Assembly (NCBI GenBank): GCA_903905455.1 | Contig: CAIVGN010000224.1 | Location: 1-64,000, forward strand | DNA length: 64,000 bases | Direction of reading: 5' to 3' | Source: an uncultured Archangium sp. | GTDB lineage: Bacteria > Myxococcota > Myxococcia > Myxococcales > Myxococcaceae | Shown: piece by piece, positions 1 to 64,000 of the stretch | How positions within the stretch are numbered: position 1 is the stretch's first letter | Layout of the letters: every line of letters starts with the position of its first letter | The notes under the pieces: generated by a model | Database searches by the model: none | Told to the model about the DNA's origin: nothing | What the model saw: the letters and a program-made list of their open reading frames with translations, nothing else | Program-made: the position numbers and the translations under genes

Positions 1-161
1 CGGATCACATGAGCACCCACATCGGGCGCGTGAAGAACTGGAAGAAGAAGGGCGCGAAGAACGCCATGGTGGGCTGGTCACGACCGGAGGATGATCAGGC
101 TGCAGCACGCTGGGCAGCAGCGAACGGCTGGTCCCGTTCGCTGACCTCAGCGGGTACGTAA
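1..161 (+). CDS. C-terminal end of an unrecognised gene, or a 50-aa small ORF
   Basis: An open frame runs in from the left edge and stops with TAA at 159-161. An internal ATG at position 9 would give a 50-residue protein that is basic at its start (RVKNWKKKGAKNAM) and contains the Ala/Trp-rich stretch AAARWAAANGW. I do not recognise a family. Because the frame is open upstream of the ATG, this may be the tail of a longer gene cut by the window. It lies between the window edge and the tRNA-Leu fragment, so it probably belongs to an integrated element. Confidence in coding is modest. Confidence 0.4.
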   Translation, partial: DHMSTHIGRVKNWKKKGAKNAMVGWSRPEDDQAAARWAAANGWSRSLTSAGT

Positions 162-175
162 AAGTTACGTATTCG

Positions 176-205
176 GGTGGAGTCAGGTGGACTCTTGTGG
201 ACTGC
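176..205. repeat. Three tandem 10-bp direct repeats
   Basis: Three consecutive 10-mers read GGTGGAGTCA, GGTGGACTCT and TGTGGACTGC, sharing the core GTGGA(C/G)T with an exact 10-bp period. Just upstream (156-171) the palindrome TACGTA occurs twice, 5 bp apart. The repeats lie beside the tRNA fragment at 262-325, where arm-type integrase or excisionase sites would be expected. That role is inference. Confidence 0.4.
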
Positions 206-261
206 TAAGTAGCCTTCCTTCGCGCCCTTGCGAAAAGTCGCTCGGAGAAGAGCCTGCAGTT

Positions 262-325
262 TTGGACTTAAAATCCACGGGCCCTTTGCTGGGTCGTAGG
301 GGTTCGAGTCCCCTCTCGCGCACCA
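262..325 (+). other. 3' fragment of tRNA-Leu(TAA), probable attachment-site copy
   Basis: The sequence matches the 3' half of a leucine tRNA. It has an anticodon stem-loop (TGGA / CTTAAAA / TCCA, anticodon TAA at 269-271), a long variable arm, the T arm AGGGG-TTCGAGT-CCCCT, a 3' acceptor strand CTCGCGC, and ACCA. The matching 5' acceptor GCGCGAG and any D arm are missing from the 45 bases upstream. A 3'-only tRNA copy is what remains at the distal end of an element that integrated into a tRNA gene. The intact tRNA would then lie to the left, outside the window. Confidence 0.7.
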
Positions 326-345
326 CCCGCTATGCTCCGGGCCTC

Positions 346-1152
346 ATGGCCCCTCGCACCGCGCTCCTGCTCCTCGCTGGCTTCTTCGGGGGCCTGACCC
401 TCGCCTCCTGCGGAGCCACCAATGCCTGCAGCTCGACCAGCTGCGGGGGCTGCTGTGATGCCCTGGGCAAGTGCCAGCAGGGCACCATGGCCGACGCCTG
501 CGGCATCACCGGCGCGACCTGTGGCCGGTGCGGGACGGGCACGGTGTGCCAGGCCGGCGAATGCCGCGTCGGGGGAACGGGCGGAGGGACCGGCGGCGGC
601 GCGACCGGAGGCGGCAGTGGCGGCGGCCTGACCGGGGGCGGCACCGGGGGCTCGACGGGCAGCACCTGCCGGCAGATCGGCAACGCCGAGACGAGCACCT
701 CGAACCTGATCATCGCCGAGTACCGCACCTTCAACAACTCGCCGGGGCACAGCAACTTCGTGCAGTGGGGCTACCAGACCGGGGCCTCCACCTTCGATTC
801 CTTCCGCGTGGAGGTGATCTACCCGAACGATCTCGGGCCTCGGCCACCGGTCACCCAGCCGTTCACCAACGTCGGCTATTTTTCCTGCAGCGTCTGCGCC
901 CTGTTCTTCGAGGGGTGCAGCTCGCAGTCGCTGGACTGCGCCAAGACCTACCTCGCGCAGAGCGGCTCGGTGACGATCAGCCGCGCCGATCGCGCCGCCG
1001 AGGGCCGCATCACCGGCCAGGCCTCCACGATGCACCTCACCCAGTGGGATCTGATGACCGACCGGGCCGTCGCCAACGGCGGCTGCGTGGAGATCGCCAA
1101 TGTCGGCCCGTGGAACGAAGGGTGGAACAACGACGGCGGCGTCGTGCCCTGA
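346..1152 (+). CDS. Cys-rich lipoprotein with Gly/Thr linker
   Basis: Predicted 268-residue lipoprotein. The start is placed at the ATG that begins a signal peptide; an upstream in-frame ATG would run through the tRNA fragment. The leader MAPRTALLLLAGFFGG ends in lipobox LASC, with the lipidated Cys at residue 22. Next comes a Cys-rich stretch (ACSSTSCGGCCDALGKC and following), then a low-complexity Gly/Thr/Ser linker at about residues 78-104, then a C-terminal domain of about 160 residues with several Cys that I do not recognise. Such display architectures are common among myxobacterial surface lipoproteins. It is the first gene after the presumed island edge, and its function is unknown. 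Confidence 0.7.
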   Translation: MAPRTALLLLAGFFGGLTLASCGATNACSSTSCGGCCDALGKCQQGTMADACGITGATCGRCGTGTVCQAGECRVGGTGGGTGGGATGGGSGGGLTGGGTGGSTGSTCRQIGNAETSTSNLIIAEYRTFNNSPGHSNFVQWGYQTGASTFDSFRVEVIYPNDLGPRPPVTQPFTNVGYFSCSVCALFFEGCSSQSLDCAKTYLAQSGSVTISRADRAAEGRITGQASTMHLTQWDLMTDRAVANGGCVEIANVGPWNEGWNNDGGVVP

Positions 1153-1240
1153 GTCATCGAGGGCCGAAGGTGCGGCGAGGACCCACTGCCCGAAGATCGC
1201 GCGGCGACATTCTGGCCCGCGCCGTTACGCATGAAGGGAG

Positions 1241-2602
1241 ATGCTCGACGGCTTCCACGTGGCGCTGCAGGTCCCAATCTCCGACGCGACGGAGCTGGAA
1301 GAGGGCCTGCACGCGCTCGAGCTGATGCGCCCGCCCCTTCGCCATCTCGAGCTGCACGCCTCCGCGAACGGAGCCGAGCTCCTGGCGTTGATCGGCTTCG
1401 ATGACAACCGGAGCTACACCGTGCAGCGGTCCTGCATCGCCGCCCTCGCCGGCCTGCTCGAGACCTCGTTCACCGACGTCGCCCGCCTCGAGGGCGCCGA
1501 GCGCGAGGCCTACGCCTTGCGCATCGCCGGGCTCCCCCTGAAGGCGACGCTGCACCGCTGCGTCACCGAGACCTTCGCGCAACTGCGCCGCCACGTGATG
1601 CCGCACATCCTGAGAGTCGCCTTCGAGAGCGACGATGACCTGCTGTCTGCGTGGGCCCGGGCGGTGGCGGAAGGGGCGCTCTGGGTGCCCGGAGCGCTCG
1701 AGGGCGAGCGCTTCAGCCTCACCTTCACCGCGGGCACCGCCGACTATCCCGACAACCCGGCGACGCACGTGCACCGCGCTCCTCCGGGCCACGCCGCCGG
1801 CCTGTGGCTGGAGGTCAAGCCGGGCCACGCGCTCAACGAGCGCCTCGCGCGGGAGATGCGCGAGCGCAAGGAACTGCATCGCCGCGTACCCCAGGCCGCG
1901 CCGGAGCCCCGAGAAGCCGATCTCCGCGTGACGTTCGACGCCCTGCCCGAGCTCACCACGGCCTGGGCCACCGAGCTCTCGCGCGGCGCGCTGTTCGTCG
2001 ACGCCGCGACGCCCCCGGCCCTGCGCACCCGCCCGCGGCTGCTGCTGACGCTGCCCAACGGCGCCGTGCTCACCTTGCAGGCCGAGGTGGTGCACCGCGT
2101 GATGACCGGCCCCCGCGTCGGCGTCGGGCTGCAGCTCCTCGAGGTCACACCCGCGACCTTCGCCCCCCTGCGCGCGCTCCTCGAGGCCCCTCCGCGAAAG
2201 CCGCGCGTCCTGGTGATCGACGACGAGGCCATCTGGCGCTCCACGCTGGTGCGCGTGCTGCACGAACTCGACGCGGACGTCGTGCTGGCGAAGGACGGGC
2301 ACGAGGGGCTGGTGAAGATCATCGACCACTATTTCGAGCTCGACCTGGTGGTGCTCGACCTCCACATGCCCGAGCTCGACGGGCGTACCCTGCTCGACCG
2401 CGTGCGGAGGCTCGGCGGTGACGCGGCGCTCAGGATCTTCCTCTTCTCGGCGACCTCTCGCGAAGAACTGGCGGCGCTCGGCGAACCGGGCCTGGCCACC
2501 ATGGTGTTCTCGAAGAACGACCCGCTCTCGGTGCTGGCGTGCCAGCTCGCCCGGGAGCTGGGCCGCGACTGGCCGAAGAAGACGCTCTCAGCCGCCGCTT
2601 GA
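1241..2602 (+). CDS. Response regulator with PilZ-like domain(s) and C-terminal receiver
   Basis: Protein of 453 residues. The C-terminal third (about 320-445) is a CheY-like receiver, with acidic pair D327-D328, phosphoacceptor D373 in VVLDLHMPELDG, and K425. Residues about 226-315 look like a myxobacterial PilZ-type domain (ATELSRGALFVDA, then VVHRVMTGPRVGVGLQLLEV). An earlier segment, about 130-192, repeats the pattern (ARAVAEGALWVPG, then HVHRAPPGHAAGLWLEV), suggesting a second diverged copy. The first 120 residues are unrecognised. A role coupling phosphorelay to c-di-GMP or motility control is inference. The purine-rich GAAGGGAG abuts the ATG with almost no spacing, so the start is somewhat uncertain. 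The 3' end overlaps the convergent neighbour by 15 bp. Confidence 0.8.
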   Translation: MLDGFHVALQVPISDATELEEGLHALELMRPPLRHLELHASANGAELLALIGFDDNRSYTVQRSCIAALAGLLETSFTDVARLEGAEREAYALRIAGLPLKATLHRCVTETFAQLRRHVMPHILRVAFESDDDLLSAWARAVAEGALWVPGALEGERFSLTFTAGTADYPDNPATHVHRAPPGHAAGLWLEVKPGHALNERLAREMRERKELHRRVPQAAPEPREADLRVTFDALPELTTAWATELSRGALFVDAATPPALRTRPRLLLTLPNGAVLTLQAEVVHRVMTGPRVGVGLQLLEVTPATFAPLRALLEAPPRKPRVLVIDDEAIWRSTLVRVLHELDADVVLAKDGHEGLVKIIDHYFELDLVVLDLHMPELDGRTLLDRVRRLGGDAALRIFLFSATSREELAALGEPGLATMVFSKNDPLSVLACQLARELGRDWPKKTLSAAA

Positions 2603-3703
2603 GGGCTTCTTGCGCGGCACGACCAGGCCCGACGAGAGCCGCTTGAGCACCACCTCGCGCTGCCGCTGCTTGTAGCGCTCGTGCGAGTTCTCGCCCTTCT
2701 CGTTCTGCAGCGCGGTCTTCTCGTCGGCGATCTGGAACTCGCAGGTGGCCAGCGTGATGCGGCCCTGGCGCACGCGATCGTCTTCGGCCGGCGGAGGCAG
2801 GAAGGCGTCGAGGCGAATGGGCACGTCGGCCACGAAGTTCAGCACCCGGTACGTCGAACCCGAGAAGGTGTTGCCGGTGCGGGACGCCAGCTCGCGCTCT
2901 TCGTAGTCGAGGTCGAGATGGAGCTGCCGCGCGTACTTCTTGAAGTTCGGGTACTGCTTCACGAGATCCTTGAAGCGGATCAGCGTGTTGTCGGTCTGCG
3001 AGGGGACGATGAAGTTGAAGGGCAGCAGCCGCTGGGTGAGGAAGTAGAGCGTGGGGATGATGTCGTCCCGCTCCTTGACGATCACCCGAAAGCGCGTGCG
3101 GTCGTAGATCGCCGCGGCCGTCGAGTCCTTCTTGGCGATGAGCTTGGTGATCGTCGACTCCCGAGACTTGATGGAGTCGGAGAACTCGACGATCGGCAGC
3201 CCCTTCTGCTTGCCCTCTTCCATCACCGTGGTGACGCGCTGGAGCACCATCTGCGCGAGCTCGGCCTCGGGCACGGCGATCTTGAACAGCAGGTCGCGCG
3301 CCTCGATGTGCTGGATGACGTGCATCGCCTTGAGCACGATGCAGGCGATCTTGCGGTACTTGCGATCGATCTCCCCCGAGGCAAACAGGAAGAGGTCGTG
3401 GATCATGTTGGGGTGCGCGACGGCGTCGGCCACCCGGTAGTTGAAGGTCTTGCGCAGGTACTCGACCGCGTCCGAGAGCACCGTGCGCACCCAGGCCTCG
3501 TCGTGGGCCCGCGTGGGATCGATCTGCAGCAGCCGCAAGAAGCGGTCGACCTCGTCCCAGGTCTTGAAGTGCATGCGCCGCCACTCGATGACCGAGCCCC
3601 CGCGCAAGATGAGGCGAATGCGCTCGAGCTCCTTCAGGCCCATCTCCGCCACGGGGCGGATGGGAAGGTCTGGCAGGGTCGGCTGGTGCTTGAGGGCAGT
3701 CAC
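2588..3703 (-). CDS. TIGR04552-like protein of unknown function
   Basis: Soluble protein of 371 residues with no signal peptide. It resembles a family known mainly from myxobacteria and relatives (TIGR04552, recalled rather than searched). The N-terminal half is alpha-helical (FKTWDEVDRFLRLLQIDPTR and following). The middle (about residues 190-260) contains STAAAIYDRTRFRVIVKERD and a later FNFIVPSQTDN. This layout is reminiscent of the beta core of RelA/SpoT-type nucleotidyltransferases, but I cannot confirm catalytic residues. The tail is basic (VVPRKKPSSGG). It converges with the regulator at 1241-2602, overlapping by 15 bp. Reading as a real gene is secure; function is open. Confidence 0.65.
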   Translation of the reverse strand: MTALKHQPTLPDLPIRPVAEMGLKELERIRLILRGGSVIEWRRMHFKTWDEVDRFLRLLQIDPTRAHDEAWVRTVLSDAVEYLRKTFNYRVADAVAHPNMIHDLFLFASGEIDRKYRKIACIVLKAMHVIQHIEARDLLFKIAVPEAELAQMVLQRVTTVMEEGKQKGLPIVEFSDSIKSRESTITKLIAKKDSTAAAIYDRTRFRVIVKERDDIIPTLYFLTQRLLPFNFIVPSQTDNTLIRFKDLVKQYPNFKKYARQLHLDLDYEERELASRTGNTFSGSTYRVLNFVADVPIRLDAFLPPPAEDDRVRQGRITLATCEFQIADEKTALQNEKGENSHERYKQRQREVVLKRLSSGLVVPRKKPSSGG

Positions 3704-3752
3704 GGCGCTCGCGCACTCTCTCAGGACGCGGCGGGTGTGTCCTGCACGAAGA

Positions 3753-3784
3753 ACGGCCGGGCACCCGTCAGAGCGCCCGGCCGT
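3753..3784 (-). terminator. Hairpin terminator after the MORN-repeat gene
   Basis: Perfect 10-bp inverted repeat ACGGCCGGGC / GCCCGGCCGT with a 12-nt loop. On the minus strand it follows the stop codon at 3808 by about 24 bases and is trailed by TTCTTC, a weak T-tract. Confidence 0.6.
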
Positions 3785-3807
3785 CGGTCTTCGAAGGACT
3801 GCGAGGG

Positions 3808-4299
3808 TTACTTCACGACCGGACGATCGTTGCGGTACTCGGTGACCGTCACCACGCCCGAGTTGTCGTACGCGAACTGGGGGCCCTGGCGCTGGCCGGC
3901 GACGTACGTCTCTTCACGGATCTTGCGACCCGCGACGAACTCCACGTACTTGCCGTTGTAGTTGTCGGCCTTGAACTCGATCTCCATCGTCTTGTTGCCC
4001 TGCTGATCGAAGAAGACCCACAGGCCTTCGCGATTGCCGTTGAGGTAGTTGCCCTCGCCAGCCTTGGTGCCGTCCTTGTGGAGGCTGATGAACGGGCCCG
4101 TGCGGCGCTCGGCCATCTTCTCGGCGCCGGCGAGGCAGAACAGGCTCTCACCGTCGGACACGGCCTTCATGCCGGTCGCGCACTTGAGGCTCTGCAGGGT
4201 GGGCTTGACGGGAACGGCGGCGCCCGCGTTGACATCAGCGGCCTGCACCATTCCAGCGGCGAACACGGCGGGTACCAGGAGGAAACGAAGCTTCTTCAT
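3808..4299 (-). CDS. Exported MORN-repeat protein
   Basis: Protein of 163 residues. The start is set at MKKLRFLLVPAVFAAGMVQA, a clear Sec signal peptide cleaved near AQA/AD. It has AAGGA 10 nt upstream, and the 13 codons before it in the open frame do not look like protein. The C-terminal two thirds carry MORN-like units: GEGNYLNGNREGLWVFFDQ, NYNGKYVEFVAGRKIREE and GQRQGPQFAYDNSG. Such repeats form beta-hairpin arrays and often mediate binding at membranes. It lies 64 bp downstream of the Cys-rich lipoprotein gene on the same strand, so co-transcription is plausible. No enzymatic motif is visible, and its role is unknown. Confidence 0.75.
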   Translation of the reverse strand: MKKLRFLLVPAVFAAGMVQAADVNAGAAVPVKPTLQSLKCATGMKAVSDGESLFCLAGAEKMAERRTGPFISLHKDGTKAGEGNYLNGNREGLWVFFDQQGNKTMEIEFKADNYNGKYVEFVAGRKIREETYVAGQRQGPQFAYDNSGVVTVTEYRNDRPVVK

Positions 4300-4363
4300 G
4301 TGGTTGTTTTCCTTTTCGAGATCAGCGTCGAAATTCACGGAATCAGAGACGAGAGATTCAAAC

Positions 4364-5314
4364 TCAGTTGATCGTGGCGCAGGCGCCGTTGCCGTTGGCG
4401 AACGACAGGCCCACGGTCAGCGAGGTCGTGCCCGTCGGCGCGCAGAAGTTCACTTCGAACTCGGCGTAGTTGCCGCTGGCCTGGGTCGCGTAGTTCTGAA
4501 TGGCCGTCGCATCGAGCGCGATCGCCGTACCGTTGGTCCGGTAGTAGCTGAGCGAAGGCTGCATCGTCTCGGCGTCGAGGCGGCCGCCCTGGTCATAGGC
4601 GCGCACGAGCACCTTGCCGCGGACCGGGTTGGTCGCGCCGCAGAAGGTGGCGTTGGTGTTGAGCGCCAGCGACTGCGCGAGCGCGAAGATCACCGGGCCC
4701 GTCGAGGCCGACGTCCAGGTCAGCGGGGGCGAGCCAGCGGGGAAGTTGCCGCAGGTCGGCATCGGGGTGTTCTCGCAGGTGTTGATCACGCTGCAGTAGT
4801 CGCCGTTGGGGCAGGTGCTGGGCTGGAGCTGCGTCGAGTTGCAGGTCAGGCCGGCATCAACCGTCATGCCCGCGTCGACGCCGGCGTCCGTGCCCGCATC
4901 AGTCGTCGCGCCGCCGGCGCACTGGCCGCTGGTCGCGTTGCAGGTGTAGCCAGTGGGGCAAGACGTCGCGCTGCACTTCGCCGTGCACTGCTTCGTTGCA
5001 GTGCTGCAGATGTTTCCTGCGACAGCAGTGTTGCAAAGTGCGTCAGTCGAGCACTGGCAGAAGCCAGGAGCCGCCGTGGTGGCCGCCACGCCCGCGAAGG
5101 TCGCGCAGGTCTTCTCGGAGCCCGGGCAGTCGGAGGCGCCCGTACAGCTCGAGATGCACTCCTTGAGCACGGGGTGACACACCTTGCCGGTGCCACAGTT
5201 GGCGTCCGTCGAGCACCCGTTGCCCGCGTCCGTGCTGCTCGTATCGCCACAACCCACCGCGAACACCATGGTGGCCGCTGCCGTGAGCAACAGTCCTCGA
5301 TTGAATCCCGTCAT
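4364..5314 (-). CDS. Cys-rich lipoprotein with Asp-Ala-Gly linker
   Basis: Protein of 316 residues with signal peptide MTGFNRGLLLTAAATMVFAV and lipobox AVGC. Residues about 30-140 are Cys-rich (CSTDANCGTGKVCHPVLKEC and related units). A short linker, TTDAGTDAGVDAG, separates this from a second Cys-containing region and a C-terminal beta-rich domain (VRGKVLVRAYDQGGRLDAET; YAEFEVNFCAPTGTTSL). The DAG linker is typical of myxobacterial surface lipoproteins. The gene is probably the first of a two-gene unit with the MORN protein. No enzyme motif is visible; a structural or binding surface role is inferred. Confidence 0.7.
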   Translation of the reverse strand: MTGFNRGLLLTAAATMVFAVGCGDTSSTDAGNGCSTDANCGTGKVCHPVLKECISSCTGASDCPGSEKTCATFAGVAATTAAPGFCQCSTDALCNTAVAGNICSTATKQCTAKCSATSCPTGYTCNATSGQCAGGATTDAGTDAGVDAGMTVDAGLTCNSTQLQPSTCPNGDYCSVINTCENTPMPTCGNFPAGSPPLTWTSASTGPVIFALAQSLALNTNATFCGATNPVRGKVLVRAYDQGGRLDAETMQPSLSYYRTNGTAIALDATAIQNYATQASGNYAEFEVNFCAPTGTTSLTVGLSFANGNGACATIN

Positions 5315-5458
5315 TTATGAATACCCCTCTCGTACTGCGAGTGAAGCCCGTTACAGGCGGGCACGACCTTAACGACCGATCGACTCAAGTCAATCGACGT
5401 CGCGCCGCTCATGAGCAAGCAGCGCGCCAAAGGTCTCTTGCAGTTCAGGGGTATTGGG

Positions 5459-5486
5459 GAGCTGGTGCACCGCAGCGCACCAGCTC
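5459..5486 (-). terminator. Hairpin downstream of gltJ
   Basis: Perfect 10-bp inverted repeat GAGCTGGTGC / GCACCAGCTC with an 8-nt loop, 14 bp past the gltJ stop. There is no clear T-tract, so its terminator role is tentative. The remaining bases up to 5314 should hold the promoter of the lipoprotein gene. Confidence 0.45.
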
Positions 5487-5500
5487 GTGCGACATCCGAG

Positions 5501-7540
5501 TCAGAACTTGAAGGGGAAGGTGATCGGCTCACCCTGCTGCTTGTGCTTGGGGAACGTCATCGACTTGATGAGGTTGCCGACGCACGTGGCGATGGGGGTG
5601 CCCTTGAACTCGTCCGACGCGACGGCGACGTTCGAGGTCTTGCCGCTGGTCTGGATCGTCCACTTCATGAGGAGCTTGCCCGAAGTGCCGGGATCCTTCT
5701 TGCGCTGCTCCTCGACGCACTTGCCCAGCAGGCCCTTGTTGGCGAGCACCACCTCCATGATGTCGGACGGGCCGAGCGACTGCTTGACCTCGGACGAGCC
5801 ACCCGGCGCCGGGGGAATGTAGCCGGCCTGCTTCTTCTCGGGCCGCGGGGCCTCTTCCTTCGGGGTGCTCTTGGAGCCGCTGCCGCCGAAGGCGTTGTCG
5901 AAGTCGTCGTCGCCGCCGGAGCTCGCCTTCTTGGGCGTGGGCGTCGGTGTGGGCTCGGGCGTCTCTGCCCTGGCCACCACGGTCTTGGGCTGCCGCGGGG
6001 TCGCCGGGCCCGGGTTGGGGTTGCTCTTGGGCTGCACCGGAGCCACCGGCTGCGCGACTACCGGGGCGGGCGTCGCCGTGGGCGTGGGCGTCACCACCGG
6101 CGTCGTCGGGGTCGCCTCAGGCGTGGGCGTCGGAGTCACCGCCACCGGCGTGGGGGTCGGGGTGGGCGTCGGCGGCACCACGACGGGCGTCGGGGTGGGC
6201 GTCGGCGGAGGCACCACCATGGCCACCGGCTGCTGCGGCTGCTGGCCGTTCTGCTGACGGGTCGCCAACCAGACGATGAGCCCCACGAGTACCAGCAGCA
6301 CCACCGCGCCACCGCCGGCGAGCCCGAGCATCAGGCCGCGGTTGTTGGGCGGACGGTACTGGGTGACGGCGGGCGCGGAGTACGTCGCGCCGGGGTTCTG
6401 GAGGTACGGGTTGACGGGCGCCTGGGCCGCCGGGCGCGCGTGGCGCTCTTCGACCGGCATCGGCTGCACGACGGCGGCGTTGGTGGGCTTCTCCTCCTGG
6501 GGCAGATCGAGCAGGCCGCGCTGCGGCGCCTCCTCGACGACCGGCGCAGGCGGGGCCTTGGGCGCGGGCTTGGCCAGCGCGTCCATTTCGTCCTTCACCA
6601 GCGAGGCGAGCGCGGAGGCGGCGGACGGCTTCCAACCACCGGTGTCTTCGCGATCAGCCATGGAGCCCGCGCCGACGGCCGACATCGGCACCTGCATCTC
6701 GGACTGCACCGTCTGCATCATGCCGCCCGCGCTGAACGCGGACTGCACCGGCACGCTGACCACGGCCGGCGCGCTCTGGGTGATGGTGGCGGCGGGGGCC
6801 ACGACGATCGGCTTGGGCGGCTTGGGGGCCAGCACCGAGTTGAGCATCTTCGCCTCGGAGACCGGGATCCAGTCGTCGAAGCCGGCGCGCCAGCACAACG
6901 AGTCGGGGCTGATCTCGCCGTGGTCCCAGTGCTCCTTGATCTTCTCGAGCGTGAGCGGGCCGGTCTGCTTCTCGTTGATCGCCACGTACCAGTCGGTGAG
7001 CGGGATCTCCTCGGCCTTCGGCTCCGGCGCCCGGTCCTTCGCGCCTGATTCTTCGGCGAGCTTGCGCACGGTGTCGGCGTCGATCACCCGCGTCGACTGG
7101 CGATCGTCCGAAGACGCGGAGTCGGCCGCGCCCTCGCGCGAGCTGTTGTTGCCCGTCTTGAGTACCTGGTCGAAGACCGCGCCGATCTCGTCCTCGTCGG
7201 CTCCGAAGAAGCTGTCCCGGGGGCTCTCGGCCTTCACGTTGGTCAGCGTCGGGCCCGACGTCGCCACGCCCGGGTTGGTCATCTCTTCGCCGGCGCTGGT
7301 CGCGTCTTCGTTCGAGAGCGTCGCTTCGGCCGCGGCGAGCGGCGTCTGCATCACCTGGGTGGCGAGCGCGTCGTCGGGGTCGTTGGACATCGACACCGGC
7401 CCACCGCCCTTCGCGGCGTCGGCGCGTTTGACGAGAATGACGTAGCCGCACTTGCGGCATCGGACCTTGACGCCCTTCGGTCCGACCTTCTCGTCGTTGA
7501 TCATGTACTGCGCGCGGCAGCTCTCACAGACGAAGCGCAT
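5501..7540 (-). CDS. gltJ: Gliding motility protein GltJ/AgmX: zinc ribbon, GYF, TM, TonB-like tail
   Basis: Inner-membrane component of the focal-adhesion gliding machine; in M. xanthus the cytoplasmic zinc-ribbon and GYF parts are reported to contact MglA. The start is placed at MRFVCESC, because a zinc ribbon begins there (C5, C8, C28, C31), giving 679 residues. A longer frame starts 22 codons upstream. A GYF_2-like domain covers about 184-229 (WYVAINEKQTGPLTLEKI, then FDDWIPVSE). A single TM segment (GLAGGGAVVLLVLVGLIVWL) follows near 410-430, then a long Thr-Pro periplasmic spacer. The last 90 residues are an AgmX/PglI-type TonB-like domain (VVLANKGLLGKCVEEQRKKD). It lies downstream of gltI on the same strand, as in M. 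xanthus. Confidence 0.85.
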   Translation of the reverse strand: MRFVCESCRAQYMINDEKVGPKGVKVRCRKCGYVILVKRADAAKGGGPVSMSNDPDDALATQVMQTPLAAAEATLSNEDATSAGEEMTNPGVATSGPTLTNVKAESPRDSFFGADEDEIGAVFDQVLKTGNNSSREGAADSASSDDRQSTRVIDADTVRKLAEESGAKDRAPEPKAEEIPLTDWYVAINEKQTGPLTLEKIKEHWDHGEISPDSLCWRAGFDDWIPVSEAKMLNSVLAPKPPKPIVVAPAATITQSAPAVVSVPVQSAFSAGGMMQTVQSEMQVPMSAVGAGSMADREDTGGWKPSAASALASLVKDEMDALAKPAPKAPPAPVVEEAPQRGLLDLPQEEKPTNAAVVQPMPVEERHARPAAQAPVNPYLQNPGATYSAPAVTQYRPPNNRGLMLGLAGGGAVVLLVLVGLIVWLATRQQNGQQPQQPVAMVVPPPTPTPTPVVVPPTPTPTPTPVAVTPTPTPEATPTTPVVTPTPTATPAPVVAQPVAPVQPKSNPNPGPATPRQPKTVVARAETPEPTPTPTPKKASSGGDDDFDNAFGGSGSKSTPKEEAPRPEKKQAGYIPPAPGGSSEVKQSLGPSDIMEVVLANKGLLGKCVEEQRKKDPGTSGKLLMKWTIQTSGKTSNVAVASDEFKGTPIATCVGNLIKSMTFPKHKQQGEPITFPFKF
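5935..6215 (-). repeat. Thr-Pro repeat tract inside gltJ
   Basis: Degenerate short tandem units encoding PTPTP, separated by short hydrophobic blocks (PVVV, PVAV, TTPVV). The tract forms an extended periplasmic spacer between the TM segment and the C-terminal TonB-like domain. Such repeats change length easily and are prone to assembly error. Confidence 0.7.
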
Positions 7541-7687
7541 GGGATTCCCGGGCGAAAATGCGTGTAACTTGTTGAAAAGTTTAGGTTTGGTGATCGGTGG
7601 GGTCAAGACAACGACGCCACCCGGCGGAAGGTGGTTCCTCCCGTCGGGCGCGAACGCCGAAAAACCGAGCGATCATGACTACTTGGC

Positions 7688-10600
7688 TTACTTCTTCAAC
7701 TGCACCTCGACGTTGATGCCGACGGCCACGCGCAAGGCGTGGAGGTCTTCCCCGAGCGCGAAGACGAGCAGATCGCGGATCTTCGAGCGCGGCTGCACGC
7801 GGTAGTTCGGGCCCGTCTCGGCCATCACCATGCGCTTGACCGGCTCGATCTCGCCGGCCACGAAGGCGCCGGCGCGGGTGGCCGAGAGCTCGGCCCCCTC
7901 GAGGTAGTTGCGCAGATCGTTGGGCGTGGCGATCTTCACGTACTCCTTCGTGACCCGGGCCAGCGCATCGCGGGCCTGCGGCGTGAGGTGCTTCTCCAGC
8001 AGCTTGCGCTCGGTGTCGATGGCCCGGAGATCGGCCGTGAAGCGGAAGCGATCGACCGAGAGGCTGATGGCCGCCTGCAGCACCGCCTCGAGCCGCTCGC
8101 CGGAGAGCCGCTGGGTCAGCGCCAGCTCGGGCCGCAGCAACGACATGGTGCGGCCCAGCAGGTAGTAGACCTCGCGCTGACCCGTCTCGCTGAAGAACTT
8201 CCCGCCGAAGCGGAGCGCGACCGGGTCGGTGTGACAGATCTCGACGCCCACCATGGGGTCGGGCGCGGGCTCGGTGGTGCGCTTGGCCATGCGCTCGCGC
8301 GTCGTCACCAGGAACGGCGAGAACACCGCCACCTGGTCCATGCCCAGCAACCGCGAGACGTAGCGGTAGTGGTGAATCTGGTACTCCTGCGCCGCCGCGA
8401 CGTCGATGAAGTGCTTCTTGGGCACGATGCCGTAGCGGGTGAAGTCCTCCTTGTAGAGCACGCCGGCCTGCTCGAAGAGGATCGCCAGCAGGTCCGACAG
8501 CGGGCCGCGCACCTTGGGGTGGAAGAGGTGCTCGGTCCACAGCCGGTCGGTGAGCTGGCGCTGCGCGACCTCGCGCTTCTTCGCGTACGGAGACAGCTTG
8601 GTGAGGATCTCCTTCTCCCCGGGGCCCGGATCACCGATCAGCCCTGACATGACCTGGGCGGCGATCCACGCCGAGTCGTAGTCCTTGCGGCGGGCGGCCA
8701 ACTCGGCGAGCGCCGAGGCCACCTTGCCGGGGTTCGCGGTGGTGGGCAACGCGCGGCGCCAGGCCTCGACCGCCTCGTTCTCCATGCCCGGCTGGTTCTG
8801 CGCGAGCCCCGCGTACAGTTCCTGGATCTCGACGTTCTCGGGCATGCCCGAGGCGACGACCTTGTAGACCTGCACGGCGGCCTCGGGCGCCTTGAGGGCG
8901 TTGAGGTACAGGTCGCCGAGGGCCTTCCAGAAGTTCATGCGGACCGGGTGCGTCTCCGGCGTCTTGGGGATGCGCCCGATCATCCGCTTGTAGTTCTCGT
9001 CGAGCTGCTGCCACTTCTTGGCCCGGCCGAGCATCTGCTCGAGCGCGCTGAAGGCCTCGACGAACCGCCAGTCGGCGTCGAGCGCGGAGTTCATGCACGC
9101 CGCGGCCTTGTCGAAGTCGGCCAGCTCGTCGCGGTTGATCTCGCCCAACGCGAACCACACCCGCTTGGCGCGCTGGAGATCCTGCTGCAGCGCGGGCACC
9201 GAGAGCATCTTCTCGAGCATCTCGGCGGCCTTCGCACCCTGCTTCGTCTCCCGGTACAGCACGTAGAGCGCGTCCATCACGTCGAGCGCGTCCTGGCGGA
9301 TGCGCAAGGCGGACAGGTACGCGTCGATGGAGATGTAGGGGTCGGAGAGCTTGTCGCGGGCCACCGCGCCCAGCTCGACGGCGGCTTCGTACTTGGCCTC
9401 ACCGTCGAGGCCCTCCACGAGCTTCTGGCGGTAGTCGACCGAGCGGTCGAACTGCTGCGCCTGCTCCATGAGCACCACCATCGAGCGCAGCGACGGCTCG
9501 TGCCCGGGGTCGATGCCCAGCGCCTTCTCGAAGTGGTTCTGCGCCCGGTCGAACTGGCGCAGGTTCAGGTGCACGTCGCCGAGCGTCCAGTAGATCTCCG
9601 CGACCTCGAGGTCGGTGAGATCACCGCGGTGGTGCACGAGGATCGACTGGTACACGCGCTGCGCCTCTTCGAAGCGCTTGGCGTGCATCAGCAGGTTGCC
9701 GTAGCCCTCGAGCACCGGCAGGTACGTGGCGTCGAGCTGGTAGGCACGCTCGAAGGCGCCCAGCGCCTTGTCGCGCTTGCCGTTCTTTTCCGAGACGTAG
9801 CCCAGTCGGTAATGGCGCCGGCACATCTCGCGCGCGAGCTCCGGGTCGTCGGGCGTCTGGGCGTACTGCTGGCCCAGGCGCATGGTGACGATGTCGAGCA
9901 TCGCCTCGCAGCGATCGTACCGTTCGGTCGCGAGGTAGATGTCGGCCAGCGGCTGCGCGGCCTGCAGCAGGTCCGGCTGCAGCTTGAGCGCCTCTTCGTA
10001 GGCCCCGGTGGCCTGGTCGCGGTCTTCCTTCTCGTCGTAGTAGCGCCCGACCTCCACGAAGGCCTCGGCGCGGGCCTGCGGCTCTTCGGTCTGGCGGGCC
10101 TCCTCGACCAGCGCCTTCTCGTAGTTCTCGAAGTCGCGCTCGAGCTGGTAGATGCCCTTGAGCGCGCGGATCGCCGGGAGATACGCGGCGTCGATGCGCA
10201 GCGCCTCCAGGTAGCAACGCTTGGCGCTGCCGGCGTCGATCAACATGTCTTCGTTGATCTTGCCCATGCGGTACCAGAGCTCGACGGCCTCGGGCGTCTG
10301 GCCCAGCACCTGCGCCTCGCGCTCGAGCATCTCCAGGGCGAAGGGCCAGTTCCCCGAGCGCTCGAAGAGCATGCCCAGCGCGTGCATCGCGGGGCGGCAG
10401 CGCGGGTCGAGCTCGATGGCCTGCTGGTACGCGGTGACGGCGCGGTCCACGGCCCGGAGCTGCTGGTGGAAGATGTCGCCCATCTCCACGCACAGCTCGG
10501 CCTTCTCGGTCGGGTTGGTGAGAAGGTTGATGTGGCGATCGACGACGCCGATGAGCTCGTCCCACCGGCCCTGCGACTTGCGCAGGCGCTCCAGCGTCTT

Positions 10601-13600
10601 GATCGCCTGGAGGTTCTGAGGGTCGACCTGCAGCGCGGCCTCGATGCACGCGTCGGCGTGCCCGAGGTTCTGGTAGCGCTCCTCCCAGATGGTCGCGGAG
10701 CGGAAGAGGATCTTCACCCGCTCGCGGTAGTCGGAGGTGAGCTCGATCTGCCGCTCGTAGACGGCGAGCAACTCGGCCGGGCGATCGAGCTTCGAGTACA
10801 GCTGCTCGAGCGAGGTCAGCGCGTGGGCGTTGGCCGGGTCGAACTCGAGGGCCTGGCGGTAGCCTTCGACGGCCGCCTCGTCGTCCTGCAGATCGCGCTC
10901 GTAGACCTGCGCGACCTCGACCTGGATCGCCGCCCGATCTTCCGGCGTCGGCGCGATGTCGCGCATGCGCATCAGCGTGCTGGCGACCGCCGGGTGGTTG
11001 CCCTGGCGGCGCTGCAAGGTGACGAGCACCCCGAGGGTCTCGAGATCCGGCTCGAGCTCGAGCGCGCGCACCAGCGCGTTCTCCGACTCGGCGGGGTTCT
11101 CCATCTGCTCGTCGTAGACCCGGGCGATCTCCCGGAGGATCTCCTTGCGCCGCTCGATGCTGCCGGCGGCCTCCAGCTTCTGCTCGAGCGAGACGACGTA
11201 TTCCTTGTTCTGGCCACGGCGGGCGAACATCGCCGCCAGCCGCTCGAGGGCGGTGTCGTTGGTGGGGTCGAACTCCAGGATGCGACGCAGCGCCGCCTCG
11301 GCGGCCACCGGGTCATCGAGCTTGGTGTCGTGGACGCGGGCCAGCGTGAGGTACAGGCGCTCGGCGAGCGGCCCGCGGGGCACGGCGTCGGCGATCTCGT
11401 CGTACACCGCGGCCAGCTCGTCGTAGCTGCCGGTCTCCTCGGCGAGGCGCTCGACCTGCTCGCGCACGTCGTCCTGGTCGGGGCTGAGCTGGATGGCGCG
11501 GCAGTACTGCAGGAAGGCGACGTGCTTGGCGCCGAGCTTCTGCTCCTGCACGCGGGCCAGTTCGCGCAGCGCGACCACCTTCTCCTGGTCCGTGGCCAGG
11601 TTCGGGAGGAACCGGTCCATCGCCTGGGCGTAGCTGCGCCAGTCGTTGAGCCGCCCGAAGAGCTCGAGCGCCTGCTCGTAGGCCAGGCGGTTCGAGGGGT
11701 CGATCTCCAGCACGCGCTCGAGAGCGGCGCCGGCCATCTCCAGCTTGTTCGCCGGGCCCTTCCAGATCTCGGCGATTTGGTAGGCGGTCTTCGCGGCGTC
11801 TTCGCGTTCCTCGAGCTGCAGCTGCACCTGCACCTTCGCCTCGAGCGTGCGCACCGCGTCGGGCCAGGCCTTGAGCTTCACGAAGACCGCGTTGAGCCGG
11901 TCGAGTTCCTGCACCTGGTGCGGGTCGACCTCGAGGGCCCGGCGCGCGGCGTCGAGGGCCTCTTCGCGGCGCGCGGTCTCGGCGATGATCTCGGCGAGGC
12001 GGATGCGGATCAGCTTGATCCCGGACTGGTCTTCCTGGAGCGGGATCAGCCGCCGCAGCACGATCACCAGGTCTTCGCGCTTGTTGAGCTGGTCGAAGAT
12101 GTCGCGCAGCGCCTCCATTGCGCCGCGGTGCCGCTGGTCACGCTCGAGGGCCGCCTTGAAGAACGGCACGGCGTCTTCGCCGCGATCGAGCTGCTGCCAC
12201 AGCACCCTGCCCAGCCGCTCGTTGAGCCGCACCAGTTCGCGCGGGTCGACGGTGAACTGCAGCTTCCACTGCAACAGCTCCCGGAGTTCCTCGGCCTTCT
12301 GGCCGCGCTCCAGCAGCCGGGTCAGCGCCTCGAAGGCCTGCTCGTTGCGCGGGTTCTTCTCCAGCAGCTCACGGTAGAGCTTGATCGAGTGCTCGACGTC
12401 GTCGAGCCCCTCGGCCGAGGTGACGGCCATCTTTCCCAGCAGGCGCTCCTTCTCGGCGCCCTGCACCAGCTCGCGCTGCGCCTCCAGCACGCGGTACAGC
12501 TTGTCGCTGGCCTTCGCCTGCTCGTAGAGGATCTCCAACGAGCGCAGCGAGGGGAGGTGCCTGGGGTCTGCCTCGAGCACCTTCTCGAACGCACCGGCGG
12601 CGCGATCGGGGTTGTCGAGTTTCTCCATCGCGAGCTGCCCGAGCCGGAAGTACAGCGCCACGCGCTCCGCGGGCTCGGTGACCTGGAAGGCCATCACCTC
12701 GATGATGTCGGCCTGCTTGTCGGGGAAGTCGAGCTCACCGTAGAGGCGATCCAGCGCGGGCAGCGCCTTGGAAGAAGACTCGGCATGCGCGGTGCGGGCC
12801 TTCTCGTAGAAGACCACCGCCTGCTCCTTCTCGTCGAGCCGCTGCTCGGAGATCTGGGCGATGGCGAAGCACACCTCGGCCGTGTCCTGCGGCTCGGCGA
12901 TGCGCGGCAGCTCGGCCTGCAGCGCGTGCACCAGCTCGTCGTAGGACGAAGCGGCGGCGCCGGCGGCGATCAGGCTCTTGCGGATCTGGGCGTCGTTGGG
13001 GTCTTCCTTGAAGGCCCGGTAGTACGCGAGGTAGGCGAGCTCGGGCTCGGCCTGGCCCTCACGCAGGAGCGCCAGCTCGACGAGCAGCGTCTTGCGCTCG
13101 ACCTGGTCGGGCGACACGCCGACCCGTGACTCGATGAGCTGGGCCAGCTTCACCGCGTCGCTCGCCCGGCGGAAGGCGCCGGCGAGGATCTCGAAGGCCT
13201 GCTGGTTCTGCGGCTCGCGCTGCACGAGCCCCTCCATGCGCTGCAGCGAGCCCTCGTGGCGGGCGTTGGCGGCGAGCAGTTCGCGGTACAGGTCGAGCGC
13301 GCCCTGCTTGTCGAGGAGCTTCGTCTCACGCACCACCGCGAGCTTGAAGCTCAGCGGGGGCTGCTCTTCGGGGGGCAGCGCGCGAATGCGCCGCGCCAGG
13401 ACGTCGGCCAGCTCGGGCCAGCGCTGCTGCGTCTCGGCGAGGCGCTCCATCTTGAGCAACGCGTTGGCGTCGTCGGGCGAGAGTTCGAGCAGCCGGCGGA
13501 AGGTGGCGATCGCCCCGTTGGGATCCTTGAGCTGTTCTTCCTGCAGCGAGCCGATCTGGAAGAGCAGCGCCGAGCGGCGCCCGGTGTCCTCCTCGATGGT

Positions 13601-16600
13601 GAGCTGGCGCTTGAGCACGTCGAGCAGCTCGTTGACCCGCCCCTGGCGGGAGAAGAGCTGCCCCATCTGCTGCATGGCCTCGGCGTCGGTGGGCACGAGC
13701 TCCATCACCCGCTTCCACGACTCGATCGATTCCTGTTCTTCGTCGGCCTGGGCCTGGAGCCGCGCCAGCGCGCGGTACAGCTCGGCGCGCGCGGCGTCGT
13801 TCGAGGCGCGGGGGGCGACCTCGGTCAGTAGCGAGGCCATCTCGTCTTCGGCGTCGGCCTGCTTGTAGAAGCTGAGCACCAGCTCGAGATTCTTCGCCTC
13901 GTCGGGCAACTCGCGCAGCGCGCGGGCCGAGACCACGAAGGCCATCTCGGCGTTGTCGAGCTGCTGCGAATAGAGCTCCGCCATCTTGCGCAGCAACGCG
14001 GCCCGTTCGGCGGCCTGGGGCTCTGCGCCGACGCGCGCCTCGAGCATCTGCACCAGCTTGAGGTGCTCACCTTCGTTCGCGAACACCGGTTCCAGCGTGC
14101 TCGCGGCCTCACCCTTCAATGGATTGTCTGAACGCGCCATTTCTTCGAGAGCACCGACGGCCCCTGCGTGGGCAGGTTTCCGGCGCAATACCTCCTGAAA
14201 CGTCGAGAGCGCCCCTCGGGGGTCACTCAGACGGGTGAGCTTCAATCGGCCGAGGCGCACCAACAACTCCAGCGCCTCTTCTTCCTTCTGCCGTGCTTCC
14301 GCGAGCTGGATCTCCCGACCCAGCAACACGGCGAGCTCCGGCCACTGCTCGGTCTCCGCGAGAATGCGGCCCAGCAGCTTGATGGCATTGGGCTCCTCGG
14401 GCTTGCGCTCGAGGATCGCCTGGTAGCACTGCGCAGCCAGCGCCTTGTCGGACAGCGTGTCTTCCGCGAGGTTCGCCAGCTCGAAGAGCAGGTTCACCTG
14501 GTTGGCGACGTTGGTCTCCAACCCCAGCTGCCGCCGCATGACGATCGACAACTCGCGGAACTGCGAGGTGCGCCGGAAGATTCGCCCCAACTGCTCGAGG
14601 ACGAACATGTCCTTCGGGTCGCGGGCCAGGACCTCGTTCCACGCGCGGGCGGCGAGGTCGAAACGGCTGAGCCGGTCGCCGTAGATGACCGCGAGCCGGC
14701 GCCACAGCTCGCCAGCCAACGGCTCCTTGATGCCCCGCTCCAGCGCGTCTTCGTAGGCCGCGGTGAGCTCCTCGAAGGCCCCGAGATCGGCGGCCAGGCG
14801 CTCGAGCTCTTCGCGCACCTCGACGTCGTCGGGCTGCTCTCCGAACGCGCGCAGCCGCGCCGTGAGCGCGAGGTTCTTCTGGCCCACCGCCTCGCGGAGG
14901 TTGGCGATCTCGAGCAGCAGCGGAATGCGCCGCGACGGCTCGGCGGCCGAGAGGCGGACGTCGAGCACCTCGACGAGCTTCTTGAGATCGTTGACCTCCC
15001 GGTAGGCCCCCTCGAGTTGGCGGGCCGCCTCGAGCCGCGCCGAGTCGACGCTGAGCATGCGCTCGAGCGCCGCGATCACCTGCGGCTCGGTCTTCGAGAA
15101 CTGGAGCGCCGCGCCGAACGAGCGGAGCGCCTCGGCGTGCTGCAGCTCCTTCTCGAGGATCAGTCCTCTCTTGACGATGAGCGCGAGCCGCTCGGCGTCG
15201 TCGGCCGCGCCCTCGGCGAGCTGCGCCAGCACGTCGGCCTGCTCGAGCACGCGCTTCGACTTGCCGAAGAGCCGCTCGAGGGTGACCAGCACCTCGCGGG
15301 AGCGCTGAATGGCGAACGCCAGCTTGAGCGACTCGACGGCCTGTTCGTCGTCGCCGGCGCTCTCGAAGGCCTCGCCCGCCTTGAGCAGCAGCTCGAAGCG
15401 CTCGGCGGGGTCGGTCGCGAGCTGCGCCTTCTTGGCGTAGACGTCCGAGAGGCTCTTGGCGTTTTTCGACTTCTCGTAGAGCCGCGAGAGGCTGTCGAGG
15501 GCCTGCCTGTCTTGCGGCGCGTGCTCGAGCAGCTGCTTCCAGACGGTGGTGGCCTCGTCGGGCTCGCCGAGTTGCTCGCGCAACTCCCCCGCCCGTCGCA
15601 GCAGCGGCACCACGTGCTCGTCGCCGGCCGGTAGCTCTTCGACGGTCGACTCGTAGATCTCGGCCAGCTCGCCGAAGGACCCCGTGATGCGCGCCAGGCG
15701 CTCGAGCTCCTGCTGTACGCCGTCGCGATCCAGGCCGTCGGTGAAGGCCTTGAGCGCGTTCATGAACGCCGCCTCGGGCTGGGCGAGGTCTCTCTCGAGG
15801 ATCGCGCGGATCTCCCCGGCGATGCGCGAGCGCTCGGTCAGCGAGGTAGCGTGGACCTGGCGGGCCTCGCGAATGGCGATGCGTCGCTGGTGATCGCCGG
15901 TGCGCGCGAGCACCGCGTCGAGGATCTCCGCAGCGGCCGAACCATCTTCGTCGGCGCTGCGAGCCCAGGTCTCGAGGGCTTCGCGGGTCCCTTCGTGGGC
16001 CGCGTCTTCGCTGAGAATCTGGCGGTACACCTCGAGGGCCCCGCGGGGGTCCGAGAGGCGGTTCTGCCGGAGCGCGGCGAGCCGGAACGCGAGCTCCCGG
16101 CCCTGGGGGCTCTGCCCTTCCTGGTTGCGACGCAGCTCCAGGGCGAAGGCCAGCTCCTGCGGCTTGTCGAGCTCGGCGTAGAGGCGGTCGAGGGCCGTGG
16201 CGGCCTCGCGCGCGAGCACGTCGCGCGCGGCGATGAGGCGCCAGTTGCTGGCCGCCCGCTCGAGATCCTGGAGCTTCTGCTCCGAGAGCACCGCGGCCTC
16301 GCGATCGAGCGCCGAGCGAGCAGCAGGGTCAGCCTCGAGCTGCGCGAGGCGCTCGGTGATCGGCACCAACGCCTGGAACTCCTCGCGGGTCCGGTGCAGC
16401 CGCTGCAGTGAGCGCAGCGCCTCGAGGTGCTTGGCGTCGAGCACCAGCACGGCGCGCAGGTGCTTGACGGCCTGGTCCTGGTCGTCGAGCTTCTTCTCGT
16501 AGACGTCGGCCAACTCGCGGTGGAGCGCGATGGCAACCGGCTCGGCGCCGGCCTCGATGATCTCCTCGAGCACCTCGGCGTAGCTGTCGAGTGCGTCGGC

Positions 16601-19600
16601 GTCTTCGGCGGCGCCGCGAGCGGCCGCGCGAATGTCCCCATCCTCGGGCGCCAGCCGCATCGCCGTGGCCAGCGACGCGAAGGCCTGCTCGGGCTGGCGC
16701 AACTGCACGGTGTGCAGCTCGGAGGCCCGGCGCAGGGCGTTGATCTTCTCCAGCGAGTCCTTCGAGGACTCGGCGATGATCGCCAGCGCGCCCACCTGCT
16801 TGCGGTGATCGTTGGCGGCCTCGTAGGCAGGCAGCAACGCCCGCGCGGCGGCCTCGCGGTGGTCGGCGTCGGTCAGCAGGTTCTCGAGCGCGGCGGTGGC
16901 GTCGGCGTCGTTGGGCTTCTGCACCAACACCTCGCCGTAGCGCGAGATCGCCTCCGCCTTGTCGCCCAGCGCCGTCTCCAGCAGGCGCGCCCGCTGCATC
17001 GACAGCGCCGACGCCTTCTCCTTCTCGCCCCCCTGCTCGTAGAGCGCGATCAGCCGCGCCTGGGCCTGGGTGAGCTCGCGGAACTGGCCGCCCTGCTCGA
17101 GCAACTGCATCAGCCGCGGCAACTGGTCGAGCTCCGGGGCCCCGGCCTTGATGGCCTCCGACAGCGCGCTGGCCGCCTCGCGGGGCCGGTTGAGTTCGCT
17201 GTTCACCTGGGTCAACTGCAAGCCGAGCGCGACCTTGTCTTCGGGCGGCGCGATGGCGAGCCTGCGCCGGAGCACCTGGTCGGTCTCGGCCCAGCGCCGC
17301 GCGACGAGGTACAGCTCCGAGAGGCGCAACAACAGCTCAGGCTGATCCGGGCTCTTCTCCAGCCCCTTCTTGAGGGCGTGGGCGGCTTCGTCCACCGCGC
17401 CCACCGCTTCGGCCAGCTCCGAGGCCTCGAGCAACAACGACACGGCGAGCGCGGGGTCCTCCACCTTCGAGGCGAGGTCGGTGAAGGTGCGCGCGAGTTC
17501 CTGCTCTGCCTTGACGGCCCGGCCGAGGCGCACGGCCTCGGCGCGGAAGGTGGTGTCGGCGGGATCGAGGGTCAGCCCGCGCAGCCGGAGATCGAAGGCC
17601 GCGCGCTCGTCGATGAGCCGCTTCTCCGTGGTCTCGGCGAGCATGCCCAGCAGGTGCTTCTGCTCGTCGCGGTCCTGCACTGACGAGAGCTGCACGAGCA
17701 GCGACGCGACCTGGCGCTGGTAGTCGCCGGCCTTGGCGTACACCGGCGCGAGGGCGCGAGAGATGTCGCCCTGCCGTACCCCCTGGGCCGCGAGGCGTTC
17801 CAGGCCGCCGACGACCGAGGCCGCCTCGTTCCCCTCGTCGAGGAGGTTCAGGTACAGCTTCACCGCGTCTTCACGGCGGTTGAGGCGCTCGGAATAGAGC
17901 TGCGCCAACCGGGCGCGCCACTCCTGCCGCTCGGCGGGCGAGTCGGCCAGGGCGAGCAGTCGCTCGGCGACCACGGCCACCTCTTCCCACAAGCCCACGT
18001 TCGCAGCCGCGGCGCCCAACTTCTTGAGCGTCTGCACGCTGTCGGGGTCGAGCTCGAGGATCTTGCGGTACACCGCCGCCGCCGACGCCGGGTCCGCGGC
18101 CGAGGCCTCGAGCTTGCGGGCCTCCGCTTCGAGCTTCGAGCGCGGGTCTTGCGGTTCTTCGGCCAACGCCTTGCGCATCGCCGCGAGGGCCTGGGTCGCC
18201 TGCGCGTCGTCGGGCTGGCGCTTCTGCACCTCGAGCCAGGCCTCCTGGGCTTCGGCCGGACGGTCGAGCGACTGGAGCAACGTACCGAGCGTGCGCCACA
18301 GCGTGGCCTGGGCCTCCGGCGGCGCCACCTGCGCCGCGCGGCGCAGCGAGAGCGCAAGCTGGGGCTGTGCCTGGGCACGCTGGGCGGCCTCGGTCAGCGA
18401 CGAGAGCAACGAGCTCTTCGCCGGGTCGAGCGGAAGCGCGAGCGACAGCACGTGGAACGCCTTCGTCGCGTCCCCCCGGTCTTCGCAGACCATGGCCACC
18501 AGCTCGCACAGGGCCACGCGATCGGCGATCGGCCGCGGCGCCGAGGCGGCGAGTTCCACCAGGGGCCACAGGGCCTCGAGGTTGCCGTCGTCGGCGTAGA
18601 GCCCCGCGAGGCGGTAGGCGACCTGCGCGTTGTTGGGGTCGACCTTGAAGGCCGCCTCGACGTGCGCGCGCGAGGCATTGAGATCCTTGAGCAGCTTGAG
18701 CGTGAGATCCGCGAGGTTGAGCCGCAGCGCCACCTGGCCCTGCTTGTCCTTGAGCGTGGCGAGGTGCCGCTCGAGCACCGCCATGCCGTCCGCCGGCTTG
18801 CCCACGGCGATCAACGCCTCGCTGGCCAGCTCGGCCGCGTCGGGCCTCGAGGGGTCGAGCTTCGAGGCCTGCTCGAAGGCATCGGCCGCGCCCTGCTGAT
18901 CGTTCAACTTCGAGAGCAGCACCTGGCCGATGCGCAGGTGGAGATCGACCTTCGCCTGCTTGTCGCGCGTGTCGCCGGCGAGCTTGCTGAAGACCGTGAG
19001 CGCGACCCGCACGTCGCCGATCTTGATCGCCACCTGCTCGAGCAGCTCGAGGGCGTCGGGCATGGCCGGCCACAGGGCGAAGCAGCGGTCGATGGCTTCC
19101 TTGACCTTGTCGACGGCCCCCGGCTCGTAGAACGCGTACATGCGCGCGACCTGCAGCGAGAGCCGCGCGGCCACGCGACGCTCGCGCTCCTCGAGCGACT
19201 GCGCCTTGAGCTGCTTGACCTTGTCGCGCCAGACGTACTCGAGCTTGGTGAGGTCCTTCTGGATGGTCTGCGCGCGGGCGTTCTTGCCGTCGACGGCGAG
19301 CGCACGCACCAGGGCCTTGGTGGCCAGCCCGTGTTCCTGCGGGTAGTTGATGAGGCTCTCGGCGAAGGCGACGTACTCGTCGACCAGCTCGCGATCGCCC
19401 AGGGCGGCCCGCTCGCGCTCGAGCGAGTCGAAGCCCGAGGTGTGACGGCCCTCGTGGAGCAGCAGCTTGCGCGCCTTCTGGTACGCCTGCCGCTCCTGGG
19501 GCGAAGCGCGCGACGCGAGCTGGTAGCACAGCACCGCGCGATCCCGCCGCTGGAGCTTCGTCTCGTAGAGCTCGCCGGCGCGCAGGTAGATGGCGGCGGC

Positions 19601-19936
19601 GGCCGGGCCCGACTGCACCAGGGCCAGTCGCTCGAGCACCTCGGCGAGGGCCGCGAAGTCGCTGCGCCCCTCGTAGATGGCTCGCAACCCTTCGAGCGCC
19701 TCGCGCGCGTTCGGCGCGTAGACCAGCGCGCGGCGGAACAGCTCTTCCGCACGCACCGGGTTCTTCAGTTTTTCGCGGCACAGATCGGCTGCGCGGCAGA
19801 GCAAGTGCCCCGCCTCTTCAGCCTTCGGTACTTCGCGAGAGCGTGATTCGTACAGCTTGATCAGCTCGTCAACGCGACCAGTCTTTTCGAGGCTCGCCTC
19901 AACCTCGCCAAACGGCTTCTCGGGGGTGTTCGACAT
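7688..19936 (-). CDS. gltI: Giant TPR gliding motility protein GltI/AgmK
   Basis: A single uninterrupted frame of 4082 residues (about 450 kDa). Nearly all of it, about 20-3690, is tandem TPR-type helical repeats, often with the signature A.....LE.DP....A (for example AVEGYRQALEFDPANAHALT). There is no signal peptide and no TM segment, so it is cytoplasmic. The last 380 residues form a distinct non-repeat domain (LTDRLWTEHLFHPKVRGPLS; KHLTPQARDALARVTKEYVK). In M. xanthus the corresponding protein is a cytoplasmic component of the Glt complex thought to scaffold the motility apparatus. It lies between the RGG protein gene and gltJ with short gaps. Opposite-strand frames of more than 1000 codons here are composition artefacts. 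Assignment rests on size, repeats, tail domain and synteny. Confidence 0.85.
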   Translation of the reverse strand: MSNTPEKPFGEVEASLEKTGRVDELIKLYESRSREVPKAEEAGHLLCRAADLCREKLKNPVRAEELFRRALVYAPNAREALEGLRAIYEGRSDFAALAEVLERLALVQSGPAAAAIYLRAGELYETKLQRRDRAVLCYQLASRASPQERQAYQKARKLLLHEGRHTSGFDSLERERAALGDRELVDEYVAFAESLINYPQEHGLATKALVRALAVDGKNARAQTIQKDLTKLEYVWRDKVKQLKAQSLEERERRVAARLSLQVARMYAFYEPGAVDKVKEAIDRCFALWPAMPDALELLEQVAIKIGDVRVALTVFSKLAGDTRDKQAKVDLHLRIGQVLLSKLNDQQGAADAFEQASKLDPSRPDAAELASEALIAVGKPADGMAVLERHLATLKDKQGQVALRLNLADLTLKLLKDLNASRAHVEAAFKVDPNNAQVAYRLAGLYADDGNLEALWPLVELAASAPRPIADRVALCELVAMVCEDRGDATKAFHVLSLALPLDPAKSSLLSSLTEAAQRAQAQPQLALSLRRAAQVAPPEAQATLWRTLGTLLQSLDRPAEAQEAWLEVQKRQPDDAQATQALAAMRKALAEEPQDPRSKLEAEARKLEASAADPASAAAVYRKILELDPDSVQTLKKLGAAAANVGLWEEVAVVAERLLALADSPAERQEWRARLAQLYSERLNRREDAVKLYLNLLDEGNEAASVVGGLERLAAQGVRQGDISRALAPVYAKAGDYQRQVASLLVQLSSVQDRDEQKHLLGMLAETTEKRLIDERAAFDLRLRGLTLDPADTTFRAEAVRLGRAVKAEQELARTFTDLASKVEDPALAVSLLLEASELAEAVGAVDEAAHALKKGLEKSPDQPELLLRLSELYLVARRWAETDQVLRRRLAIAPPEDKVALGLQLTQVNSELNRPREAASALSEAIKAGAPELDQLPRLMQLLEQGGQFRELTQAQARLIALYEQGGEKEKASALSMQRARLLETALGDKAEAISRYGEVLVQKPNDADATAALENLLTDADHREAAARALLPAYEAANDHRKQVGALAIIAESSKDSLEKINALRRASELHTVQLRQPEQAFASLATAMRLAPEDGDIRAAARGAAEDADALDSYAEVLEEIIEAGAEPVAIALHRELADVYEKKLDDQDQAVKHLRAVLVLDAKHLEALRSLQRLHRTREEFQALVPITERLAQLEADPAARSALDREAAVLSEQKLQDLERAASNWRLIAARDVLAREAATALDRLYAELDKPQELAFALELRRNQEGQSPQGRELAFRLAALRQNRLSDPRGALEVYRQILSEDAAHEGTREALETWARSADEDGSAAAEILDAVLARTGDHQRRIAIREARQVHATSLTERSRIAGEIRAILERDLAQPEAAFMNALKAFTDGLDRDGVQQELERLARITGSFGELAEIYESTVEELPAGDEHVVPLLRRAGELREQLGEPDEATTVWKQLLEHAPQDRQALDSLSRLYEKSKNAKSLSDVYAKKAQLATDPAERFELLLKAGEAFESAGDDEQAVESLKLAFAIQRSREVLVTLERLFGKSKRVLEQADVLAQLAEGAADDAERLALIVKRGLILEKELQHAEALRSFGAALQFSKTEPQVIAALERMLSVDSARLEAARQLEGAYREVNDLKKLVEVLDVRLSAAEPSRRIPLLLEIANLREAVGQKNLALTARLRAFGEQPDDVEVREELERLAADLGAFEELTAAYEDALERGIKEPLAGELWRRLAVIYGDRLSRFDLAARAWNEVLARDPKDMFVLEQLGRIFRRTSQFRELSIVMRRQLGLETNVANQVNLLFELANLAEDTLSDKALAAQCYQAILERKPEEPNAIKLLGRILAETEQWPELAVLLGREIQLAEARQKEEEALELLVRLGRLKLTRLSDPRGALSTFQEVLRRKPAHAGAVGALEEMARSDNPLKGEAASTLEPVFANEGEHLKLVQMLEARVGAEPQAAERAALLRKMAELYSQQLDNAEMAFVVSARALRELPDEAKNLELVLSFYKQADAEDEMASLLTEVAPRASNDAARAELYRALARLQAQADEEQESIESWKRVMELVPTDAEAMQQMGQLFSRQGRVNELLDVLKRQLTIEEDTGRRSALLFQIGSLQEEQLKDPNGAIATFRRLLELSPDDANALLKMERLAETQQRWPELADVLARRIRALPPEEQPPLSFKLAVVRETKLLDKQGALDLYRELLAANARHEGSLQRMEGLVQREPQNQQAFEILAGAFRRASDAVKLAQLIESRVGVSPDQVERKTLLVELALLREGQAEPELAYLAYYRAFKEDPNDAQIRKSLIAAGAAASSYDELVHALQAELPRIAEPQDTAEVCFAIAQISEQRLDEKEQAVVFYEKARTAHAESSSKALPALDRLYGELDFPDKQADIIEVMAFQVTEPAERVALYFRLGQLAMEKLDNPDRAAGAFEKVLEADPRHLPSLRSLEILYEQAKASDKLYRVLEAQRELVQGAEKERLLGKMAVTSAEGLDDVEHSIKLYRELLEKNPRNEQAFEALTRLLERGQKAEELRELLQWKLQFTVDPRELVRLNERLGRVLWQQLDRGEDAVPFFKAALERDQRHRGAMEALRDIFDQLNKREDLVIVLRRLIPLQEDQSGIKLIRIRLAEIIAETARREEALDAARRALEVDPHQVQELDRLNAVFVKLKAWPDAVRTLEAKVQVQLQLEEREDAAKTAYQIAEIWKGPANKLEMAGAALERVLEIDPSNRLAYEQALELFGRLNDWRSYAQAMDRFLPNLATDQEKVVALRELARVQEQKLGAKHVAFLQYCRAIQLSPDQDDVREQVERLAEETGSYDELAAVYDEIADAVPRGPLAERLYLTLARVHDTKLDDPVAAEAALRRILEFDPTNDTALERLAAMFARRGQNKEYVVSLEQKLEAAGSIERRKEILREIARVYDEQMENPAESENALVRALELEPDLETLGVLVTLQRRQGNHPAVASTLMRMRDIAPTPEDRAAIQVEVAQVYERDLQDDEAAVEGYRQALEFDPANAHALTSLEQLYSKLDRPAELLAVYERQIELTSDYRERVKILFRSATIWEERYQNLGHADACIEAALQVDPQNLQAIKTLERLRKSQGRWDELIGVVDRHINLLTNPTEKAELCVEMGDIFHQQLRAVDRAVTAYQQAIELDPRCRPAMHALGMLFERSGNWPFALEMLEREAQVLGQTPEAVELWYRMGKINEDMLIDAGSAKRCYLEALRIDAAYLPAIRALKGIYQLERDFENYEKALVEEARQTEEPQARAEAFVEVGRYYDEKEDRDQATGAYEEALKLQPDLLQAAQPLADIYLATERYDRCEAMLDIVTMRLGQQYAQTPDDPELAREMCRRHYRLGYVSEKNGKRDKALGAFERAYQLDATYLPVLEGYGNLLMHAKRFEEAQRVYQSILVHHRGDLTDLEVAEIYWTLGDVHLNLRQFDRAQNHFEKALGIDPGHEPSLRSMVVLMEQAQQFDRSVDYRQKLVEGLDGEAKYEAAVELGAVARDKLSDPYISIDAYLSALRIRQDALDVMDALYVLYRETKQGAKAAEMLEKMLSVPALQQDLQRAKRVWFALGEINRDELADFDKAAACMNSALDADWRFVEAFSALEQMLGRAKKWQQLDENYKRMIGRIPKTPETHPVRMNFWKALGDLYLNALKAPEAAVQVYKVVASGMPENVEIQELYAGLAQNQPGMENEAVEAWRRALPTTANPGKVASALAELAARRKDYDSAWIAAQVMSGLIGDPGPGEKEILTKLSPYAKKREVAQRQLTDRLWTEHLFHPKVRGPLSDLLAILFEQAGVLYKEDFTRYGIVPKKHFIDVAAAQEYQIHHYRYVSRLLGMDQVAVFSPFLVTTRERMAKRTTEPAPDPMVGVEICHTDPVALRFGGKFFSETGQREVYYLLGRTMSLLRPELALTQRLSGERLEAVLQAAISLSVDRFRFTADLRAIDTERKLLEKHLTPQARDALARVTKEYVKIATPNDLRNYLEGAELSATRAGAFVAGEIEPVKRMVMAETGPNYRVQPRSKIRDLLVFALGEDLHALRVAVGINVEVQLKK

Positions 19937-19998
19937 GTGGGAGCGGGGGGCACTCTAGCCCCCGCCCCCTCAAGAAAGAACGCGGAAAGACAGCGTTT

Positions 19999-21819
19999 TC
20001 AGGCCGACGCGGTCGGCGTCGGGCCAGCAGCGGCCGCCACGTCGGGCGGGGGCATGTGGCCATCGGCCTCGTCCTCGGCAACCTGCGCCGCGGTCTTCGG
20101 CTTCGGCTCGGGGCGCGGCATGGCCTTCACGCGGTCGGCGTTGGCGGCGTCACCGAGCTTGGTGAACAGCGCCTGCGCCTTGTCCAGCTGGCCTGCCGCC
20201 TCGAGGAGCTCGGCCGCCTTCTTCAGGTCGCCCATCGCCTCGAACACGAAGGCCGCCTTGTCCTTGCGATCCGCCGCCAGGTACACGTCCGCCGCTTCCT
20301 GCTGGCGACCGAGGAGCTCGAGCCACCGCGCGCGCTGCACGGGGTTGTTCGCCGCTTCGGCCTTGGCCAGCTCGTCCTTCGCGAAGGCGTCGGCCTCGGC
20401 CGTCATCTTCAGCTTCTGCATGAAGTGGAACGCCTTGGGGCCGGGGAGCGGCTTGAGGGTCTCGAGGGCCTCGGCCTTCTTGCCGGCGCCCGCCTGGAGC
20501 GTCGCCGCGCCGAGACGGTCACCGCGCTCGATGAGCTTCTGTACCTCGAGGTCACGCACGCGGTGCGCGCCGCCGAAGTCCTTCGCGCGCTCGTAGGCCT
20601 TGCGGGCCAGCGAGAGCTTGCCCGAACGCTCCCAGGCCAGGCCGGCCTGGTCGAACTGGTTCGCGCGCTCGTAGAGCTTGGCGATCGACTCGAAGTCCGA
20701 CTTGGCGACGTGGAACTCCATCAGCTTTTCCCACGCCGACGCGCGCTCGAGGGCCTCGACGATCTCGTCGCCCTTGAGCTTGGCCGAGAGGCGCACGAAA
20801 GCCGCCTCGTCCTTCGCCATCACCGCGGTGCGGAGCGCCGACTTGGTGTCGCCGCCGCCTTCGAAGAGCCGCGAGGCGTCCGCGAACGAGGCGTTCTTCT
20901 CGTGGATGCGGGCCGCGTCACGGGTGCGACCCATCTCCTCGAGCTTCTTCACGTCGGCCTGCCAGTCACCCGACGAGATGAAAGGCTCGACGCGCTCCGG
21001 GCGAACCGGGCGCGCAGCGCGCTCGGGGCGCGCAGGGCGATCACGGCGCTCGCCGGAACGCTCCGGGCGGTCGCCGCGGGGGCCACCACGCTCGGGGCGC
21101 TCGGTGCGCGCGGGCGCCGCCGACTGCGCGGGCACGGCGAGGTCAGCCTCGGTGGGCTGGCGGCCGGCGTTCTCGAAAGCCGGGCGCGCGCGCTCGGCGT
21201 CGTTCATCGACGACCAGATGAGGCCGATGGTGAACTGGGCGTCGGCGTAGGCGGCGACCTTGGGGTCGACCGCGGGGGCCGCGGGAACGACCGGGGCGGC
21301 AGCGACGACGGGGGCCGCGACGGCCTCGGTCGAGCCTTCCGCGGGGGCCGCATCGACGCTCGCCGCTTCCGGAGCGGGGGCGGCTTCGGGCGCAGCCTCG
21401 ACGGCAGCGACCTCCGACGGGGCCGGCTTCGGCAGGCGCTGCACGCGCATCAGCGAGGTGATCAAGCGACCGCGGGTGTTGAGATCGAGCTTCTCGATCG
21501 ACGCCAGGCGCAGCGGCTTGACGGCGCGAAGCACCGCGTTGAGCGGCTCCTTCATGGCCACGAAGTCGGTCTTGGTCAGCGCCTTCTCGAGGGCGCCCAG
21601 CTCGTTGACGACCCGGTAGCCCGAGGCACCGCCGCCGGGACCGTCACGCCGGTCACCGCGACCACCACCTCGTCCGCCTCCAGGCCCCTTGGGACCGCCG
21701 GGACCACCACGACCGCGGCCACCGCCGCCGCCGCCGCCGTCACGATCGTCAAAGGAAAAACCGCCGCGATCTCCCCGGCCGTTCTGCCCGGGGCCCTTCG
21801 CCTTGTTCTCGTCAGTCAT
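19999..21819 (-). CDS. TPR-like protein with N-terminal RGG-rich disordered tail
   Basis: Protein of 606 residues with no signal peptide. Residues about 10-67 are almost pure Arg/Gly with RGG and GRG boxes (DRGGFSFDDRDGGGGGGGRG). A short folded block follows (EKALTKTDFVAMKEPLNAVL), then an Ala/Pro/Glu linker at about 138-185. A second Arg-rich segment (ERPERGGPRGDRPERSGERR) lies near 240-275. The C-terminal half is a chain of TPR-like helical pairs (SIAKLYERANQFDQAGLAWE; LLGRQQEAADVYLAADRKD). It sits 62 bp upstream of gltI inside the gliding cluster, so a role in the machine is inferred. RGG tails suggest RNA binding or condensate formation, which is speculation here. Confidence 0.7.
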   Translation of the reverse strand: MTDENKAKGPGQNGRGDRGGFSFDDRDGGGGGGGRGRGGPGGPKGPGGGRGGGRGDRRDGPGGGASGYRVVNELGALEKALTKTDFVAMKEPLNAVLRAVKPLRLASIEKLDLNTRGRLITSLMRVQRLPKPAPSEVAAVEAAPEAAPAPEAASVDAAPAEGSTEAVAAPVVAAAPVVPAAPAVDPKVAAYADAQFTIGLIWSSMNDAERARPAFENAGRQPTEADLAVPAQSAAPARTERPERGGPRGDRPERSGERRDRPARPERAARPVRPERVEPFISSGDWQADVKKLEEMGRTRDAARIHEKNASFADASRLFEGGGDTKSALRTAVMAKDEAAFVRLSAKLKGDEIVEALERASAWEKLMEFHVAKSDFESIAKLYERANQFDQAGLAWERSGKLSLARKAYERAKDFGGAHRVRDLEVQKLIERGDRLGAATLQAGAGKKAEALETLKPLPGPKAFHFMQKLKMTAEADAFAKDELAKAEAANNPVQRARWLELLGRQQEAADVYLAADRKDKAAFVFEAMGDLKKAAELLEAAGQLDKAQALFTKLGDAANADRVKAMPRPEPKPKTAAQVAEDEADGHMPPPDVAAAAGPTPTASA

Positions 21820-21842
21820 GGCTTCTCTCGCTGAAAATGAAA

Positions 21843-21864
21843 GCGACGGCGTCAGTGCCGTCGC
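21843..21864 (-). terminator. Intrinsic terminator between the barrel gene and the RGG-TPR gene
   Basis: Perfect 8-bp stem GCGACGGC / GCCGTCGC with a 6-nt loop. On the minus strand it is followed by TTTCATTTTC. It lies 41 bp past the barrel gene's stop codon and 23 bp before the next start, suggesting that transcription is reduced inside the cluster. Confidence 0.6.
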
Positions 21865-21905
21865 GCGAGAGGCCTTGTCAGGTCAGCTTGGGGCGCGTCA
21901 AGGCC

Positions 21906-22544
21906 TCACAGGCCGGGGAACGAGTACTTGACCGTCAACAGCGTCGAGAACCCGACCGACTGGGTGAGCGCCATGAAGTTGAAGTTGGCCTCGACGCCGA
22001 TCACCAGGTGACGCAGGCGCGTGTAGTACTCGACACCCGGGCCCGCAGTGACCAGGACGTCGATCTTCGGGAGCAGCGCCGCCGGGCTGTAAAAGGTCAC
22101 GCCTGCCCCACCCCGAAGGTAGAGCCAGGTGCGCTTGACCTCCTGCTGATCGGCCAAGCCCACGAGCCGCACCTTCACGGCCGCGCCGGGGGTCATGGCG
22201 CTGAAGTCGCCCGAGGCGGCGCCGGTGGTGCTCAGGCCCTTGTAGTCGCTGCCCATGCGGTTCGACGAGGCGAGGAAGAAGATCGACGGCGAGACGCGCT
22301 CGCCAATGTCGTAGCCCATGTCGATGCCGATGGCCTGGCCCGCCGAGAAGCACGAGGAGCCCGTACAGGCCGGAGGGGTGATCACCCCGTTGAAGCCCCC
22401 GCGGGCCTCGAAGAAGAAGCCGCGCTCGATCTCCTGATAGTTGGCGCCCTTCTTGTCTTCGACTTTGCTGGCCGCGGCCTGCGCGAACGCAAGCGACGAC
22501 GTGAGGGCGAACATCACACCAAGGGCAGAGGACAGGTGCTTCAT
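21906..22544 (-). CDS. gltH: Outer-membrane beta-barrel, GltH-like
   Basis: Protein of 212 residues with Sec signal peptide MKHLSSALGVMFALTSSLAFAQA. The mature part alternates polar and hydrophobic residues as in a small barrel (GFFFEARGGFNGVI; AAVKVRLVGL; RTWLYLRGGAGVTFYS; LVIGVEANFNFMAL), and the last strand is TLLTVKYSFPGL. There is a short Cys-containing loop, PPACTGSSCFSAG. In M. xanthus the gene next to gltG encodes GltH, one of three porin-like proteins anchoring the gliding complex in the outer membrane. Position directly downstream of gltG supports that identity, but the sequence alone only supports a small barrel. Confidence 0.6.
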   Translation of the reverse strand: MKHLSSALGVMFALTSSLAFAQAAASKVEDKKGANYQEIERGFFFEARGGFNGVITPPACTGSSCFSAGQAIGIDMGYDIGERVSPSIFFLASSNRMGSDYKGLSTTGAASGDFSAMTPGAAVKVRLVGLADQQEVKRTWLYLRGGAGVTFYSPAALLPKIDVLVTAGPGVEYYTRLRHLVIGVEANFNFMALTQSVGFSTLLTVKYSFPGL

Positions 22545-22601
22545 GCGGTGCGGACCCTAACCCACCCCATCGGGGGTGAGGAGAAAGTTCAAGAAATGAA
22601 A

Positions 22602-22631
22602 CGCCCCCGCTCCGTTGGAGGAGCGAGGGCG
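22602..22631 (-). terminator. Intrinsic terminator after gltG
   Basis: A 12-bp stem with one mismatch (CGCCCCCGCTCC / GGAGCGAGGGCG) and a 6-nt loop, starting 25 bp past the gltG stop. On the minus strand it is followed by TTTCATTTCTT. It implies that the barrel gene has its own promoter or relies on read-through. Confidence 0.6.
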
Positions 22632-22655
22632 CGAAGACCTCAGCGGTGAATCAGC

Positions 22656-24581
22656 TCAACCGCCCTGCCCACCCGACTGCGCGAAGATGAAGGGGTAGGT
22701 GACGATCACGACGCCGCCGCCCTTGGGCTTGGGGAAGGTCCAGGTGCGCACGCGGCCGGCGACGCAGGCCTCGAGCTCGGCGTTGTTGACGGTGGTCTGG
22801 GCGACCGAGGACGTCGAGACCGAGCCGGTGGGCGAGATGATGAACCTCACCGCGACCTTGCCATTGAGCTTGGGGAACCGGTTCAGCTGGCTCTCGTAGC
22901 AGAAGCGGATCTGCCCGCGGTTGGCGTGGATGACCTTGCGGATGAGCTCCTTGTCGAGCGAACCCATGACCATCGGCTCCGAGGAGGTGATGCCGATGTC
23001 GATGTCCTTCTTGCCGCCGAGCACGCCGACGCCCGAGCCGTAACCGCCCGTACCGCCGCCGCGCCCCTTGGTGCCGATGCCGCCGATGCCGACGGTGTCA
23101 CCGACGCCGCCGCCACCCGAGCCCGAACCACGCAGGCCGAGGCCGCCGAAGCCGCCCGAGTCGCCAGCCGCCGCGCCGAACATGTTGCCCATGGCGCTCT
23201 TGAGCTCACCGCCGATGCCCTGGTGACCGAAGATGGTCGAGATGCCGCCACCGCTGCCGCCGAACACCTTGGCGACGAGCAGGCGGGCCTGGTCCTTGTT
23301 GTTCGGGTCCCCCTTGGGGGCCGCGTGCGCGGACCGCTTCGGCGCGTTGACCTTGCCCATCTGGCCCTCTTCGCCCTTGTGCTTCTGGGCGATCTCGCCG
23401 GAGTCCTTCTTCTTCTCGAACTTCTGAAGAATGGGGTTCTTCTCGGGCGGCTTGATGAGGAGCTTGGCGATGCGCGCCGACTGCGAGTTGAGCTCGTCGT
23501 CGAAGGCCTCTCCCTCGGCGTTCAGGTTAGCGGCGCTGATCACGAAGAGCGCGGCGATGAAGAACATGAGGAGGAAGATGTTGAGCACGGTGAAGTCGAC
23601 CGACTCGGCGAAAGGCACGAACACGGCCTTGGGCTGAGGCTGGAAGAAGACCTCCACCACGATGCCGCCGATGTCGATCCAGGCGAAGTCTTCGTGCTGC
23701 AGGGTCAGCGAGAGCGCGTCACCGTCGGCCGAGGCGATGCCCTTCTTCTTCGCCTCGTCGAGGGTCATCGTCTCTTCGCCGAACTTGCGCTGCAGCTCAC
23801 CGTTCATCTTCGAGGTGAAGCGCAGCGTGGCGCCGGCCTTGCCGAAGCGGACGAGCTCGAAGCTGGGGGCGCCGAACTTGGAGTCGCCCATCTCGAAGTC
23901 GACGCCCTTGACGCCACCGACGCGGAAGGTGCGCTCGACGTCGGGGTGGAGGAAGTACTCCCCCACCATCTGATCGCCCCAAAGGAACCGGAGCTCGACG
24001 CCCAGCGGCCCGGTGCCCTTGCGGCGGCGGGGACGCGAGCGCATCGACGCGCCGGGGAGTTCGCCTTCCACGTGGGCCGGGGCCGGCACGTACGCGACGG
24101 GCACCTGCACCGGTACCTGCTGCACGACCTGCTGCACCACCGCCTGCTGCACGACGGGCACCGCCACGGGGACGATGACCTGCGCCGCGGCGACCGGGGC
24201 TGCGACGACCGGCACCATGGGCGCGGTCATCTCGGCCGAGGCGATCGACGGGGCGATGCTGGGTGCGACCGAGGGCGCTGCCCCGGCCTGCTCCACCTTG
24301 ATGGTGGTGTTGCCGACCTTCACCTCGTCGCCGAACTGGAGCGAGCCCTTGTTGACGCGCTTGCCGTTGACGAAGGTACCTTCGACGCTGCCCATGTCGA
24401 TGATCGACAGGGTGCCGTCGGGGGCCACCTCGATGACGGAGTGGATACGGGACACCTTCTCGTCATCGAGACAGAGGTGCGCGGAGGAGAGGCGACCGAT
24501 CTTGATGATGTCTCGGTCGTAGTCCTTCGTGACGACGAGTTCGTCGCCCTTGAAGACCTTCAGTGTAAGAGGAACAGCCAC
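22656..24581 (-). CDS. gltG: Gliding motility protein GltG: FHA domain, TM, TonB-like tail
   Basis: Protein of 641 residues. An N-terminal FHA domain (about 20-97) shows the conserved G29-R30, S44-R45-I46-H47 and EGTFVNGK; FHA domains read phosphothreonine. A Val/Pro/Ala-rich linker follows (100-175), then a basic patch (RSRPRRRKGTG) and a beta-rich region. One TM segment covers about 330-351 (LNIFLLMFFIAALFVISA). Beyond it lie a charged segment, a long Gly-rich stretch (about 440-535) and a C-terminal AgmX/TonB-like domain (VIHANRGQIRFCYESQLNRF). The order matches M. xanthus GltG, an inner-membrane protein thought to reach through the periplasm toward the outer-membrane Glt proteins. A downstream hairpin ends its transcript. 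Confidence 0.85.
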   Translation of the reverse strand: MAVPLTLKVFKGDELVVTKDYDRDIIKIGRLSSAHLCLDDEKVSRIHSVIEVAPDGTLSIIDMGSVEGTFVNGKRVNKGSLQFGDEVKVGNTTIKVEQAGAAPSVAPSIAPSIASAEMTAPMVPVVAAPVAAAQVIVPVAVPVVQQAVVQQVVQQVPVQVPVAYVPAPAHVEGELPGASMRSRPRRRKGTGPLGVELRFLWGDQMVGEYFLHPDVERTFRVGGVKGVDFEMGDSKFGAPSFELVRFGKAGATLRFTSKMNGELQRKFGEETMTLDEAKKKGIASADGDALSLTLQHEDFAWIDIGGIVVEVFFQPQPKAVFVPFAESVDFTVLNIFLLMFFIAALFVISAANLNAEGEAFDDELNSQSARIAKLLIKPPEKNPILQKFEKKKDSGEIAQKHKGEEGQMGKVNAPKRSAHAAPKGDPNNKDQARLLVAKVFGGSGGGISTIFGHQGIGGELKSAMGNMFGAAAGDSGGFGGLGLRGSGSGGGGVGDTVGIGGIGTKGRGGGTGGYGSGVGVLGGKKDIDIGITSSEPMVMGSLDKELIRKVIHANRGQIRFCYESQLNRFPKLNGKVAVRFIISPTGSVSTSSVAQTTVNNAELEACVAGRVRTWTFPKPKGGGVVIVTYPFIFAQSGGQGG

Positions 24582-24655
24582 GAGTGGCCTCCGGTGGAAA
24601 GGGAGCTTCGGGGACCCCAGACAGCAAACGTCACGTCAGGTTCCCGGGGGGCGAG

Positions 24656-24904
24656 TCAGAGTTCGCCAACGGACTGCATGACCTTGTCTTTGAACTCTTC
24701 GCGAATCTTGATCAGGTTCGAGTGCTTCACCTTCTTGCGCGCCTCGACGTATTCGCCGTCAGGCTTCGTCAAGTCGCCTTCGATGGTGTCGTCTTCGAAC
24801 GAGTACTCAGTCTGCTTCTTGTAGGAGACGTTGCCGCCGCCCTTGTCCTGGGCGAACGCGGGGACAGCGAGCATCGCGATCAGCAACCACACCGTCTTCG
24901 TCAT
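24656..24904 (-). CDS. Small exported protein of the gliding cluster (CglF/GltF-like, copy A)
   Basis: An 82-residue protein with signal peptide MTKTVWLLIAMLAVPAFAQ. The mature part is about 63 residues, charged, and ends in SNLIKIREEFKDKVMQSVGEL. It is paralogous to the gene immediately upstream: both end in the pattern LIK(I/V)R..F.DK...SV.E(L/M) and share an acidic DG.L segment before it. Position next to gltG matches the place of gltF in the M. xanthus cluster, and the size resembles CglF as I recall it; I cannot decide between them. The location would be periplasmic or outer membrane. It lies 74 bp upstream of gltG. Confidence 0.65.
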   Translation of the reverse strand: MTKTVWLLIAMLAVPAFAQDKGGGNVSYKKQTEYSFEDDTIEGDLTKPDGEYVEARKKVKHSNLIKIREEFKDKVMQSVGEL

Positions 24905-24990
24905 GCTTCCTCCGGCAAGAATCTTTTCAACGCGGGGCGGATGCTACCACTCCCCAACCGTTCGCAAATCCCAAGGTTGCGTTTCTCGCG

Positions 24991-25005
24991 TCTCACAGTG
25001 TGAGA
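24991..25005. promoter_or_regulatory. Perfect palindrome between the two small paralogs
   Basis: TCTCACAGTGTGAGA, a 7-bp perfect inverted repeat around one base, sits 6 bp past the stop of the upstream small gene and 86 bp before the next start. It has the size and symmetry of a dimeric-regulator operator. It could also be a short hairpin, though there is no T-tract. Confidence 0.4.
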
Positions 25006-25011
25006 AAGGTG

Positions 25012-25260
25012 TCACATTTCGTGCACACTCTCGCGCAGCTTGTCGTTGAAGTTCATCCGAACCTTGATGAGCGAGGGGAATTTGGGGTGCGGCGGGACGA
25101 TGTAGATGTCCCCCAGCCCGAGGGCGCGCGTGCCGTCGATGAGGTCGCCGTCACCGAAGTCCACCGTCTGGGTCGCCGGCCGGGGGGTGGTGTTGAGGCG
25201 CTCCGACTGTGCCGAAGCAGCGGTGGCGACGAGGGCTCCGACGAGGACCATGAAGCGCAT
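25012..25260 (-). CDS. Small exported protein of the gliding cluster (copy B)
   Basis: An 82-residue protein and the first gene of the gliding cluster. The start is the ATG that begins signal peptide MRFMVLVGALVATAASAQ; the reading frame stays open far upstream, but that part is antisense to the nuclease gene. The mature protein contains DFGDGDLIDG and IVPPHPKFPSLIKVRMNF and ends LRESVHEM. The C-terminal block aligns with copy A (LIKVRMNFNDKLRESV against LIKIREEFKDKVMQSV), so the pair looks like a local duplication with diverged middles. The function is inferred only from context: an exported accessory of the Glt complex. Confidence 0.65.
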   Translation of the reverse strand: MRFMVLVGALVATAASAQSERLNTTPRPATQTVDFGDGDLIDGTRALGLGDIYIVPPHPKFPSLIKVRMNFNDKLRESVHEM

Positions 25261-25305
25261 GTGAGACTCCGGGGTGAAGGTGTGCCGGTCGGACGCTCCG
25301 ATTGT

Positions 25306-25335
25306 GTCACTCCGTTCCCTGTTCCGGGAAGTGAC
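25306..25335. promoter_or_regulatory. Inverted repeat in the divergent promoter region
   Basis: GTCAC and TTCCC on the left pair with GGGAA and GTGAC on the right, with a 4-nt bulge and a 6-nt centre. It lies between the first gene of the gliding cluster and the divergent nuclease gene, 46 bp from the former's start. This is where an operator for either unit would be expected. No clear -35/-10 or -24/-12 pair was identified. Confidence 0.35.
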
Positions 25336-25398
25336 CCGCCTCGGTCGCAGCGAGTGCGGTGGGTTGGGCCGGGCACGACCGATGCTCAATGCCACAGC

Positions 25399-26484
25399 GT
25401 GCGTCCCCTGGTGCTCATCGTTCCCCTGCTCGCCGCGTGTGGGCCGAACCTCGCGGTCGTCGGCAACGAGGAGCTTCCGGCGTCGGTCTCCTACGCGCGC
25501 ACCGTCGAGTTCCGCGCGGGCACCACGATGGGCCCGGCGCCGACGGTGAATGTGACCGCGACGCCTTCCCTGCCGCACATGGTGGGGCGCGAGCTGTGGT
25601 CGGTCGCGGATGTGCGCTTCGCTCCGGCGGTGGTGGTCGAGCCCATCGATGCGGGCACGACGCAACCGGTCGACGCGGGCGCGGTGGAGCCCATCGACGC
25701 AGGGGTCCCCGAACCGGTCGACGCGGGCCTCGCGCCGCCGGAGACCGACGGGGGCCTGCGCGGCCTCGACGTGAGCGTGCACCTCGCGCTGGGACTGCCC
25801 GATGGCTCGGGGGTGGGCCAGGCCGCGCGGTGGCTCCTCGTTCGGCCCCAGTACGTCACCTCGTACAACTCGCTGCGCAAGGTGCCGAACTGGTCGAGTT
25901 GGAAGCTCGACGCCACGGACTTCGGTTCGGCGAGCCGCGCCACGTCCTTCAAGACCGACCCCCTGCTCGCGGCGTCGGTGGCCCAGGCGAACGACGCGGA
26001 CTACCGGAACAGCGGCTTCGACCGCGGGCACCTCTGCCCCAGCGCCGACCGCACGTTCACCGACGCCGACAACGACGCGACCTTCTTCCTCACCAACGTC
26101 GTGCCGCAGACCCACGCCAGCAACGCGGGGCCCTGGCTCGATCTCGAAGACGAGTCGCGGCAGCTGGCGACGACCGGCAAGCGCATGGTCATCATCGCGG
26201 GGCCGATCTTCGGCGCCACCCAGCAGGCGATCGGCACCGGCGTCGACGTGCCGCTGTCGATGTTCAAGGTGGTGGTGGTGATGGACGGCCCGGCGAGCCC
26301 GCAGTCGGTGACCTCGAGCACGAAGGTCTACGCGGCGATCATCCCCAACGCGGCGGTCATCAGCGGCTCGTGGAGGCAGTGGCAGGTGACGGCGCGCACG
26401 GTGGAGCAACTCACCGGGCTCGACTTCCTGTCGGATCTTCCGCGGTCCACGCAGGACCTGCTCGAGACGCGCCTCGACCCGTGA
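25399..26484 (+). CDS. Lipoprotein DNA/RNA non-specific endonuclease
   Basis: Protein of 361 residues from a GTG start chosen because it opens a lipoprotein signal (VRPLVLIVPLLAAC, lipid Cys at residue 14); the frame extends further upstream without sense. A linker with four PxDAG units lies near residues 81-110. The nuclease domain (about 150-355) carries the beta-beta-alpha-metal signature FDRGHLCPSADR, where the His of DRGH is the general base. TNVVPQ follows, where Asn binds Mg2+, as in the NucA/Serratia family. It should cleave single- and double-stranded nucleic acid at the cell surface. A role in feeding on DNA from lysed prey is inference. It is divergent from the gliding cluster and convergent with the next gene, with adjacent stops. 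Confidence 0.85.
   Translation: MRPLVLIVPLLAACGPNLAVVGNEELPASVSYARTVEFRAGTTMGPAPTVNVTATPSLPHMVGRELWSVADVRFAPAVVVEPIDAGTTQPVDAGAVEPIDAGVPEPVDAGLAPPETDGGLRGLDVSVHLALGLPDGSGVGQAARWLLVRPQYVTSYNSLRKVPNWSSWKLDATDFGSASRATSFKTDPLLAASVAQANDADYRNSGFDRGHLCPSADRTFTDADNDATFFLTNVVPQTHASNAGPWLDLEDESRQLATTGKRMVIIAGPIFGATQQAIGTGVDVPLSMFKVVVVMDGPASPQSVTSSTKVYAAIIPNAAVISGSWRQWQVTARTVEQLTGLDFLSDLPRSTQDLLETRLDP
25638..25728 (+). repeat. Four ~24-bp units encoding P(I/V)DAG linker repeats
   Basis: Four tandem units encode PIDAG or PVDAG with three- to four-residue spacers inside the nuclease lipoprotein. They form a flexible spacer between the lipid anchor and the catalytic domain. Alternate units are more alike, suggesting a doubled 48-bp unit. 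Confidence 0.65.
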
Positions 26485-27855
26485 TCAGCGGCAGGCCGCC
26501 TGGGGGCCACCGGTGCAGCCGAAGAGCAAGGTGTCGGCGGCGCAGATGCCTTCGTTGACCACGCCGGCGCGAACGAGGTCGGCGATGGCGGGCAACGCGA
26601 GTTCCGCGTTGGGGCGCAGCGAAACACACTGCCGGAGCTCGCACTTCGGCGTGGGAGCGGCGCACTCGGCCTCGCTCGAGCAGACCTTCCCCACCAGCTT
26701 CGCCGTCGAGAACACCAGGCGGCAAACCTTGGCGGTGGAATCGACGCCGAGTTCGTCAGCCCGGATGGCGCGCGCGAGGGTGTTGGCGATGAAGATGAGC
26801 GAGCCGCGCGGGTCGACGTCCTCCACGCCCTTGAGCGCGGCAGTGAGCCGCGTGAGCCCGAACTCCGAGCACTGCTCTTCGATCGCCAGCCGGTAGAGCA
26901 TGCGAACCAGGTCCGAGTTCACGTCCCGCGTCGTCAGGCAGTTCAGCGAGCCCTTCAGCGGCGTCATGATCTCCGGGTGCCCGAGAATCTTCTCGAGATC
27001 TCCGACCACGGGATCGAGATCCATTTTCACCTGGGCGGGCAGCGGCAACATGGAGAAGGCGTTCCGAAGCCCTGCCGCATCGGCCCCCTGCACAGCGCCG
27101 AGCAAGATCTTCGCGATCGACACCGTGTCCGACTCGGTCAACGACTGGGGGTTGAGCAGCCCCGTGATCGACGGCTTCGCCGCGAGTTCGTTGAGGTGCT
27201 TCACCAGGTCCTTCCCGTCGGGCGTGTTCACGTAGTCAGTGAAGCCGATCGCCATGTCGAGGCCGTCGGTCAGCTTGCAGGTCCCCGTCTGGGCGCAGAA
27301 CCCCGACACCAGCCCGGCGACCTCGTAGTGCGAGACGCGCGGGCGCCCCTTGCAGTCGTTCCCGGTGCCCGTGAGGTAATTGAGGATGGTGAGCAACTGC
27401 GGCTCGATGAGGTTGATCGCCTCGATGCCCTTGCCCTGATGCACCAGCAAGTCGAGCGACCGCCGCATCTCGCACAGCTCATTGGCGCTGCTCAGCGGGG
27501 GTTTCGCTTGCTCGGTCGCGCAGAACTCGCCACCCACCGCGCCCGGCTCCTTCGGCTTGAGCGCAAACGAGCTGAGCGTCTTGAAAATCGAGCGCAGCAC
27601 CTCGTTGATCGGCGGCGGCTCGCCCTCGCGCTCCGACACGGTGAGCTGGTTTTCGACGAGATCCTTGAGGTTCTTCGTCTTGCCCTGGCCGATGGCCGCC
27701 ACGAAGTTCGGCATCAGCTGCTCGAAGCTCTGGCACTGCATGATGTCGGCGCGCGCTTCGGCGGCCGGCGCGACGGCATTCTCGGCGCCGCACGAGGCGA
27801 ACCCCACGAACGTGAAGACGATGGTGAGCGCGAGCGCGAACCGCAGGTGATTCAT
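26485..27855 (-). CDS. Hypothetical alpha-helical lipoprotein
   Basis: Protein of 456 residues with signal peptide MNHLRFALALTIVFTFVGFA and lipobox FASC. The mature part is mostly helical with scattered Cys that could form disulfides (CKGRPRVSHYEV; GFCAQTGTCKL; CSSEAECAAPTPKCELRQC). I recognise no catalytic motif. Its start lies 12 bp beyond the CoA-transferase stop at 27868, on the same strand, so the two may be transcribed together. It ends head-on against the nuclease gene with no spacer. A large envelope lipoprotein of unknown role is all the sequence supports. Confidence 0.65.
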   Translation of the reverse strand: MNHLRFALALTIVFTFVGFASCGAENAVAPAAEARADIMQCQSFEQLMPNFVAAIGQGKTKNLKDLVENQLTVSEREGEPPPINEVLRSIFKTLSSFALKPKEPGAVGGEFCATEQAKPPLSSANELCEMRRSLDLLVHQGKGIEAINLIEPQLLTILNYLTGTGNDCKGRPRVSHYEVAGLVSGFCAQTGTCKLTDGLDMAIGFTDYVNTPDGKDLVKHLNELAAKPSITGLLNPQSLTESDTVSIAKILLGAVQGADAAGLRNAFSMLPLPAQVKMDLDPVVGDLEKILGHPEIMTPLKGSLNCLTTRDVNSDLVRMLYRLAIEEQCSEFGLTRLTAALKGVEDVDPRGSLIFIANTLARAIRADELGVDSTAKVCRLVFSTAKLVGKVCSSEAECAAPTPKCELRQCVSLRPNAELALPAIADLVRAGVVNEGICAADTLLFGCTGGPQAACR

Positions 27856-27867
27856 AAGCGCGCAAGC

Positions 27868-28992
27868 CTAGCCGAGACCGCACTCCCGCAGGATCTCCGC
27901 GGTGTTTTCCCCGAGCGCCGGTGGGGGGCGAATGGCGACATCGCCGAACCGCAGCGGCGTACGCAGCCAGACCACGTCACCCACCTTCGCGAACACGCCC
28001 CGCGCCTGGAGCTGGGGATCGTCGAGCACCTCGTCCCCTTCCCTCACCGGCTCGACGCACAGGTCCAGCGGGCTGAAGACCGTGATCCACTCGGCCAGCG
28101 ACCGCGCCGCGAAGACCGCCTCCAGCTCCCGGCGCGTCCGTCGACCGCCCTCCCCCGTGTCGTAGGCGCCCTCGAGCAGCTCGGGCCGGCCGATGGCCGC
28201 GCACACGCCCTGGAAGAACTTGGGCTCGAGCGCGCCGACCGCGAGGTAGCGATCGTCCTTCGTGCGGTACAGTCCGTAGCAAGCGTAGCCCCCGTTGAGC
28301 GCCTCCCGACCGCGGGCCAGCGGCGCGCCCTCCCCTCCCATCACCAGCCGGGACGCGAGGTGCATGTGCAGGAACGCCAGCGAGCCGTCGGTCATCGACA
28401 CGTCGACGAACCGGCCCTGGCCTGTCTGGTGGCGCTCGTGGAGCGCGGCGAGAATGCCGACGAGCGCGAAGAGGCTGCCTCCGCCGATGTCGGCCACCTG
28501 CACGCCGGGCAACGCCGGGGCGCCCCCCTCAACGCCGCCGTACGCGAGCGCCCCCGAGCGGGCCATGTAGTTGAGATCGTGGCCGGCCTTGAGGCGGTCG
28601 GGGCCGGTCTGCCCGTAGCCGCTGATGGAGCACATGATCAGCTTCGGGTTCTCCTTCGCCAGCGCCGGGTAGCCGCAGCCCAGCCGGTCCATCACCCCGG
28701 GGCGGAAGCTCTCGACGAGCACGTCGTAGTGCCGCACCAGGGCCTTCAGGGTCGCCACGCCCCCGGCCGACTTGAGATCGAGGGCGATCGATCGCTTGTT
28801 GCGGTTGAGCCCGAGGAAGAGCGCCGACGTCTCGTCCTTCATCGGCGGCATGTGGCGCGTGTAGTCGCCGGTGCCGGGCTCCTCGACCTTGTCCACCGTC
28901 GCGCCGAGATCGGCGAGCACCAGCGTGGCGTAGGGGCCGGGCAGCAAGCGCGAGAGATCGAGGACCTTCACTCCAGCAAGCGGCAGGGACAC
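27868..28992 (-). CDS. CaiB/BaiF family CoA transferase, alpha-methylacyl-CoA racemase-like
   Basis: Protein of 374 residues, usual length for family III CoA transferases. The N-terminus GVKVLDLSRLLPGPYATLVLA and DLKSAGG are family hallmarks. The segment AGHDLNYMARSGAL places H138 and a later D168 (VQVADIGGGS) 30 residues apart, the spacing of the catalytic His/Asp pair in alpha-methylacyl-CoA racemases. Racemase activity on 2-methyl-branched acyl-CoA is therefore more likely than CoA transfer, though this is not proved. Branched-chain fatty acids are abundant in myxobacteria. It lies downstream of the SCP2 gene on the same strand, with a terminator between them. Confidence 0.85.
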   Translation of the reverse strand: MSLPLAGVKVLDLSRLLPGPYATLVLADLGATVDKVEEPGTGDYTRHMPPMKDETSALFLGLNRNKRSIALDLKSAGGVATLKALVRHYDVLVESFRPGVMDRLGCGYPALAKENPKLIMCSISGYGQTGPDRLKAGHDLNYMARSGALAYGGVEGGAPALPGVQVADIGGGSLFALVGILAALHERHQTGQGRFVDVSMTDGSLAFLHMHLASRLVMGGEGAPLARGREALNGGYACYGLYRTKDDRYLAVGALEPKFFQGVCAAIGRPELLEGAYDTGEGGRRTRRELEAVFAARSLAEWITVFSPLDLCVEPVREGDEVLDDPQLQARGVFAKVGDVVWLRTPLRFGDVAIRPPPALGENTAEILRECGLG

Positions 28993-29011
28993 GGGCGCTC
29001 CGTTCGAAAAG

Positions 29012-29046
29012 AAAAACGGCGCCGCCCCGAAGTGGGACAGCGCCGT
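29012..29046 (-). terminator. Intrinsic terminator after the SCP2 gene
   Basis: A 7-bp stem ACGGCGC / GCGCCGT with a 17-nt interior that can pair further. On the minus strand it is followed immediately by TTTTTCTTTTC, a clear rho-independent terminator. Confidence 0.8.
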
Positions 29047-29068
29047 GAAATGCGAGTTCGAGACCGGC

Positions 29069-29395
29069 TCAGCCCATCAGCTTGGCGAGCTTCATCGCCA
29101 GGCCCATGTCCATCGGCTTGAACTTCAGCTTGCCGGTCATCGCGGCCGTCTGCGCCGAGAGCTGCTTGGCGATGATCTTCTCGAAGTCCGGAGCGGTGCA
29201 GGTGATCGTCATCTTCGACTCGCCGTTCGTCCCGGCGCTCACCCAACCCTCGGTCTTGGTGCAGTCGAGCGTCCACGCGCCACCACCGTCGCCGGTGATG
29301 TTGAAGTGGATGACGGCGCCGATGTCCTTGCCGATTTCCGGCTTGGCGGTCAGGCGGTTGGGAATCTCGGTCTCCAGAATGTCCTTCACGGCCAT
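29069..29395 (-). CDS. SCP2 sterol-carrier domain protein
   Basis: A 108-residue single-domain protein of the SCP2 type, with typical blocks GAVIHFNITGDGGGAWTLDC, MTITCTAPDFEKIIAK and an amphipathic end GKLKFKPMDMGLAMKLAKLM. The fold forms a hydrophobic tunnel for lipids or acyl-CoA. It has no signal peptide and is cytoplasmic. The next gene on the strand is an acyl-CoA racemase-like enzyme, consistent with a shared lipid context. The transcript appears to end at the hairpin just downstream. The ligand is unknown. Confidence 0.85.
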   Translation of the reverse strand: MAVKDILETEIPNRLTAKPEIGKDIGAVIHFNITGDGGGAWTLDCTKTEGWVSAGTNGESKMTITCTAPDFEKIIAKQLSAQTAAMTGKLKFKPMDMGLAMKLAKLMG

Positions 29396-29476
29396 GGTTG
29401 CCTCACTTGGGTACGTTCGTGCTGCGTTGACTTCAGAATCAACAGGCGCAGACCGTAATGATCCGCCCCTCAGGGG

Positions 29477-31420
29477 TCAAGGGATGGCGGCTTCCTTCGC
29501 CAGCAACTCGGCGAAGGCGTCGACCGACATCGACTTGAGGTCTTCGCCACCGTGCCGACGGGGCGCGACCGCGTTGCCCTCGACCTCGCGATCACCGATC
29601 ACGAGGATGAAGGGGACCTTCCCGATCTCCGCCTCGCGGATCTTCTTCTGCATCGACATGCCGCGGTCGTCGAACTCCACGCGGAAGCCCTTCGCGTTGA
29701 GGGCAGCGACCACCTTCTTGGCGTGCTCGTCCTGGCGATCGGCCACGGTGACGATCACCGCCTGCGTCGGCGACAACCACGCGGGGAAGATGCCCGCGAA
29801 GTGCTCGATGAGAATGGCGATGAAGCGCTCGAAGCTGCCGAAGATCGCGCGGTGGAGCACGACCGGCCGGTGCTCCTTGTTGTCGTCGCCCACGTAGGTG
29901 AGGTCGAAGCGCTCGGCGGCGATGTAGTCGAGCTGCATCGTGCCCAGCTGCCACTTGCGACCAATGGAGTCGGACACCACGAAGTCGATCTTCGGGCCGT
30001 AGAAGGCGCCGTCGCCCGGCTTGAGCTCGTAGGCCACGTTCATCTTCTCGAGCGTGTCCTTGAGGGCGGCCTCGGCGCGATCCCACAGGTCGTCGGAGCC
30101 CAGGCGCTTCTCGGGCCGCGTCGAGAGCTTCGCTTCGTACTTGAGCCCCACCGCGTTGTAGACGCGGTCGAGCAGCTTCACGAAGCGGAACACCTCGTCG
30201 GCGATCTGGTCTTCGCGGCAGTAGATGTGGGCGTCGTCCTGCGCGAACTGGCGCACGCGCGTCAGGCCACCGAGCGCGCCGGCGGCCTCGTTGCGGTGCA
30301 GCACGTCCTGGGTGTGCAGGCGCAGCGGAAGCTCGCGGTAGCTGTGCTTGCCGAAGCCGTAATAGACGTGGTGCGAGGGGCAGTTCATGGGCTTGAGCGA
30401 GTAGTCGAGCTCGCCCGAGTCGCTGTCCTGCACCAGGAACATGTTCTCCTTGTACTTGTCCCAGTGGCCGCTCTTCATCCACAGGTTCTTGTTGAAGAGC
30501 AGCGGCGTCTTGATCTCGACGTAGCCGTCTTCACGCGTGAGCCGGCGCATCCAGTCCGAGAGCGTCTGGTAGAGCGAGGTGCCCTTGGGCGTCCAGAAGG
30601 CGGCGCCGGGCGAATACGGGTGGAAGTGGAAGAGATCGAGCTCGCGGCCCAGGCGGCGGTGGTCGCGCTTGGCGGCCTCCTCGCGCTGCTTCGACCAGGC
30701 GTCGAGGCCCTTCTTGTCGAAGAACGAGATGCCGTAGATGCGCTGCAGCTGCGCCTTGGTCTGGTCGGCGCGCCAGTAGGCGCCCGAGGCCGAGAGCAGC
30801 TTGATCACGCCCACCTTGGCCGTCGAAGGGCCGTGGGGCCCGAGGCAGAAGTCGACCCAGTCGCCGTGGGTGTAGAGCGTCAGCGTCTTGGCGCCCCTGG
30901 CCACGATGTCGTGAATGATCTCGACCTTGAACTTCTCGCCCTTCGCCTCGAAGAGCTTCACCGCGTCTTCCGAGGAGATCTCGGTGCGCTTGAAGGGCAC
31001 GTCCTTGGCGATGATCTCGTTGGCGCGCTTCTCGATGGCCTCGAGCTCTTCGGGCGAAAACGGGGCGGGCTTGCCGTCCTTCTCGCGCGAGAAGTCGTAA
31101 TAGAAGCCCTCTTCGATCACCGGGCCGATGGTGACCTGCGTGCCGGGGAAGAGCTGCTGCACGGCGTCGGCGACGATGTGCGCGGCGTCGTGGCGCGTGA
31201 CCTCGAGGGCCTCGGGGTTCTTCGAGGTGAAGATCTGCAGCGACGCGTCGGCGTCGAGGGTGCGGGCGAGGTCGACGTCTTGCCCGTTGCCCCGCGCGAA
31301 GACCGCGGCCTTCGCGAGCCCGGGGCCGATGTGGTTCTTGACGAAATCAACAACGGAGATGCCCGCCTCGGCTTCCTTCTTGGAGCCGTCGGGGAGCGTG
31401 ATCGTGACGAGAGCAGCCAT
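29477..31420 (-). CDS. thrS: Threonyl-tRNA synthetase
   Basis: Charges tRNA-Thr. The start is at [13 protein letters not shown], preceded by a strong AAGGAGG Shine-Dalgarno; an upstream in-frame ATG would translate the leader hairpin. The 647 residues match the family (about 640). Domains in order: TGS (1-60); second additional/editing domain with [17 protein letters not shown]; class II catalytic core with [11 protein letters not shown], supplying a Zn-binding Cys, and motif 2 [17 protein letters not shown]; and an anticodon-binding domain ([20 protein letters not shown]). MNCPSHH departs slightly from the commoner MNCPGHI. The 5' leader contains a long hairpin. Confidence 0.95.
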
Positions 31421-31472
31421 GGGCCGCCTCCTTAGCGTCTTTGAGGTCTGGAGTCGGAGCGGGAAAAGACTT

Positions 31473-31518
31473 CGGCCGGAGGAGCGACTCTTTTTCAAAG
31501 AGTCTCTCACTCCGGCCG
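31473..31518 (-). terminator. Long two-part hairpin between tRNA-Val and thrS
   Basis: An outer 9-bp stem CGGCCGGAG / CTCCGGCCG encloses an inner 8-bp perfect stem GACTCTTT / AAAGAGTC with a 3-nt loop. On the minus strand it is followed by AAGTCTTTTCCC. It can end the tRNA-Val transcript and, if thrS is read through from the tRNA promoter, could act as an attenuator for thrS. Confidence 0.65.
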
Positions 31519-31523
31519 ACGAG

Positions 31524-31595
31524 TGCGTCCTGCTGGTCTCGAACCAGCGACCCCCACCGTGTCAAGGTGGTGCTCTACCGCTGAGCTAAGGACGC
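31524..31595 (-). tRNA. tRNA-Val (GAC)
   Basis: A 72-nt cloverleaf: acceptor GCGTCCT / AGGACGC, D arm GCTC...GAGC, anticodon stem CCACC / GGTGG with loop TTGACAC (anticodon GAC), T arm GCTGG-TTCGAGA-CCAGC and discriminator A. CCA is not encoded; the genome continues CTC. Confidence 0.95.
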
Positions 31596-31672
31596 GTTGT
31601 GAAAGCGGGGCGGCTTCTACCGATCGCGCTCCGTTACTGTCAAGAACGCAGTACACGTCCGCTCGACGGAAC

Positions 31673-32296
31673 ATGAGTCTTTTGCCTGACAGCGCGACCT
31701 TCCATGAGCGGGTCCAGGACCTTTTCGTGGCCTACCGCGGGCACGGCGTGAGCCTGTCTTCCGTCGATCTCGACCTCCTGGACGCCTGGGCGACGGCCGA
31801 GGTGCCCTTCGAGGTCATCGCCCGGGGCATCCGCAAGGCCGCCGAGGCCGCCCTGTGGGACGCTGCCGAGGGCCAGGGGCACCTGCGCTCGCTCAAGGCC
31901 TGCAAACGGCAGGTCGACCTGGAGATCGGGAAGTTCGTCTCCAAGACCGCCGGGCGCACCGAGCAGCCCTCCGCGGTCGCCACGGAGCCCTTTCACGTCA
32001 CCCGGCACCAGAAGCTGGTGGCCGCGCTGAAGAAGGCGACGAAGCCCGCGGTGCCCCCCTGGGTCGACCGGCTCGGGGTGCCCGCCGACTTTGCCGCGGG
32101 CGACCGCCAGGAGTCGCTGGCGCTGCTGTTGCTAGTGCGGGGGCTCCCGGAGGCGCGGCGCTCGGCGCTCTTGCGCGAGGCCCGGCGGCTGGTGGAGAAG
32201 GCCGAGGCGATGTCGGCGGCCACGAAGCGTGAGTCGTTGCGGTTTCATCGCGCCGCGCTTTCGCGGCAGGCGTGGGCGCTGCCCGCATTCTGGTGA
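31673..32296 (+). CDS. Unrecognised helical protein paired with a DnaC-like ATPase
   Basis: Protein of 207 residues. The start is placed at MSLLPDSATFHERV, because the longer frame would read through the antisense tRNA-Val. It is mostly helical: residues 10-95 contain FHERVQDLFVAYRGHGVSLS and FEVIARGIRKAAEAALWDAA, and the C-terminal half is basic and Arg-rich. No signal peptide, TM segment or catalytic motif is visible. It ends 9 bp before the DnaC-like gene, a strong hint of an operon. A role as partner or DNA-binding adaptor of that ATPase is inference. Confidence 0.7.
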   Translation: MSLLPDSATFHERVQDLFVAYRGHGVSLSSVDLDLLDAWATAEVPFEVIARGIRKAAEAALWDAAEGQGHLRSLKACKRQVDLEIGKFVSKTAGRTEQPSAVATEPFHVTRHQKLVAALKKATKPAVPPWVDRLGVPADFAAGDRQESLALLLLVRGLPEARRSALLREARRLVEKAEAMSAATKRESLRFHRAALSRQAWALPAFW

Positions 32297-32305
32297 GGTT
32301 CTCAC

Positions 32306-33157
32306 GTGGCGAACGCGACTGACGCAGGCGGCATCACCTTCGACCGGGTCGGCGACTACGCGGCCGCGAGGCTGACGCAGAAGCTCTCGGAGTGCCCCGA
32401 CTGCGGCGGCACGGGCCTGATGCGCACCACCACGCACCAGAACGGGCGCGACTATGAGGTGGTCACGGCCTGTCCGCGCGCCCGGTTGCAGAAGCGCGCC
32501 ACCCTCTACAACCAGGCCCACCTCCCCGCGGTGCAGTCACTGGCGACGTTCGAGACCTACAAGCCCTCGAACGCCGAGCAGCACCGCGCGCTCCAGGTGG
32601 TCAAGGAGTTCGCCTTCCGCTGGCCGACACAGCGCGGCTTCGTGCTCAGCGGCCCGGTGGGCACGGGCAAGACGCACCTGCTGAGCGCGACCCTCAAGCA
32701 CGTGGCCATCGAGCTGGGGGTCAACGTCTCGTACGTCGAGATCTCGCTGCTCTACTCGCAGATTCGCCGCGGCTTCCAGGACGGCAAGTCGGGCGGCGAG
32801 ATCATCGGCCCGCTCTCTCAGGTCGACGTGCTGGCCATCGACGAGTTGGGCAAGGGCCGCGGCAGCCAGTTCGAGCTGGAGACGCTCGATGAGCTGATCG
32901 CCCGCCGCTACAACGCCGGCAAGGTGACGCTGTTCGCCACCAACTACTCGCTCAAGCCGCCCGAAGAGCGCGCTCAGCGAGGCTACTTCGGCACCGAGAC
33001 CGTGCTCGAGTCCGCCAAGGACTCGAAGCTGCTGTGCGACCGCGTGGGCGATCGCATCTACAGCCGGCTGTGCGAGATGTGCGAGTTCGTGGAGTTCCCC
33101 GCCGCGACGCCGGACATGCGGCGGAGCCCTCAACTCGCGGGACGCAAGCGCCCCTGA
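32306..33157 (+). CDS. DnaC/IstB-like AAA+ ATPase with N-terminal zinc-finger-like motif
   Basis: Protein of 283 residues from a GTG start. Near the N-terminus C30-PDC-GGTG (C30, C33) resembles half of a zinc knuckle. The ATPase core has Walker A GPVGTGKTH and Walker B VDVLAIDELGKG, followed by sensor-1-like VTLFATNYS. This fits helicase loaders and IstB-type ATPases. No transposase accompanies it, so a replication or primosome role, or a myxobacterial variant of it, is preferred to an insertion-sequence helper. It forms a pair with the preceding gene. The substrate helicase is unknown. Confidence 0.8.
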   Translation: MANATDAGGITFDRVGDYAAARLTQKLSECPDCGGTGLMRTTTHQNGRDYEVVTACPRARLQKRATLYNQAHLPAVQSLATFETYKPSNAEQHRALQVVKEFAFRWPTQRGFVLSGPVGTGKTHLLSATLKHVAIELGVNVSYVEISLLYSQIRRGFQDGKSGGEIIGPLSQVDVLAIDELGKGRGSQFELETLDELIARRYNAGKVTLFATNYSLKPPEERAQRGYFGTETVLESAKDSKLLCDRVGDRIYSRLCEMCEFVEFPAATPDMRRSPQLAGRKRP

Positions 33158-33161
33158 GGGG

Positions 33162-33623
33162 TCACTTCGCGCCGGTGCAGATCCAGTCCTTGAGGATCTG
33201 CTTCTGCGCCGCGGTCAGCGTGGTGTTGTCGTTGGGCATGACCCCCGACACGTTCTCGGACTTGGGGCCGGTGCGACCCTTCGCCGCGCCGCCCAGCACC
33301 TTGAGCCACAGCGAGCTGTTGGCCAGGGAGGTCGAGTCGACGACCTTCAACGTGGCCGCTGTGCCGGCGTAGAGAGACTTCTTGTTCACCATCAGCGCGC
33401 TCCTGGCCTCCGTCGAGTAGTCGCCGTAGCTGAAGTTGGCCGCGTGGCAGCTGCTCGATGCACAGCTGGCGGCGAGCAGCGGCTGCACGTTGGTGGCGAG
33501 CGTGGCGGCCCCCGGGCTGCTGGCGCAGGTGAGATCGGGGTCGGTGGTGCCGGCATCATCGGTGCTGGGGGCGCCGCAGGCGAACGCCAAAACAGTCGAG
33601 AGCAGGACGAGGAGCTTGTGCAT
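33162..33623 (-). CDS. Cytochrome c-like lipoprotein with an atypical CX4CH motif
   Basis: Protein of 153 residues. The start is at MHKLLVLLSTVLAFAC, a lipoprotein signal (lipid Cys16), followed by a DAG-type linker. The mature domain resembles planctomycete-type cytochrome c modules: a Cys-His pair C54-ASSS-C59-H60, a candidate axial Met in GVMPND (M129), and a final helix LTAAQKQILKDWICTGA. The heme motif has four residues between the Cys instead of the usual two, so heme attachment is uncertain. It ends 4 bp from the convergent DnaC-like gene. The groEL terminator lies just upstream of its start. Confidence 0.65.
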   Translation of the reverse strand: MHKLLVLLSTVLAFACGAPSTDDAGTTDPDLTCASSPGAATLATNVQPLLAASCASSSCHAANFSYGDYSTEARSALMVNKKSLYAGTAATLKVVDSTSLANSSLWLKVLGGAAKGRTGPKSENVSGVMPNDNTTLTAAQKQILKDWICTGAK

Positions 33624-33666
33624 GGGAAGGAGGACTAACGCGCCACCGGCACCATGCAAAGAACAA

Positions 33667-33700
33667 CGCCCCGCCCCCTTCTTCCGAAGGGAGCGAGGCG
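33667..33700 (-). terminator. Terminator downstream of groEL
   Basis: A 15-bp imperfect stem (CGCCCCGCCCCCTTC against GAAGGGAGCGAGGCG) with a 4-nt loop, 27 bp beyond the groEL stop. On the minus strand it is followed by TTGTTCTTTG. Confidence 0.6.
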
Positions 33701-33726
33701 CGTTCGAGACGACGTGAGTCAGCGAC

Positions 33727-35460
<1,734 letters not shown>

Positions 35461-35464
<4 letters not shown>

Positions 35465-35862
35465 CGGGGGCCGGACGCGGCCGTGGCGAAGCCGACGAGA
35501 TCCAGCAGCTTGGAGAGCTCCAGGGGCTTGGCCAGCGTCAGGCCGACGCCGCGGCGCAGGCTCTTGTCGAGCACCGCGTCGCTTCCGTAGGCGGTCATCA
35601 TGATCACCGGCAGGTCGCGGTAGTTCTCGAGGGCGTGGATCTGCTGGGTGAAGGTGATGCCGTCGACGTGGGGCATCATCAGGTCGGTGACCACCAGCTT
35701 GATCTCGTCGCCCTGGAGCAGCTCGAGGCCGCGCACGGGGTTGCTGGCAGTCAGCACGCGGTACCCGTGGCGACGCAGGAAGGTCGCCAGCAGGTGCAAC
35801 GTGGCCTCGTCGTCGTCGACGACCAGGATGCTGATGACAGGCCTCCCCGATTCCTGCGCCAT
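35461..35862 (-). CDS. Single-domain response regulator (CheY-like)
   Basis: A 133-residue stand-alone receiver. It has an acidic cluster DDDE at 16-19, phosphoacceptor D60 in LVVTDLMMPHVDG, Thr in MMTAYG and Lys in LAKPLE, so all catalytic positions are kept. There is no output domain; it should act by protein contact or pass phosphate on. No histidine kinase is nearby, so its partner is unknown. Its stop codon is embedded in the groEL -35 box, and it is divergent from the TPR-zincin gene 50 bp away. A link to the heat-shock gene is positional only. Confidence 0.9.
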
Positions 35863-35912
35863 GCGCGCGAGGCCATAACACGGTTGCGCCGGGGCTGGTA
35901 TGAGACCCGGCC

Positions 35913-36938
35913 ATGTCGCTCTCGCTCGATCAAGCGCTGGAAATGGCAGAGCAGGCCCTCGAAGACGGCGAGCTGGAGGACGCGCGGGTGCTGGCCGACC
36001 AGGCGCTGGCCCAGGCCCCCGACGATCTCGACGCCCTGGAGATCAAGGGCCTCGCCCTGGGTGAGCTGGGGGAGTTCGAAGACGCCGACGCGGTCTTCGA
36101 GCGGCTGCTGACCCTCGACCCGAAGCACACCACCGGGCTCATCGCCGCCGCCGACGTGAAGATCCGCCAGCCGGGCGACGATCGCGAGCGCATCGAAGAA
36201 GGCATGCTGCTGCTCGATCGGGCCGAGCCCCGGGCGAAGCGAGACGAGGCCCTGTCCATCGAGATGGACCTGCTGCGCGGCATCGCCTTCAACCAACTGG
36301 GCGACTTCGAAGACGCGCTCGACGCCTTCGCCCGGGTGCTCCACCTCGACCCCGATCACGGCGAGGCCCAGCTCGAGCGCGCCATCACCCTCTTCGAGCA
36401 GGGGCGCTTCCCCGAGTCCAAGAAGGCCTTCGATCGGCTCTCCCGCGACTACCCCGAGGAGCCCTGGTCGTTTCACTACCTCGGCCTGCTCGCCGAGCGC
36501 CGCGGGGAGAACCCCGAGCCGCTGTTCGCCAAGGCGCGCGCGCTGCAGCCCGCCGAGTTCCCCGCGCCGGTGTCGTTGTCCGGCGAGGCCTTCGACGCCG
36601 CCGTGGCCGACGCCATCGCCGCCCTGCCCGCCCACGCCAAGCCGCACCTCGACAACGCGGTGATCAACGTCGAGCCACTGCCCTCCGACGAGGAGATCGC
36701 CGAGGGGCTCTCGCCGACGATCCTCGGGGTGTTCTCCGGCACGCCGCTCGACGAGCGCCTGCCCACGCACGCGGGGCACCACGAGACGGTGCGCATCACG
36801 CTCTTCCAGAAGAACCTCGAGCGCTTTGCCCGCACGCGCGACGAGCTGCTCGAGGAGATCCGCATCACGGTGCTCCACGAAGTCGGCCATCTGCTCGGGC
36901 TCGACGAAGACGAGCTGTACGATCGCGGCCTCGACTGA
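35913..36938 (+). CDS. TPR protein with C-terminal zincin metallopeptidase-like domain
   Basis: Protein of 341 residues with no signal peptide. Residues 1-215 are TPR-like repeats (LDQALEMAEQALEDGELEDA; AFNQLGDFEDALDAFARVL). The C-terminal 110 residues match the minimal zincin family (PF06262-like): PTILGVFSGTPLDER and the metal motif H322-EVGH-LLGLDEDELYDRG, where E323 would be the catalytic base. Proteins of this family are short single-domain forms elsewhere; the TPR fusion seems a myxobacterial elaboration. The substrate is unknown; the repeats suggest it acts on, or docks to, a protein partner. The selenocysteine tRNA gene starts 29 bp downstream. Confidence 0.8.
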   Translation: MSLSLDQALEMAEQALEDGELEDARVLADQALAQAPDDLDALEIKGLALGELGEFEDADAVFERLLTLDPKHTTGLIAAADVKIRQPGDDRERIEEGMLLLDRAEPRAKRDEALSIEMDLLRGIAFNQLGDFEDALDAFARVLHLDPDHGEAQLERAITLFEQGRFPESKKAFDRLSRDYPEEPWSFHYLGLLAERRGENPEPLFAKARALQPAEFPAPVSLSGEAFDAAVADAIAALPAHAKPHLDNAVINVEPLPSDEEIAEGLSPTILGVFSGTPLDERLPTHAGHHETVRITLFQKNLERFARTRDELLEEIRITVLHEVGHLLGLDEDELYDRGLD

Positions 36939-36967
36939 AGTGCTCGCTTCGGGCTACGAACGACCCC

Positions 36968-37063
36968 GGCGGAGCGGCCGTTTCTGGTGAACGGCGCGGT
37001 CTTCAAAACCGTTGGGCTGGCGCGCGAGCGTCGGTCGGTGGGTTCGATTCCCATGCTCCGCCG
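36968..37063 (+). tRNA. selC: Selenocysteine tRNA (TCA)
   Basis: A 96-nt tRNA with the hallmarks of tRNA-Sec: an 8-bp acceptor stem (GGCGGAGC / GCTCCGCC), a long D stem (CCGTT / AACGG around TCTGGTG), anticodon loop CTTCAAA reading UGA, a long variable arm, T loop TTCGATT and discriminator G. CCA is not encoded. It shows that this organism decodes UGA as selenocysteine; selA, selB and selD must lie elsewhere. Confidence 0.93.
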
Positions 37064-37153
37064 ATTCTTTGATGTCGGAATTCCCCAGCCAGATCATCGA
37101 CTTAAGCCCTTCTCCGTAGCGGAATAAGTCTGGACCGACTAGGGTCCGGCACC

Positions 37154-37978
37154 GTGAAAGAGCGGTTTCAGTCGATCGAGGAAAAGACCAAGAAGCTGCG
37201 GGACGTGCTGCAGTTGAAGCGCCCCGAAGTGCAGGACTTCCTGGACAAGCTTGAGATGGCCTGGGTGCACCACGATTGTGCCCTGGAAGGATCCATCTAT
37301 TCGCCGCAAGAACTGACCGCGGCGCTCCACCCGGGTGCGGTGGTGGCAGAGGCGTCTCTGCTGCCCATCGTCTGGGAGATTCGCAACCACAAGGCGGCGG
37401 TCGACTTCATTCGCGAAGAGGCGAAGACGTCGAAGAAGCACGGGGCCATCACCATGACCTTCGTGCGGCGCGTGCACGACCTGCTCTCGGGCAACACGCC
37501 CGAGGCCCAGGAAGCACGCGCCCAGGCCGAGCGTCGCGAGCGCACCGAGAAAGAGCTCACCAAGGAGCGCGACAAGGCCGGGTTCCGCAAGGACATCCCG
37601 CTCCACAAGACGTACCTCCACGAGATCTCGCAGCCGGGCAAGGTACAGCCCCAGCTCGAGAAGCTGCTCGACTGGACGGCGTCCTCGGAGTTCCGCGAGT
37701 TCCACCCGTTGCTGCAGGCCGCACGCGTGCAGCACGAGTTCATCAAGATCTTCCCGTTCACGGACACGAGCGGAAAAGTCGGTCGCATGCTGACCAACTT
37801 CATCTTGATGCGGAACGGCTTCCTGCCGGTGGTGATCGTCTCGGTGGATCGGTCGAAGTACTACGAGACCTTCCGCGCGAGCTTCACCACGTTCTCCAAC
37901 CTGATGATGGACTCCATGGAGAACTCGCTCGACAACGGCCTGAAGTACTTCAAGGACCTGTCGCGGTTCTATCGGTGA
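37154..37978 (+). CDS. Fic-fold protein with a degenerate catalytic motif
   Basis: Protein of 274 residues from a GTG start. The fold is Fic: an N-terminal helix with L44-E45-G46-S, like the inhibitory-helix motif, and a core ending VQHEFIKIF-PFTDTSGKVGRM. Aligned with the AMPylation motif HPFxDGNGRxxR, the sequence at 200-211 reads F-P-F-T-D-T-S-G-K-V-G-R. The catalytic His is Phe200, Gly is Thr, Asn is Ser and the first Arg is Lys; only the last Arg211 is kept. AMP transfer by the usual mechanism is therefore not expected. A charged insertion (about 117-147) precedes the core. It is 1 bp from the DHH gene, so almost certainly in an operon with it. Confidence 0.8.
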   Translation: MKERFQSIEEKTKKLRDVLQLKRPEVQDFLDKLEMAWVHHDCALEGSIYSPQELTAALHPGAVVAEASLLPIVWEIRNHKAAVDFIREEAKTSKKHGAITMTFVRRVHDLLSGNTPEAQEARAQAERRERTEKELTKERDKAGFRKDIPLHKTYLHEISQPGKVQPQLEKLLDWTASSEFREFHPLLQAARVQHEFIKIFPFTDTSGKVGRMLTNFILMRNGFLPVVIVSVDRSKYYETFRASFTTFSNLMMDSMENSLDNGLKYFKDLSRFYR

Positions 37979-37979
37979 C

Positions 37980-39050
37980 GTGGTGGCGAGCGCGGCGGCC
38001 CCACTCTCAGTCGCGAGCCTCTCCACCAAGGGGAAGATCGATCGCCTGACGAAGCTGTTTCGCGGGCGCCGACGTCGGGCGCTCGTGATGACGCACGACA
38101 ACCCGGACCCCGACTCGATGGCGGCGGCCTGGGCCCTGGCCACCGTGCTCAGCGAGCGCGTGGGCGTGCCCGCTGACCTCGCGTACGGGGGCATCATCGG
38201 GCGCGCCGAGAACGCCGCGTTCGTGAAGACCCTCAAGCTGCCGATCCGGCACGTCGAGGAGGTCGACTTCGGCGAGTACGATCTCTTCGCCCTCGTCGAC
38301 ACCCAGCAGACCGTGGGCAACCACGCGCTGCCCGGTGACCTGCTGGCCGACATCGTCATCGATCACCACCCGGTGCGTGACGACGCCGTGGCCACGCCCT
38401 TCGCCGACCTCGGCGGTTCCTACGGCGCCACCTCCACGATGCTCACCGAGTACCTGCGCGCCGCCCGGCTCGACCCGGGGCCCGAGCTCTCGACGGCGCT
38501 CTATTACGGCATCAAGGCCGACACCCGCGACCTGGGCAGGCAGACGAAGGACCCCGACGTCGAGTGCTACCTGTGGCTGTTTCCGCGCATCGATCGCGAG
38601 CTGCTCTCGCACATCGAGCACCCGGAGCTGCCGGTGCGCTACTTCCGCCTCTACCACGCGGCCATCGAGAAGGCCCGGCTCTACACCGAGGCGGTGATCA
38701 CCGATCTGGGCGACGTCTACACGCCCGACATGGTGGCCGAGGTCGCCGAGCGGCTCTCGTTCATCGAGGGACCCAAGTGGTCGCTCGCCTACGGCAGCTA
38801 CCGCAGCCAGCTCTACCTGTCGTTGCGCGTCAGCGACAAGCGCATGAACGCGGGCCGGTTGATCCGCGAGACCTGCGCCCCGCTGGGTGGTTCGGCCGGT
38901 GGGCACGGGAGCATGGCCGGCGCGCGGCTGCCGCTGGCGGGCAAGAAGTCGCAGCGTGAAGAGTTCAAGCGCGACGTCGTACGGCGCTTCAAAGAGGCCT
39001 TCGGCGTCGACGGCGAGCGCGGCGTCTCGCTGCTGTCCGACGAGGCGTGA
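37980..39050 (+). CDS. DHH/DHHA1 phosphoesterase (NrnA-like)
   Basis: Protein of 356 residues with tandem GTG codons at the start. Metal-binding motifs: THDNPDPDSMAAAWAL near the N-terminus, ALVDTQQT, then VIDHHPVRDD, the name-giving DHH. The C-terminal DHHA1 domain holds GGSAGGHGSMAGARL. This layout fits nanoRNase/pAp phosphatases or cyclic-dinucleotide phosphodiesterases; which substrate is cleaved cannot be told here. Translation is likely coupled both ways: it starts 1 bp after the Fic-like gene and its stop overlaps the next gene's GTG by 4 bp. Confidence 0.85.
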   Translation: MVASAAAPLSVASLSTKGKIDRLTKLFRGRRRRALVMTHDNPDPDSMAAAWALATVLSERVGVPADLAYGGIIGRAENAAFVKTLKLPIRHVEEVDFGEYDLFALVDTQQTVGNHALPGDLLADIVIDHHPVRDDAVATPFADLGGSYGATSTMLTEYLRAARLDPGPELSTALYYGIKADTRDLGRQTKDPDVECYLWLFPRIDRELLSHIEHPELPVRYFRLYHAAIEKARLYTEAVITDLGDVYTPDMVAEVAERLSFIEGPKWSLAYGSYRSQLYLSLRVSDKRMNAGRLIRETCAPLGGSAGGHGSMAGARLPLAGKKSQREEFKRDVVRRFKEAFGVDGERGVSLLSDEA

Positions 39051-40177
39051 TCTACTGGGATCACAACGCGGGGGCTCCGCTGCTGCCGGAGATCGCCCGC
39101 CACCTGGTGACGGCCTTCGCCGAGGCCGCCGGCAACCCCTCGAGCGTGCACCAGGCCGGCCGCAACGCGCGGCGGCACCTCGACCAGGCCCGCGAGCGCG
39201 TGGCGAAGGTGCTCGGCTGCACGCCCCGCGAGGTCATCTTCACCGGCTCGGGGAGCGAGGCCGCGGCGATCGCGGTGCTGGGCGCCTTTCGCGCGCGCAA
39301 GGACCGGTCGAAGTCGCGGGTGGTGACCACCGCCATCGAGCACCCCTGCGTGCTGGGCGCGGTGAAGCAGCTCGAGGCCGAAGGCGCCGAGGTGATCCGC
39401 GTCGCGCCCGCGGTCGATGGGGCCGTGACCGAGCAGGCGTTGCTCGAGGCGCTCGACGCGAAGACCGCGCTCTGCTCGGTGCAGTGGGTCAACAACGAGA
39501 CCGGCGTCATCCAGCCCGCGGCGCGGCTGGCGCGGGTGTGCGCCGAGCGAAAGATCGTCTTCCACTCCGACGCCGTGCAGGCCTTCGGGCGCCTGCCCGC
39601 CTCGCTGCGTGAGGTCCCAGCCGATCTGCTCTCGCTCTCGGCCCACAAGCTCGGGGGCCCGGCGGGCGTCGGGGTGCTCTACAACCGGCGCGGCGTCGAC
39701 CTCGCGGGCCTCACCCCGGGGCACCAGGAGAACGGTCGCCGCGGGGGCACGCAGGCCGTGGCCATGGCCGAGGCGATGGCCCTGGCCGTGGAGCACGCGG
39801 TCGCCACGCAGGAGTCGGCGTCGGCCCATGTCGCGACGCTCAGAGATCGCTTCGAGCAGGCGGTGCTGGCCGCGCTGCCCGGGGTGGAGCGCAACGGCAG
39901 CGCGCCGCGCGTGGGCGCCACCAGCAACCTGTGGTTCCCCGAGGTCGACGGCGAGGCGCTGCTGATCGCCCTGGACCTCGAAGGCATCTGCGTGTCGACG
40001 GGCGCCGCCTGCGCCTCGGGCTCGCTGTCCCCGTCGCACGTGCTGCTCGGGCAGGGGCGCACGGCGGCCCAGGCCCACGGGTCGCTGCGCTTCTCACTCG
40101 GCGCGACGACGACGCAGGCCGAGGTCGACGCGGTGGTCTCGGCGTTGACCCGGCTGGTGCCCCAGAACCGCGGCTGA
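39047..40177 (+). CDS. Cysteine desulfurase (NifS/IscS type)
   Basis: A PLP enzyme of 376 residues that takes sulfur (or, in some members, selenium) from cysteine or selenocysteine. The PLP lysine is K201 in SLSAHKLGGPAG and the persulfide Cys is C322 in STGAACASGS; H99 (AIEHPC) and D175 (FHSDAVQ) fill the usual cofactor positions. The start MIYWDHNAGAPLLPE is typical (GTG overlapping the DHH stop). No iscU or nifU follows, so it is not a standard Fe-S operon. Its place 2 kb after selC invites a selenium-supply idea, but sulfur for tRNA thiolation is equally possible. Confidence 0.9.
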   Translation: MIYWDHNAGAPLLPEIARHLVTAFAEAAGNPSSVHQAGRNARRHLDQARERVAKVLGCTPREVIFTGSGSEAAAIAVLGAFRARKDRSKSRVVTTAIEHPCVLGAVKQLEAEGAEVIRVAPAVDGAVTEQALLEALDAKTALCSVQWVNNETGVIQPAARLARVCAERKIVFHSDAVQAFGRLPASLREVPADLLSLSAHKLGGPAGVGVLYNRRGVDLAGLTPGHQENGRRGGTQAVAMAEAMALAVEHAVATQESASAHVATLRDRFEQAVLAALPGVERNGSAPRVGATSNLWFPEVDGEALLIALDLEGICVSTGAACASGSLSPSHVLLGQGRTAAQAHGSLRFSLGATTTQAEVDAVVSALTRLVPQNRG

Positions 40178-40178
40178 G

Positions 40179-41078
40179 TCAGTCGCTGGTGCCGAACAGC
40201 CCGCGCACCACGGCCGAGACCGCCAGCGGGGTGCCGACGCGCTCGTCGTAGAGCGGGGCGATCTCCTCGGCAAACTCGCGGGCGCTCTGAAAGCGCATCG
40301 CCGGGTCGATGTCGAAGGCCCGCGCGATGAGCCCCTCGACGATCGGCGGCACCTCGGGTCGCAGCGCGCGCACTGGCACGTAGGTCGAGGTGCGGATCGC
40401 CTGGAACACCTCCTTCGACGTCTTCCCCACGAAGGGCCGCTGGAGCGTGAGCAACTCGTAGAGCGTCACCGCGACCGCCCAGAGGTCGATGGTGGCGTTG
40501 AGGTGCCCGCCGACGGCCTCGGGCGAGAGGTAGAACGGCTTGCCCATCACCTGGTCGGGCCCCACCTCGATGAGCGAGCGCGCGACGCCGAAGTCACCGA
40601 GCACGAGCTCACCAGTGCGCGAGACGAAGAAGTTCGAGGGCGAGACGTCGCAGTGCACGATGCCCAGCGGCTTGCCGGTGGGGCCCTTCGCGTGGTGCGC
40701 GTAGTCGAGGGCCTCGAGCAGCGCCTTCGAGAGGTAGAGCGCGAAGTCGATGGGCCACGGCACCTTGTTCTGCCGGCAACGCTTGATGATCTGCGCCACG
40801 TCGCGGCCGTCGATGAAGTCCATCACGATGTAGATGTCGTCGGCGTCGTGGCCGACGTCGAGGACCTCCACGATGTTCGCGTGGTGGAGGTGTCGCGAGA
40901 GCTCGGCCTCGGCGGTGAAGAGGCGCACGGCCTCCGCATCCTGCCGCAGCGCGGGAAGCAGGCGCTTGAGGGCCAGCTCCCGGCCCTTGTAACGGCCCGC
41001 GACGGCACGCACGCGGAACACCTCCGCCATGCCGCCCTTCCCCAGCAACCGGAGAATCTCGTAGTTCCCCGTGCCCAC
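40179..41078 (-). CDS. Soluble Ser/Thr protein kinase, HCD variant
   Basis: A kinase domain of 299 residues with no TM or sensor domain. It has a Gly loop GKGGMAEV, ATP lysine K38, catalytic loop V-H142-C143-D144-VSPSN, DFG at 162-164, and activation-segment end SPEAVGG. HCD instead of HRD makes it a non-RD kinase; catalytic Asp and Asn are intact, so activity is expected. Such kinases are numerous in myxobacteria. Its start is 3 bp after the stop of the exported TPR protein gene, so they are co-transcribed. The substrate is unknown; FHA-bearing GltG is an obvious type of reader, but no link is shown. Confidence 0.9.
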   Translation of the reverse strand: MGTGNYEILRLLGKGGMAEVFRVRAVAGRYKGRELALKRLLPALRQDAEAVRLFTAEAELSRHLHHANIVEVLDVGHDADDIYIVMDFIDGRDVAQIIKRCRQNKVPWPIDFALYLSKALLEALDYAHHAKGPTGKPLGIVHCDVSPSNFFVSRTGELVLGDFGVARSLIEVGPDQVMGKPFYLSPEAVGGHLNATIDLWAVAVTLYELLTLQRPFVGKTSKEVFQAIRTSTYVPVRALRPEVPPIVEGLIARAFDIDPAMRFQSAREFAEEIAPLYDERVGTPLAVSAVVRGLFGTSD

Positions 41079-41081
41079 CGT

Positions 41082-41990
41082 TCACCTTTGCTTCTTGCGG
41101 GTGACCTCGTTGACGAAGCGCTTGAACTCGGGGTCGGTGCGCAGCGGCTCGAGGTCGTCGTCGGTCAACAGCGGCTCGGAGTACAGGGCGGCCCCGCCGA
41201 GCTTCACGGCGGCGCGCAGCGAGGCGACGGCGCCCTTCTTGTCGCCCATCATCATCAGCGCGCAGGCCCGGTTGTAGTGCACCTGCGAGAGGTGGCCCGG
41301 CGACGGGCGGCGCGGCTGCGTCTGCGTCGAGCCGATGGCGAAGGCGCGGTCGAAGTATTCCAGGGCGCGCTCCGAGCGGCCCAGCTTCACCTCGGTGACG
41401 CCGAAGCCCATGAGCGCCTCCCAGCGGTTGGGGTCGGCCTCCATCGCCTGGCGGAACTTCTCCCGGGCCTGGTTGACCTTGCGGTCCTGGAGCAGGCGAT
41501 CGCCTTCCTGGCAGGCCTCGGTCGCCTGTTCCTGGGGGTCGGCCTTGTTCTGCTTCTGGGCCACGGCCGCCGCCGACGAGTCGCCGACCACCTTCTGCTT
41601 TTCCTCCACGGTCGCGGGGCGGAAGAACAGGGCCTTGCCGTCGAGCGCGGGGCTGGTGCAGCCCTCGTCGAGGTGGATCCAGGCGGCGACGGCGTCACCG
41701 TGGTGCACGCCGAGCATGGGGAAGGCGCGCTGGCCGGGGCAGCCGGCACCGTCGAGGCACAGCGTCACGGTGCCCACGAAGACGTTGCCTTCGAAGTTGC
41801 CGGTGACGACCTGGGTGTCGGCGGCGAACACGCACTGCGCCGACGAGCGCAACTTGCCGACGATCTTCCCCTCGGACATCGAGAAATCGACGAGCCCCAT
41901 CTCCCCCACGGCATAGAGGCCGGAGAGCGTCGGCGTCGCAGCCGAAGCACCCCAGGAGACCAGCGCCAGTGCCACCAGCGATCGCTTCAT
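41082..41990 (-). CDS. Exported TPR protein
   Basis: Protein of 302 residues with Sec signal MKRSLVALALVSWGASAA. Residues about 20-130 are a beta-rich domain with four Cys (SAQCVFAADTQVVTGNFEG; TLCLDGAGCPGQ; DEGC). The C-terminal half carries TPR units (ACQEGDRLLQDRKVNQAREK; SERALEYFDRAFAIG; GDKKGAVASLRAAVKLGG). It is probably periplasmic. It forms a two-gene operon with the kinase downstream. No enzymatic motif is visible. Confidence 0.75.
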   Translation of the reverse strand: MKRSLVALALVSWGASAATPTLSGLYAVGEMGLVDFSMSEGKIVGKLRSSAQCVFAADTQVVTGNFEGNVFVGTVTLCLDGAGCPGQRAFPMLGVHHGDAVAAWIHLDEGCTSPALDGKALFFRPATVEEKQKVVGDSSAAAVAQKQNKADPQEQATEACQEGDRLLQDRKVNQAREKFRQAMEADPNRWEALMGFGVTEVKLGRSERALEYFDRAFAIGSTQTQPRRPSPGHLSQVHYNRACALMMMGDKKGAVASLRAAVKLGGAALYSEPLLTDDDLEPLRTDPEFKRFVNEVTRKKQR

Positions 41991-42011
41991 CCGCGAAAAG
42001 AAGTTAGCACC

Positions 42012-42039
42012 TTGAAACGGGCGGGCGCGCTCTTATGCT
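42012..42039 (+). promoter_or_regulatory. Sigma-70-type promoter of 6S RNA
   Basis: TTGAAA at 42012-42017 and TATGCT at 42034-42039, 16 bp apart. They point to transcription starting near 42046. Confidence 0.55.
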
Positions 42040-42045
42040 CGCGGC

Positions 42046-42250
42046 TACTCAAAGGTCTCTCCAAGGTTGTTCCCTGCAGGGTACGTGATGCTCGACTAAC
42101 GCTCGAACCGATACATAAACAACGGGGGTTGTCTCGTCCGACTGGGTGCAAGCCCTCCTCGCAAGAGAGAGGGACGCCGAAAGAAGGCAGATGGCTCCCA
42201 CCTGAACCGTCAGGTTCAGCGCATGTCGGGACACACGGCTCATGGTGGGG
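42046..42250 (+). ncRNA. ssrS: 6S RNA (SsrS), approximate ends
   Basis: About 200 nt of structured, non-coding sequence directly upstream of the 5-formyl-THF cyclo-ligase gene, the place 6S RNA occupies in most proteobacteria. A perfect 3' hairpin CTGAACC-GTCA-GGTTCAG (42203-42220) preceded by CAC mirrors the CACCUUGAACCAAGGGUUCAAG element of E. coli 6S. GTTCCC (from 42069) can pair with GGGAAC near 42248 to close the rod, which would make the 3' end overlap the next start codon. 6S RNA binds sigma-70 polymerase and dampens transcription in stationary phase. The exact ends are estimates. Confidence 0.72.
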
Positions 42251-42835
42251 AACTCTTCATCGGACAAGGCAACGCTGCGGAGAGAAGCAGAACTCCGGCG
42301 GCGGGCGCTGAGTCCCGAAGTCGTCGAACGGTGGGGCGGTGAGGTGCAGAAGCACCTCGCCGCCCTTCCTCTTTTCAGCGACCGGGTGATTCGGGCCGTG
42401 GGGGTCTACGACGCCCAGCCCTTCGAGGTGCCGCTGGCCGACTTCATCCTCGAGCTGACGAACCGGGGCGTGGTGTGCGTGTACCCCCGGGTGGTCCGCG
42501 GCGAGAAGACGCTGCGCTTCCACGAGGTGGGCGAGACGTGGGCGCGGGGTCCCTTTGGGTTGCGCGAGCCGCCGACCTACGCACCCGAACGGGCGCTCGC
42601 CGACATCGACGTTTTCCTCGTACCCGGCGTGGCCTTCACCGCCGATGGGCGCCGGCTCGGCCGGGGTGGCGGGTACTACGACACCACCCTCTCCCTCGCC
42701 AACGCGCAGGCGGCGCGCATTGGCATCTCCTTCGCCAACGGTGTGCTCGATGACCTCCCCGTCGAGGCGCACGATCAGCGGGTGGACTTCGTGGCGACCG
42801 AACTGGGCGTGCTCGCCACCCACGCCGGCCGTTAG
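42242..42835 (+). CDS. fthC: 5-formyltetrahydrofolate cyclo-ligase
   Basis: Converts 5-formyl-THF to 5,10-methenyl-THF with ATP, recycling a folate by-product. The protein has 197 residues, usual for the family. The N-terminal KATLRREAELRRRALSP is the conserved helix; FLVPGVAFTADGRRLGRGGG followed by YYD is the family signature, with the Gly-rich ATP/folate loop. The ATG lies at the 3' edge of the predicted 6S RNA; the 6S-ygfA arrangement is widely conserved. It is followed within 9 bp by a PilZ gene. Confidence 0.9.
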   Translation: MVGNSSSDKATLRREAELRRRALSPEVVERWGGEVQKHLAALPLFSDRVIRAVGVYDAQPFEVPLADFILELTNRGVVCVYPRVVRGEKTLRFHEVGETWARGPFGLREPPTYAPERALADIDVFLVPGVAFTADGRRLGRGGGYYDTTLSLANAQAARIGISFANGVLDDLPVEAHDQRVDFVATELGVLATHAGR

Positions 42836-42844
42836 ACCTTGCTG

Positions 42845-43141
42845 ATGGGTGCCGAGCGACGAGAGTTTCCGCGATTTCCTTGTCGGTTCCCCACCTCGGT
42901 CGAAGGCCCGCGCGGGGCGATGCGCGGCTTCTGCACCGATCTCTCGGTCGGCGGCCTCTTCGTGGAGGGTGTTGCCCTGGGCCAGGACGTCCTGACCACG
43001 GTGAAGATCGAGTTCCCGGTGGGCGCCATGGCCTTCCAGGCGCAGGTGCGCCGCGTGGTGGTCGAGCCCCGGGGTACCGGGCTCCAGTTCATGCGCCTCG
43101 AGCAGCAGCAGCTCGCCCTGATCCAACGCTACGCGCGATGA
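42845..43141 (+). CDS. Single-domain PilZ protein
   Basis: A 98-residue PilZ domain from the ATG at 42845; a TTG two codons earlier is an alternative start. It keeps RREFPR near the N-terminus and CTDLSVGGLFVEG, matching the RxxxR and D/NxSxxG c-di-GMP-binding motifs, although the first is slightly shortened. It ends with a helix QQQLALIQRYAR. It probably acts as a c-di-GMP-responsive adaptor. It may share a transcript with the cyclo-ligase gene and converges with the lipoprotein gene 4 bp away. Confidence 0.85.
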   Translation: MGAERREFPRFPCRFPTSVEGPRGAMRGFCTDLSVGGLFVEGVALGQDVLTTVKIEFPVGAMAFQAQVRRVVVEPRGTGLQFMRLEQQQLALIQRYAR

Positions 43142-43145
43142 GGCC

Positions 43146-44102
43146 TCACCCCCGGCTGGCGAACACCCACGTGTAGACGCCGTCGCCCGCCTGCGAGGGG
43201 AAGTGCAGGCCCTCGAGGGTCTGGGCGAGGCACCGATCGAGCAGCAAGTCGGCCGCGGTGGCGCCCTCGCTCAGGGTGCTCGCGACCCACGCTGCGCGCA
43301 CCTGGCCGGAGTCGTCGACCCGAAAGCGAAACGTGCGCCCGCCGCCGATCGACGTTCGCCGCGCGAGCGCTGCGTCCCAACACGCGCTGACCTTCGGGCC
43401 GGCGAGGCGAACGACCTCGCGGACCAACGACGGGTCGAGGGCCACGCCGGAGCTCGGCCCCGGGGGCGCGGCGTAGAGGGCGACCTCACCGGCCGCCGCC
43501 GGCGCACCGTTGGGGGAGAACTGGAAGAAGAGCTCGCGGCTCGAGGGCCAGGCCGTGGCGCTGAGCACGGCCTCGGTGCAGCGCTCGGAGTCAGCCAGGG
43601 CGGACGGCAGGGGCCGCACCTCGAAGCCCGGGGTGTGGCGCACCATGAACCGGGTCGACGGGCGCAGGGGCCCCACCTTCGAGAGGCACGCGCTGACCAG
43701 GGCGCCGGGGTCGAGCACGCCGCGCTCAGGCCCGAACCGGGAAGACGAGAGCAGCTTCACCCAGGCCAGCGCGGCCCAGCCGTCGATGGGCTGTTCGGGG
43801 GGCGCGACCTCGAGGGTGGTCGGGCGCGTGGGCCAGGTCACCGTGGTGGCGATCTCGCGCAGGCACCGGCCGGTGGAGTTGGACGCGCCTTCCTTCACCT
43901 CGAAGACCACGTCGCCGTCGATGAAGGTGAGGGCGACGCGTTGCGTGCGCAGGGCATCTTGCGGCCAGCACACCGCGAAGAGCGCCTCGGGAGGCAACGC
44001 GAGCGTGACCGGCCCCACGGGTTCGAAGCGCGCGCCCCCCTGGGAAGCAGAGGGCGCGGCACACGAGAGGACCAGCAGACCGGCGATCGCGACCTGGCGC
44101 AT
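43146..44102 (-). CDS. Lipoprotein with AgmX-like C-terminal domain
   Basis: Protein of 318 residues with a short lipoprotein signal, MRQVAIAGLLVLSC (lipid Cys14). The middle is unrecognised and contains several Cys (FAVCWPQD; GRCLREI; SACLSKVG). The last 90 residues (LAGPKVSACWDAALARRTS, then FRFRVDDSGQVRAAWVAS and LEGLHFPSQAG) follow the AgmX/PglI-TonB pattern: helix with CW, central strand pair, then a final strand. It begins 8 bp after the E2 stop, so it is read from the pyruvate dehydrogenase operon or a promoter inside pdhC. Function is unknown. Confidence 0.7.
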   Translation of the reverse strand: MRQVAIAGLLVLSCAAPSASQGGARFEPVGPVTLALPPEALFAVCWPQDALRTQRVALTFIDGDVVFEVKEGASNSTGRCLREIATTVTWPTRPTTLEVAPPEQPIDGWAALAWVKLLSSSRFGPERGVLDPGALVSACLSKVGPLRPSTRFMVRHTPGFEVRPLPSALADSERCTEAVLSATAWPSSRELFFQFSPNGAPAAAGEVALYAAPPGPSSGVALDPSLVREVVRLAGPKVSACWDAALARRTSIGGGRTFRFRVDDSGQVRAAWVASTLSEGATAADLLLDRCLAQTLEGLHFPSQAGDGVYTWVFASRG

Positions 44103-44110
44103 GCCCCTTC

Positions 44111-45367
44111 TTAGAACACGAGGCGCAGCGGGTGCTCGAGGAGCGTGCGGAGTTCCTGCAGGTACTGCGCGCCCACGGCCCCGTCGATGACGCGGTGATC
44201 GCCCGACAGGGTGATCGACATCATCTGGCGAATGACCATCTGGTCGTTGCGCACCACGACCTTCGGCTCCACCCGGCCCACGGCGAGGATCGCGGCCTGC
44301 GGCGGGTTGATCACCGCGATGAAGGTGTCGATGCCGAACATGCCGAGGTTGGAGACGGTGATCGAACCGCCCGTGTATTCCTCGGGCTTGAGCGCCTTGC
44401 GCTTCGCGCGCTCGGCGAGCTCGCGAATCTCGGCGGCGATCTCCGCGAGGCCCTTCTGATCGGCGTCCTTGATCAGCGGGGTGATCAGCCCGTCTTCGAT
44501 GGCCACGGCCACGCCGACGTCGACGGTGCGCAACTGCTCGATGTGGTCGCCGGCGAAGACCTGGTTGATGCGGGGGAACTTCCGCACCGCCATCGCCGTG
44601 GCCTTCACGATGATGTCGTTGACGGAGACCTTGAGGTCCTGCGCCCTGGCCTCCTCGCGGATCTTCAGGGCCTGGTCCATCTCGACGTCGATGGTCAGGT
44701 AGAAGTGCGGCACGCCGGGCTTCACCTCGGTCAGCCGCTGGGCGATCACCTTGCGCATGGTGGTGACCGGGAGCATCTCGGGCGCGGCGCGCACGCCGGG
44801 GGTCGCGCGGAAGACTGCCGGGCCCTTGGCTGCGGGAGCCACCATCGCCTGCTCGATGTCGCGCTTGACGATGCGCCCGTTGGGGCCTGAGCCGGGCACG
44901 CTGCCCAGGTCGATGCCCTGGGTCTCGGCCATCTTGCGCGCGAGCGGCGAGACGCGGAGCCGCTCACCCGAGGCCACCGGCGCCGCGGCGACGACCGCGG
45001 GCTTCGGCTTGGAGGGAACCAGGGCCGCCGCGACGGGCGCCACCGGCTTCGGCGCCGCGACCGCGACGGGGGCAGCGACCGCGGGAGCGGCCGCGGGCGC
45101 CGGCACGGGCACCTCGGGGATGGCCTCTCCGGGCTTCCCGATCCACCCGATGACGCCGCCCACGGGGGACGTGCTGCCCGCAGGGACGACGATCTTCAGC
45201 AGCGTGCCGCCGTCGGTCGCCTCGATCTCGAGGTTCGACTTGTCTGTCTCGCACTCGGCGAGGCCGTCACCGGAGTTGACCTTGTCGCCCTCCTTCTTGA
45301 GCCACTTGGTGATGCGGCCCTCGGACATCGTGGGCGAGAGCGCGGGCAGCTGAATCGCGATGGGCAT
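44111..45367 (-). CDS. pdhC: Pyruvate dehydrogenase E2, dihydrolipoamide acetyltransferase
   Basis: Transfers acetyl from lipoamide to CoA in the pyruvate dehydrogenase complex. The protein has 418 residues. One lipoyl domain (1-75) carries lipoyl lysine K43 in ETDKSNLEIEA; an Ala/Pro/Val linker (about 83-125) follows, then the E1/E3-binding domain (VSPLARKMAETQGIDLGSVP and GPNGRIVKRD). The catalytic domain ends with SGDHRVIDGAVGAQYL, holding the active-site His. It starts 33 bp after pdhB. The E3 gene (lpd) is not in the window. Confidence 0.93.
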   Translation of the reverse strand: MPIAIQLPALSPTMSEGRITKWLKKEGDKVNSGDGLAECETDKSNLEIEATDGGTLLKIVVPAGSTSPVGGVIGWIGKPGEAIPEVPVPAPAAAPAVAAPVAVAAPKPVAPVAAALVPSKPKPAVVAAAPVASGERLRVSPLARKMAETQGIDLGSVPGSGPNGRIVKRDIEQAMVAPAAKGPAVFRATPGVRAAPEMLPVTTMRKVIAQRLTEVKPGVPHFYLTIDVEMDQALKIREEARAQDLKVSVNDIIVKATAMAVRKFPRINQVFAGDHIEQLRTVDVGVAVAIEDGLITPLIKDADQKGLAEIAAEIRELAERAKRKALKPEEYTGGSITVSNLGMFGIDTFIAVINPPQAAILAVGRVEPKVVVRNDQMVIRQMMSITLSGDHRVIDGAVGAQYLQELRTLLEHPLRLVF

Positions 45368-45400
45368 GTGCGTCTTTCGAAACGAAGAAGGAGATGGAGA

Positions 45401-46381
45401 TCAGCGGTACAGGACCTGGGTCACCGCTTCGACGACGCGCGGGATCGAGGGCTGGATGAGACGCTCGAGGTTCTCGGCGTAGGCCATGTTCACGTCGAGG
45501 CCGTGCACGCGCCCGACAGGGGCGTCGAGATCGTCGAAACACTCGCGGTTGATGAAGTCGGCGACGTGGCCGCCGAAGCCGGCGTAGCCCCAGCCTTCCT
45601 CGACGACGACCACGCGGTTGGTCTTCTTCACCGAGGCGGCGATGGCCGCTTCGTCCATCGGCTTGAGGGTACGCAGGTCGAGCACCTCGACGCTGATGCC
45701 CTGCTGCGCGAGTTGCTCGGCGGCGGGGAGCACCACGGCGGTCACCATGCGCGACCAGGTGACGATGGTGACGTCGGTGCCTTCGCGCTTCACGTCGGCC
45801 TTGCCGATGGGGATCAGGTACTCGCCGTCGGGCACCTCGCCCTTGACGCCGTAGAGCAGCTCCCCTTCCATGAAGATGACGGGGTTCTCGTCGCGAATGG
45901 CGGACTTGAGCAGGCCCTTGGCGTCGGCAGGCGTGCCCGGGGCGATCACCTTGAGCCCGGGGAAGTGGGCGTAGTTCGCCTCGAGCGCCTGGCTGTGCTG
46001 CGAGCTCAAGCGACCGCCGGCGCCGTTGGGCCCGCGGAAGACGATGGGGCAGCGCAGCTGGCCGCCCGACATGTGGCGGATCTTCGCGGCGCTGTTGACG
46101 ATCTGGTCCATCGCCAGGATGGCGAAGTTCCAGGTCATCATCTCGATGACCGGGCGCAGGCCGGCGATCGCCGCGCCGACCCCGAGGCCACCAAAGCCCA
46201 GCTCGGAGATCGGCGAGTCGACCACGCGGGCGCTGCCGAACTTCTCGAGCAGCCCCTTGGACACCTTGTAGGCGCCGTCGTAGCGAGCCACTTCTTCACC
46301 CATCAGGAACACGCGGGGGTCGCGCGCCATCTCTTCGGCGAGCGCCTGGTTCAGCGCCTCGCGGTACGCAATCTCAGCCAT
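45401..46381 (-). CDS. pdhB: Pyruvate dehydrogenase E1 beta subunit
   Basis: A 326-residue beta subunit of the thiamine-diphosphate E1 component. The start is ATG at 46381 (MAEIAYREALNQALAEEM); the open frame extends upstream antisense to nothing useful. Hallmarks: FLMGEEVARYDGAYKVSKGL with the ThDP-activating Glu, DSPISELGFGGLGVGAAIAG, RGPNGAGGRLSSQHSQ and the C-terminal DLRTLKPMDE. It begins 2 bp after the E1 alpha stop, consistent with coupled translation and an alpha2beta2 assembly. Confidence 0.95.
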   Translation of the reverse strand: MAEIAYREALNQALAEEMARDPRVFLMGEEVARYDGAYKVSKGLLEKFGSARVVDSPISELGFGGLGVGAAIAGLRPVIEMMTWNFAILAMDQIVNSAAKIRHMSGGQLRCPIVFRGPNGAGGRLSSQHSQALEANYAHFPGLKVIAPGTPADAKGLLKSAIRDENPVIFMEGELLYGVKGEVPDGEYLIPIGKADVKREGTDVTIVTWSRMVTAVVLPAAEQLAQQGISVEVLDLRTLKPMDEAAIAASVKKTNRVVVVEEGWGYAGFGGHVADFINRECFDDLDAPVGRVHGLDVNMAYAENLERLIQPSIPRVVEAVTQVLYR

Positions 46382-46383
46382 GG

Positions 46384-47487
46384 TCAGGCCACTCCCTTCT
46401 TCGATGCGGAACTGGAAGGCACCATCGGTTCGAGCTCCCAGGTCACCTTGAAGTCGGTGGGGAACGAGGGCCACTTCACGTCGGTCGCGCCGAGCACGCG
46501 CTCGCGCGGCTTCTCGTCGAGCTCGCCGTCTTCGACCAGGCCGTGCGTCCAGATGTCGGAGTCGGGCGGCAGCGGCGAGGCGTCGGCGAAGGCCAGGGCC
46601 TTCTCGACGACGATCTTCTCTTCTTCGTCGATGACCTCGAGCTGCGCCTCGGTGGCGAGCTTCTCTTCCATCAACTGCTGGCGCAGCTTGATGATCGGGT
46701 CGCGCTGCTTCTCGAGCTCGACCTCTTCCTTGGTGCGGTAGGTGGCGGCGTCGGACATCGAGTGGCCGCGGAACCGGTAGGTGTACGCCTCGAGGAGCAC
46801 CGGGCCGTTGCCGGCGCGGATCCACGCGGTGAGCTCCTTCACCTTTTCGTACACCGCGAGCACGTCCATGCCGTCCACCGACTCGCCGCGCATGTCCCAG
46901 CCGGGGGCGCGCTTGTGGATGTCGGGCACCGACGAAACGCGGGCGATGTCCGTGCCCATGCCGTACTTGTTGTTCTCGACGATGTAGAGCACCGGCAGCT
47001 TCCACTTCGCCGCCATGTTGAAGGTCTCGTGCAGCGCGCCCTGGTTCGAGGCCGCGTCACCGAAGCTGCACACCGTGACCCGGTCTTCGTTGCGGTACTT
47101 CGAGGCGAAGGCCATGCCCGCCGCGAGCGGGATCTGGGCGCCCACGATGCCGTAGCCGCCGTAAAAGCCGTGCTCGACGTCGAAGAAGTGCATCGAGCCG
47201 CCCTTCCCCTTCGAGTAGCCGGTGTCGCGCCCATAGAGCTCGGCCATGAGCATGCCGGCGTCGGCGCCGCGCACCAGGGGGTGCACGTGGTCGCGGTACC
47301 CGGTCATCACCCAGTCGGTCTCGCGCAGGGCCTCGTTCACGCCGACCACCACGGCCTCCTGGCCGATGTAGAGGTGGCAAAAGCCCTGGATCTTCTTCAG
47401 CCCGTACGCCTGCCCGGCCTTCTCTTCGAAGCGGCGGGCGAGCAGCATCTTTCGGTACATCGTCAGCATCAGCTCAGTGCTGGCCAT
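46384..47487 (-). CDS. pdhA: Pyruvate dehydrogenase E1 alpha subunit
   Basis: A 367-residue alpha subunit and the first gene of the operon, with AGGAG upstream. The ThDP-binding motif runs from GDAASNQGALHETFN to VENNKYGMGT, and the active-site loop is YRFRGHSMSDAATYRTKEEV. The early block GQEAVVVGVNEAL is typical of pyruvate, rather than branched-chain, E1 alpha. It decarboxylates pyruvate and passes acetyl to E2. The C-terminal tail (about 40 residues ending SSSASKKGVA) extends beyond many homologues. Confidence 0.93.
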   Translation of the reverse strand: MASTELMLTMYRKMLLARRFEEKAGQAYGLKKIQGFCHLYIGQEAVVVGVNEALRETDWVMTGYRDHVHPLVRGADAGMLMAELYGRDTGYSKGKGGSMHFFDVEHGFYGGYGIVGAQIPLAAGMAFASKYRNEDRVTVCSFGDAASNQGALHETFNMAAKWKLPVLYIVENNKYGMGTDIARVSSVPDIHKRAPGWDMRGESVDGMDVLAVYEKVKELTAWIRAGNGPVLLEAYTYRFRGHSMSDAATYRTKEEVELEKQRDPIIKLRQQLMEEKLATEAQLEVIDEEEKIVVEKALAFADASPLPPDSDIWTHGLVEDGELDEKPRERVLGATDVKWPSFPTDFKVTWELEPMVPSSSASKKGVA

Positions 47488-47569
47488 GGGGACTCCTGGT
47501 GGTGCGAAGACAGTTCTCGAGACTCAGCGCGCGCGGGCACTTAACGACGAGGCCCGCTGGCGCCACGAC

Positions 47570-48307
47570 TCAATATGCGAAGTGGGGAATCGACACGCAG
47601 CGCGGGTGCAGCTTCACGTCGCGACCCGAGTGATCGGTGGCGAGGTGCACGGGCACCGCGTTCTCGAACTTCACGGCGTAGTCGTTGATGTGGGTGGGCT
47701 CGTTGTCGAAGGCCGCCAGCACCGTACCCATCGACTTGAGCTGCTCGTGGGCCTCGCGCTTGAAGGCGTCGTCGTCGGCCATGAGCTCGGGCTTCATGAG
47801 CAGCTGCACCTGCCCGCCGTGGCTGGGCATGGGCATGCGGCAACGCTCGAGGCAGGCCTCGGTGCCCTCGCGCATGCCCTCGTGCCGGCCGGTGACATAG
47901 ATCACCCGCGACTTCGCGTAGTCGAGCGCGTGCAGGTAGCGCGGCGCGCCGACGACCTCGATGTCGGTGCGGCAGTAGTCGGAGGTGAAGAAGCGCTCCT
48001 GCCAGAAGGCCTTGAGGTCCGCGTAGATCTCCTCGGACTGGGCCGGGGCCAACCCGCAGGCGTTGGTGGCGCCGCGGAGATCCCACCCGCTGGAGAAGTG
48101 CCAGGGCTGGCACTGCGTCAGGGGGGCGAGGTGCCGGGCGTGGCCGAACTCGCGCAAGATGCGGGCCTGGCGCGGCCGGTTGTCGAAGACCGTCGAGTCG
48201 AGATCGAACACCAACAGGCCGCGGGGGCCGGACTTCAGGGCGAGCGAGAGGATCTGCTCGAGCGTCTGGTGCCAGTCGAGGGCGACGCGGTGGAGATAGT
48301 CATGCAT
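47570..48307 (-). CDS. HAD-superfamily hydrolase
   Basis: Protein of 245 residues with all four HAD motifs: D35-L-D37-ST (VFDLDSTVFDN), then VIYVTGRHEGM, a Lys in LLMKPELMADDD, and AFDNEPTHIN for the acidic motif IV. The Asp nucleophile and general acid are present, so it should be an active phosphatase. A Cys- and Trp-containing insert (TQCQPWHFSSGWDLRGATNA) forms the cap. It has no signal peptide and is cytoplasmic. The substrate is unknown. It is downstream of an unknown membrane protein and upstream of the pdh operon on the same strand. Confidence 0.85.
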   Translation of the reverse strand: MHDYLHRVALDWHQTLEQILSLALKSGPRGLLVFDLDSTVFDNRPRQARILREFGHARHLAPLTQCQPWHFSSGWDLRGATNACGLAPAQSEEIYADLKAFWQERFFTSDYCRTDIEVVGAPRYLHALDYAKSRVIYVTGRHEGMREGTEACLERCRMPMPSHGGQVQLLMKPELMADDDAFKREAHEQLKSMGTVLAAFDNEPTHINDYAVKFENAVPVHLATDHSGRDVKLHPRCVSIPHFAY

Positions 48308-48364
48308 GGGAGCCGCGCGCTCTACACCACTTCGCCCAGCGATTTCCCCTCGAAAACTCGTGAC

Positions 48365-50023
48365 TTATTGCGTCACGGGCGCGGGGGCGCCGCTGGGGGC
48401 GCGTTCGGTCTCGTGGCCGTTCTCGGCGACCACGGTCTCGGGCACCAGCTCGCTCATGCGCTTGATTCCATTGCGATCGAGCACCAGGCGCACGAGGCGC
48501 ACCGTGGTTCGCTGGTGGCGACCGTCGTCGACGGCGAAGCGGAAGGCGACGTCCACCCGGTAGCTCTTGGCCATCTGGAGCTTGCCGACCGAGAAGTCCT
48601 CGAGATCGACGTAGTCGAGCGCGTACTCGGGGTCGTCCATGTCGTGGAGCACGCGGTCGATGTTGAGGCGGATGATGTCGGTCACGCCGGAGACGATGCC
48701 GTCGGCAATGCGGGGCAACATCTCGGAGTCGAGGGCGATCTTCTTGCGGTAGCGGATCACCGTCTCGGACAGCTCGCCCTGGGCGACGGTGATCAGGTCG
48801 TCCTGCGCGCGCAGCCGGGCGATGTCGGGGGGCACGGTGACGGCGGCGTCGTAGTCGAGCTTCTCGCGGCACACGCCGACGTCGTCCTGGGTCACGGGGT
48901 CGACGATGCGGGTGGTGCGCTCGTAGAGGAACTTGCCGGCGTAGGAGGCGAGCACGCGGCGCAGGCCCTCCTTCATGCGGTCCTTGAACATGTAGCCGAC
49001 GACGGCGAGCACGAAGAAGTTGAAGGATGCCTGCGGGTAGCGCGACTGGGCGAAGAGACCGACGCCGAGCGCGAAGGCCATGGAGCCGCCCGCGGCGATG
49101 GCGAAGAGCACCTCTTCCCAGCCCTTGCGCGTGGCGCTGCGCTGCACCTTCAAGAAGAGGATGTTCATGCAGAACTTCTTCAGGAAGCCGATGCGGTGCG
49201 CGTACTCCTCGTTGTCGCCGTCGGCGGCGAGCACCGAGGTCCACTTGCGGGCCTTGCGGTAGCTCTCGTCGGAGATCACCACGTCCATCAGCTCGCGGCG
49301 CAGCTCGACGTACACGCCCGACCGGGGCATCTCTTCCATCTGCACCACGATGCGCCGGAAGAACTGCTCGACCATCAGGCTCATGAACTCGTCGACCAGG
49401 CGCAGCGCCGCCTCGGCCTTGGCCCCCAGCGGGTACTTCTCGGCGAGCTGCGCGATGGTCGAGCGGAAGCGCTGGAGGATGTCCTGGGTGGCGGCGATCG
49501 ACTTGCGGGCGAGCGCCATCAGGTGCGCCGGGGAATCGGTGGGCGCGCACTTCTCGGTCTCGGCGCCGCGCAGCAGGTGCGAGCACTCCTTCTTCATGCC
49601 GCGCGCGAAGCGGCGCAGCGCCCCGCGCAGCACGCAGGCCAGCATCTTCGCGTCGTAGACGACCTCGCTGGTCGGGCCCATCAACCCCAGGGGCAGGCGC
49701 TGCTCGAGCTGCACCAGGGGGGAGTGCGAGCCGGTGCGGATCTCTTCGAACGAGAGCACCGGGGTCTTGAGGCGCACGTAGTTGTGGAGGTCGGCGTAGA
49801 ACTGGTCGCGGCTCCAGGTCTGGGCGTCGATGTTGAGGCTCTTCGGGAGGAAGAGGATGGTCTCGACGAGGTACTCGGACTCGGGATCGGTGCCGCTGGG
49901 CTGGTACTCCAGCTTCAGCTCGAACTGCTTTCGATCGTGTACTTCGACCTTGGTATCGAAAAGTTCGGAGGACCCCAGAGCAGCCACACGGGAACCATAT
50001 GTGACATCTGTGTGACACGCCAC
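48365..50023 (-). CDS. Unrecognised protein with two central TM segments
   Basis: Protein of 552 residues from a GTG start; another GTG 12 codons in is also plausible, so the N-terminus is uncertain. The N-terminal 290 residues are soluble and helical (VRLKTPVLSFEEIRTG; LRLVDEFMSLMVEQFFRRIV). A hydrophobic hairpin follows (about 306-345: VLFAIAAGGSMAFALGVGLF, then FNFFVLAVVGYMF), then a cytoplasmic C-terminal half with charged segments. There is no signal peptide, no known catalytic motif, and a low-complexity Ala/Pro end. I do not recognise a family. It is transcribed toward the HAD gene, 57 bp away. Confidence 0.65.
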   Translation of the reverse strand: MACHTDVTYGSRVAALGSSELFDTKVEVHDRKQFELKLEYQPSGTDPESEYLVETILFLPKSLNIDAQTWSRDQFYADLHNYVRLKTPVLSFEEIRTGSHSPLVQLEQRLPLGLMGPTSEVVYDAKMLACVLRGALRRFARGMKKECSHLLRGAETEKCAPTDSPAHLMALARKSIAATQDILQRFRSTIAQLAEKYPLGAKAEAALRLVDEFMSLMVEQFFRRIVVQMEEMPRSGVYVELRRELMDVVISDESYRKARKWTSVLAADGDNEEYAHRIGFLKKFCMNILFLKVQRSATRKGWEEVLFAIAAGGSMAFALGVGLFAQSRYPQASFNFFVLAVVGYMFKDRMKEGLRRVLASYAGKFLYERTTRIVDPVTQDDVGVCREKLDYDAAVTVPPDIARLRAQDDLITVAQGELSETVIRYRKKIALDSEMLPRIADGIVSGVTDIIRLNIDRVLHDMDDPEYALDYVDLEDFSVGKLQMAKSYRVDVAFRFAVDDGRHQRTTVRLVRLVLDRNGIKRMSELVPETVVAENGHETERAPSGAPAPVTQ

Positions 50024-50110
50024 TCAAAGCCCCCCCGAAGTCCGGGGGGATGCGGTGCGCGTTGACGCGAGCGTATGTGTGTGGGAGTTCGCGCGCCCGG
50101 AGGCCTCATC

Positions 50111-51517
50111 ATGCCGGCGTGGTTGTCGAACCTGCTTCCGATCGTCCTGTTGTTGGGCGCGATCGCGATCGTGCTCTCGCGGCTGCCGAAGATCGAGCTC
50201 GGGCACTCCGAAGCGTTCAAGCGTCGGCGCTTCTGGAACTGGTTTCCCCTCGGGTTGACCTACGCGTTCCTCTACTTCGGCCGGTACAACATCAACGAGG
50301 CGACCAGCGCCATCAAGGCGCTCGACAACGCGGCCTTCGGGACGATCTTCGCGGTCGGGGCCTGGGTCTACGGGGTCTCGTTCCTCGTCAACGGGCCGCT
50401 GACGGACCGGCTCGGCGGGCGGCTGACCATTCTCATCGCCGCGGTGGGCTCGGCGGGCTCGAACGTGTTGATGGGCGGGCTGGTGTACGCGGTGGTCAGC
50501 CAGGGCTTCGTGCCGCCCGGCGGGCTCGTGCCGTGGCTCTCGGTGCTCTACGGCCTCAACATGTACTTCCAGAGCTTCGGGGCGGTCTCGATCGTCAAGG
50601 TCAACGCGGCCTGGTTCCACGTGCGCGAGCGCGGCGTACAGGGCGGGATCTTCGGCATCCTCATCAGCCTGGGCATCTACTTCGGCTACGACTGGAGCCG
50701 GATGATCGTGAGGGCCTGGCCGGGTTCTCCGTGGCTCGTCTTCTTCGTGCCCGCAGCCGTGTTGGTGTGCGCCTTTGCCGCCGACCTCTTCCTGGTGCGT
50801 GATTCACCGGGCGACACGGGGCACCCGGAGTTCGACGTGGGAGACGCGTCGTCGGGTGAGGCCGGCGGCCCCGAGCCGACCGCCCGCCAGGTGTTCGTCA
50901 AGATGATCAAGAACCCGGTGATCATGACCATCGTGGCCATCGAGTTCTGCACCGGCTTCCTGCGCAACGGGGTGATGAGCTGGTACCCGAAGTTCGCCAA
51001 GGCGGTCTCGCTGCAGGACGACTTCGTCTCGCGCAACTGGGGCCTGCTGCTGTGCGTCTTCGGCATCGTGGGCGGCATGTTCGCGGGCATCATCAGCGAC
51101 CGCGTCTTCAACTCGCGGCGGGGGCCGGTGGCCTCGGTGCTCTTCGGAGGCATCACCGTCGGCGCCATCGGCATGTTCTTCTTCATCGAGCAGCCGTGGG
51201 TGGGCTGGGTGCTGGTGTTCATGGCGCTCAACTACGTGGGCGTGCACGGCATGCTGTCGGGCACCGCCTCGGCCGACTTCGGTGGCCGGAAGAACACCGG
51301 CGTCGCGGTGGGCATCATCGACGGCTTCGTCTACCTGGGCACCGGGCTGCAGTCGTTGATCGTCGGCCGGGTCTTGCCGCAGGGCGACCTGGCGAAGAAC
51401 CCCGCGAACTGGATCAGCTGGCCCACGGCCATGGTGCCGGTCGCGTTCATCGGCCTCTATCTCTGCACCCGGGTGTGGAACGCCAGGCCGCAGGGCAAGG
51501 CCGCGGCCGCGCACTGA
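50111..51517 (+). CDS. MFS transporter, organophosphate:phosphate antiporter type
   Basis: A 468-residue membrane protein with about 12 TM segments; the start is at MPAWLSNLLPIVLLLGAI. The block RFWNWFPLGLTYAFLYFGRY and the loop GPLTDRLGGR match the GlpT/UhpT branch of the major facilitator superfamily, whose members swap sugar- or glycerol-phosphates for phosphate. A long central loop (RDSPGDTGHPEFDVGDASSG) separates the two halves. The substrate cannot be fixed from sequence. It overlaps the arrestin-like gene by 1 bp (TGATG), so the two are coupled. A periplasmic nucleotidase is encoded 1.3 kb downstream. Confidence 0.85.
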   Translation: MPAWLSNLLPIVLLLGAIAIVLSRLPKIELGHSEAFKRRRFWNWFPLGLTYAFLYFGRYNINEATSAIKALDNAAFGTIFAVGAWVYGVSFLVNGPLTDRLGGRLTILIAAVGSAGSNVLMGGLVYAVVSQGFVPPGGLVPWLSVLYGLNMYFQSFGAVSIVKVNAAWFHVRERGVQGGIFGILISLGIYFGYDWSRMIVRAWPGSPWLVFFVPAAVLVCAFAADLFLVRDSPGDTGHPEFDVGDASSGEAGGPEPTARQVFVKMIKNPVIMTIVAIEFCTGFLRNGVMSWYPKFAKAVSLQDDFVSRNWGLLLCVFGIVGGMFAGIISDRVFNSRRGPVASVLFGGITVGAIGMFFFIEQPWVGWVLVFMALNYVGVHGMLSGTASADFGGRKNTGVAVGIIDGFVYLGTGLQSLIVGRVLPQGDLAKNPANWISWPTAMVPVAFIGLYLCTRVWNARPQGKAAAAH

Positions 51518-52113
51518 TGATGCTCGAGTCGCTGGGCCTGTCGGTGGGGACGATCAAGCTCACCCTCGACCGGCCGATCTACGCCCCCGGAGAGTTGGTC
51601 ACCGGGGTGGTCCGCCTCGAGCTCACGCACCCGGTGCAGGCCCGCGGGCTGATCATCGGGCTCAACGCGCGGCAGCGCTCGGTGGGCCTGCAGCCGGGGC
51701 AACAAGGGCTGCAGTTCAGCTACCGCAACGACAAGGTGTGGGACTTCCAGGTCGAGGCCGACGGAGAGCGCGAGTACCGGCCCGGCGAGACCAAGCGCTT
51801 CGAGTTCCTGCTCCCCCACGACGCGGCGCAACCGCACTTCACCCCGCCCGGGGGCTTCATCGGCGACGTGGCGCGGGCGCTCTCGTACCTCACCAACGTG
51901 AAGCGCTTCCCGCTCGAGTGGCGGGTCTCGGCGTTCCTCGAGCGGCCCTGGGCGCTGAACCCGAAGGGCGAGGTTCAGCTCCAGGTGGGCGAAGCGGCCT
52001 TGAAGGCGACGGTCAAGAGGAAGCGGACCACGCGCCCGAAGCCGAAAGCGAAGAAGAAGACGATGACGACGAGCCGACCGAAGCGGAAGCCAGCGAAGCG
52101 AGAAACCGAGTGA
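51517..52113 (+). CDS. Arrestin-like/Spo0M-like domain protein with basic tail
   Basis: Protein of 198 residues, with two possible start codons in ATGATG at 51517. Residues 8-155 resemble an arrestin-type beta sandwich (LDRPIYAPGELVTGVVRLEL; ARGLIIGLNARQRS). After it comes a strongly basic tail of about 35 residues (KRKRTTRPKPKAKKK and more). Its first base is the last base of the transporter stop, so it may be an adaptor of that transporter, as arrestin-like proteins are for other permeases. That is inference. The last 101 bp are also used by the antisense Nudix gene. Confidence 0.7.
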   Translation: MMLESLGLSVGTIKLTLDRPIYAPGELVTGVVRLELTHPVQARGLIIGLNARQRSVGLQPGQQGLQFSYRNDKVWDFQVEADGEREYRPGETKRFEFLLPHDAAQPHFTPPGGFIGDVARALSYLTNVKRFPLEWRVSAFLERPWALNPKGEVQLQVGEAALKATVKRKRTTRPKPKAKKKTMTTSRPKRKPAKRETE

Positions 52114-52750
52114 GGGCCAGCTCGGTCTTCGCGTCTTGAATCGTGCCGTCGCCCAGCGCCGCCTGCAGTGAGCCCAGGGTGCGCCAGTCGGTCGCCCCGC
52201 CCTCTTCCAGCGGGCTGCCATCGCCCCCCGGGGGCTGCGGCTCGAGGCCGGTGACCTCGACCGCGGTGAGGAAGATCTTCTCGCTGATGATGCCCGGGGC
52301 GACGAAGAACGGGTGGCCCAGAACCACCACGCGCTCGGCCGGCACCCGGTAGCCCGCCTCCTCGAACACCTCTTCGGCTGCGCGGTGACGCAGGCCTGCT
52401 TCGCCCTGGTCCCCGTCTTCGAGCAGCCCGCCGACGATCTCTTCGCAGAAGAGGTGCAGGCGCCCGTCGGGGAGGTTGGGCACCTTGTCCTTGCGGAAGT
52501 AGGCGGCCGGGCGGAGGTTCTGCCGCGTGAGGAACTCGAGGCCCTTCTCGCCCCGGCGCCACACCAGCACCCCCACGCCGTCGAGCCGGGGGCGATCGAT
52601 CACGTCGACGCGGTAGGTCACGGAGTGCGAGCCGTCAGCGCGGGCGTTGCGCACCCGCAGGCGGCGGATGTGAAGGAAGCCCTCGTCGCAGCGGCCCGTA
52701 GCGGTGAAGTCTTCCACGACATTCAGATCAGTGACGGACACGGGGGCCAT
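52013..52750 (-). CDS. Nudix hydrolase with poly-Ser tail
   Basis: Protein of 245 residues. A Nudix fold covers about 50-205, with the box GGLLEDGDQGEAGLRHRAAE followed by EVFEEAG; relative to REUxEExGU the Arg is Glu, while the metal-binding EE pair is kept. The PDGRLHLFCEEIVGG context resembles ADP-sugar pyrophosphatases. The last 30 residues are low complexity (SVGSSSSSSSSLSASG) and lie antisense to the basic tail of the arrestin-like gene. The substrate is undetermined. The tail may be incidental to the overlap. Confidence 0.8.
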   Translation of the reverse strand: MAPVSVTDLNVVEDFTATGRCDEGFLHIRRLRVRNARADGSHSVTYRVDVIDRPRLDGVGVLVWRRGEKGLEFLTRQNLRPAAYFRKDKVPNLPDGRLHLFCEEIVGGLLEDGDQGEAGLRHRAAEEVFEEAGYRVPAERVVVLGHPFFVAPGIISEKIFLTAVEVTGLEPQPPGGDGSPLEEGGATDWRTLGSLQAALGDGTIQDAKTELALTRFLASLASASVGSSSSSSSSLSASGAWSASS

Positions 52751-52833
52751 GTGATCGCTGCTTTACCAGAGCCGTCGGGGCGCGTATGTGGCCGGTCGCC
52801 GTCGGCCGAAACACCCCCGCCACCCGAGCCAAG

Positions 52834-55281
52834 ATGAAGCCTCTTCGTCGTCCCTTCCGCTCGATCGCCCGCGCTGCACTCAAGTCCTCGCTGCTCGTGG
52901 CGTTCATCGCCGCGGCAATGGTGCAGACCTCGTGTCTGCCCACGCTCGAGGGCTACGACGTCAACTTGAAGGGCCAGCAGGTGCGCCTGACGTTCCTGCA
53001 CACGTCCGACATCCACTCGCGATTGCTGCCCTACGACTTCAACCCGCTGAAGACCGACACCGACCTCGGGCTGATTCCCGAGGCGGGCCCGTTCGGCGGT
53101 GCCACGCGCATGGCGGCGCTGATCCAGCGGGAGCGCGCCCGGGCCGACCGGGTGCTGCACCTCGACTCGGGCGACTCGTTCCAGGGCGCGCCCATCTTCA
53201 ACCTCAACCTCGGCGAGGTGGAATACAAGTTCCTCTCGAGCATGGGCGTCGACGCGGCGGTCGTGGGCAACCACGAGTTCGATGCGGGCGCGGCCAACTT
53301 CACCAAGCAGGCCCGCGACGCGGCGCGCTTCCCGGTGCTGGTCTCGAACTACCAGTGGGAGGACTACAGCCAGTCGGGCAGCAACGCGACGGCGCTCTAC
53401 ACCTCGCCGTACACCATCAAGAACATCAAGGGCCTTCGCGTGGCGATCATCGGCCTGGGTAACTTCGGTTCGCTCAACTCGATCGTCGAGCAGGGCAACT
53501 CGCTGCAGGTCATCCCGCTCGAGCAGAACGAGATCGTCCGCAACTACGTGCAGTTCCTCCGCCCCTCGGTGGACCTGGTGCTGATCACCAGCCACGCCGG
53601 CCTGACCGAAGACCAGGACCTGGTGCAGGGCTACGAGGCCTTCTACGAGTGGAGCCTCGCCAAGAAGTTCGTCGAGCGCGAAGAGATGCCGTGGAAGGTG
53701 CTGGAGCGCTTCGGAGACGAGAGCGACCCGAAGTCGGTGGTCCACGTGACCATCCCCGGGGTCGAGGGCATCGACGCGATCCTCGGTGGTCACCTGCACA
53801 TCGTGCTCAACCCGCCGCAGCTGCTCACCGACCCCGCGGGGCGCAAGGTGATCCTGAGCCACGGCGGCGCGTTCTCGAAGTACGTCAACCGCATCGACGC
53901 GGTCATCCAGATGCCGGCCGAGGGCGAGAGCACCTACGAAGGTGGCGAGATCACCAGCTTCGACTTCCGCGTGTTCCCCATCGACTCGCTGTGGTGCAAC
54001 GAGGGCCTGCACGACTACTACCGCTCGAAGTTCTGGGGCCCCGGCGACTTCATGTCGGACCCCAAGGTCGCCGCCGGCGTGGCCGCGTGCAAGGAGGTCG
54101 AGGACCGCAACACCGCGCAGCTGCTGCTGCCGTACATCACCGACCTCGACGTGCGGCTCAACCTCACCTCGCTCTTCGCCTTCGCCCCCCGGGACATCGC
54201 GCGCCGCAACAACTCGACCGGTGGCGACAGCCCGCTGGGCAACATCACCGCCGACTCGATGCGCCGCCGCCAGGGCGTGGAGGCCGAGGTCGCGGTCACC
54301 AACTCGCTGGGCATTCGCGACAACCTCTACGCGGGCCCGCTGACGCAGGAGGCGATGTTCAACGTGTTCCCCTTCGAGAACACCATCAACATCATGTTCC
54401 TCTCGGGCCGCGAGATGCAGGAGATGTTCGACTTCATCTCCGAGCGCTCGTCGGACCGTGGCTGTGGCGCCCAGGCGCAGGTCTCCGGCGCGCGCTTCAC
54501 CATGGACTGCGCGCAGGCCCAGCTCAACGCGCTGCGCACGCCCTGCGACGCCGCGGGCGACGCGAGCGACTGCCCTTCGGACGACCGCACGGGCCGCTCG
54601 GCCTGGCAGTGCCTGGTCGACCCCACCTCTTCCAGTGGCGGCCGGTGCTGGGCCCACGCGGGCACGAACATCACCATCAACGGCACCGCGCTCCAACTGA
54701 ACGAGACGTACCGCGTGGCGGTCAACGACTACATCGCGCGCGGCGGGTCGGGCTTCCTGGTGCTCAAGCGCAATACCACCCGCGTCGAGACCGGCATCCC
54801 GCTGCGCGACTCGCTCATCGGCTACATGCAGAATTTCTGCAGCTGCGACGAGGTGCTGGCGCAAGAGAAGGACGCCAACCAGAACGTGATCGGGAAGAAG
54901 GGCCAGCCCTGCGGCTTCCGCGACGCCGTCGACGAGGGCAAGTGGGCGGTCGACGCGCAGGAGGTCACCTTCTGTCAGCAGGCCAAGGCCTTCCACGAAG
55001 AGCTCAACGCCACCCGCGAGGGGTGCACCTGCGCGCAGATCTTCAACCGCGACGCGGTCGCGTGCCCGGCGGTGGGTGACTTCGACACGGCGATCCGCGA
55101 CTGCGCGGCGCTGCTGCCCGACGGTCCCGCGCTCGGTCGCTGCTCGTGCCGCCAGGCGCTGGCCAACGACCCGGTGTGCGGCAACGTGACGCGCGCGGTG
55201 CGCAACTACTGCGGTAACCCCACGGCGCTCCCGGTGGCAGTCGGCGCCGAAGATGGCCGCATCAGCCGGAGGGTCAAGTGA
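52834..55281 (+). CDS. Exported 5'-nucleotidase/UshA-like metallophosphatase
   Basis: Protein of 815 residues. The start is MKPLRRPFRSIARAALKSSL, a long signal peptide with a possible lipid Cys34 in VQTSC, an imperfect lipobox. The calcineurin-type phosphatase domain shows LHTSDIHSRL, LDSGDSFQG, GNHEFDAG and GGHLHIVL, covering the dimetal ligands. The C-terminal nucleotidase domain contains NSTGGDSPLGNITADSMRRR and NVFPFENT. Unlike UshA (about 550 residues) it has Cys-rich insertions around residues 548-615 and at the end (FCSCDEVLAQEKD; CTCAQIFNRDAVAC; CSCRQALANDPVC). It probably releases phosphate from extracellular nucleotides. It heads a three-gene exported cluster and overlaps the next start. 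Confidence 0.85.
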   Translation: MKPLRRPFRSIARAALKSSLLVAFIAAAMVQTSCLPTLEGYDVNLKGQQVRLTFLHTSDIHSRLLPYDFNPLKTDTDLGLIPEAGPFGGATRMAALIQRERARADRVLHLDSGDSFQGAPIFNLNLGEVEYKFLSSMGVDAAVVGNHEFDAGAANFTKQARDAARFPVLVSNYQWEDYSQSGSNATALYTSPYTIKNIKGLRVAIIGLGNFGSLNSIVEQGNSLQVIPLEQNEIVRNYVQFLRPSVDLVLITSHAGLTEDQDLVQGYEAFYEWSLAKKFVEREEMPWKVLERFGDESDPKSVVHVTIPGVEGIDAILGGHLHIVLNPPQLLTDPAGRKVILSHGGAFSKYVNRIDAVIQMPAEGESTYEGGEITSFDFRVFPIDSLWCNEGLHDYYRSKFWGPGDFMSDPKVAAGVAACKEVEDRNTAQLLLPYITDLDVRLNLTSLFAFAPRDIARRNNSTGGDSPLGNITADSMRRRQGVEAEVAVTNSLGIRDNLYAGPLTQEAMFNVFPFENTINIMFLSGREMQEMFDFISERSSDRGCGAQAQVSGARFTMDCAQAQLNALRTPCDAAGDASDCPSDDRTGRSAWQCLVDPTSSSGGRCWAHAGTNITINGTALQLNETYRVAVNDYIARGGSGFLVLKRNTTRVETGIPLRDSLIGYMQNFCSCDEVLAQEKDANQNVIGKKGQPCGFRDAVDEGKWAVDAQEVTFCQQAKAFHEELNATREGCTCAQIFNRDAVACPAVGDFDTAIRDCAALLPDGPALGRCSCRQALANDPVCGNVTRAVRNYCGNPTALPVAVGAEDGRISRRVK

Positions 55282-57413
55282 TGCGTCGCGCACTGGCAGG
55301 TGTTCTCACGCTGGCGTTGTCGGCGTGCCTCGAAGAGGCCGCGCCCCCCAACCAGCTCAACAGCTTCAAGGTGAAGGTGCTCGGCGTGTACGAGCGCTCG
55401 GGCGGCAACCGGAGCCCGCTGGCCGTGGCCTCGTCGTGCGTGGCCCAATACGGCAGCGCCGCGGCGGTCCCCGCCGAGGTGAAGGGCCTGCGCACCTGCC
55501 GCTACGTCATTCCCCGCGGCGAGGTGGAGTTCGACATCACCGCGACGGCGACCAGCATCTCGGGCACGCCCTTCGTGGACTTCACGGGGCCGGTCAGCTT
55601 CCGGGTGATCCCCGGTGACCTGCCGACGGATCTCCGCGCCCGCTGGGCCAACGCCAGCCTCGGCGAGCTCTCCGCGACGGTGCGCGCCATTCACCCCTAC
55701 GGCGAAGTCCGCGTGTGGGTGGAAGACGCGCCCCCGAAGTCGCTCTTCGACGGCGGCGTGGTGCCGGCGGACCAGCTCCCGGTGGAGACCAACAAGCGCA
55801 CCTACGCGGCGGGCACCTCGCCCATCGTCTACTTCGCCGACCAGACGCTCCAGTCGCTGCAGCTGCCCAACGATCTCGACAACCGCAGCTCCCCCTTCGT
55901 GGGTGAGTTCGTGGTCGTGGGCAAGGACCCCATTTCGGGTGACACGCTCAAGCAGACCTGCGCCGACGACCCGACGCGCAACGGCGGCGACGCGCTCATG
56001 GTGGTCACCGGCCTCGACCCCTCGGGCTTCTTCGTCACCGACATCTCGGCCTGCCGCCTCAAGGAGCAGCTCAGCGACAGCCTCGGCAACAGCGTGCGCA
56101 CCGCGGAGCCCAGCGAGCCGTGCTGGATCAGCCAGGCCGACGGTGGCCGGGAAGAGAGCCTCGACGGTGGCGCGGGCACCTGCCTCATCGCCCAGAAGGC
56201 CTGCCACAAGCGGGCGGACTGCCCCGGCTACATGCCTGGCACCTACGCCTCGATGTTCATCTACAACTACAACTTCCCCGACGGGCTCGACGAAGGCGAC
56301 CTGCTCTTCACGCTCTCGGGGTCGGTGCAGGAGTTCACTTCGACCACGCAGATGGTCTTCCCCGCGTGGAGCACGGCCGAGCGCGTGCGCCGGCTGCCGC
56401 AGGACCAGTGGAACAAGTGGCTGCAGTTCGCGCGCCCCTACGACATCAACATGCGCACCTGCGGCCAGGACAACGCGGCGACGCCCTTCCTCACCGACGC
56501 GCTGTGCGGCCACAACCGCCGCAACATGAAGATGGAGAGCCTCGAGTCGGGCCTGGTGCGCCTGCGCCGGGTGCGCTTCCCGAAGAAGTTCGTGAACTGC
56601 GACTTCAACGCCAACGGCTCGGTGCCCTTCTTCTGCGAGACCAAGCCGCCGGGTGAAGACTGGCAGTGGTCGACGTGCAGCTTCGACGCGCCGGAGCCGG
56701 AGGTCGATCGCGTCGAGCGCGTATGCAACATGAACTGCGTCATCGGCATGGGCGAGCAGGCGGGCGAGATCTGCAGTGAAGAGTCCACCTTCAAGGGCTT
56801 CGGCCAGTACGTGGTCGAGATGACGCTGCCGGGCCCCTCGTCTCTGGGCCTCGACGACGTGCTCCCGCTGCGCCAGCAACTCGCGGTCGCCAAGCTGGCC
56901 GTCGGCCCCGCCACGGACGGCGGCGTCGCGCAGAACCCGTCGGTGCGCGTCGACGGCTACGGCCCGGGCATCGAGGTGGCGATCACCTGTGATCGCGCCA
57001 CCCGGTACCACGTGGGCCCCACCACCGTGGTCGCGGCCGAAGGCGACGCGGTGCTCGCGGCCAACCAGGTCGTGCGCCACGCGTTCGCCGACGCCGAGAC
57101 CTCGGTCGCCTTCCAGGCGATCACCGAGCAGGCGACCTGCTCGGTGGGCATCAACGCCCGCACGCGCATCAACCTGATCACGAAGGACGCGATTCCCGAG
57201 CTGAACCCCGACTGTGACGAGAACGACGCCGACGCGACCAAGGCCCAGCTGTGCCACAACCTGCGTGGGTCGGAGTTCGACGTCATCGGTCACCTCCGCC
57301 ACGTGCAGCCTGCACGCCCGCGCTGGGTGGTGGTGCCGCGCGCCGTCGACGACGTCTGTTGTTACCCCGGCCCGGGCCTCGAGTGCCCGAAGCCGATCAA
57401 GCCTTGCCAGTAA
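55281..57413 (+). CDS. Large lipoprotein of unknown function
   Basis: Protein of 710 residues with lipoprotein signal MRRALAGVLTLALSAC (lipid Cys16). Its ATG overlaps the nucleotidase stop (TGATG). The mature protein is beta-rich with many Cys (CNMNCVIGMGEQAGEICSEE; CCYPGPGLECPKPIKPC at the end), likely disulfide-bonded. No catalytic motif is recognised. Tight coupling to the nucleotidase and to the barrel gene downstream suggests the three work together at the outer membrane. The base composition is like its neighbours. Confidence 0.7.
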   Translation: MRRALAGVLTLALSACLEEAAPPNQLNSFKVKVLGVYERSGGNRSPLAVASSCVAQYGSAAAVPAEVKGLRTCRYVIPRGEVEFDITATATSISGTPFVDFTGPVSFRVIPGDLPTDLRARWANASLGELSATVRAIHPYGEVRVWVEDAPPKSLFDGGVVPADQLPVETNKRTYAAGTSPIVYFADQTLQSLQLPNDLDNRSSPFVGEFVVVGKDPISGDTLKQTCADDPTRNGGDALMVVTGLDPSGFFVTDISACRLKEQLSDSLGNSVRTAEPSEPCWISQADGGREESLDGGAGTCLIAQKACHKRADCPGYMPGTYASMFIYNYNFPDGLDEGDLLFTLSGSVQEFTSTTQMVFPAWSTAERVRRLPQDQWNKWLQFARPYDINMRTCGQDNAATPFLTDALCGHNRRNMKMESLESGLVRLRRVRFPKKFVNCDFNANGSVPFFCETKPPGEDWQWSTCSFDAPEPEVDRVERVCNMNCVIGMGEQAGEICSEESTFKGFGQYVVEMTLPGPSSLGLDDVLPLRQQLAVAKLAVGPATDGGVAQNPSVRVDGYGPGIEVAITCDRATRYHVGPTTVVAAEGDAVLAANQVVRHAFADAETSVAFQAITEQATCSVGINARTRINLITKDAIPELNPDCDENDADATKAQLCHNLRGSEFDVIGHLRHVQPARPRWVVVPRAVDDVCCYPGPGLECPKPIKPCQ

Positions 57414-57473
57414 GCGCAGTCCCCTTTTCGAGCAGCAGGAGGGCCCGCAGTTCCAAGGGCCCGGGAGAGACCA

Positions 57474-59009
57474 GTGAAGATGTCTTCAAAGTGTGTCGCC
57501 CTCGCGGCGATGGTGTCGGCGAGTGCGTGGGCCGGGGACTTCATCGATACGCGCATCACCTTCGCGATCGCCAACTCGAACGTCTTCGTGAAGCCGGGCG
57601 AGACGACGCCCAGTGAGCCGGGAACGGGCTTTGGCGCCTCGCGCCAGAACACCCAGTTCTACGACAACTTCAATACGCGCTTCACGGGCTTCGAGACGCT
57701 CTCGAACATCTCGCTCTACAAGAAGAGCGCGAGCTTCTTCGAGGGCTTCGACGCCGAGGCGGCGCTGAACATCGTGGTCGCCAACCAGCCGTCGGGCGCG
57801 ATCACCCTGTTCGACAACGCGAGCTTCGTGAAGCTCAACTACCGGCCCGCGGGCTGGGGCGCGAAGGAAGACATCGCGATGACCGGGTTCCCGGTCTCGG
57901 CCGATCGCTTCCGCCTCGGGTACGCATGGAAGCTCTCGTGGGGTGGCGACTCGTCGTTCACCTACAACCAGGGCACGGGCACCTCGACCACGGGTCGCCC
58001 GGCGGCCGTGCCGGGCATGAAGATCCAGGTCACGCGGGATCGTTGGTACGCGTTCGTGGGCGCCAAGACGGGCCTGCTGCTCAACAACCTCGTCAACGTG
58101 CAGGAGCGCCAGTACGGCGTGCTCTTCGGCGGCGGCATCGATCTCGTGCCCAACCGGGTGCGCCTCGAGGCCAACGGCGGCTACTTCATGCGCGGCGTGG
58201 TGCCGTCGCTGGCGCAGCAGGGCATTCGCGCGCCGGTCAACGCCTTCGGCGGGTCGATGCAGCTGTCCTTCTTCTCGGACACCATCCTCCCCTCGCTCGA
58301 CCTGCGGCTCTACAAGAACGACCCCGACGTCACGCAGCGCTTCTTCAAGCCGGAGACGTACAACGGTGGCCTGACCTACCAGCTGAGCCTCGAGGGCAGC
58401 TTGCTGGGCCAGACGCTCGTCGACCCCGACCGCTTCGCGACCACCAAGATCCAGCCGGCGACCGCGCTCGCCCTGCAGGCGCGGTTCAAGTACGACTTCT
58501 GGCGCTTCTACGCGTTGGGCCTGTACCGCACGCTCTCGTTCATCCAGTTCGACGTGCCGGGCCTGCCCCCGTACTTCGACTTCTCGGCGGGCAGCACGGT
58601 CAAGCCGGAGCTGTGGCTGGCCATCGGTGGAGACCGGTTCTTCCCCGCGCAGCACCTGACGCTCGGCGTGGTGTTCGGCGTGCAGTCGCCGGCCTCGGTG
58701 AGCGCGCCGCGCTTCGACTTCGGCGGCACCAACCCGCCCCCGGGCCTCACCGGCCCGCGCACCGTGGTGGTGCGTGACGTGAACCTCTTCGCGATCCTCC
58801 CGGCCAACTCGCAGGTGGTGCCGATCATCAGCGTGAAGGGCACGTTCCGTCTCGACATCAGCGAGTACTTCGCGCTGCTGGGCGAGGTCTTCTACAACCA
58901 CGACGAGAACCGCGTGACCTTCCGCGACTCGACGGAGAGCATCAGCCAGCCGGTGTACGAGCAGGCCAACCAGCTCGGCTTCAACCTGGTCGCCCAGGCC
59001 CGCTTCTGA
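57474..59009 (+). CDS. Outer-membrane beta-barrel protein
   Basis: Protein of 511 residues with signal peptide MKMSSKCVALAAMVSASAWA; the start is GTG with GGGAGA upstream, or ATG two codons later. The mature sequence has many amphipathic strands (ARFKYDFWRFYALGLYRTLS; EYFALLGEVFYN) and ends in the outer-membrane insertion pattern LGFNLVAQARF with terminal Phe. It lies 60 bp after the large lipoprotein on the same strand. It may be the anchor or pore of the nucleotidase cluster. Pore size and substrate are unknown. Confidence 0.75.
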   Translation: MKMSSKCVALAAMVSASAWAGDFIDTRITFAIANSNVFVKPGETTPSEPGTGFGASRQNTQFYDNFNTRFTGFETLSNISLYKKSASFFEGFDAEAALNIVVANQPSGAITLFDNASFVKLNYRPAGWGAKEDIAMTGFPVSADRFRLGYAWKLSWGGDSSFTYNQGTGTSTTGRPAAVPGMKIQVTRDRWYAFVGAKTGLLLNNLVNVQERQYGVLFGGGIDLVPNRVRLEANGGYFMRGVVPSLAQQGIRAPVNAFGGSMQLSFFSDTILPSLDLRLYKNDPDVTQRFFKPETYNGGLTYQLSLEGSLLGQTLVDPDRFATTKIQPATALALQARFKYDFWRFYALGLYRTLSFIQFDVPGLPPYFDFSAGSTVKPELWLAIGGDRFFPAQHLTLGVVFGVQSPASVSAPRFDFGGTNPPPGLTGPRTVVVRDVNLFAILPANSQVVPIISVKGTFRLDISEYFALLGEVFYNHDENRVTFRDSTESISQPVYEQANQLGFNLVAQARF

Positions 59010-59023
59010 GTTTCTGGTCACTT

Positions 59024-59060
59024 CGCCTCGGCCAGCGGATGTAATTCGCTGGCTGCGGCG
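59024..59060. terminator. Hairpin between convergent barrel and acyl-CoA dehydrogenase genes
   Basis: Core stem GCCAGCG / CGCTGGC (7 bp) with a 9-nt loop, extended outside by CGCC / GGCG. It lies 14 bp after one stop and 12 bp after the other, as expected for a shared bidirectional terminator. The T-tract is weak. Confidence 0.6.
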
Positions 59061-59072
59061 ACCCCTCGGGCT

Positions 59073-60224
59073 TCAGAGCCCGAGTTGCTTGGCGATGATC
59101 TCGTTCATGATCTCGCTGGTACCACCGCCGATGGGCCCCAGCCGGGCATCGCGCCAGTGCCGCTGAATGTCGTACTCCATCATGTAGCCGGCGCCCCCGT
59201 GGAGCTGCAGCGACATGTCGGCCAGCTTGCAGCACATCTCGGTGGCGTACTTCTTGGCCATCGCGGTCTGCCCCAGCGCCCACTCGCCAGCCGCGTGCAG
59301 GCGCAGCGCGTGGTACGTGAGCTGACGCGCCGCCTCGAGCTCCGTCGCCATGTCGGCGAGCTTGTGCTTCGTCACCTGGAACTTCGCGATCGACTGCCCG
59401 AAGGCCTCGCGGCCCTTGGTGAAGGCGATCGCCACTTCCAGGATCTCCTCGGCCGAGCCGATGGCGCCCAGGGCGAGGGACAGGCGCTCCCACTGGAAGT
59501 TGCCCATGATCTGCGCGAACCCGTTGCCCTCGTCGCCCAGCAACGCGTCGGCGGGGAGCCGGCAGTCTTCGAAGGTGAGCTCGGCCGTGTCCGACGCGCG
59601 CCACCCGACCTTCTTGAGCTGCTTGGAGACGATGAAGCCCGGGGTACCCTTCTCGACGAGGAACATCGACAGCCCCTTGTGGCCCCGCGTCGGGTCGGTC
59701 TTCGCGGCGACGATCACGTAGTCGGCGCGCACGCCGTTGGTGATGTACGTCTTGCTGCCGTTGAGCACCCAGCCGTCGCCCTCGCGTCGGGCGTGGGTGC
59801 GCAGGCCCGCCACGTCGCTGCCCGCCCCGGCCTCGGTCACCCCGAAGGCCCCCACCCACTCGCCCTTGATCGCCCGGGTCAGAAACTTCTGCTTCTGCAC
59901 GTCGGTCCCGAACAGATGAATCGGCCCCGTGGCAATGGTCGCCTGGCCCACCAACCCTGCCGCTACCCCGCCGGAGCCGCACTTGGACAACTCCTCGATC
60001 GCCACCGCCTCGAAGAAGAAGCCCGCGTTGGTGCCGCCGTACTTCTCCTCGTACTTGAGGCCGAACAGCCCCAGCTCCGCGGCCCGCCCGAACAACGCCC
60101 GGGGAAACGCCTCGGCCTCCTCCCACGCGGTGGCGTGGGGCTTGAGTTCCCGCTCGACGAACTGGCGAACGGTGCGGCGAAACGCTTCGTGCTCTTCGGT
60201 GAAGGTGGCGAACCCGGTGCTCAT
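59073..60224 (-). CDS. Acyl-CoA dehydrogenase (isovaleryl/long-chain type)
   Basis: A 383-residue flavoenzyme that introduces the alpha-beta double bond in acyl-CoA. The start is at MSTGFATFTEEHEAFRR. Signatures: GAFGVTEAGAGSDVAGL and the FAD/substrate block MMEYDIQRHWRDARLG. The position usually holding the catalytic Glu in short/medium-chain enzymes is Gly here (IGGGTSEI), while E246 in NFQWERLSLALG occupies the alternative base position used by isovaleryl- and long-chain enzymes. Branched or long acyl-CoA is therefore the likely substrate. The gene is monocistronic on the minus strand. Confidence 0.9.
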   Translation of the reverse strand: MSTGFATFTEEHEAFRRTVRQFVERELKPHATAWEEAEAFPRALFGRAAELGLFGLKYEEKYGGTNAGFFFEAVAIEELSKCGSGGVAAGLVGQATIATGPIHLFGTDVQKQKFLTRAIKGEWVGAFGVTEAGAGSDVAGLRTHARREGDGWVLNGSKTYITNGVRADYVIVAAKTDPTRGHKGLSMFLVEKGTPGFIVSKQLKKVGWRASDTAELTFEDCRLPADALLGDEGNGFAQIMGNFQWERLSLALGAIGSAEEILEVAIAFTKGREAFGQSIAKFQVTKHKLADMATELEAARQLTYHALRLHAAGEWALGQTAMAKKYATEMCCKLADMSLQLHGGAGYMMEYDIQRHWRDARLGPIGGGTSEIMNEIIAKQLGL

Positions 60225-60304
60225 GGCCCAGAATATTGACTCAAGAATCAATGAAGCGCGACCTTGACCCGGTGTTTCGTCCTGCTAGATAAGCCCGCGA
60301 TTAC

Positions 60305-60376
<72 letters not shown>

Positions 60377-60382
60377 CTCTCG

Positions 60383-60418
60383 AAAGCCCGGACCTCCGCG
60401 CAAGGAGTTCCGGGCTTT
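60383..60418 (+). terminator. Hairpin terminator after tRNA-Cys, abutting the SpoIID gene start
   Basis: Perfect 10-bp stem AAAGCCCGGA / TCCGGGCTTT with a 16-nt loop, followed by GATCT and then the ATG of the next gene at 60424. The only purine-rich Shine-Dalgarno-like motif, AAGGAG at 60402-60407, lies in the loop, 16 nt before the ATG. Confidence 0.7.
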
Positions 60419-60423
60419 GATCT

Positions 60424-62061
60424 ATGCGGAGCGCCCTGCTCGTCACGCTGTTCGTCGCGACCTTCGCCCACGCCGGCGATGCGCTCGAGCTCCCCCCGCC
60501 GCCCAGTGAGCTGACGACCAAGCGCCTCGACTTCAAGGGGGGCGCGCCCTCGATCCCCGTGCGGTTGATGGAGGGCAGCACGGAGGTGACGCTGGTGGGC
60601 CGGGGGCGCATGCGCTTTCGGCTGCCGGGCACGCCCGAGAAGTTCGTCGAGGGGCCGCCGGGCATGGAGTGGAAGGTGCGCCGGGTGGCCGGGACGCCGG
60701 CGCGCATCGAGGCGCGCATCCAGCTGGCGGAGATCCCCTTCAACGACAAGCAGGGCCTCGCGCAGGCGCAGGACGAGTGGGCAGCCCGGGGGCTCACCCT
60801 CAAGTCGCAGGTGCTCGGCGGGGTGTACGGCATCGCCGGGAAGGTGATCGACAACCGCCGCTACGTGCTGGTGGTCGATCAGCCGCCCGCGCCCCCGGAG
60901 ACGCTCGCGCCACAGCAGGCGGAGATGCTCAAGAAGTTCCAGGTGCGCACCACCCTGCTCGAGGAGGTCAAGGCGAAGGGCACCATCAAGTTCGAGCTCG
61001 TCGACGGCAACGGCAGCGTCGCGGCGAAGGTCGACGAGAAGCTCACCGCCGAGTCGCCCGACGGCGCGCCCATCGAGGTGCGGCGCGTGGAGTTCGGCGT
61101 GGGCTACGACTTCCACAACTTCGAAGACCGCGCCTACCGCGGCACCGTGCTGCTCACGGCCGACCGCCTGGGGAAGATCGCCGTGGTCAACCAGGTCGAT
61201 CTCGAGGACCTGCTCAAGGGCCTGGTGCCCTCGGAGATCTTCGCCAAGGCGCACGTCGAGGCCCTCAAGGCGCAGGCGGTCACCGCGCGCGGCGAAGTGC
61301 TGGCGAAGATCGGCCTCAAGCACCTCGCCGACCCCTACGTGCTGTGCACCGAGCAGCACTGCGCGGTGTACCGGGGCGTGTCCGGCGAGGCGCAGAGCAC
61401 CAACGCCGCCGTCGAGGCCACGCGCGGCGAGGCGTCCTTCGACGCGAGCGATCGGCTGGTCGACTCGGTCTACAGCGCGGTCTGCGGCGGCCACACCGAG
61501 AACAACGACGTCGTGTGGGGCGGCGTACCCAACGCGTCGCTGCGCGGACGGCCCGACGTGCTCCCGGGCAAGCCCACGCCCCCGTCGCCGTCGGCCAACC
61601 TCGGCAAATTCCTGACCACCGACGCCCAGCACGCCTGCAAGGTCTCGTCGTTCGCGCAGCTGACGAAGTACCGCTGGGAGAAGCGCTTCACCGCGAAGGA
61701 CGTCGACGAGAAGCTGGCCTCGTTCAACGTGGGACACGTGATGGCCATGAACGTCACCGAGCGCGGCGTGTCGGGGCGCGCGCGGTTGCTGCAGATCTCC
61801 GGCGAAGAGGGCGCCACCACGATCCGCGGCGAGCTCAACATCCGCCGCACCTTCGGCATGCTCAACAGCGCGATGTTCGAGCTCAAGGCCGACAAGGACC
61901 CGAAGGGCCGCCCGACTGCCTGGATCTTCACCGGCGGGGGCTGGGGCCACGGCGTGGGCATGTGCCAAACGGGCGCCATCGGTCGTGCCGAGGCCGGCCA
62001 GACGTACCGCCAGATCCTCGAGCACTACTTCAATGGGGCCCAGGTGGCCCGAATCTACTGA
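60424..62061 (+). CDS. SpoIID/LytB-type peptidoglycan lytic enzyme
   Basis: Protein of 545 residues with signal peptide MRSALLVTLFVATFAHAG. The N-terminal 220 residues are an unrecognised beta-rich domain. From about 225 to the end it is SpoIID-like: VDLEDLLKGLVPSEIFAKAH with E271 at the place of the catalytic Glu of SpoIID, ALKAQAVTARG, and the terminal signature GGGWGHGVGMCQTGAIG. SpoIID trims glycan strands lacking stem peptides. Outside spore formers these proteins act in wall remodelling and division. Translation start spacing is odd because a terminator hairpin ends 5 bp upstream. Confidence 0.85.
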   Translation: MRSALLVTLFVATFAHAGDALELPPPPSELTTKRLDFKGGAPSIPVRLMEGSTEVTLVGRGRMRFRLPGTPEKFVEGPPGMEWKVRRVAGTPARIEARIQLAEIPFNDKQGLAQAQDEWAARGLTLKSQVLGGVYGIAGKVIDNRRYVLVVDQPPAPPETLAPQQAEMLKKFQVRTTLLEEVKAKGTIKFELVDGNGSVAAKVDEKLTAESPDGAPIEVRRVEFGVGYDFHNFEDRAYRGTVLLTADRLGKIAVVNQVDLEDLLKGLVPSEIFAKAHVEALKAQAVTARGEVLAKIGLKHLADPYVLCTEQHCAVYRGVSGEAQSTNAAVEATRGEASFDASDRLVDSVYSAVCGGHTENNDVVWGGVPNASLRGRPDVLPGKPTPPSPSANLGKFLTTDAQHACKVSSFAQLTKYRWEKRFTAKDVDEKLASFNVGHVMAMNVTERGVSGRARLLQISGEEGATTIRGELNIRRTFGMLNSAMFELKADKDPKGRPTAWIFTGGGWGHGVGMCQTGAIGRAEAGQTYRQILEHYFNGAQVARIY

Positions 62062-62133
62062 TTTCACACGTCATTTCAGGCCGGTCGGTGGCTGCGAGGA
62101 ACACCGCGGGGTCGTTATGATGTTCTCGCCGTG

Positions 62134-63372
62134 ATGCTCGTGCCCCGCCCCCAGCAGAAGTCGTCTCGCGGACGCCAGGTGGCGCTGCTGGCGCTCGCCC
62201 TGGGGCTGACGGTGGCCGTGCACGCGGCCTTCGTGGGGCTGCTGGTGCTCTCGTCGCTGGTGAAGTGGGAAGTGCCGAACCGACCGGCCCAGGGCACGCC
62301 GCGCTCGGTGGTGCTGCGGGGGTTGTCGCGCGAGCAGTTCGATCGCAACCGCGGCACCGCGGCGCCGGCCATTCGAGACGAGCGCAAGGTGCTCGCGCAG
62401 AAACCCGAACCGAAGAAGGACGTGCCGCCCCCCGAGAAGATGCCCGACGGGCAGATCGTCGACGTCGCTCCGGGCAATGCGCAGGTCGACCCGAAGGCGA
62501 AGTACATCGCCGAGACCAACAACGTCGCCCAGAAGGAGACGCGCGCCCGGGAACAGAGCGCCTCCTACCGAAACGCGATGCCCCAGCGCACCGCGCCGCA
62601 GAAGATCGACGGCAACGGCACCGCGCAGGCCGAGAAGACGCAGGTCAGCGGCAACAACGGCATCGGTGACGACGATCGGCCCCTCAAGGAGGCCAACCCG
62701 AAGCTGGCCATGCAGGTGCCCGACATGAAGAAGCGGCAGGAGGTGTCGCTCAAGAACACCACCACCCAGGGCCCGGGCGTCGCCGTGAGCAACCGCGACG
62801 AGGCGATGGAGCTCAAGGGCAACTCCGACAAGCTCAAGCTGGTCCCCGGGTCGATGAACCAGGGTGAAGAGGCGTCCGCGGGCCGCGTGGGCCGGGCCGG
62901 GGTGATCAACCTGCTGCCCTCGGCCGCGGTGCTGGACAAGATCACCGGCGCCGCGCCAAACGATCACCTCAAGGATCTCGACGAGGGTGACGGCACCTAC
63001 CTGAGCACCCGCGAGTGGAAGTACGCGAGCTTCTTCAACCGCGTGAAGCAGAGCGTGAGCCAGGAGTGGAGCCCCACCGACCAGCTCCGCCTGCGCGACC
63101 CCACCGGCCAGATCTACGGGGGCCGGGATCGCTACACCATCCTCACCGTGACCCTCGATGGCACGGGCCGGCTCAAGGACGCCTTCGTCGACAAGTCGAG
63201 CGGCCTCGACTTCCTCGATCTCGAGGCGGTGAAGGCCTTCGAGCGCGCCCAGCCCTTCCCCAACCCGCCGCCCGGCATCCTCGCCACCGACCAGACGGTG
63301 CGCTTCCAGTTCGGGTTCTTCCTCGAGCTGAGCGGGCGCCCGGGCATGCGGCTGTTCCGCTCGACCCAGTGA
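62134..63372 (+). CDS. TonB-family energy-transducer-like protein
   Basis: Protein of 412 residues from ATG at 62134; a GTG one codon earlier is possible. A basic N-terminus is followed by one TM segment (VALLALALGLTVAVHAAFVG, continuing LLVLSSLV), then a long charged and disordered periplasmic region (about 45-265). The C-terminal domain is TonB-like (YASFFNRVKQSVSQEWSPTD; LTVTLDGTGRLKDAFVDKSS; LEAVKAFERAQPFPNPPPG). No exbB/exbD are nearby. The architecture suggests an inner-membrane protein touching an outer-membrane partner. It lies between the SpoIID-like gene and a metal transporter gene on the same strand. Confidence 0.8.
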   Translation: MLVPRPQQKSSRGRQVALLALALGLTVAVHAAFVGLLVLSSLVKWEVPNRPAQGTPRSVVLRGLSREQFDRNRGTAAPAIRDERKVLAQKPEPKKDVPPPEKMPDGQIVDVAPGNAQVDPKAKYIAETNNVAQKETRAREQSASYRNAMPQRTAPQKIDGNGTAQAEKTQVSGNNGIGDDDRPLKEANPKLAMQVPDMKKRQEVSLKNTTTQGPGVAVSNRDEAMELKGNSDKLKLVPGSMNQGEEASAGRVGRAGVINLLPSAAVLDKITGAAPNDHLKDLDEGDGTYLSTREWKYASFFNRVKQSVSQEWSPTDQLRLRDPTGQIYGGRDRYTILTVTLDGTGRLKDAFVDKSSGLDFLDLEAVKAFERAQPFPNPPPGILATDQTVRFQFGFFLELSGRPGMRLFRSTQ

Positions 63373-63389
63373 CGTGAGATGAGCGGCTT

Positions 63390-64000
63390 GTGAACGATTC
63401 GTCGGCCCACGAGAAGCTCGCCGCCCGGCACGCCGCGGTCCGCAAGGTGTTGTGGTGGATCCTCGTCGCCAACTGGGCGGTGGCGGTGATCAAGCTGGTG
63501 CTGGGGCTGCTCTCCAACAGCACCGCGATGACCGCCGACGGCATGCACTCCTTCATCGACGGCGGCAGCAACATCATCGGGCTGGTGGCGATGCATTTCG
63601 CGGCGCAGCCCGCCGACGACGAGCACCCCTACGGCCACCAGAAGTTCGAGGCCCTCGCCTCGCTGGCCATCGGCGTGATGATCGGCATGGGCGTGATGGA
63701 GCTGGGGCGCATGGCCTTCAACGCGATCATCAACGACGTGCACCCCGCGGTGGGCCCGCTGCAGATCGCGGTGATGGTGGGCACCCTGGTGGTGAACCTC
63801 TTCGTGACCCGCATCGAAGCGGCGCAGGGCCGGAAGCACAACAGCGCGCTGCTGCTGGCCGACGCCTCGCACACCCTCTCTGACGTGTTCGTCACCATCG
63901 CGGTGATCGCCTCGCTGGTGCTCACCTACCTCGGCGTGGCCAAGGCCGACGGGGTGGTGGCGCTCGCGGTGCTGGTCTTCGTCGCCTACACGGGCTGGCA
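63390..64000 (+). CDS. Cation diffusion facilitator transporter (5' part, cut by window end)
   Basis: The first 203 codons of a metal/proton antiporter of the CDF family (zinc, iron or manganese efflux). The start is taken at GTG 63390, 17 bp after the previous stop. TM1 is VLWWILVANWAVAVIKLVLG; the metal-site residues appear as ADGMHSFIDGGSN in TM2 and ADASHTLSDV in TM5. The loop DDEHPYGHQKFEALAS is typical of FieF/CzcD relatives. The gene continues beyond the window, so the C-terminal cytoplasmic domain is not seen. Confidence 0.88.
   Translation, partial: MNDSSAHEKLAARHAAVRKVLWWILVANWAVAVIKLVLGLLSNSTAMTADGMHSFIDGGSNIIGLVAMHFAAQPADDEHPYGHQKFEALASLAIGVMIGMGVMELGRMAFNAIINDVHPAVGPLQIAVMVGTLVVNLFVTRIEAAQGRKHNSALLLADASHTLSDVFVTIAVIASLVLTYLGVAKADGVVALAVLVFVAYTGW

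Follow-up and report, generated by a model that had tools for sequence, protein, structure and literature searches.

The window analysed here, a 64-kb stretch of DNA, is one contig of an 8.6-Mb genome assembled in 251 contigs. It contains an ORF of 274 aa that starts with a GTG codon at position 37154 and runs without interruption to a stop codon at 37976-37978, so that the gene is intact, as a preliminary description of this DNA had stated. The same description called the product a Fic-fold protein, and this holds: the Pfam Fic/DOC model (PF02661) is matched with an E-value of 2.2e-11 and a score of 44.9 bits, well above the curated cut-off of 24, and the assignment to the Fic family is thus not due to chance. 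Copies of the gene with 93-97% identity are found on Archangium sp. and Myxococcales MAG contigs, and the assignment of the genome to the myxobacteria is based on these. Nearly all Myxococcaceae orthologues have an inferred GTG start, two have TTG, and in other families the start is mostly ATG. The gene, the segments of its product discussed below and its neighbours are listed in Table 1.

Table 1. Coordinates of the Fic-like gene, of segments of its predicted product and of neighbouring features in the window.
Feature	Residues	Coordinates	Strand	Basis or remark
TPR protein fused to a Zincin_1 metallopeptidase-like domain		35913-36938	+	
tRNA-SeC (anticodon UCA)		36968-37063	+	90 bp upstream of the Fic-like gene
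His-less Fic-fold protein		37154..37978	+	274 aa; ORF, Pfam PF02661, Myxococcota homologues, dN/dS
Inhibitory-helix segment HDCALEG	40-46	37271..37291	+	Profile alignment to FICD, family conservation
Flap segment RKDIPLHKTYLHEI	145-158	37586..37627	+	Family and outgroup alignments
Degenerate FIC motif FPFTDTSGKVGR	200-211	37751..37786	+	Compared with canonical HPFx[DE]GNGRxxR
RSKY	233-236	37850..37861	+	Arg233 and Tyr236 invariant; conserved also in canonical class II Fics
DHH/DHHA1 phosphoesterase		37980..39050	+	Pfam DHH and DHHA1
NifS/IscS-type cysteine desulfurase		39047..40177	+	Pfam Aminotran_5; TIGR03402 match below its cut-off

The nearest solved relative of the family is human FICD, which was retrieved when the family profile was searched against PDB sequences (E 3.7e-29 over 218 positions, most of the protein). 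An AlphaFold2 model built from 14 close homologues reached a mean pLDDT of 50, too poor to place residues, and a Foldseek search with that model returned FICD (4u0s) as its top match with an E-value of 9e-3, which is weak and consistent with a Fic fold. All spatial statements about the Fic-like protein made here thus derive from aligning its sequence with those of solved relatives.

Relative to the canonical motif, FPFTDTSGKVGR has the catalytic His changed to Phe, the first Gly to Thr, the Asn to Ser and the first Arg to Lys; the second Gly (Gly207) and the last Arg (Arg211) are kept. We compared this motif across 103 orthologue rows representing 92 distinct sequences, from the window's genus out to distant families. 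Residue 200 is Phe in 86 of the distinct sequences, Tyr in six and His in none. The substitution reported in the preliminary description is therefore fixed, and no orthologue with a normal HPFxDGNGR motif was found among the 92; the HxFx[DE]GN[GK]R signature with its catalytic His is likewise absent from these sequences, the window's protein reading FPFTDTSGK. Other statements of that description need qualification. Asp204, the metal-binding acid said to be kept, is Glu or Asp in most orthologues, but Lys, Ser, Gln or other residues occupy the position in deep clades. The Gly-Asn pair said to be gone is indeed altered at the first Gly (position 205), which is variable, and at Asn206, which is Ser or Thr in the family apart from Asn in 3/92, but the second Gly, Gly207, is invariant. 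Arg211 is invariant in the family, in agreement with the earlier claim that it is kept.

A protein search retrieved a match in 181 of 195 Myxococcota genomes. With a 36-row profile and a threshold of E<=1e-20, 177/195 genomes matched (190 matches less 13 outside the phylum), one 1.3 Mb genome being among those with a homologue. The gene is mostly single-copy across the phylum. Within the genus, dN/dS (NG86) is 0.03-0.14 over all pairs and 0.04-0.12 against the window's gene, values that indicate strong purifying selection and, together with the lack of any loop His among the 92 orthologues, substantiate the earlier view that the gene has been maintained. In a tree that combined 34 family members with the out-of-phylum homologues and canonical Fics, the His-less sequences form one clade on a long stem of 0.76 substitutions per site, with a bootstrap value of 84 (printed after re-rooting). 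Judged from these sequences, the subfamily is of single origin and vertically kept. His-less relatives outside the phylum were found in 2/189 sampled genomes, and both are nested inside the family clade. One of them (genome G321) reads MPYGRFSGR and has Tyr at position 151; the other (genome G284) reads YPFSAWSGI, carries His151 and Tyr154, and is split over two contigs. These two members could be explained by transfer or by an older origin of the subfamily. A phage origin was rejected because no relative was found among 2.9 million viral contigs, and a plasmid origin because, among the matches listed, solely distant (27% or less) canonical-type Fics were found.

To view the rest of the active site, we compared the 92 family sequences with the 18 nearest canonical class II Fics, which come from out-of-phylum genomes and three plasmids. 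Gly46, Arg145, Pro201, Gly207, Arg211, Arg233, Tyr236 and the inhibitory Glu45 are kept in both groups. The loop His is present in 17/18 of the canonical proteins, as against Phe or Tyr throughout the family. The flap shows a second difference: His151 and Tyr154 are invariant in and specific to the family, whereas in the canonical proteins position 151 is mostly Ile or Val and position 154 has no dominant residue, the outgroup flap having been aligned with the family's own model, so that its register may be off by one or more residues. Flap residues Arg145 and His156 are invariant in the family and common in canonical Fics too; the positions of His156 and His40 are each occupied by His in 6/18 of the canonical set. 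The invariant polar set of the family thus comprises H40, R145, H151, Y154, H156, R211, R233 and Y236.

The N-terminal segment resembles in part the inhibitory helix of class II Fics. Glu45 aligns with FICD Glu234 and is Glu or Asp in the family (Asp in 11/92), and His40 and Gly46 are invariant. With respect to the class II motif [ST]xxxE[GN], the Ser/Thr is replaced by Asp or Glu at position 41 in all sequences, and Glu/Asp45 and Gly46 are kept at the FICD position. The pair that would mark a FICD-type deAMPylase, inhibitory Glu and loop His, is incomplete in the family, the Glu being kept and the His absent. The arrangement also differs from a class I FicTA module with an adjacent small antitoxin bearing the inhibitory helix, as here the helix segment lies in the same protein and the neighbours are tRNA-SeC and the DHH gene.

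By profile alignment, the remaining correspondences to FICD are Phe200 to His363, Ser206 to Asn369, Arg211 to Arg374, Arg233 and Tyr236 to Arg396 and Tyr399 (numbering from the profile alignment), and His151 to Val316, the last with an uncertain flap register. In FICD, the adenine pocket is lined by Val316 of the flap together with Val360 and Leu403, and Asn407 touches adenine; Asp367 binds Mg, the GNG makes up the anion hole, and both ribose and the gamma-phosphate are bound by Arg374 (PMC4342408). The inhibitory Glu competes with the gamma-phosphate for Arg374 (PMC3667792). Column 244, which aligns with Asn407, has no conserved counterpart in the family. Because new invariant residues have appeared in the flap, simple decay is argued against, and the aligned sequences suggest an active site that looks rebuilt rather than decayed.

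The preliminary description placed the gene in a tight operon with the DHH and NifS genes. Locally this is correct, as a single base pair separates the Fic-like gene from the DHH gene, which in turn overlaps the NifS gene by 4 bp, but the neighbours differ outside the class. A DHH gene lies downstream in at least 31/71 loci and an AAA ATPase gene upstream in at least 18/71, both being lower bounds because several loci are short. The DHH linkage was seen only in class Myxococcia-type genomes. In the window's class, frequent downstream neighbours of the Fic-like gene are an endonuclease IV-like gene, DHH, NifS and a divergent Ser/Thr kinase gene, and ilvE or an AAA ATPase gene often lies upstream. 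The endonuclease IV-like gene lies between the Fic and DHH genes in several lineages and was not found in the window's genome or genus, and the AAA gene of the window's genome is on another contig (C51). AAA ATPases directly upstream were seen in several families, some of them outside the class (L134:3704-5050, L072:1820-3187), as weak matches to general AAA models. Due to this restriction of the linkage to one class, neither DHH nor NifS makes a good candidate for an obligate partner, and both were set aside as the key to function; gene order does not indicate a stable partner. A functional link to tRNA-SeC was also discarded, since this gene adjoins the Fic-like gene in some Myxococcaceae only. 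Separately, SelA is encoded in the same genome (C151, E 4.5e-139), and with tRNA-SeC present selenocysteine insertion is likely functional in this genome. The gene for the TPR protein upstream is kept beside tRNA-SeC in related genomes.

We propose, with a probability of about 0.5, that the Fic-like protein is a non-AMPylating, ligand-binding regulator (a sensor or reader) whose ligand would be contacted by the rebuilt flap and by the arginines that are kept. For this reading, sequence, conservation, selection and phylogeny come from the present analysis and the roles of residues from the literature on FICD and other Fics; from these we infer the ligand binding and the regulatory role. The FIC active site of a class II-type ancestor, with its N-terminal inhibitory helix, would have been rebuilt before the Myxococcota radiated. 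The loop His would have become Phe or Tyr, the Gly-Asn of the anion nest a variable residue followed by Ser, and the flap over the cleft would have gained the invariant His151 and Tyr154, their predicted place in the cleft being subject to the uncertain flap register. AMPylation, in which the loop His is the base, and FICD-type deAMPylation, which uses the same His, would then both be absent. The Glu-Arg pair is retained, but the loop His, the Asn of the motif and the Asn that contacts adenine are lost; this combination argues against standard AMPylation, and on the aligned sequences standard AMPylation and deAMPylation both appear unlikely. Retention of the Glu45/Arg211 pair and of Gly207, Arg233 and Tyr236 makes it probable that the cleft can still accommodate a ligand with a phosphate group. 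A nucleotide appears doubtful in this role, given that the Asn407 counterpart is not conserved and that the Mg acid is lost in deep clades. The H363A variant of FICD can neither AMPylate nor deAMPylate, and it traps AMPylated BiP (PMC8373988); because the anion nest of our family is also altered, we do not extend this comparison to the binding of an AMP-protein.

Invariance of His and Tyr is equally typical of working enzymes and of binding proteins. The preliminary description's term pseudoenzyme is best taken as a putative label, since the invariant polar residues gained in the flap, His151 and Tyr154, fit new chemistry too. The main alternative, a tentative one, is an active enzyme in which flap His151, perhaps with Tyr154 or His156, has replaced the FIC loop as the source of the general base, and which would use another donor or reaction, as AvrB does. 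All in-phylum sequences that lack the loop His carry His151 (86 Phe/His and six Tyr/His pairs, n=92), and the out-of-phylum member L179/L192, with Tyr200, also has His151 and Tyr154. In Fic enzymes the flap sits over the target slot and the alpha-phosphate (PMC8401265), and the Fido protein AvrB, whose motif is divergent, acts as a rhamnosyltransferase that needs no metal (PMC10866546). Against this, the out-of-phylum member L178 has Met for the loop His and yet Tyr at position 151, and both the substrate and the reach of His151 to it are putative. The fuller proposal that the catalytic His was relocated to the flap, as His151 with Tyr154 and His156, that a hydrophobic residue took its old place, and that the resulting new chemistry serves a core function of the phylum is in our view rather doubtful.

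A further reading is a non-catalytic protein-protein scaffold on the Fic fold that has no ligand. BepC is reported to act as such a scaffold and still works with a mutated FIC motif (PMC8097203), and the ATP/Mg motif positions 204, 205 and 208 vary in our family. A pure scaffold is nevertheless improbable here, as it does not account for eight polar residues that are invariant across the phylum, most of which map to the cleft and flap. Less probable by far is conventional Fic AMPylation or deAMPylation through a residual or assisted activity in which Tyr or Phe is tolerated. The inhibitory Glu is kept in the family, and an IbpA His-to-Ala variant reportedly keeps some activity (discussed in PMC4454073); opposed to this are the inactivity of FICD H363A in both directions (PMC8373988) and the concurrent changes to the anion nest, the Mg acid and the adenine contact. 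Decay with loss of function, for which the degenerate catalytic motif might speak, is refuted, as is a single degenerate copy or pseudogene, by the low dN/dS, the homologues in 177/195 genomes and a motif conserved in its changed form.

The usual picture of Fic proteins is one of AMP transferases, toxins or effectors that are gained and lost by horizontal transfer. The gene described here is near-universal, mostly single-copy and vertically kept in the Myxococcota, and it has lost the catalytic residue that defines Fic enzymes and acquired a new set of invariant residues. In the open-licence papers searched, we found no description of a Myxococcus Fic protein or of a subfamily of this kind; on present sequences, it is a phylum-wide variant of a known fold, of single origin, with a rebuilt active site, and undescribed in the literature searched. 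Because the protein passes the Pfam cut-off, annotation pipelines would label it simply a "Fic family protein", and the missing His is easily overlooked. The family offers a clean case for asking what the Fic fold does without AMPylation, akin to SelO for pseudokinases, and Myxococcus xanthus, with its routine genetics, is a suitable host for testing the gene.

Among known systems, human FICD/HYPE, a class II Fic that AMPylates and deAMPylates BiP, shares with the family the inhibitory Glu, the second Gly, the last Arg and the Arg396/Tyr399 positions. It differs in having His363 where the family has Phe or Tyr, Asn369 where it has Ser, Thr230 where it has Asp or Glu, and Val316 in the flap region of His151, and the family lacks a conserved Asn407, the TPR domain and the membrane anchor. 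Bacterial class II Fics (our outgroup, L180-L198) are similar in length and layout, with an xxNAIEGN helix, a flap, a Fic core and DRxxYYxxL, but 17/18 have the loop His, 18/18 have DGNGR, and none has the H151/Y154 flap. One sequence, from the Mycetohabitans endofungorum megaplasmid NZ_CP062179.1 (L196), reads YPFVDGNGR, with Tyr for His in an otherwise canonical motif, and lies near toxin-antitoxin genes.

Of the five Fic/Doc motif groups described by Khater and Mohanty (PMC4454073), one has Gln in place of the His, and the pattern [FY]P[FYW]xxx[ST]G fits none of them. Their Doc clade D2, Qx[FY]x[DE][GV]NKR, resembles our family in that the catalytic His is replaced throughout, but it is Doc-type, has Gln rather than Phe or Tyr at that position, and keeps GNKR where the family has SG[KR], so that the family does not fit the D2 motif. 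A second Fic/Doc gene in the window's genome (L002, C142:29992-30279) reads QPFIDGNKR, with Gln for His, and does fit clade D2; another Fic in the same genome has an intact IHPFSDGNGR.

AvrB, of the Fido superfamily, has a Fic-like fold with a divergent motif and shows that other chemistry is possible on the fold; it is a rhamnosyltransferase effector, was absent among the PDB matches of the family profile, and is likened here by description. BepC and the degenerate Beps of Bartonella resemble the family in retaining function with a non-canonical FIC motif, but they are class I secreted effectors, and BepC has the His and is changed at other positions. As the Bep, BepC and AvrB cases show, function can persist with a degenerate Fido motif.
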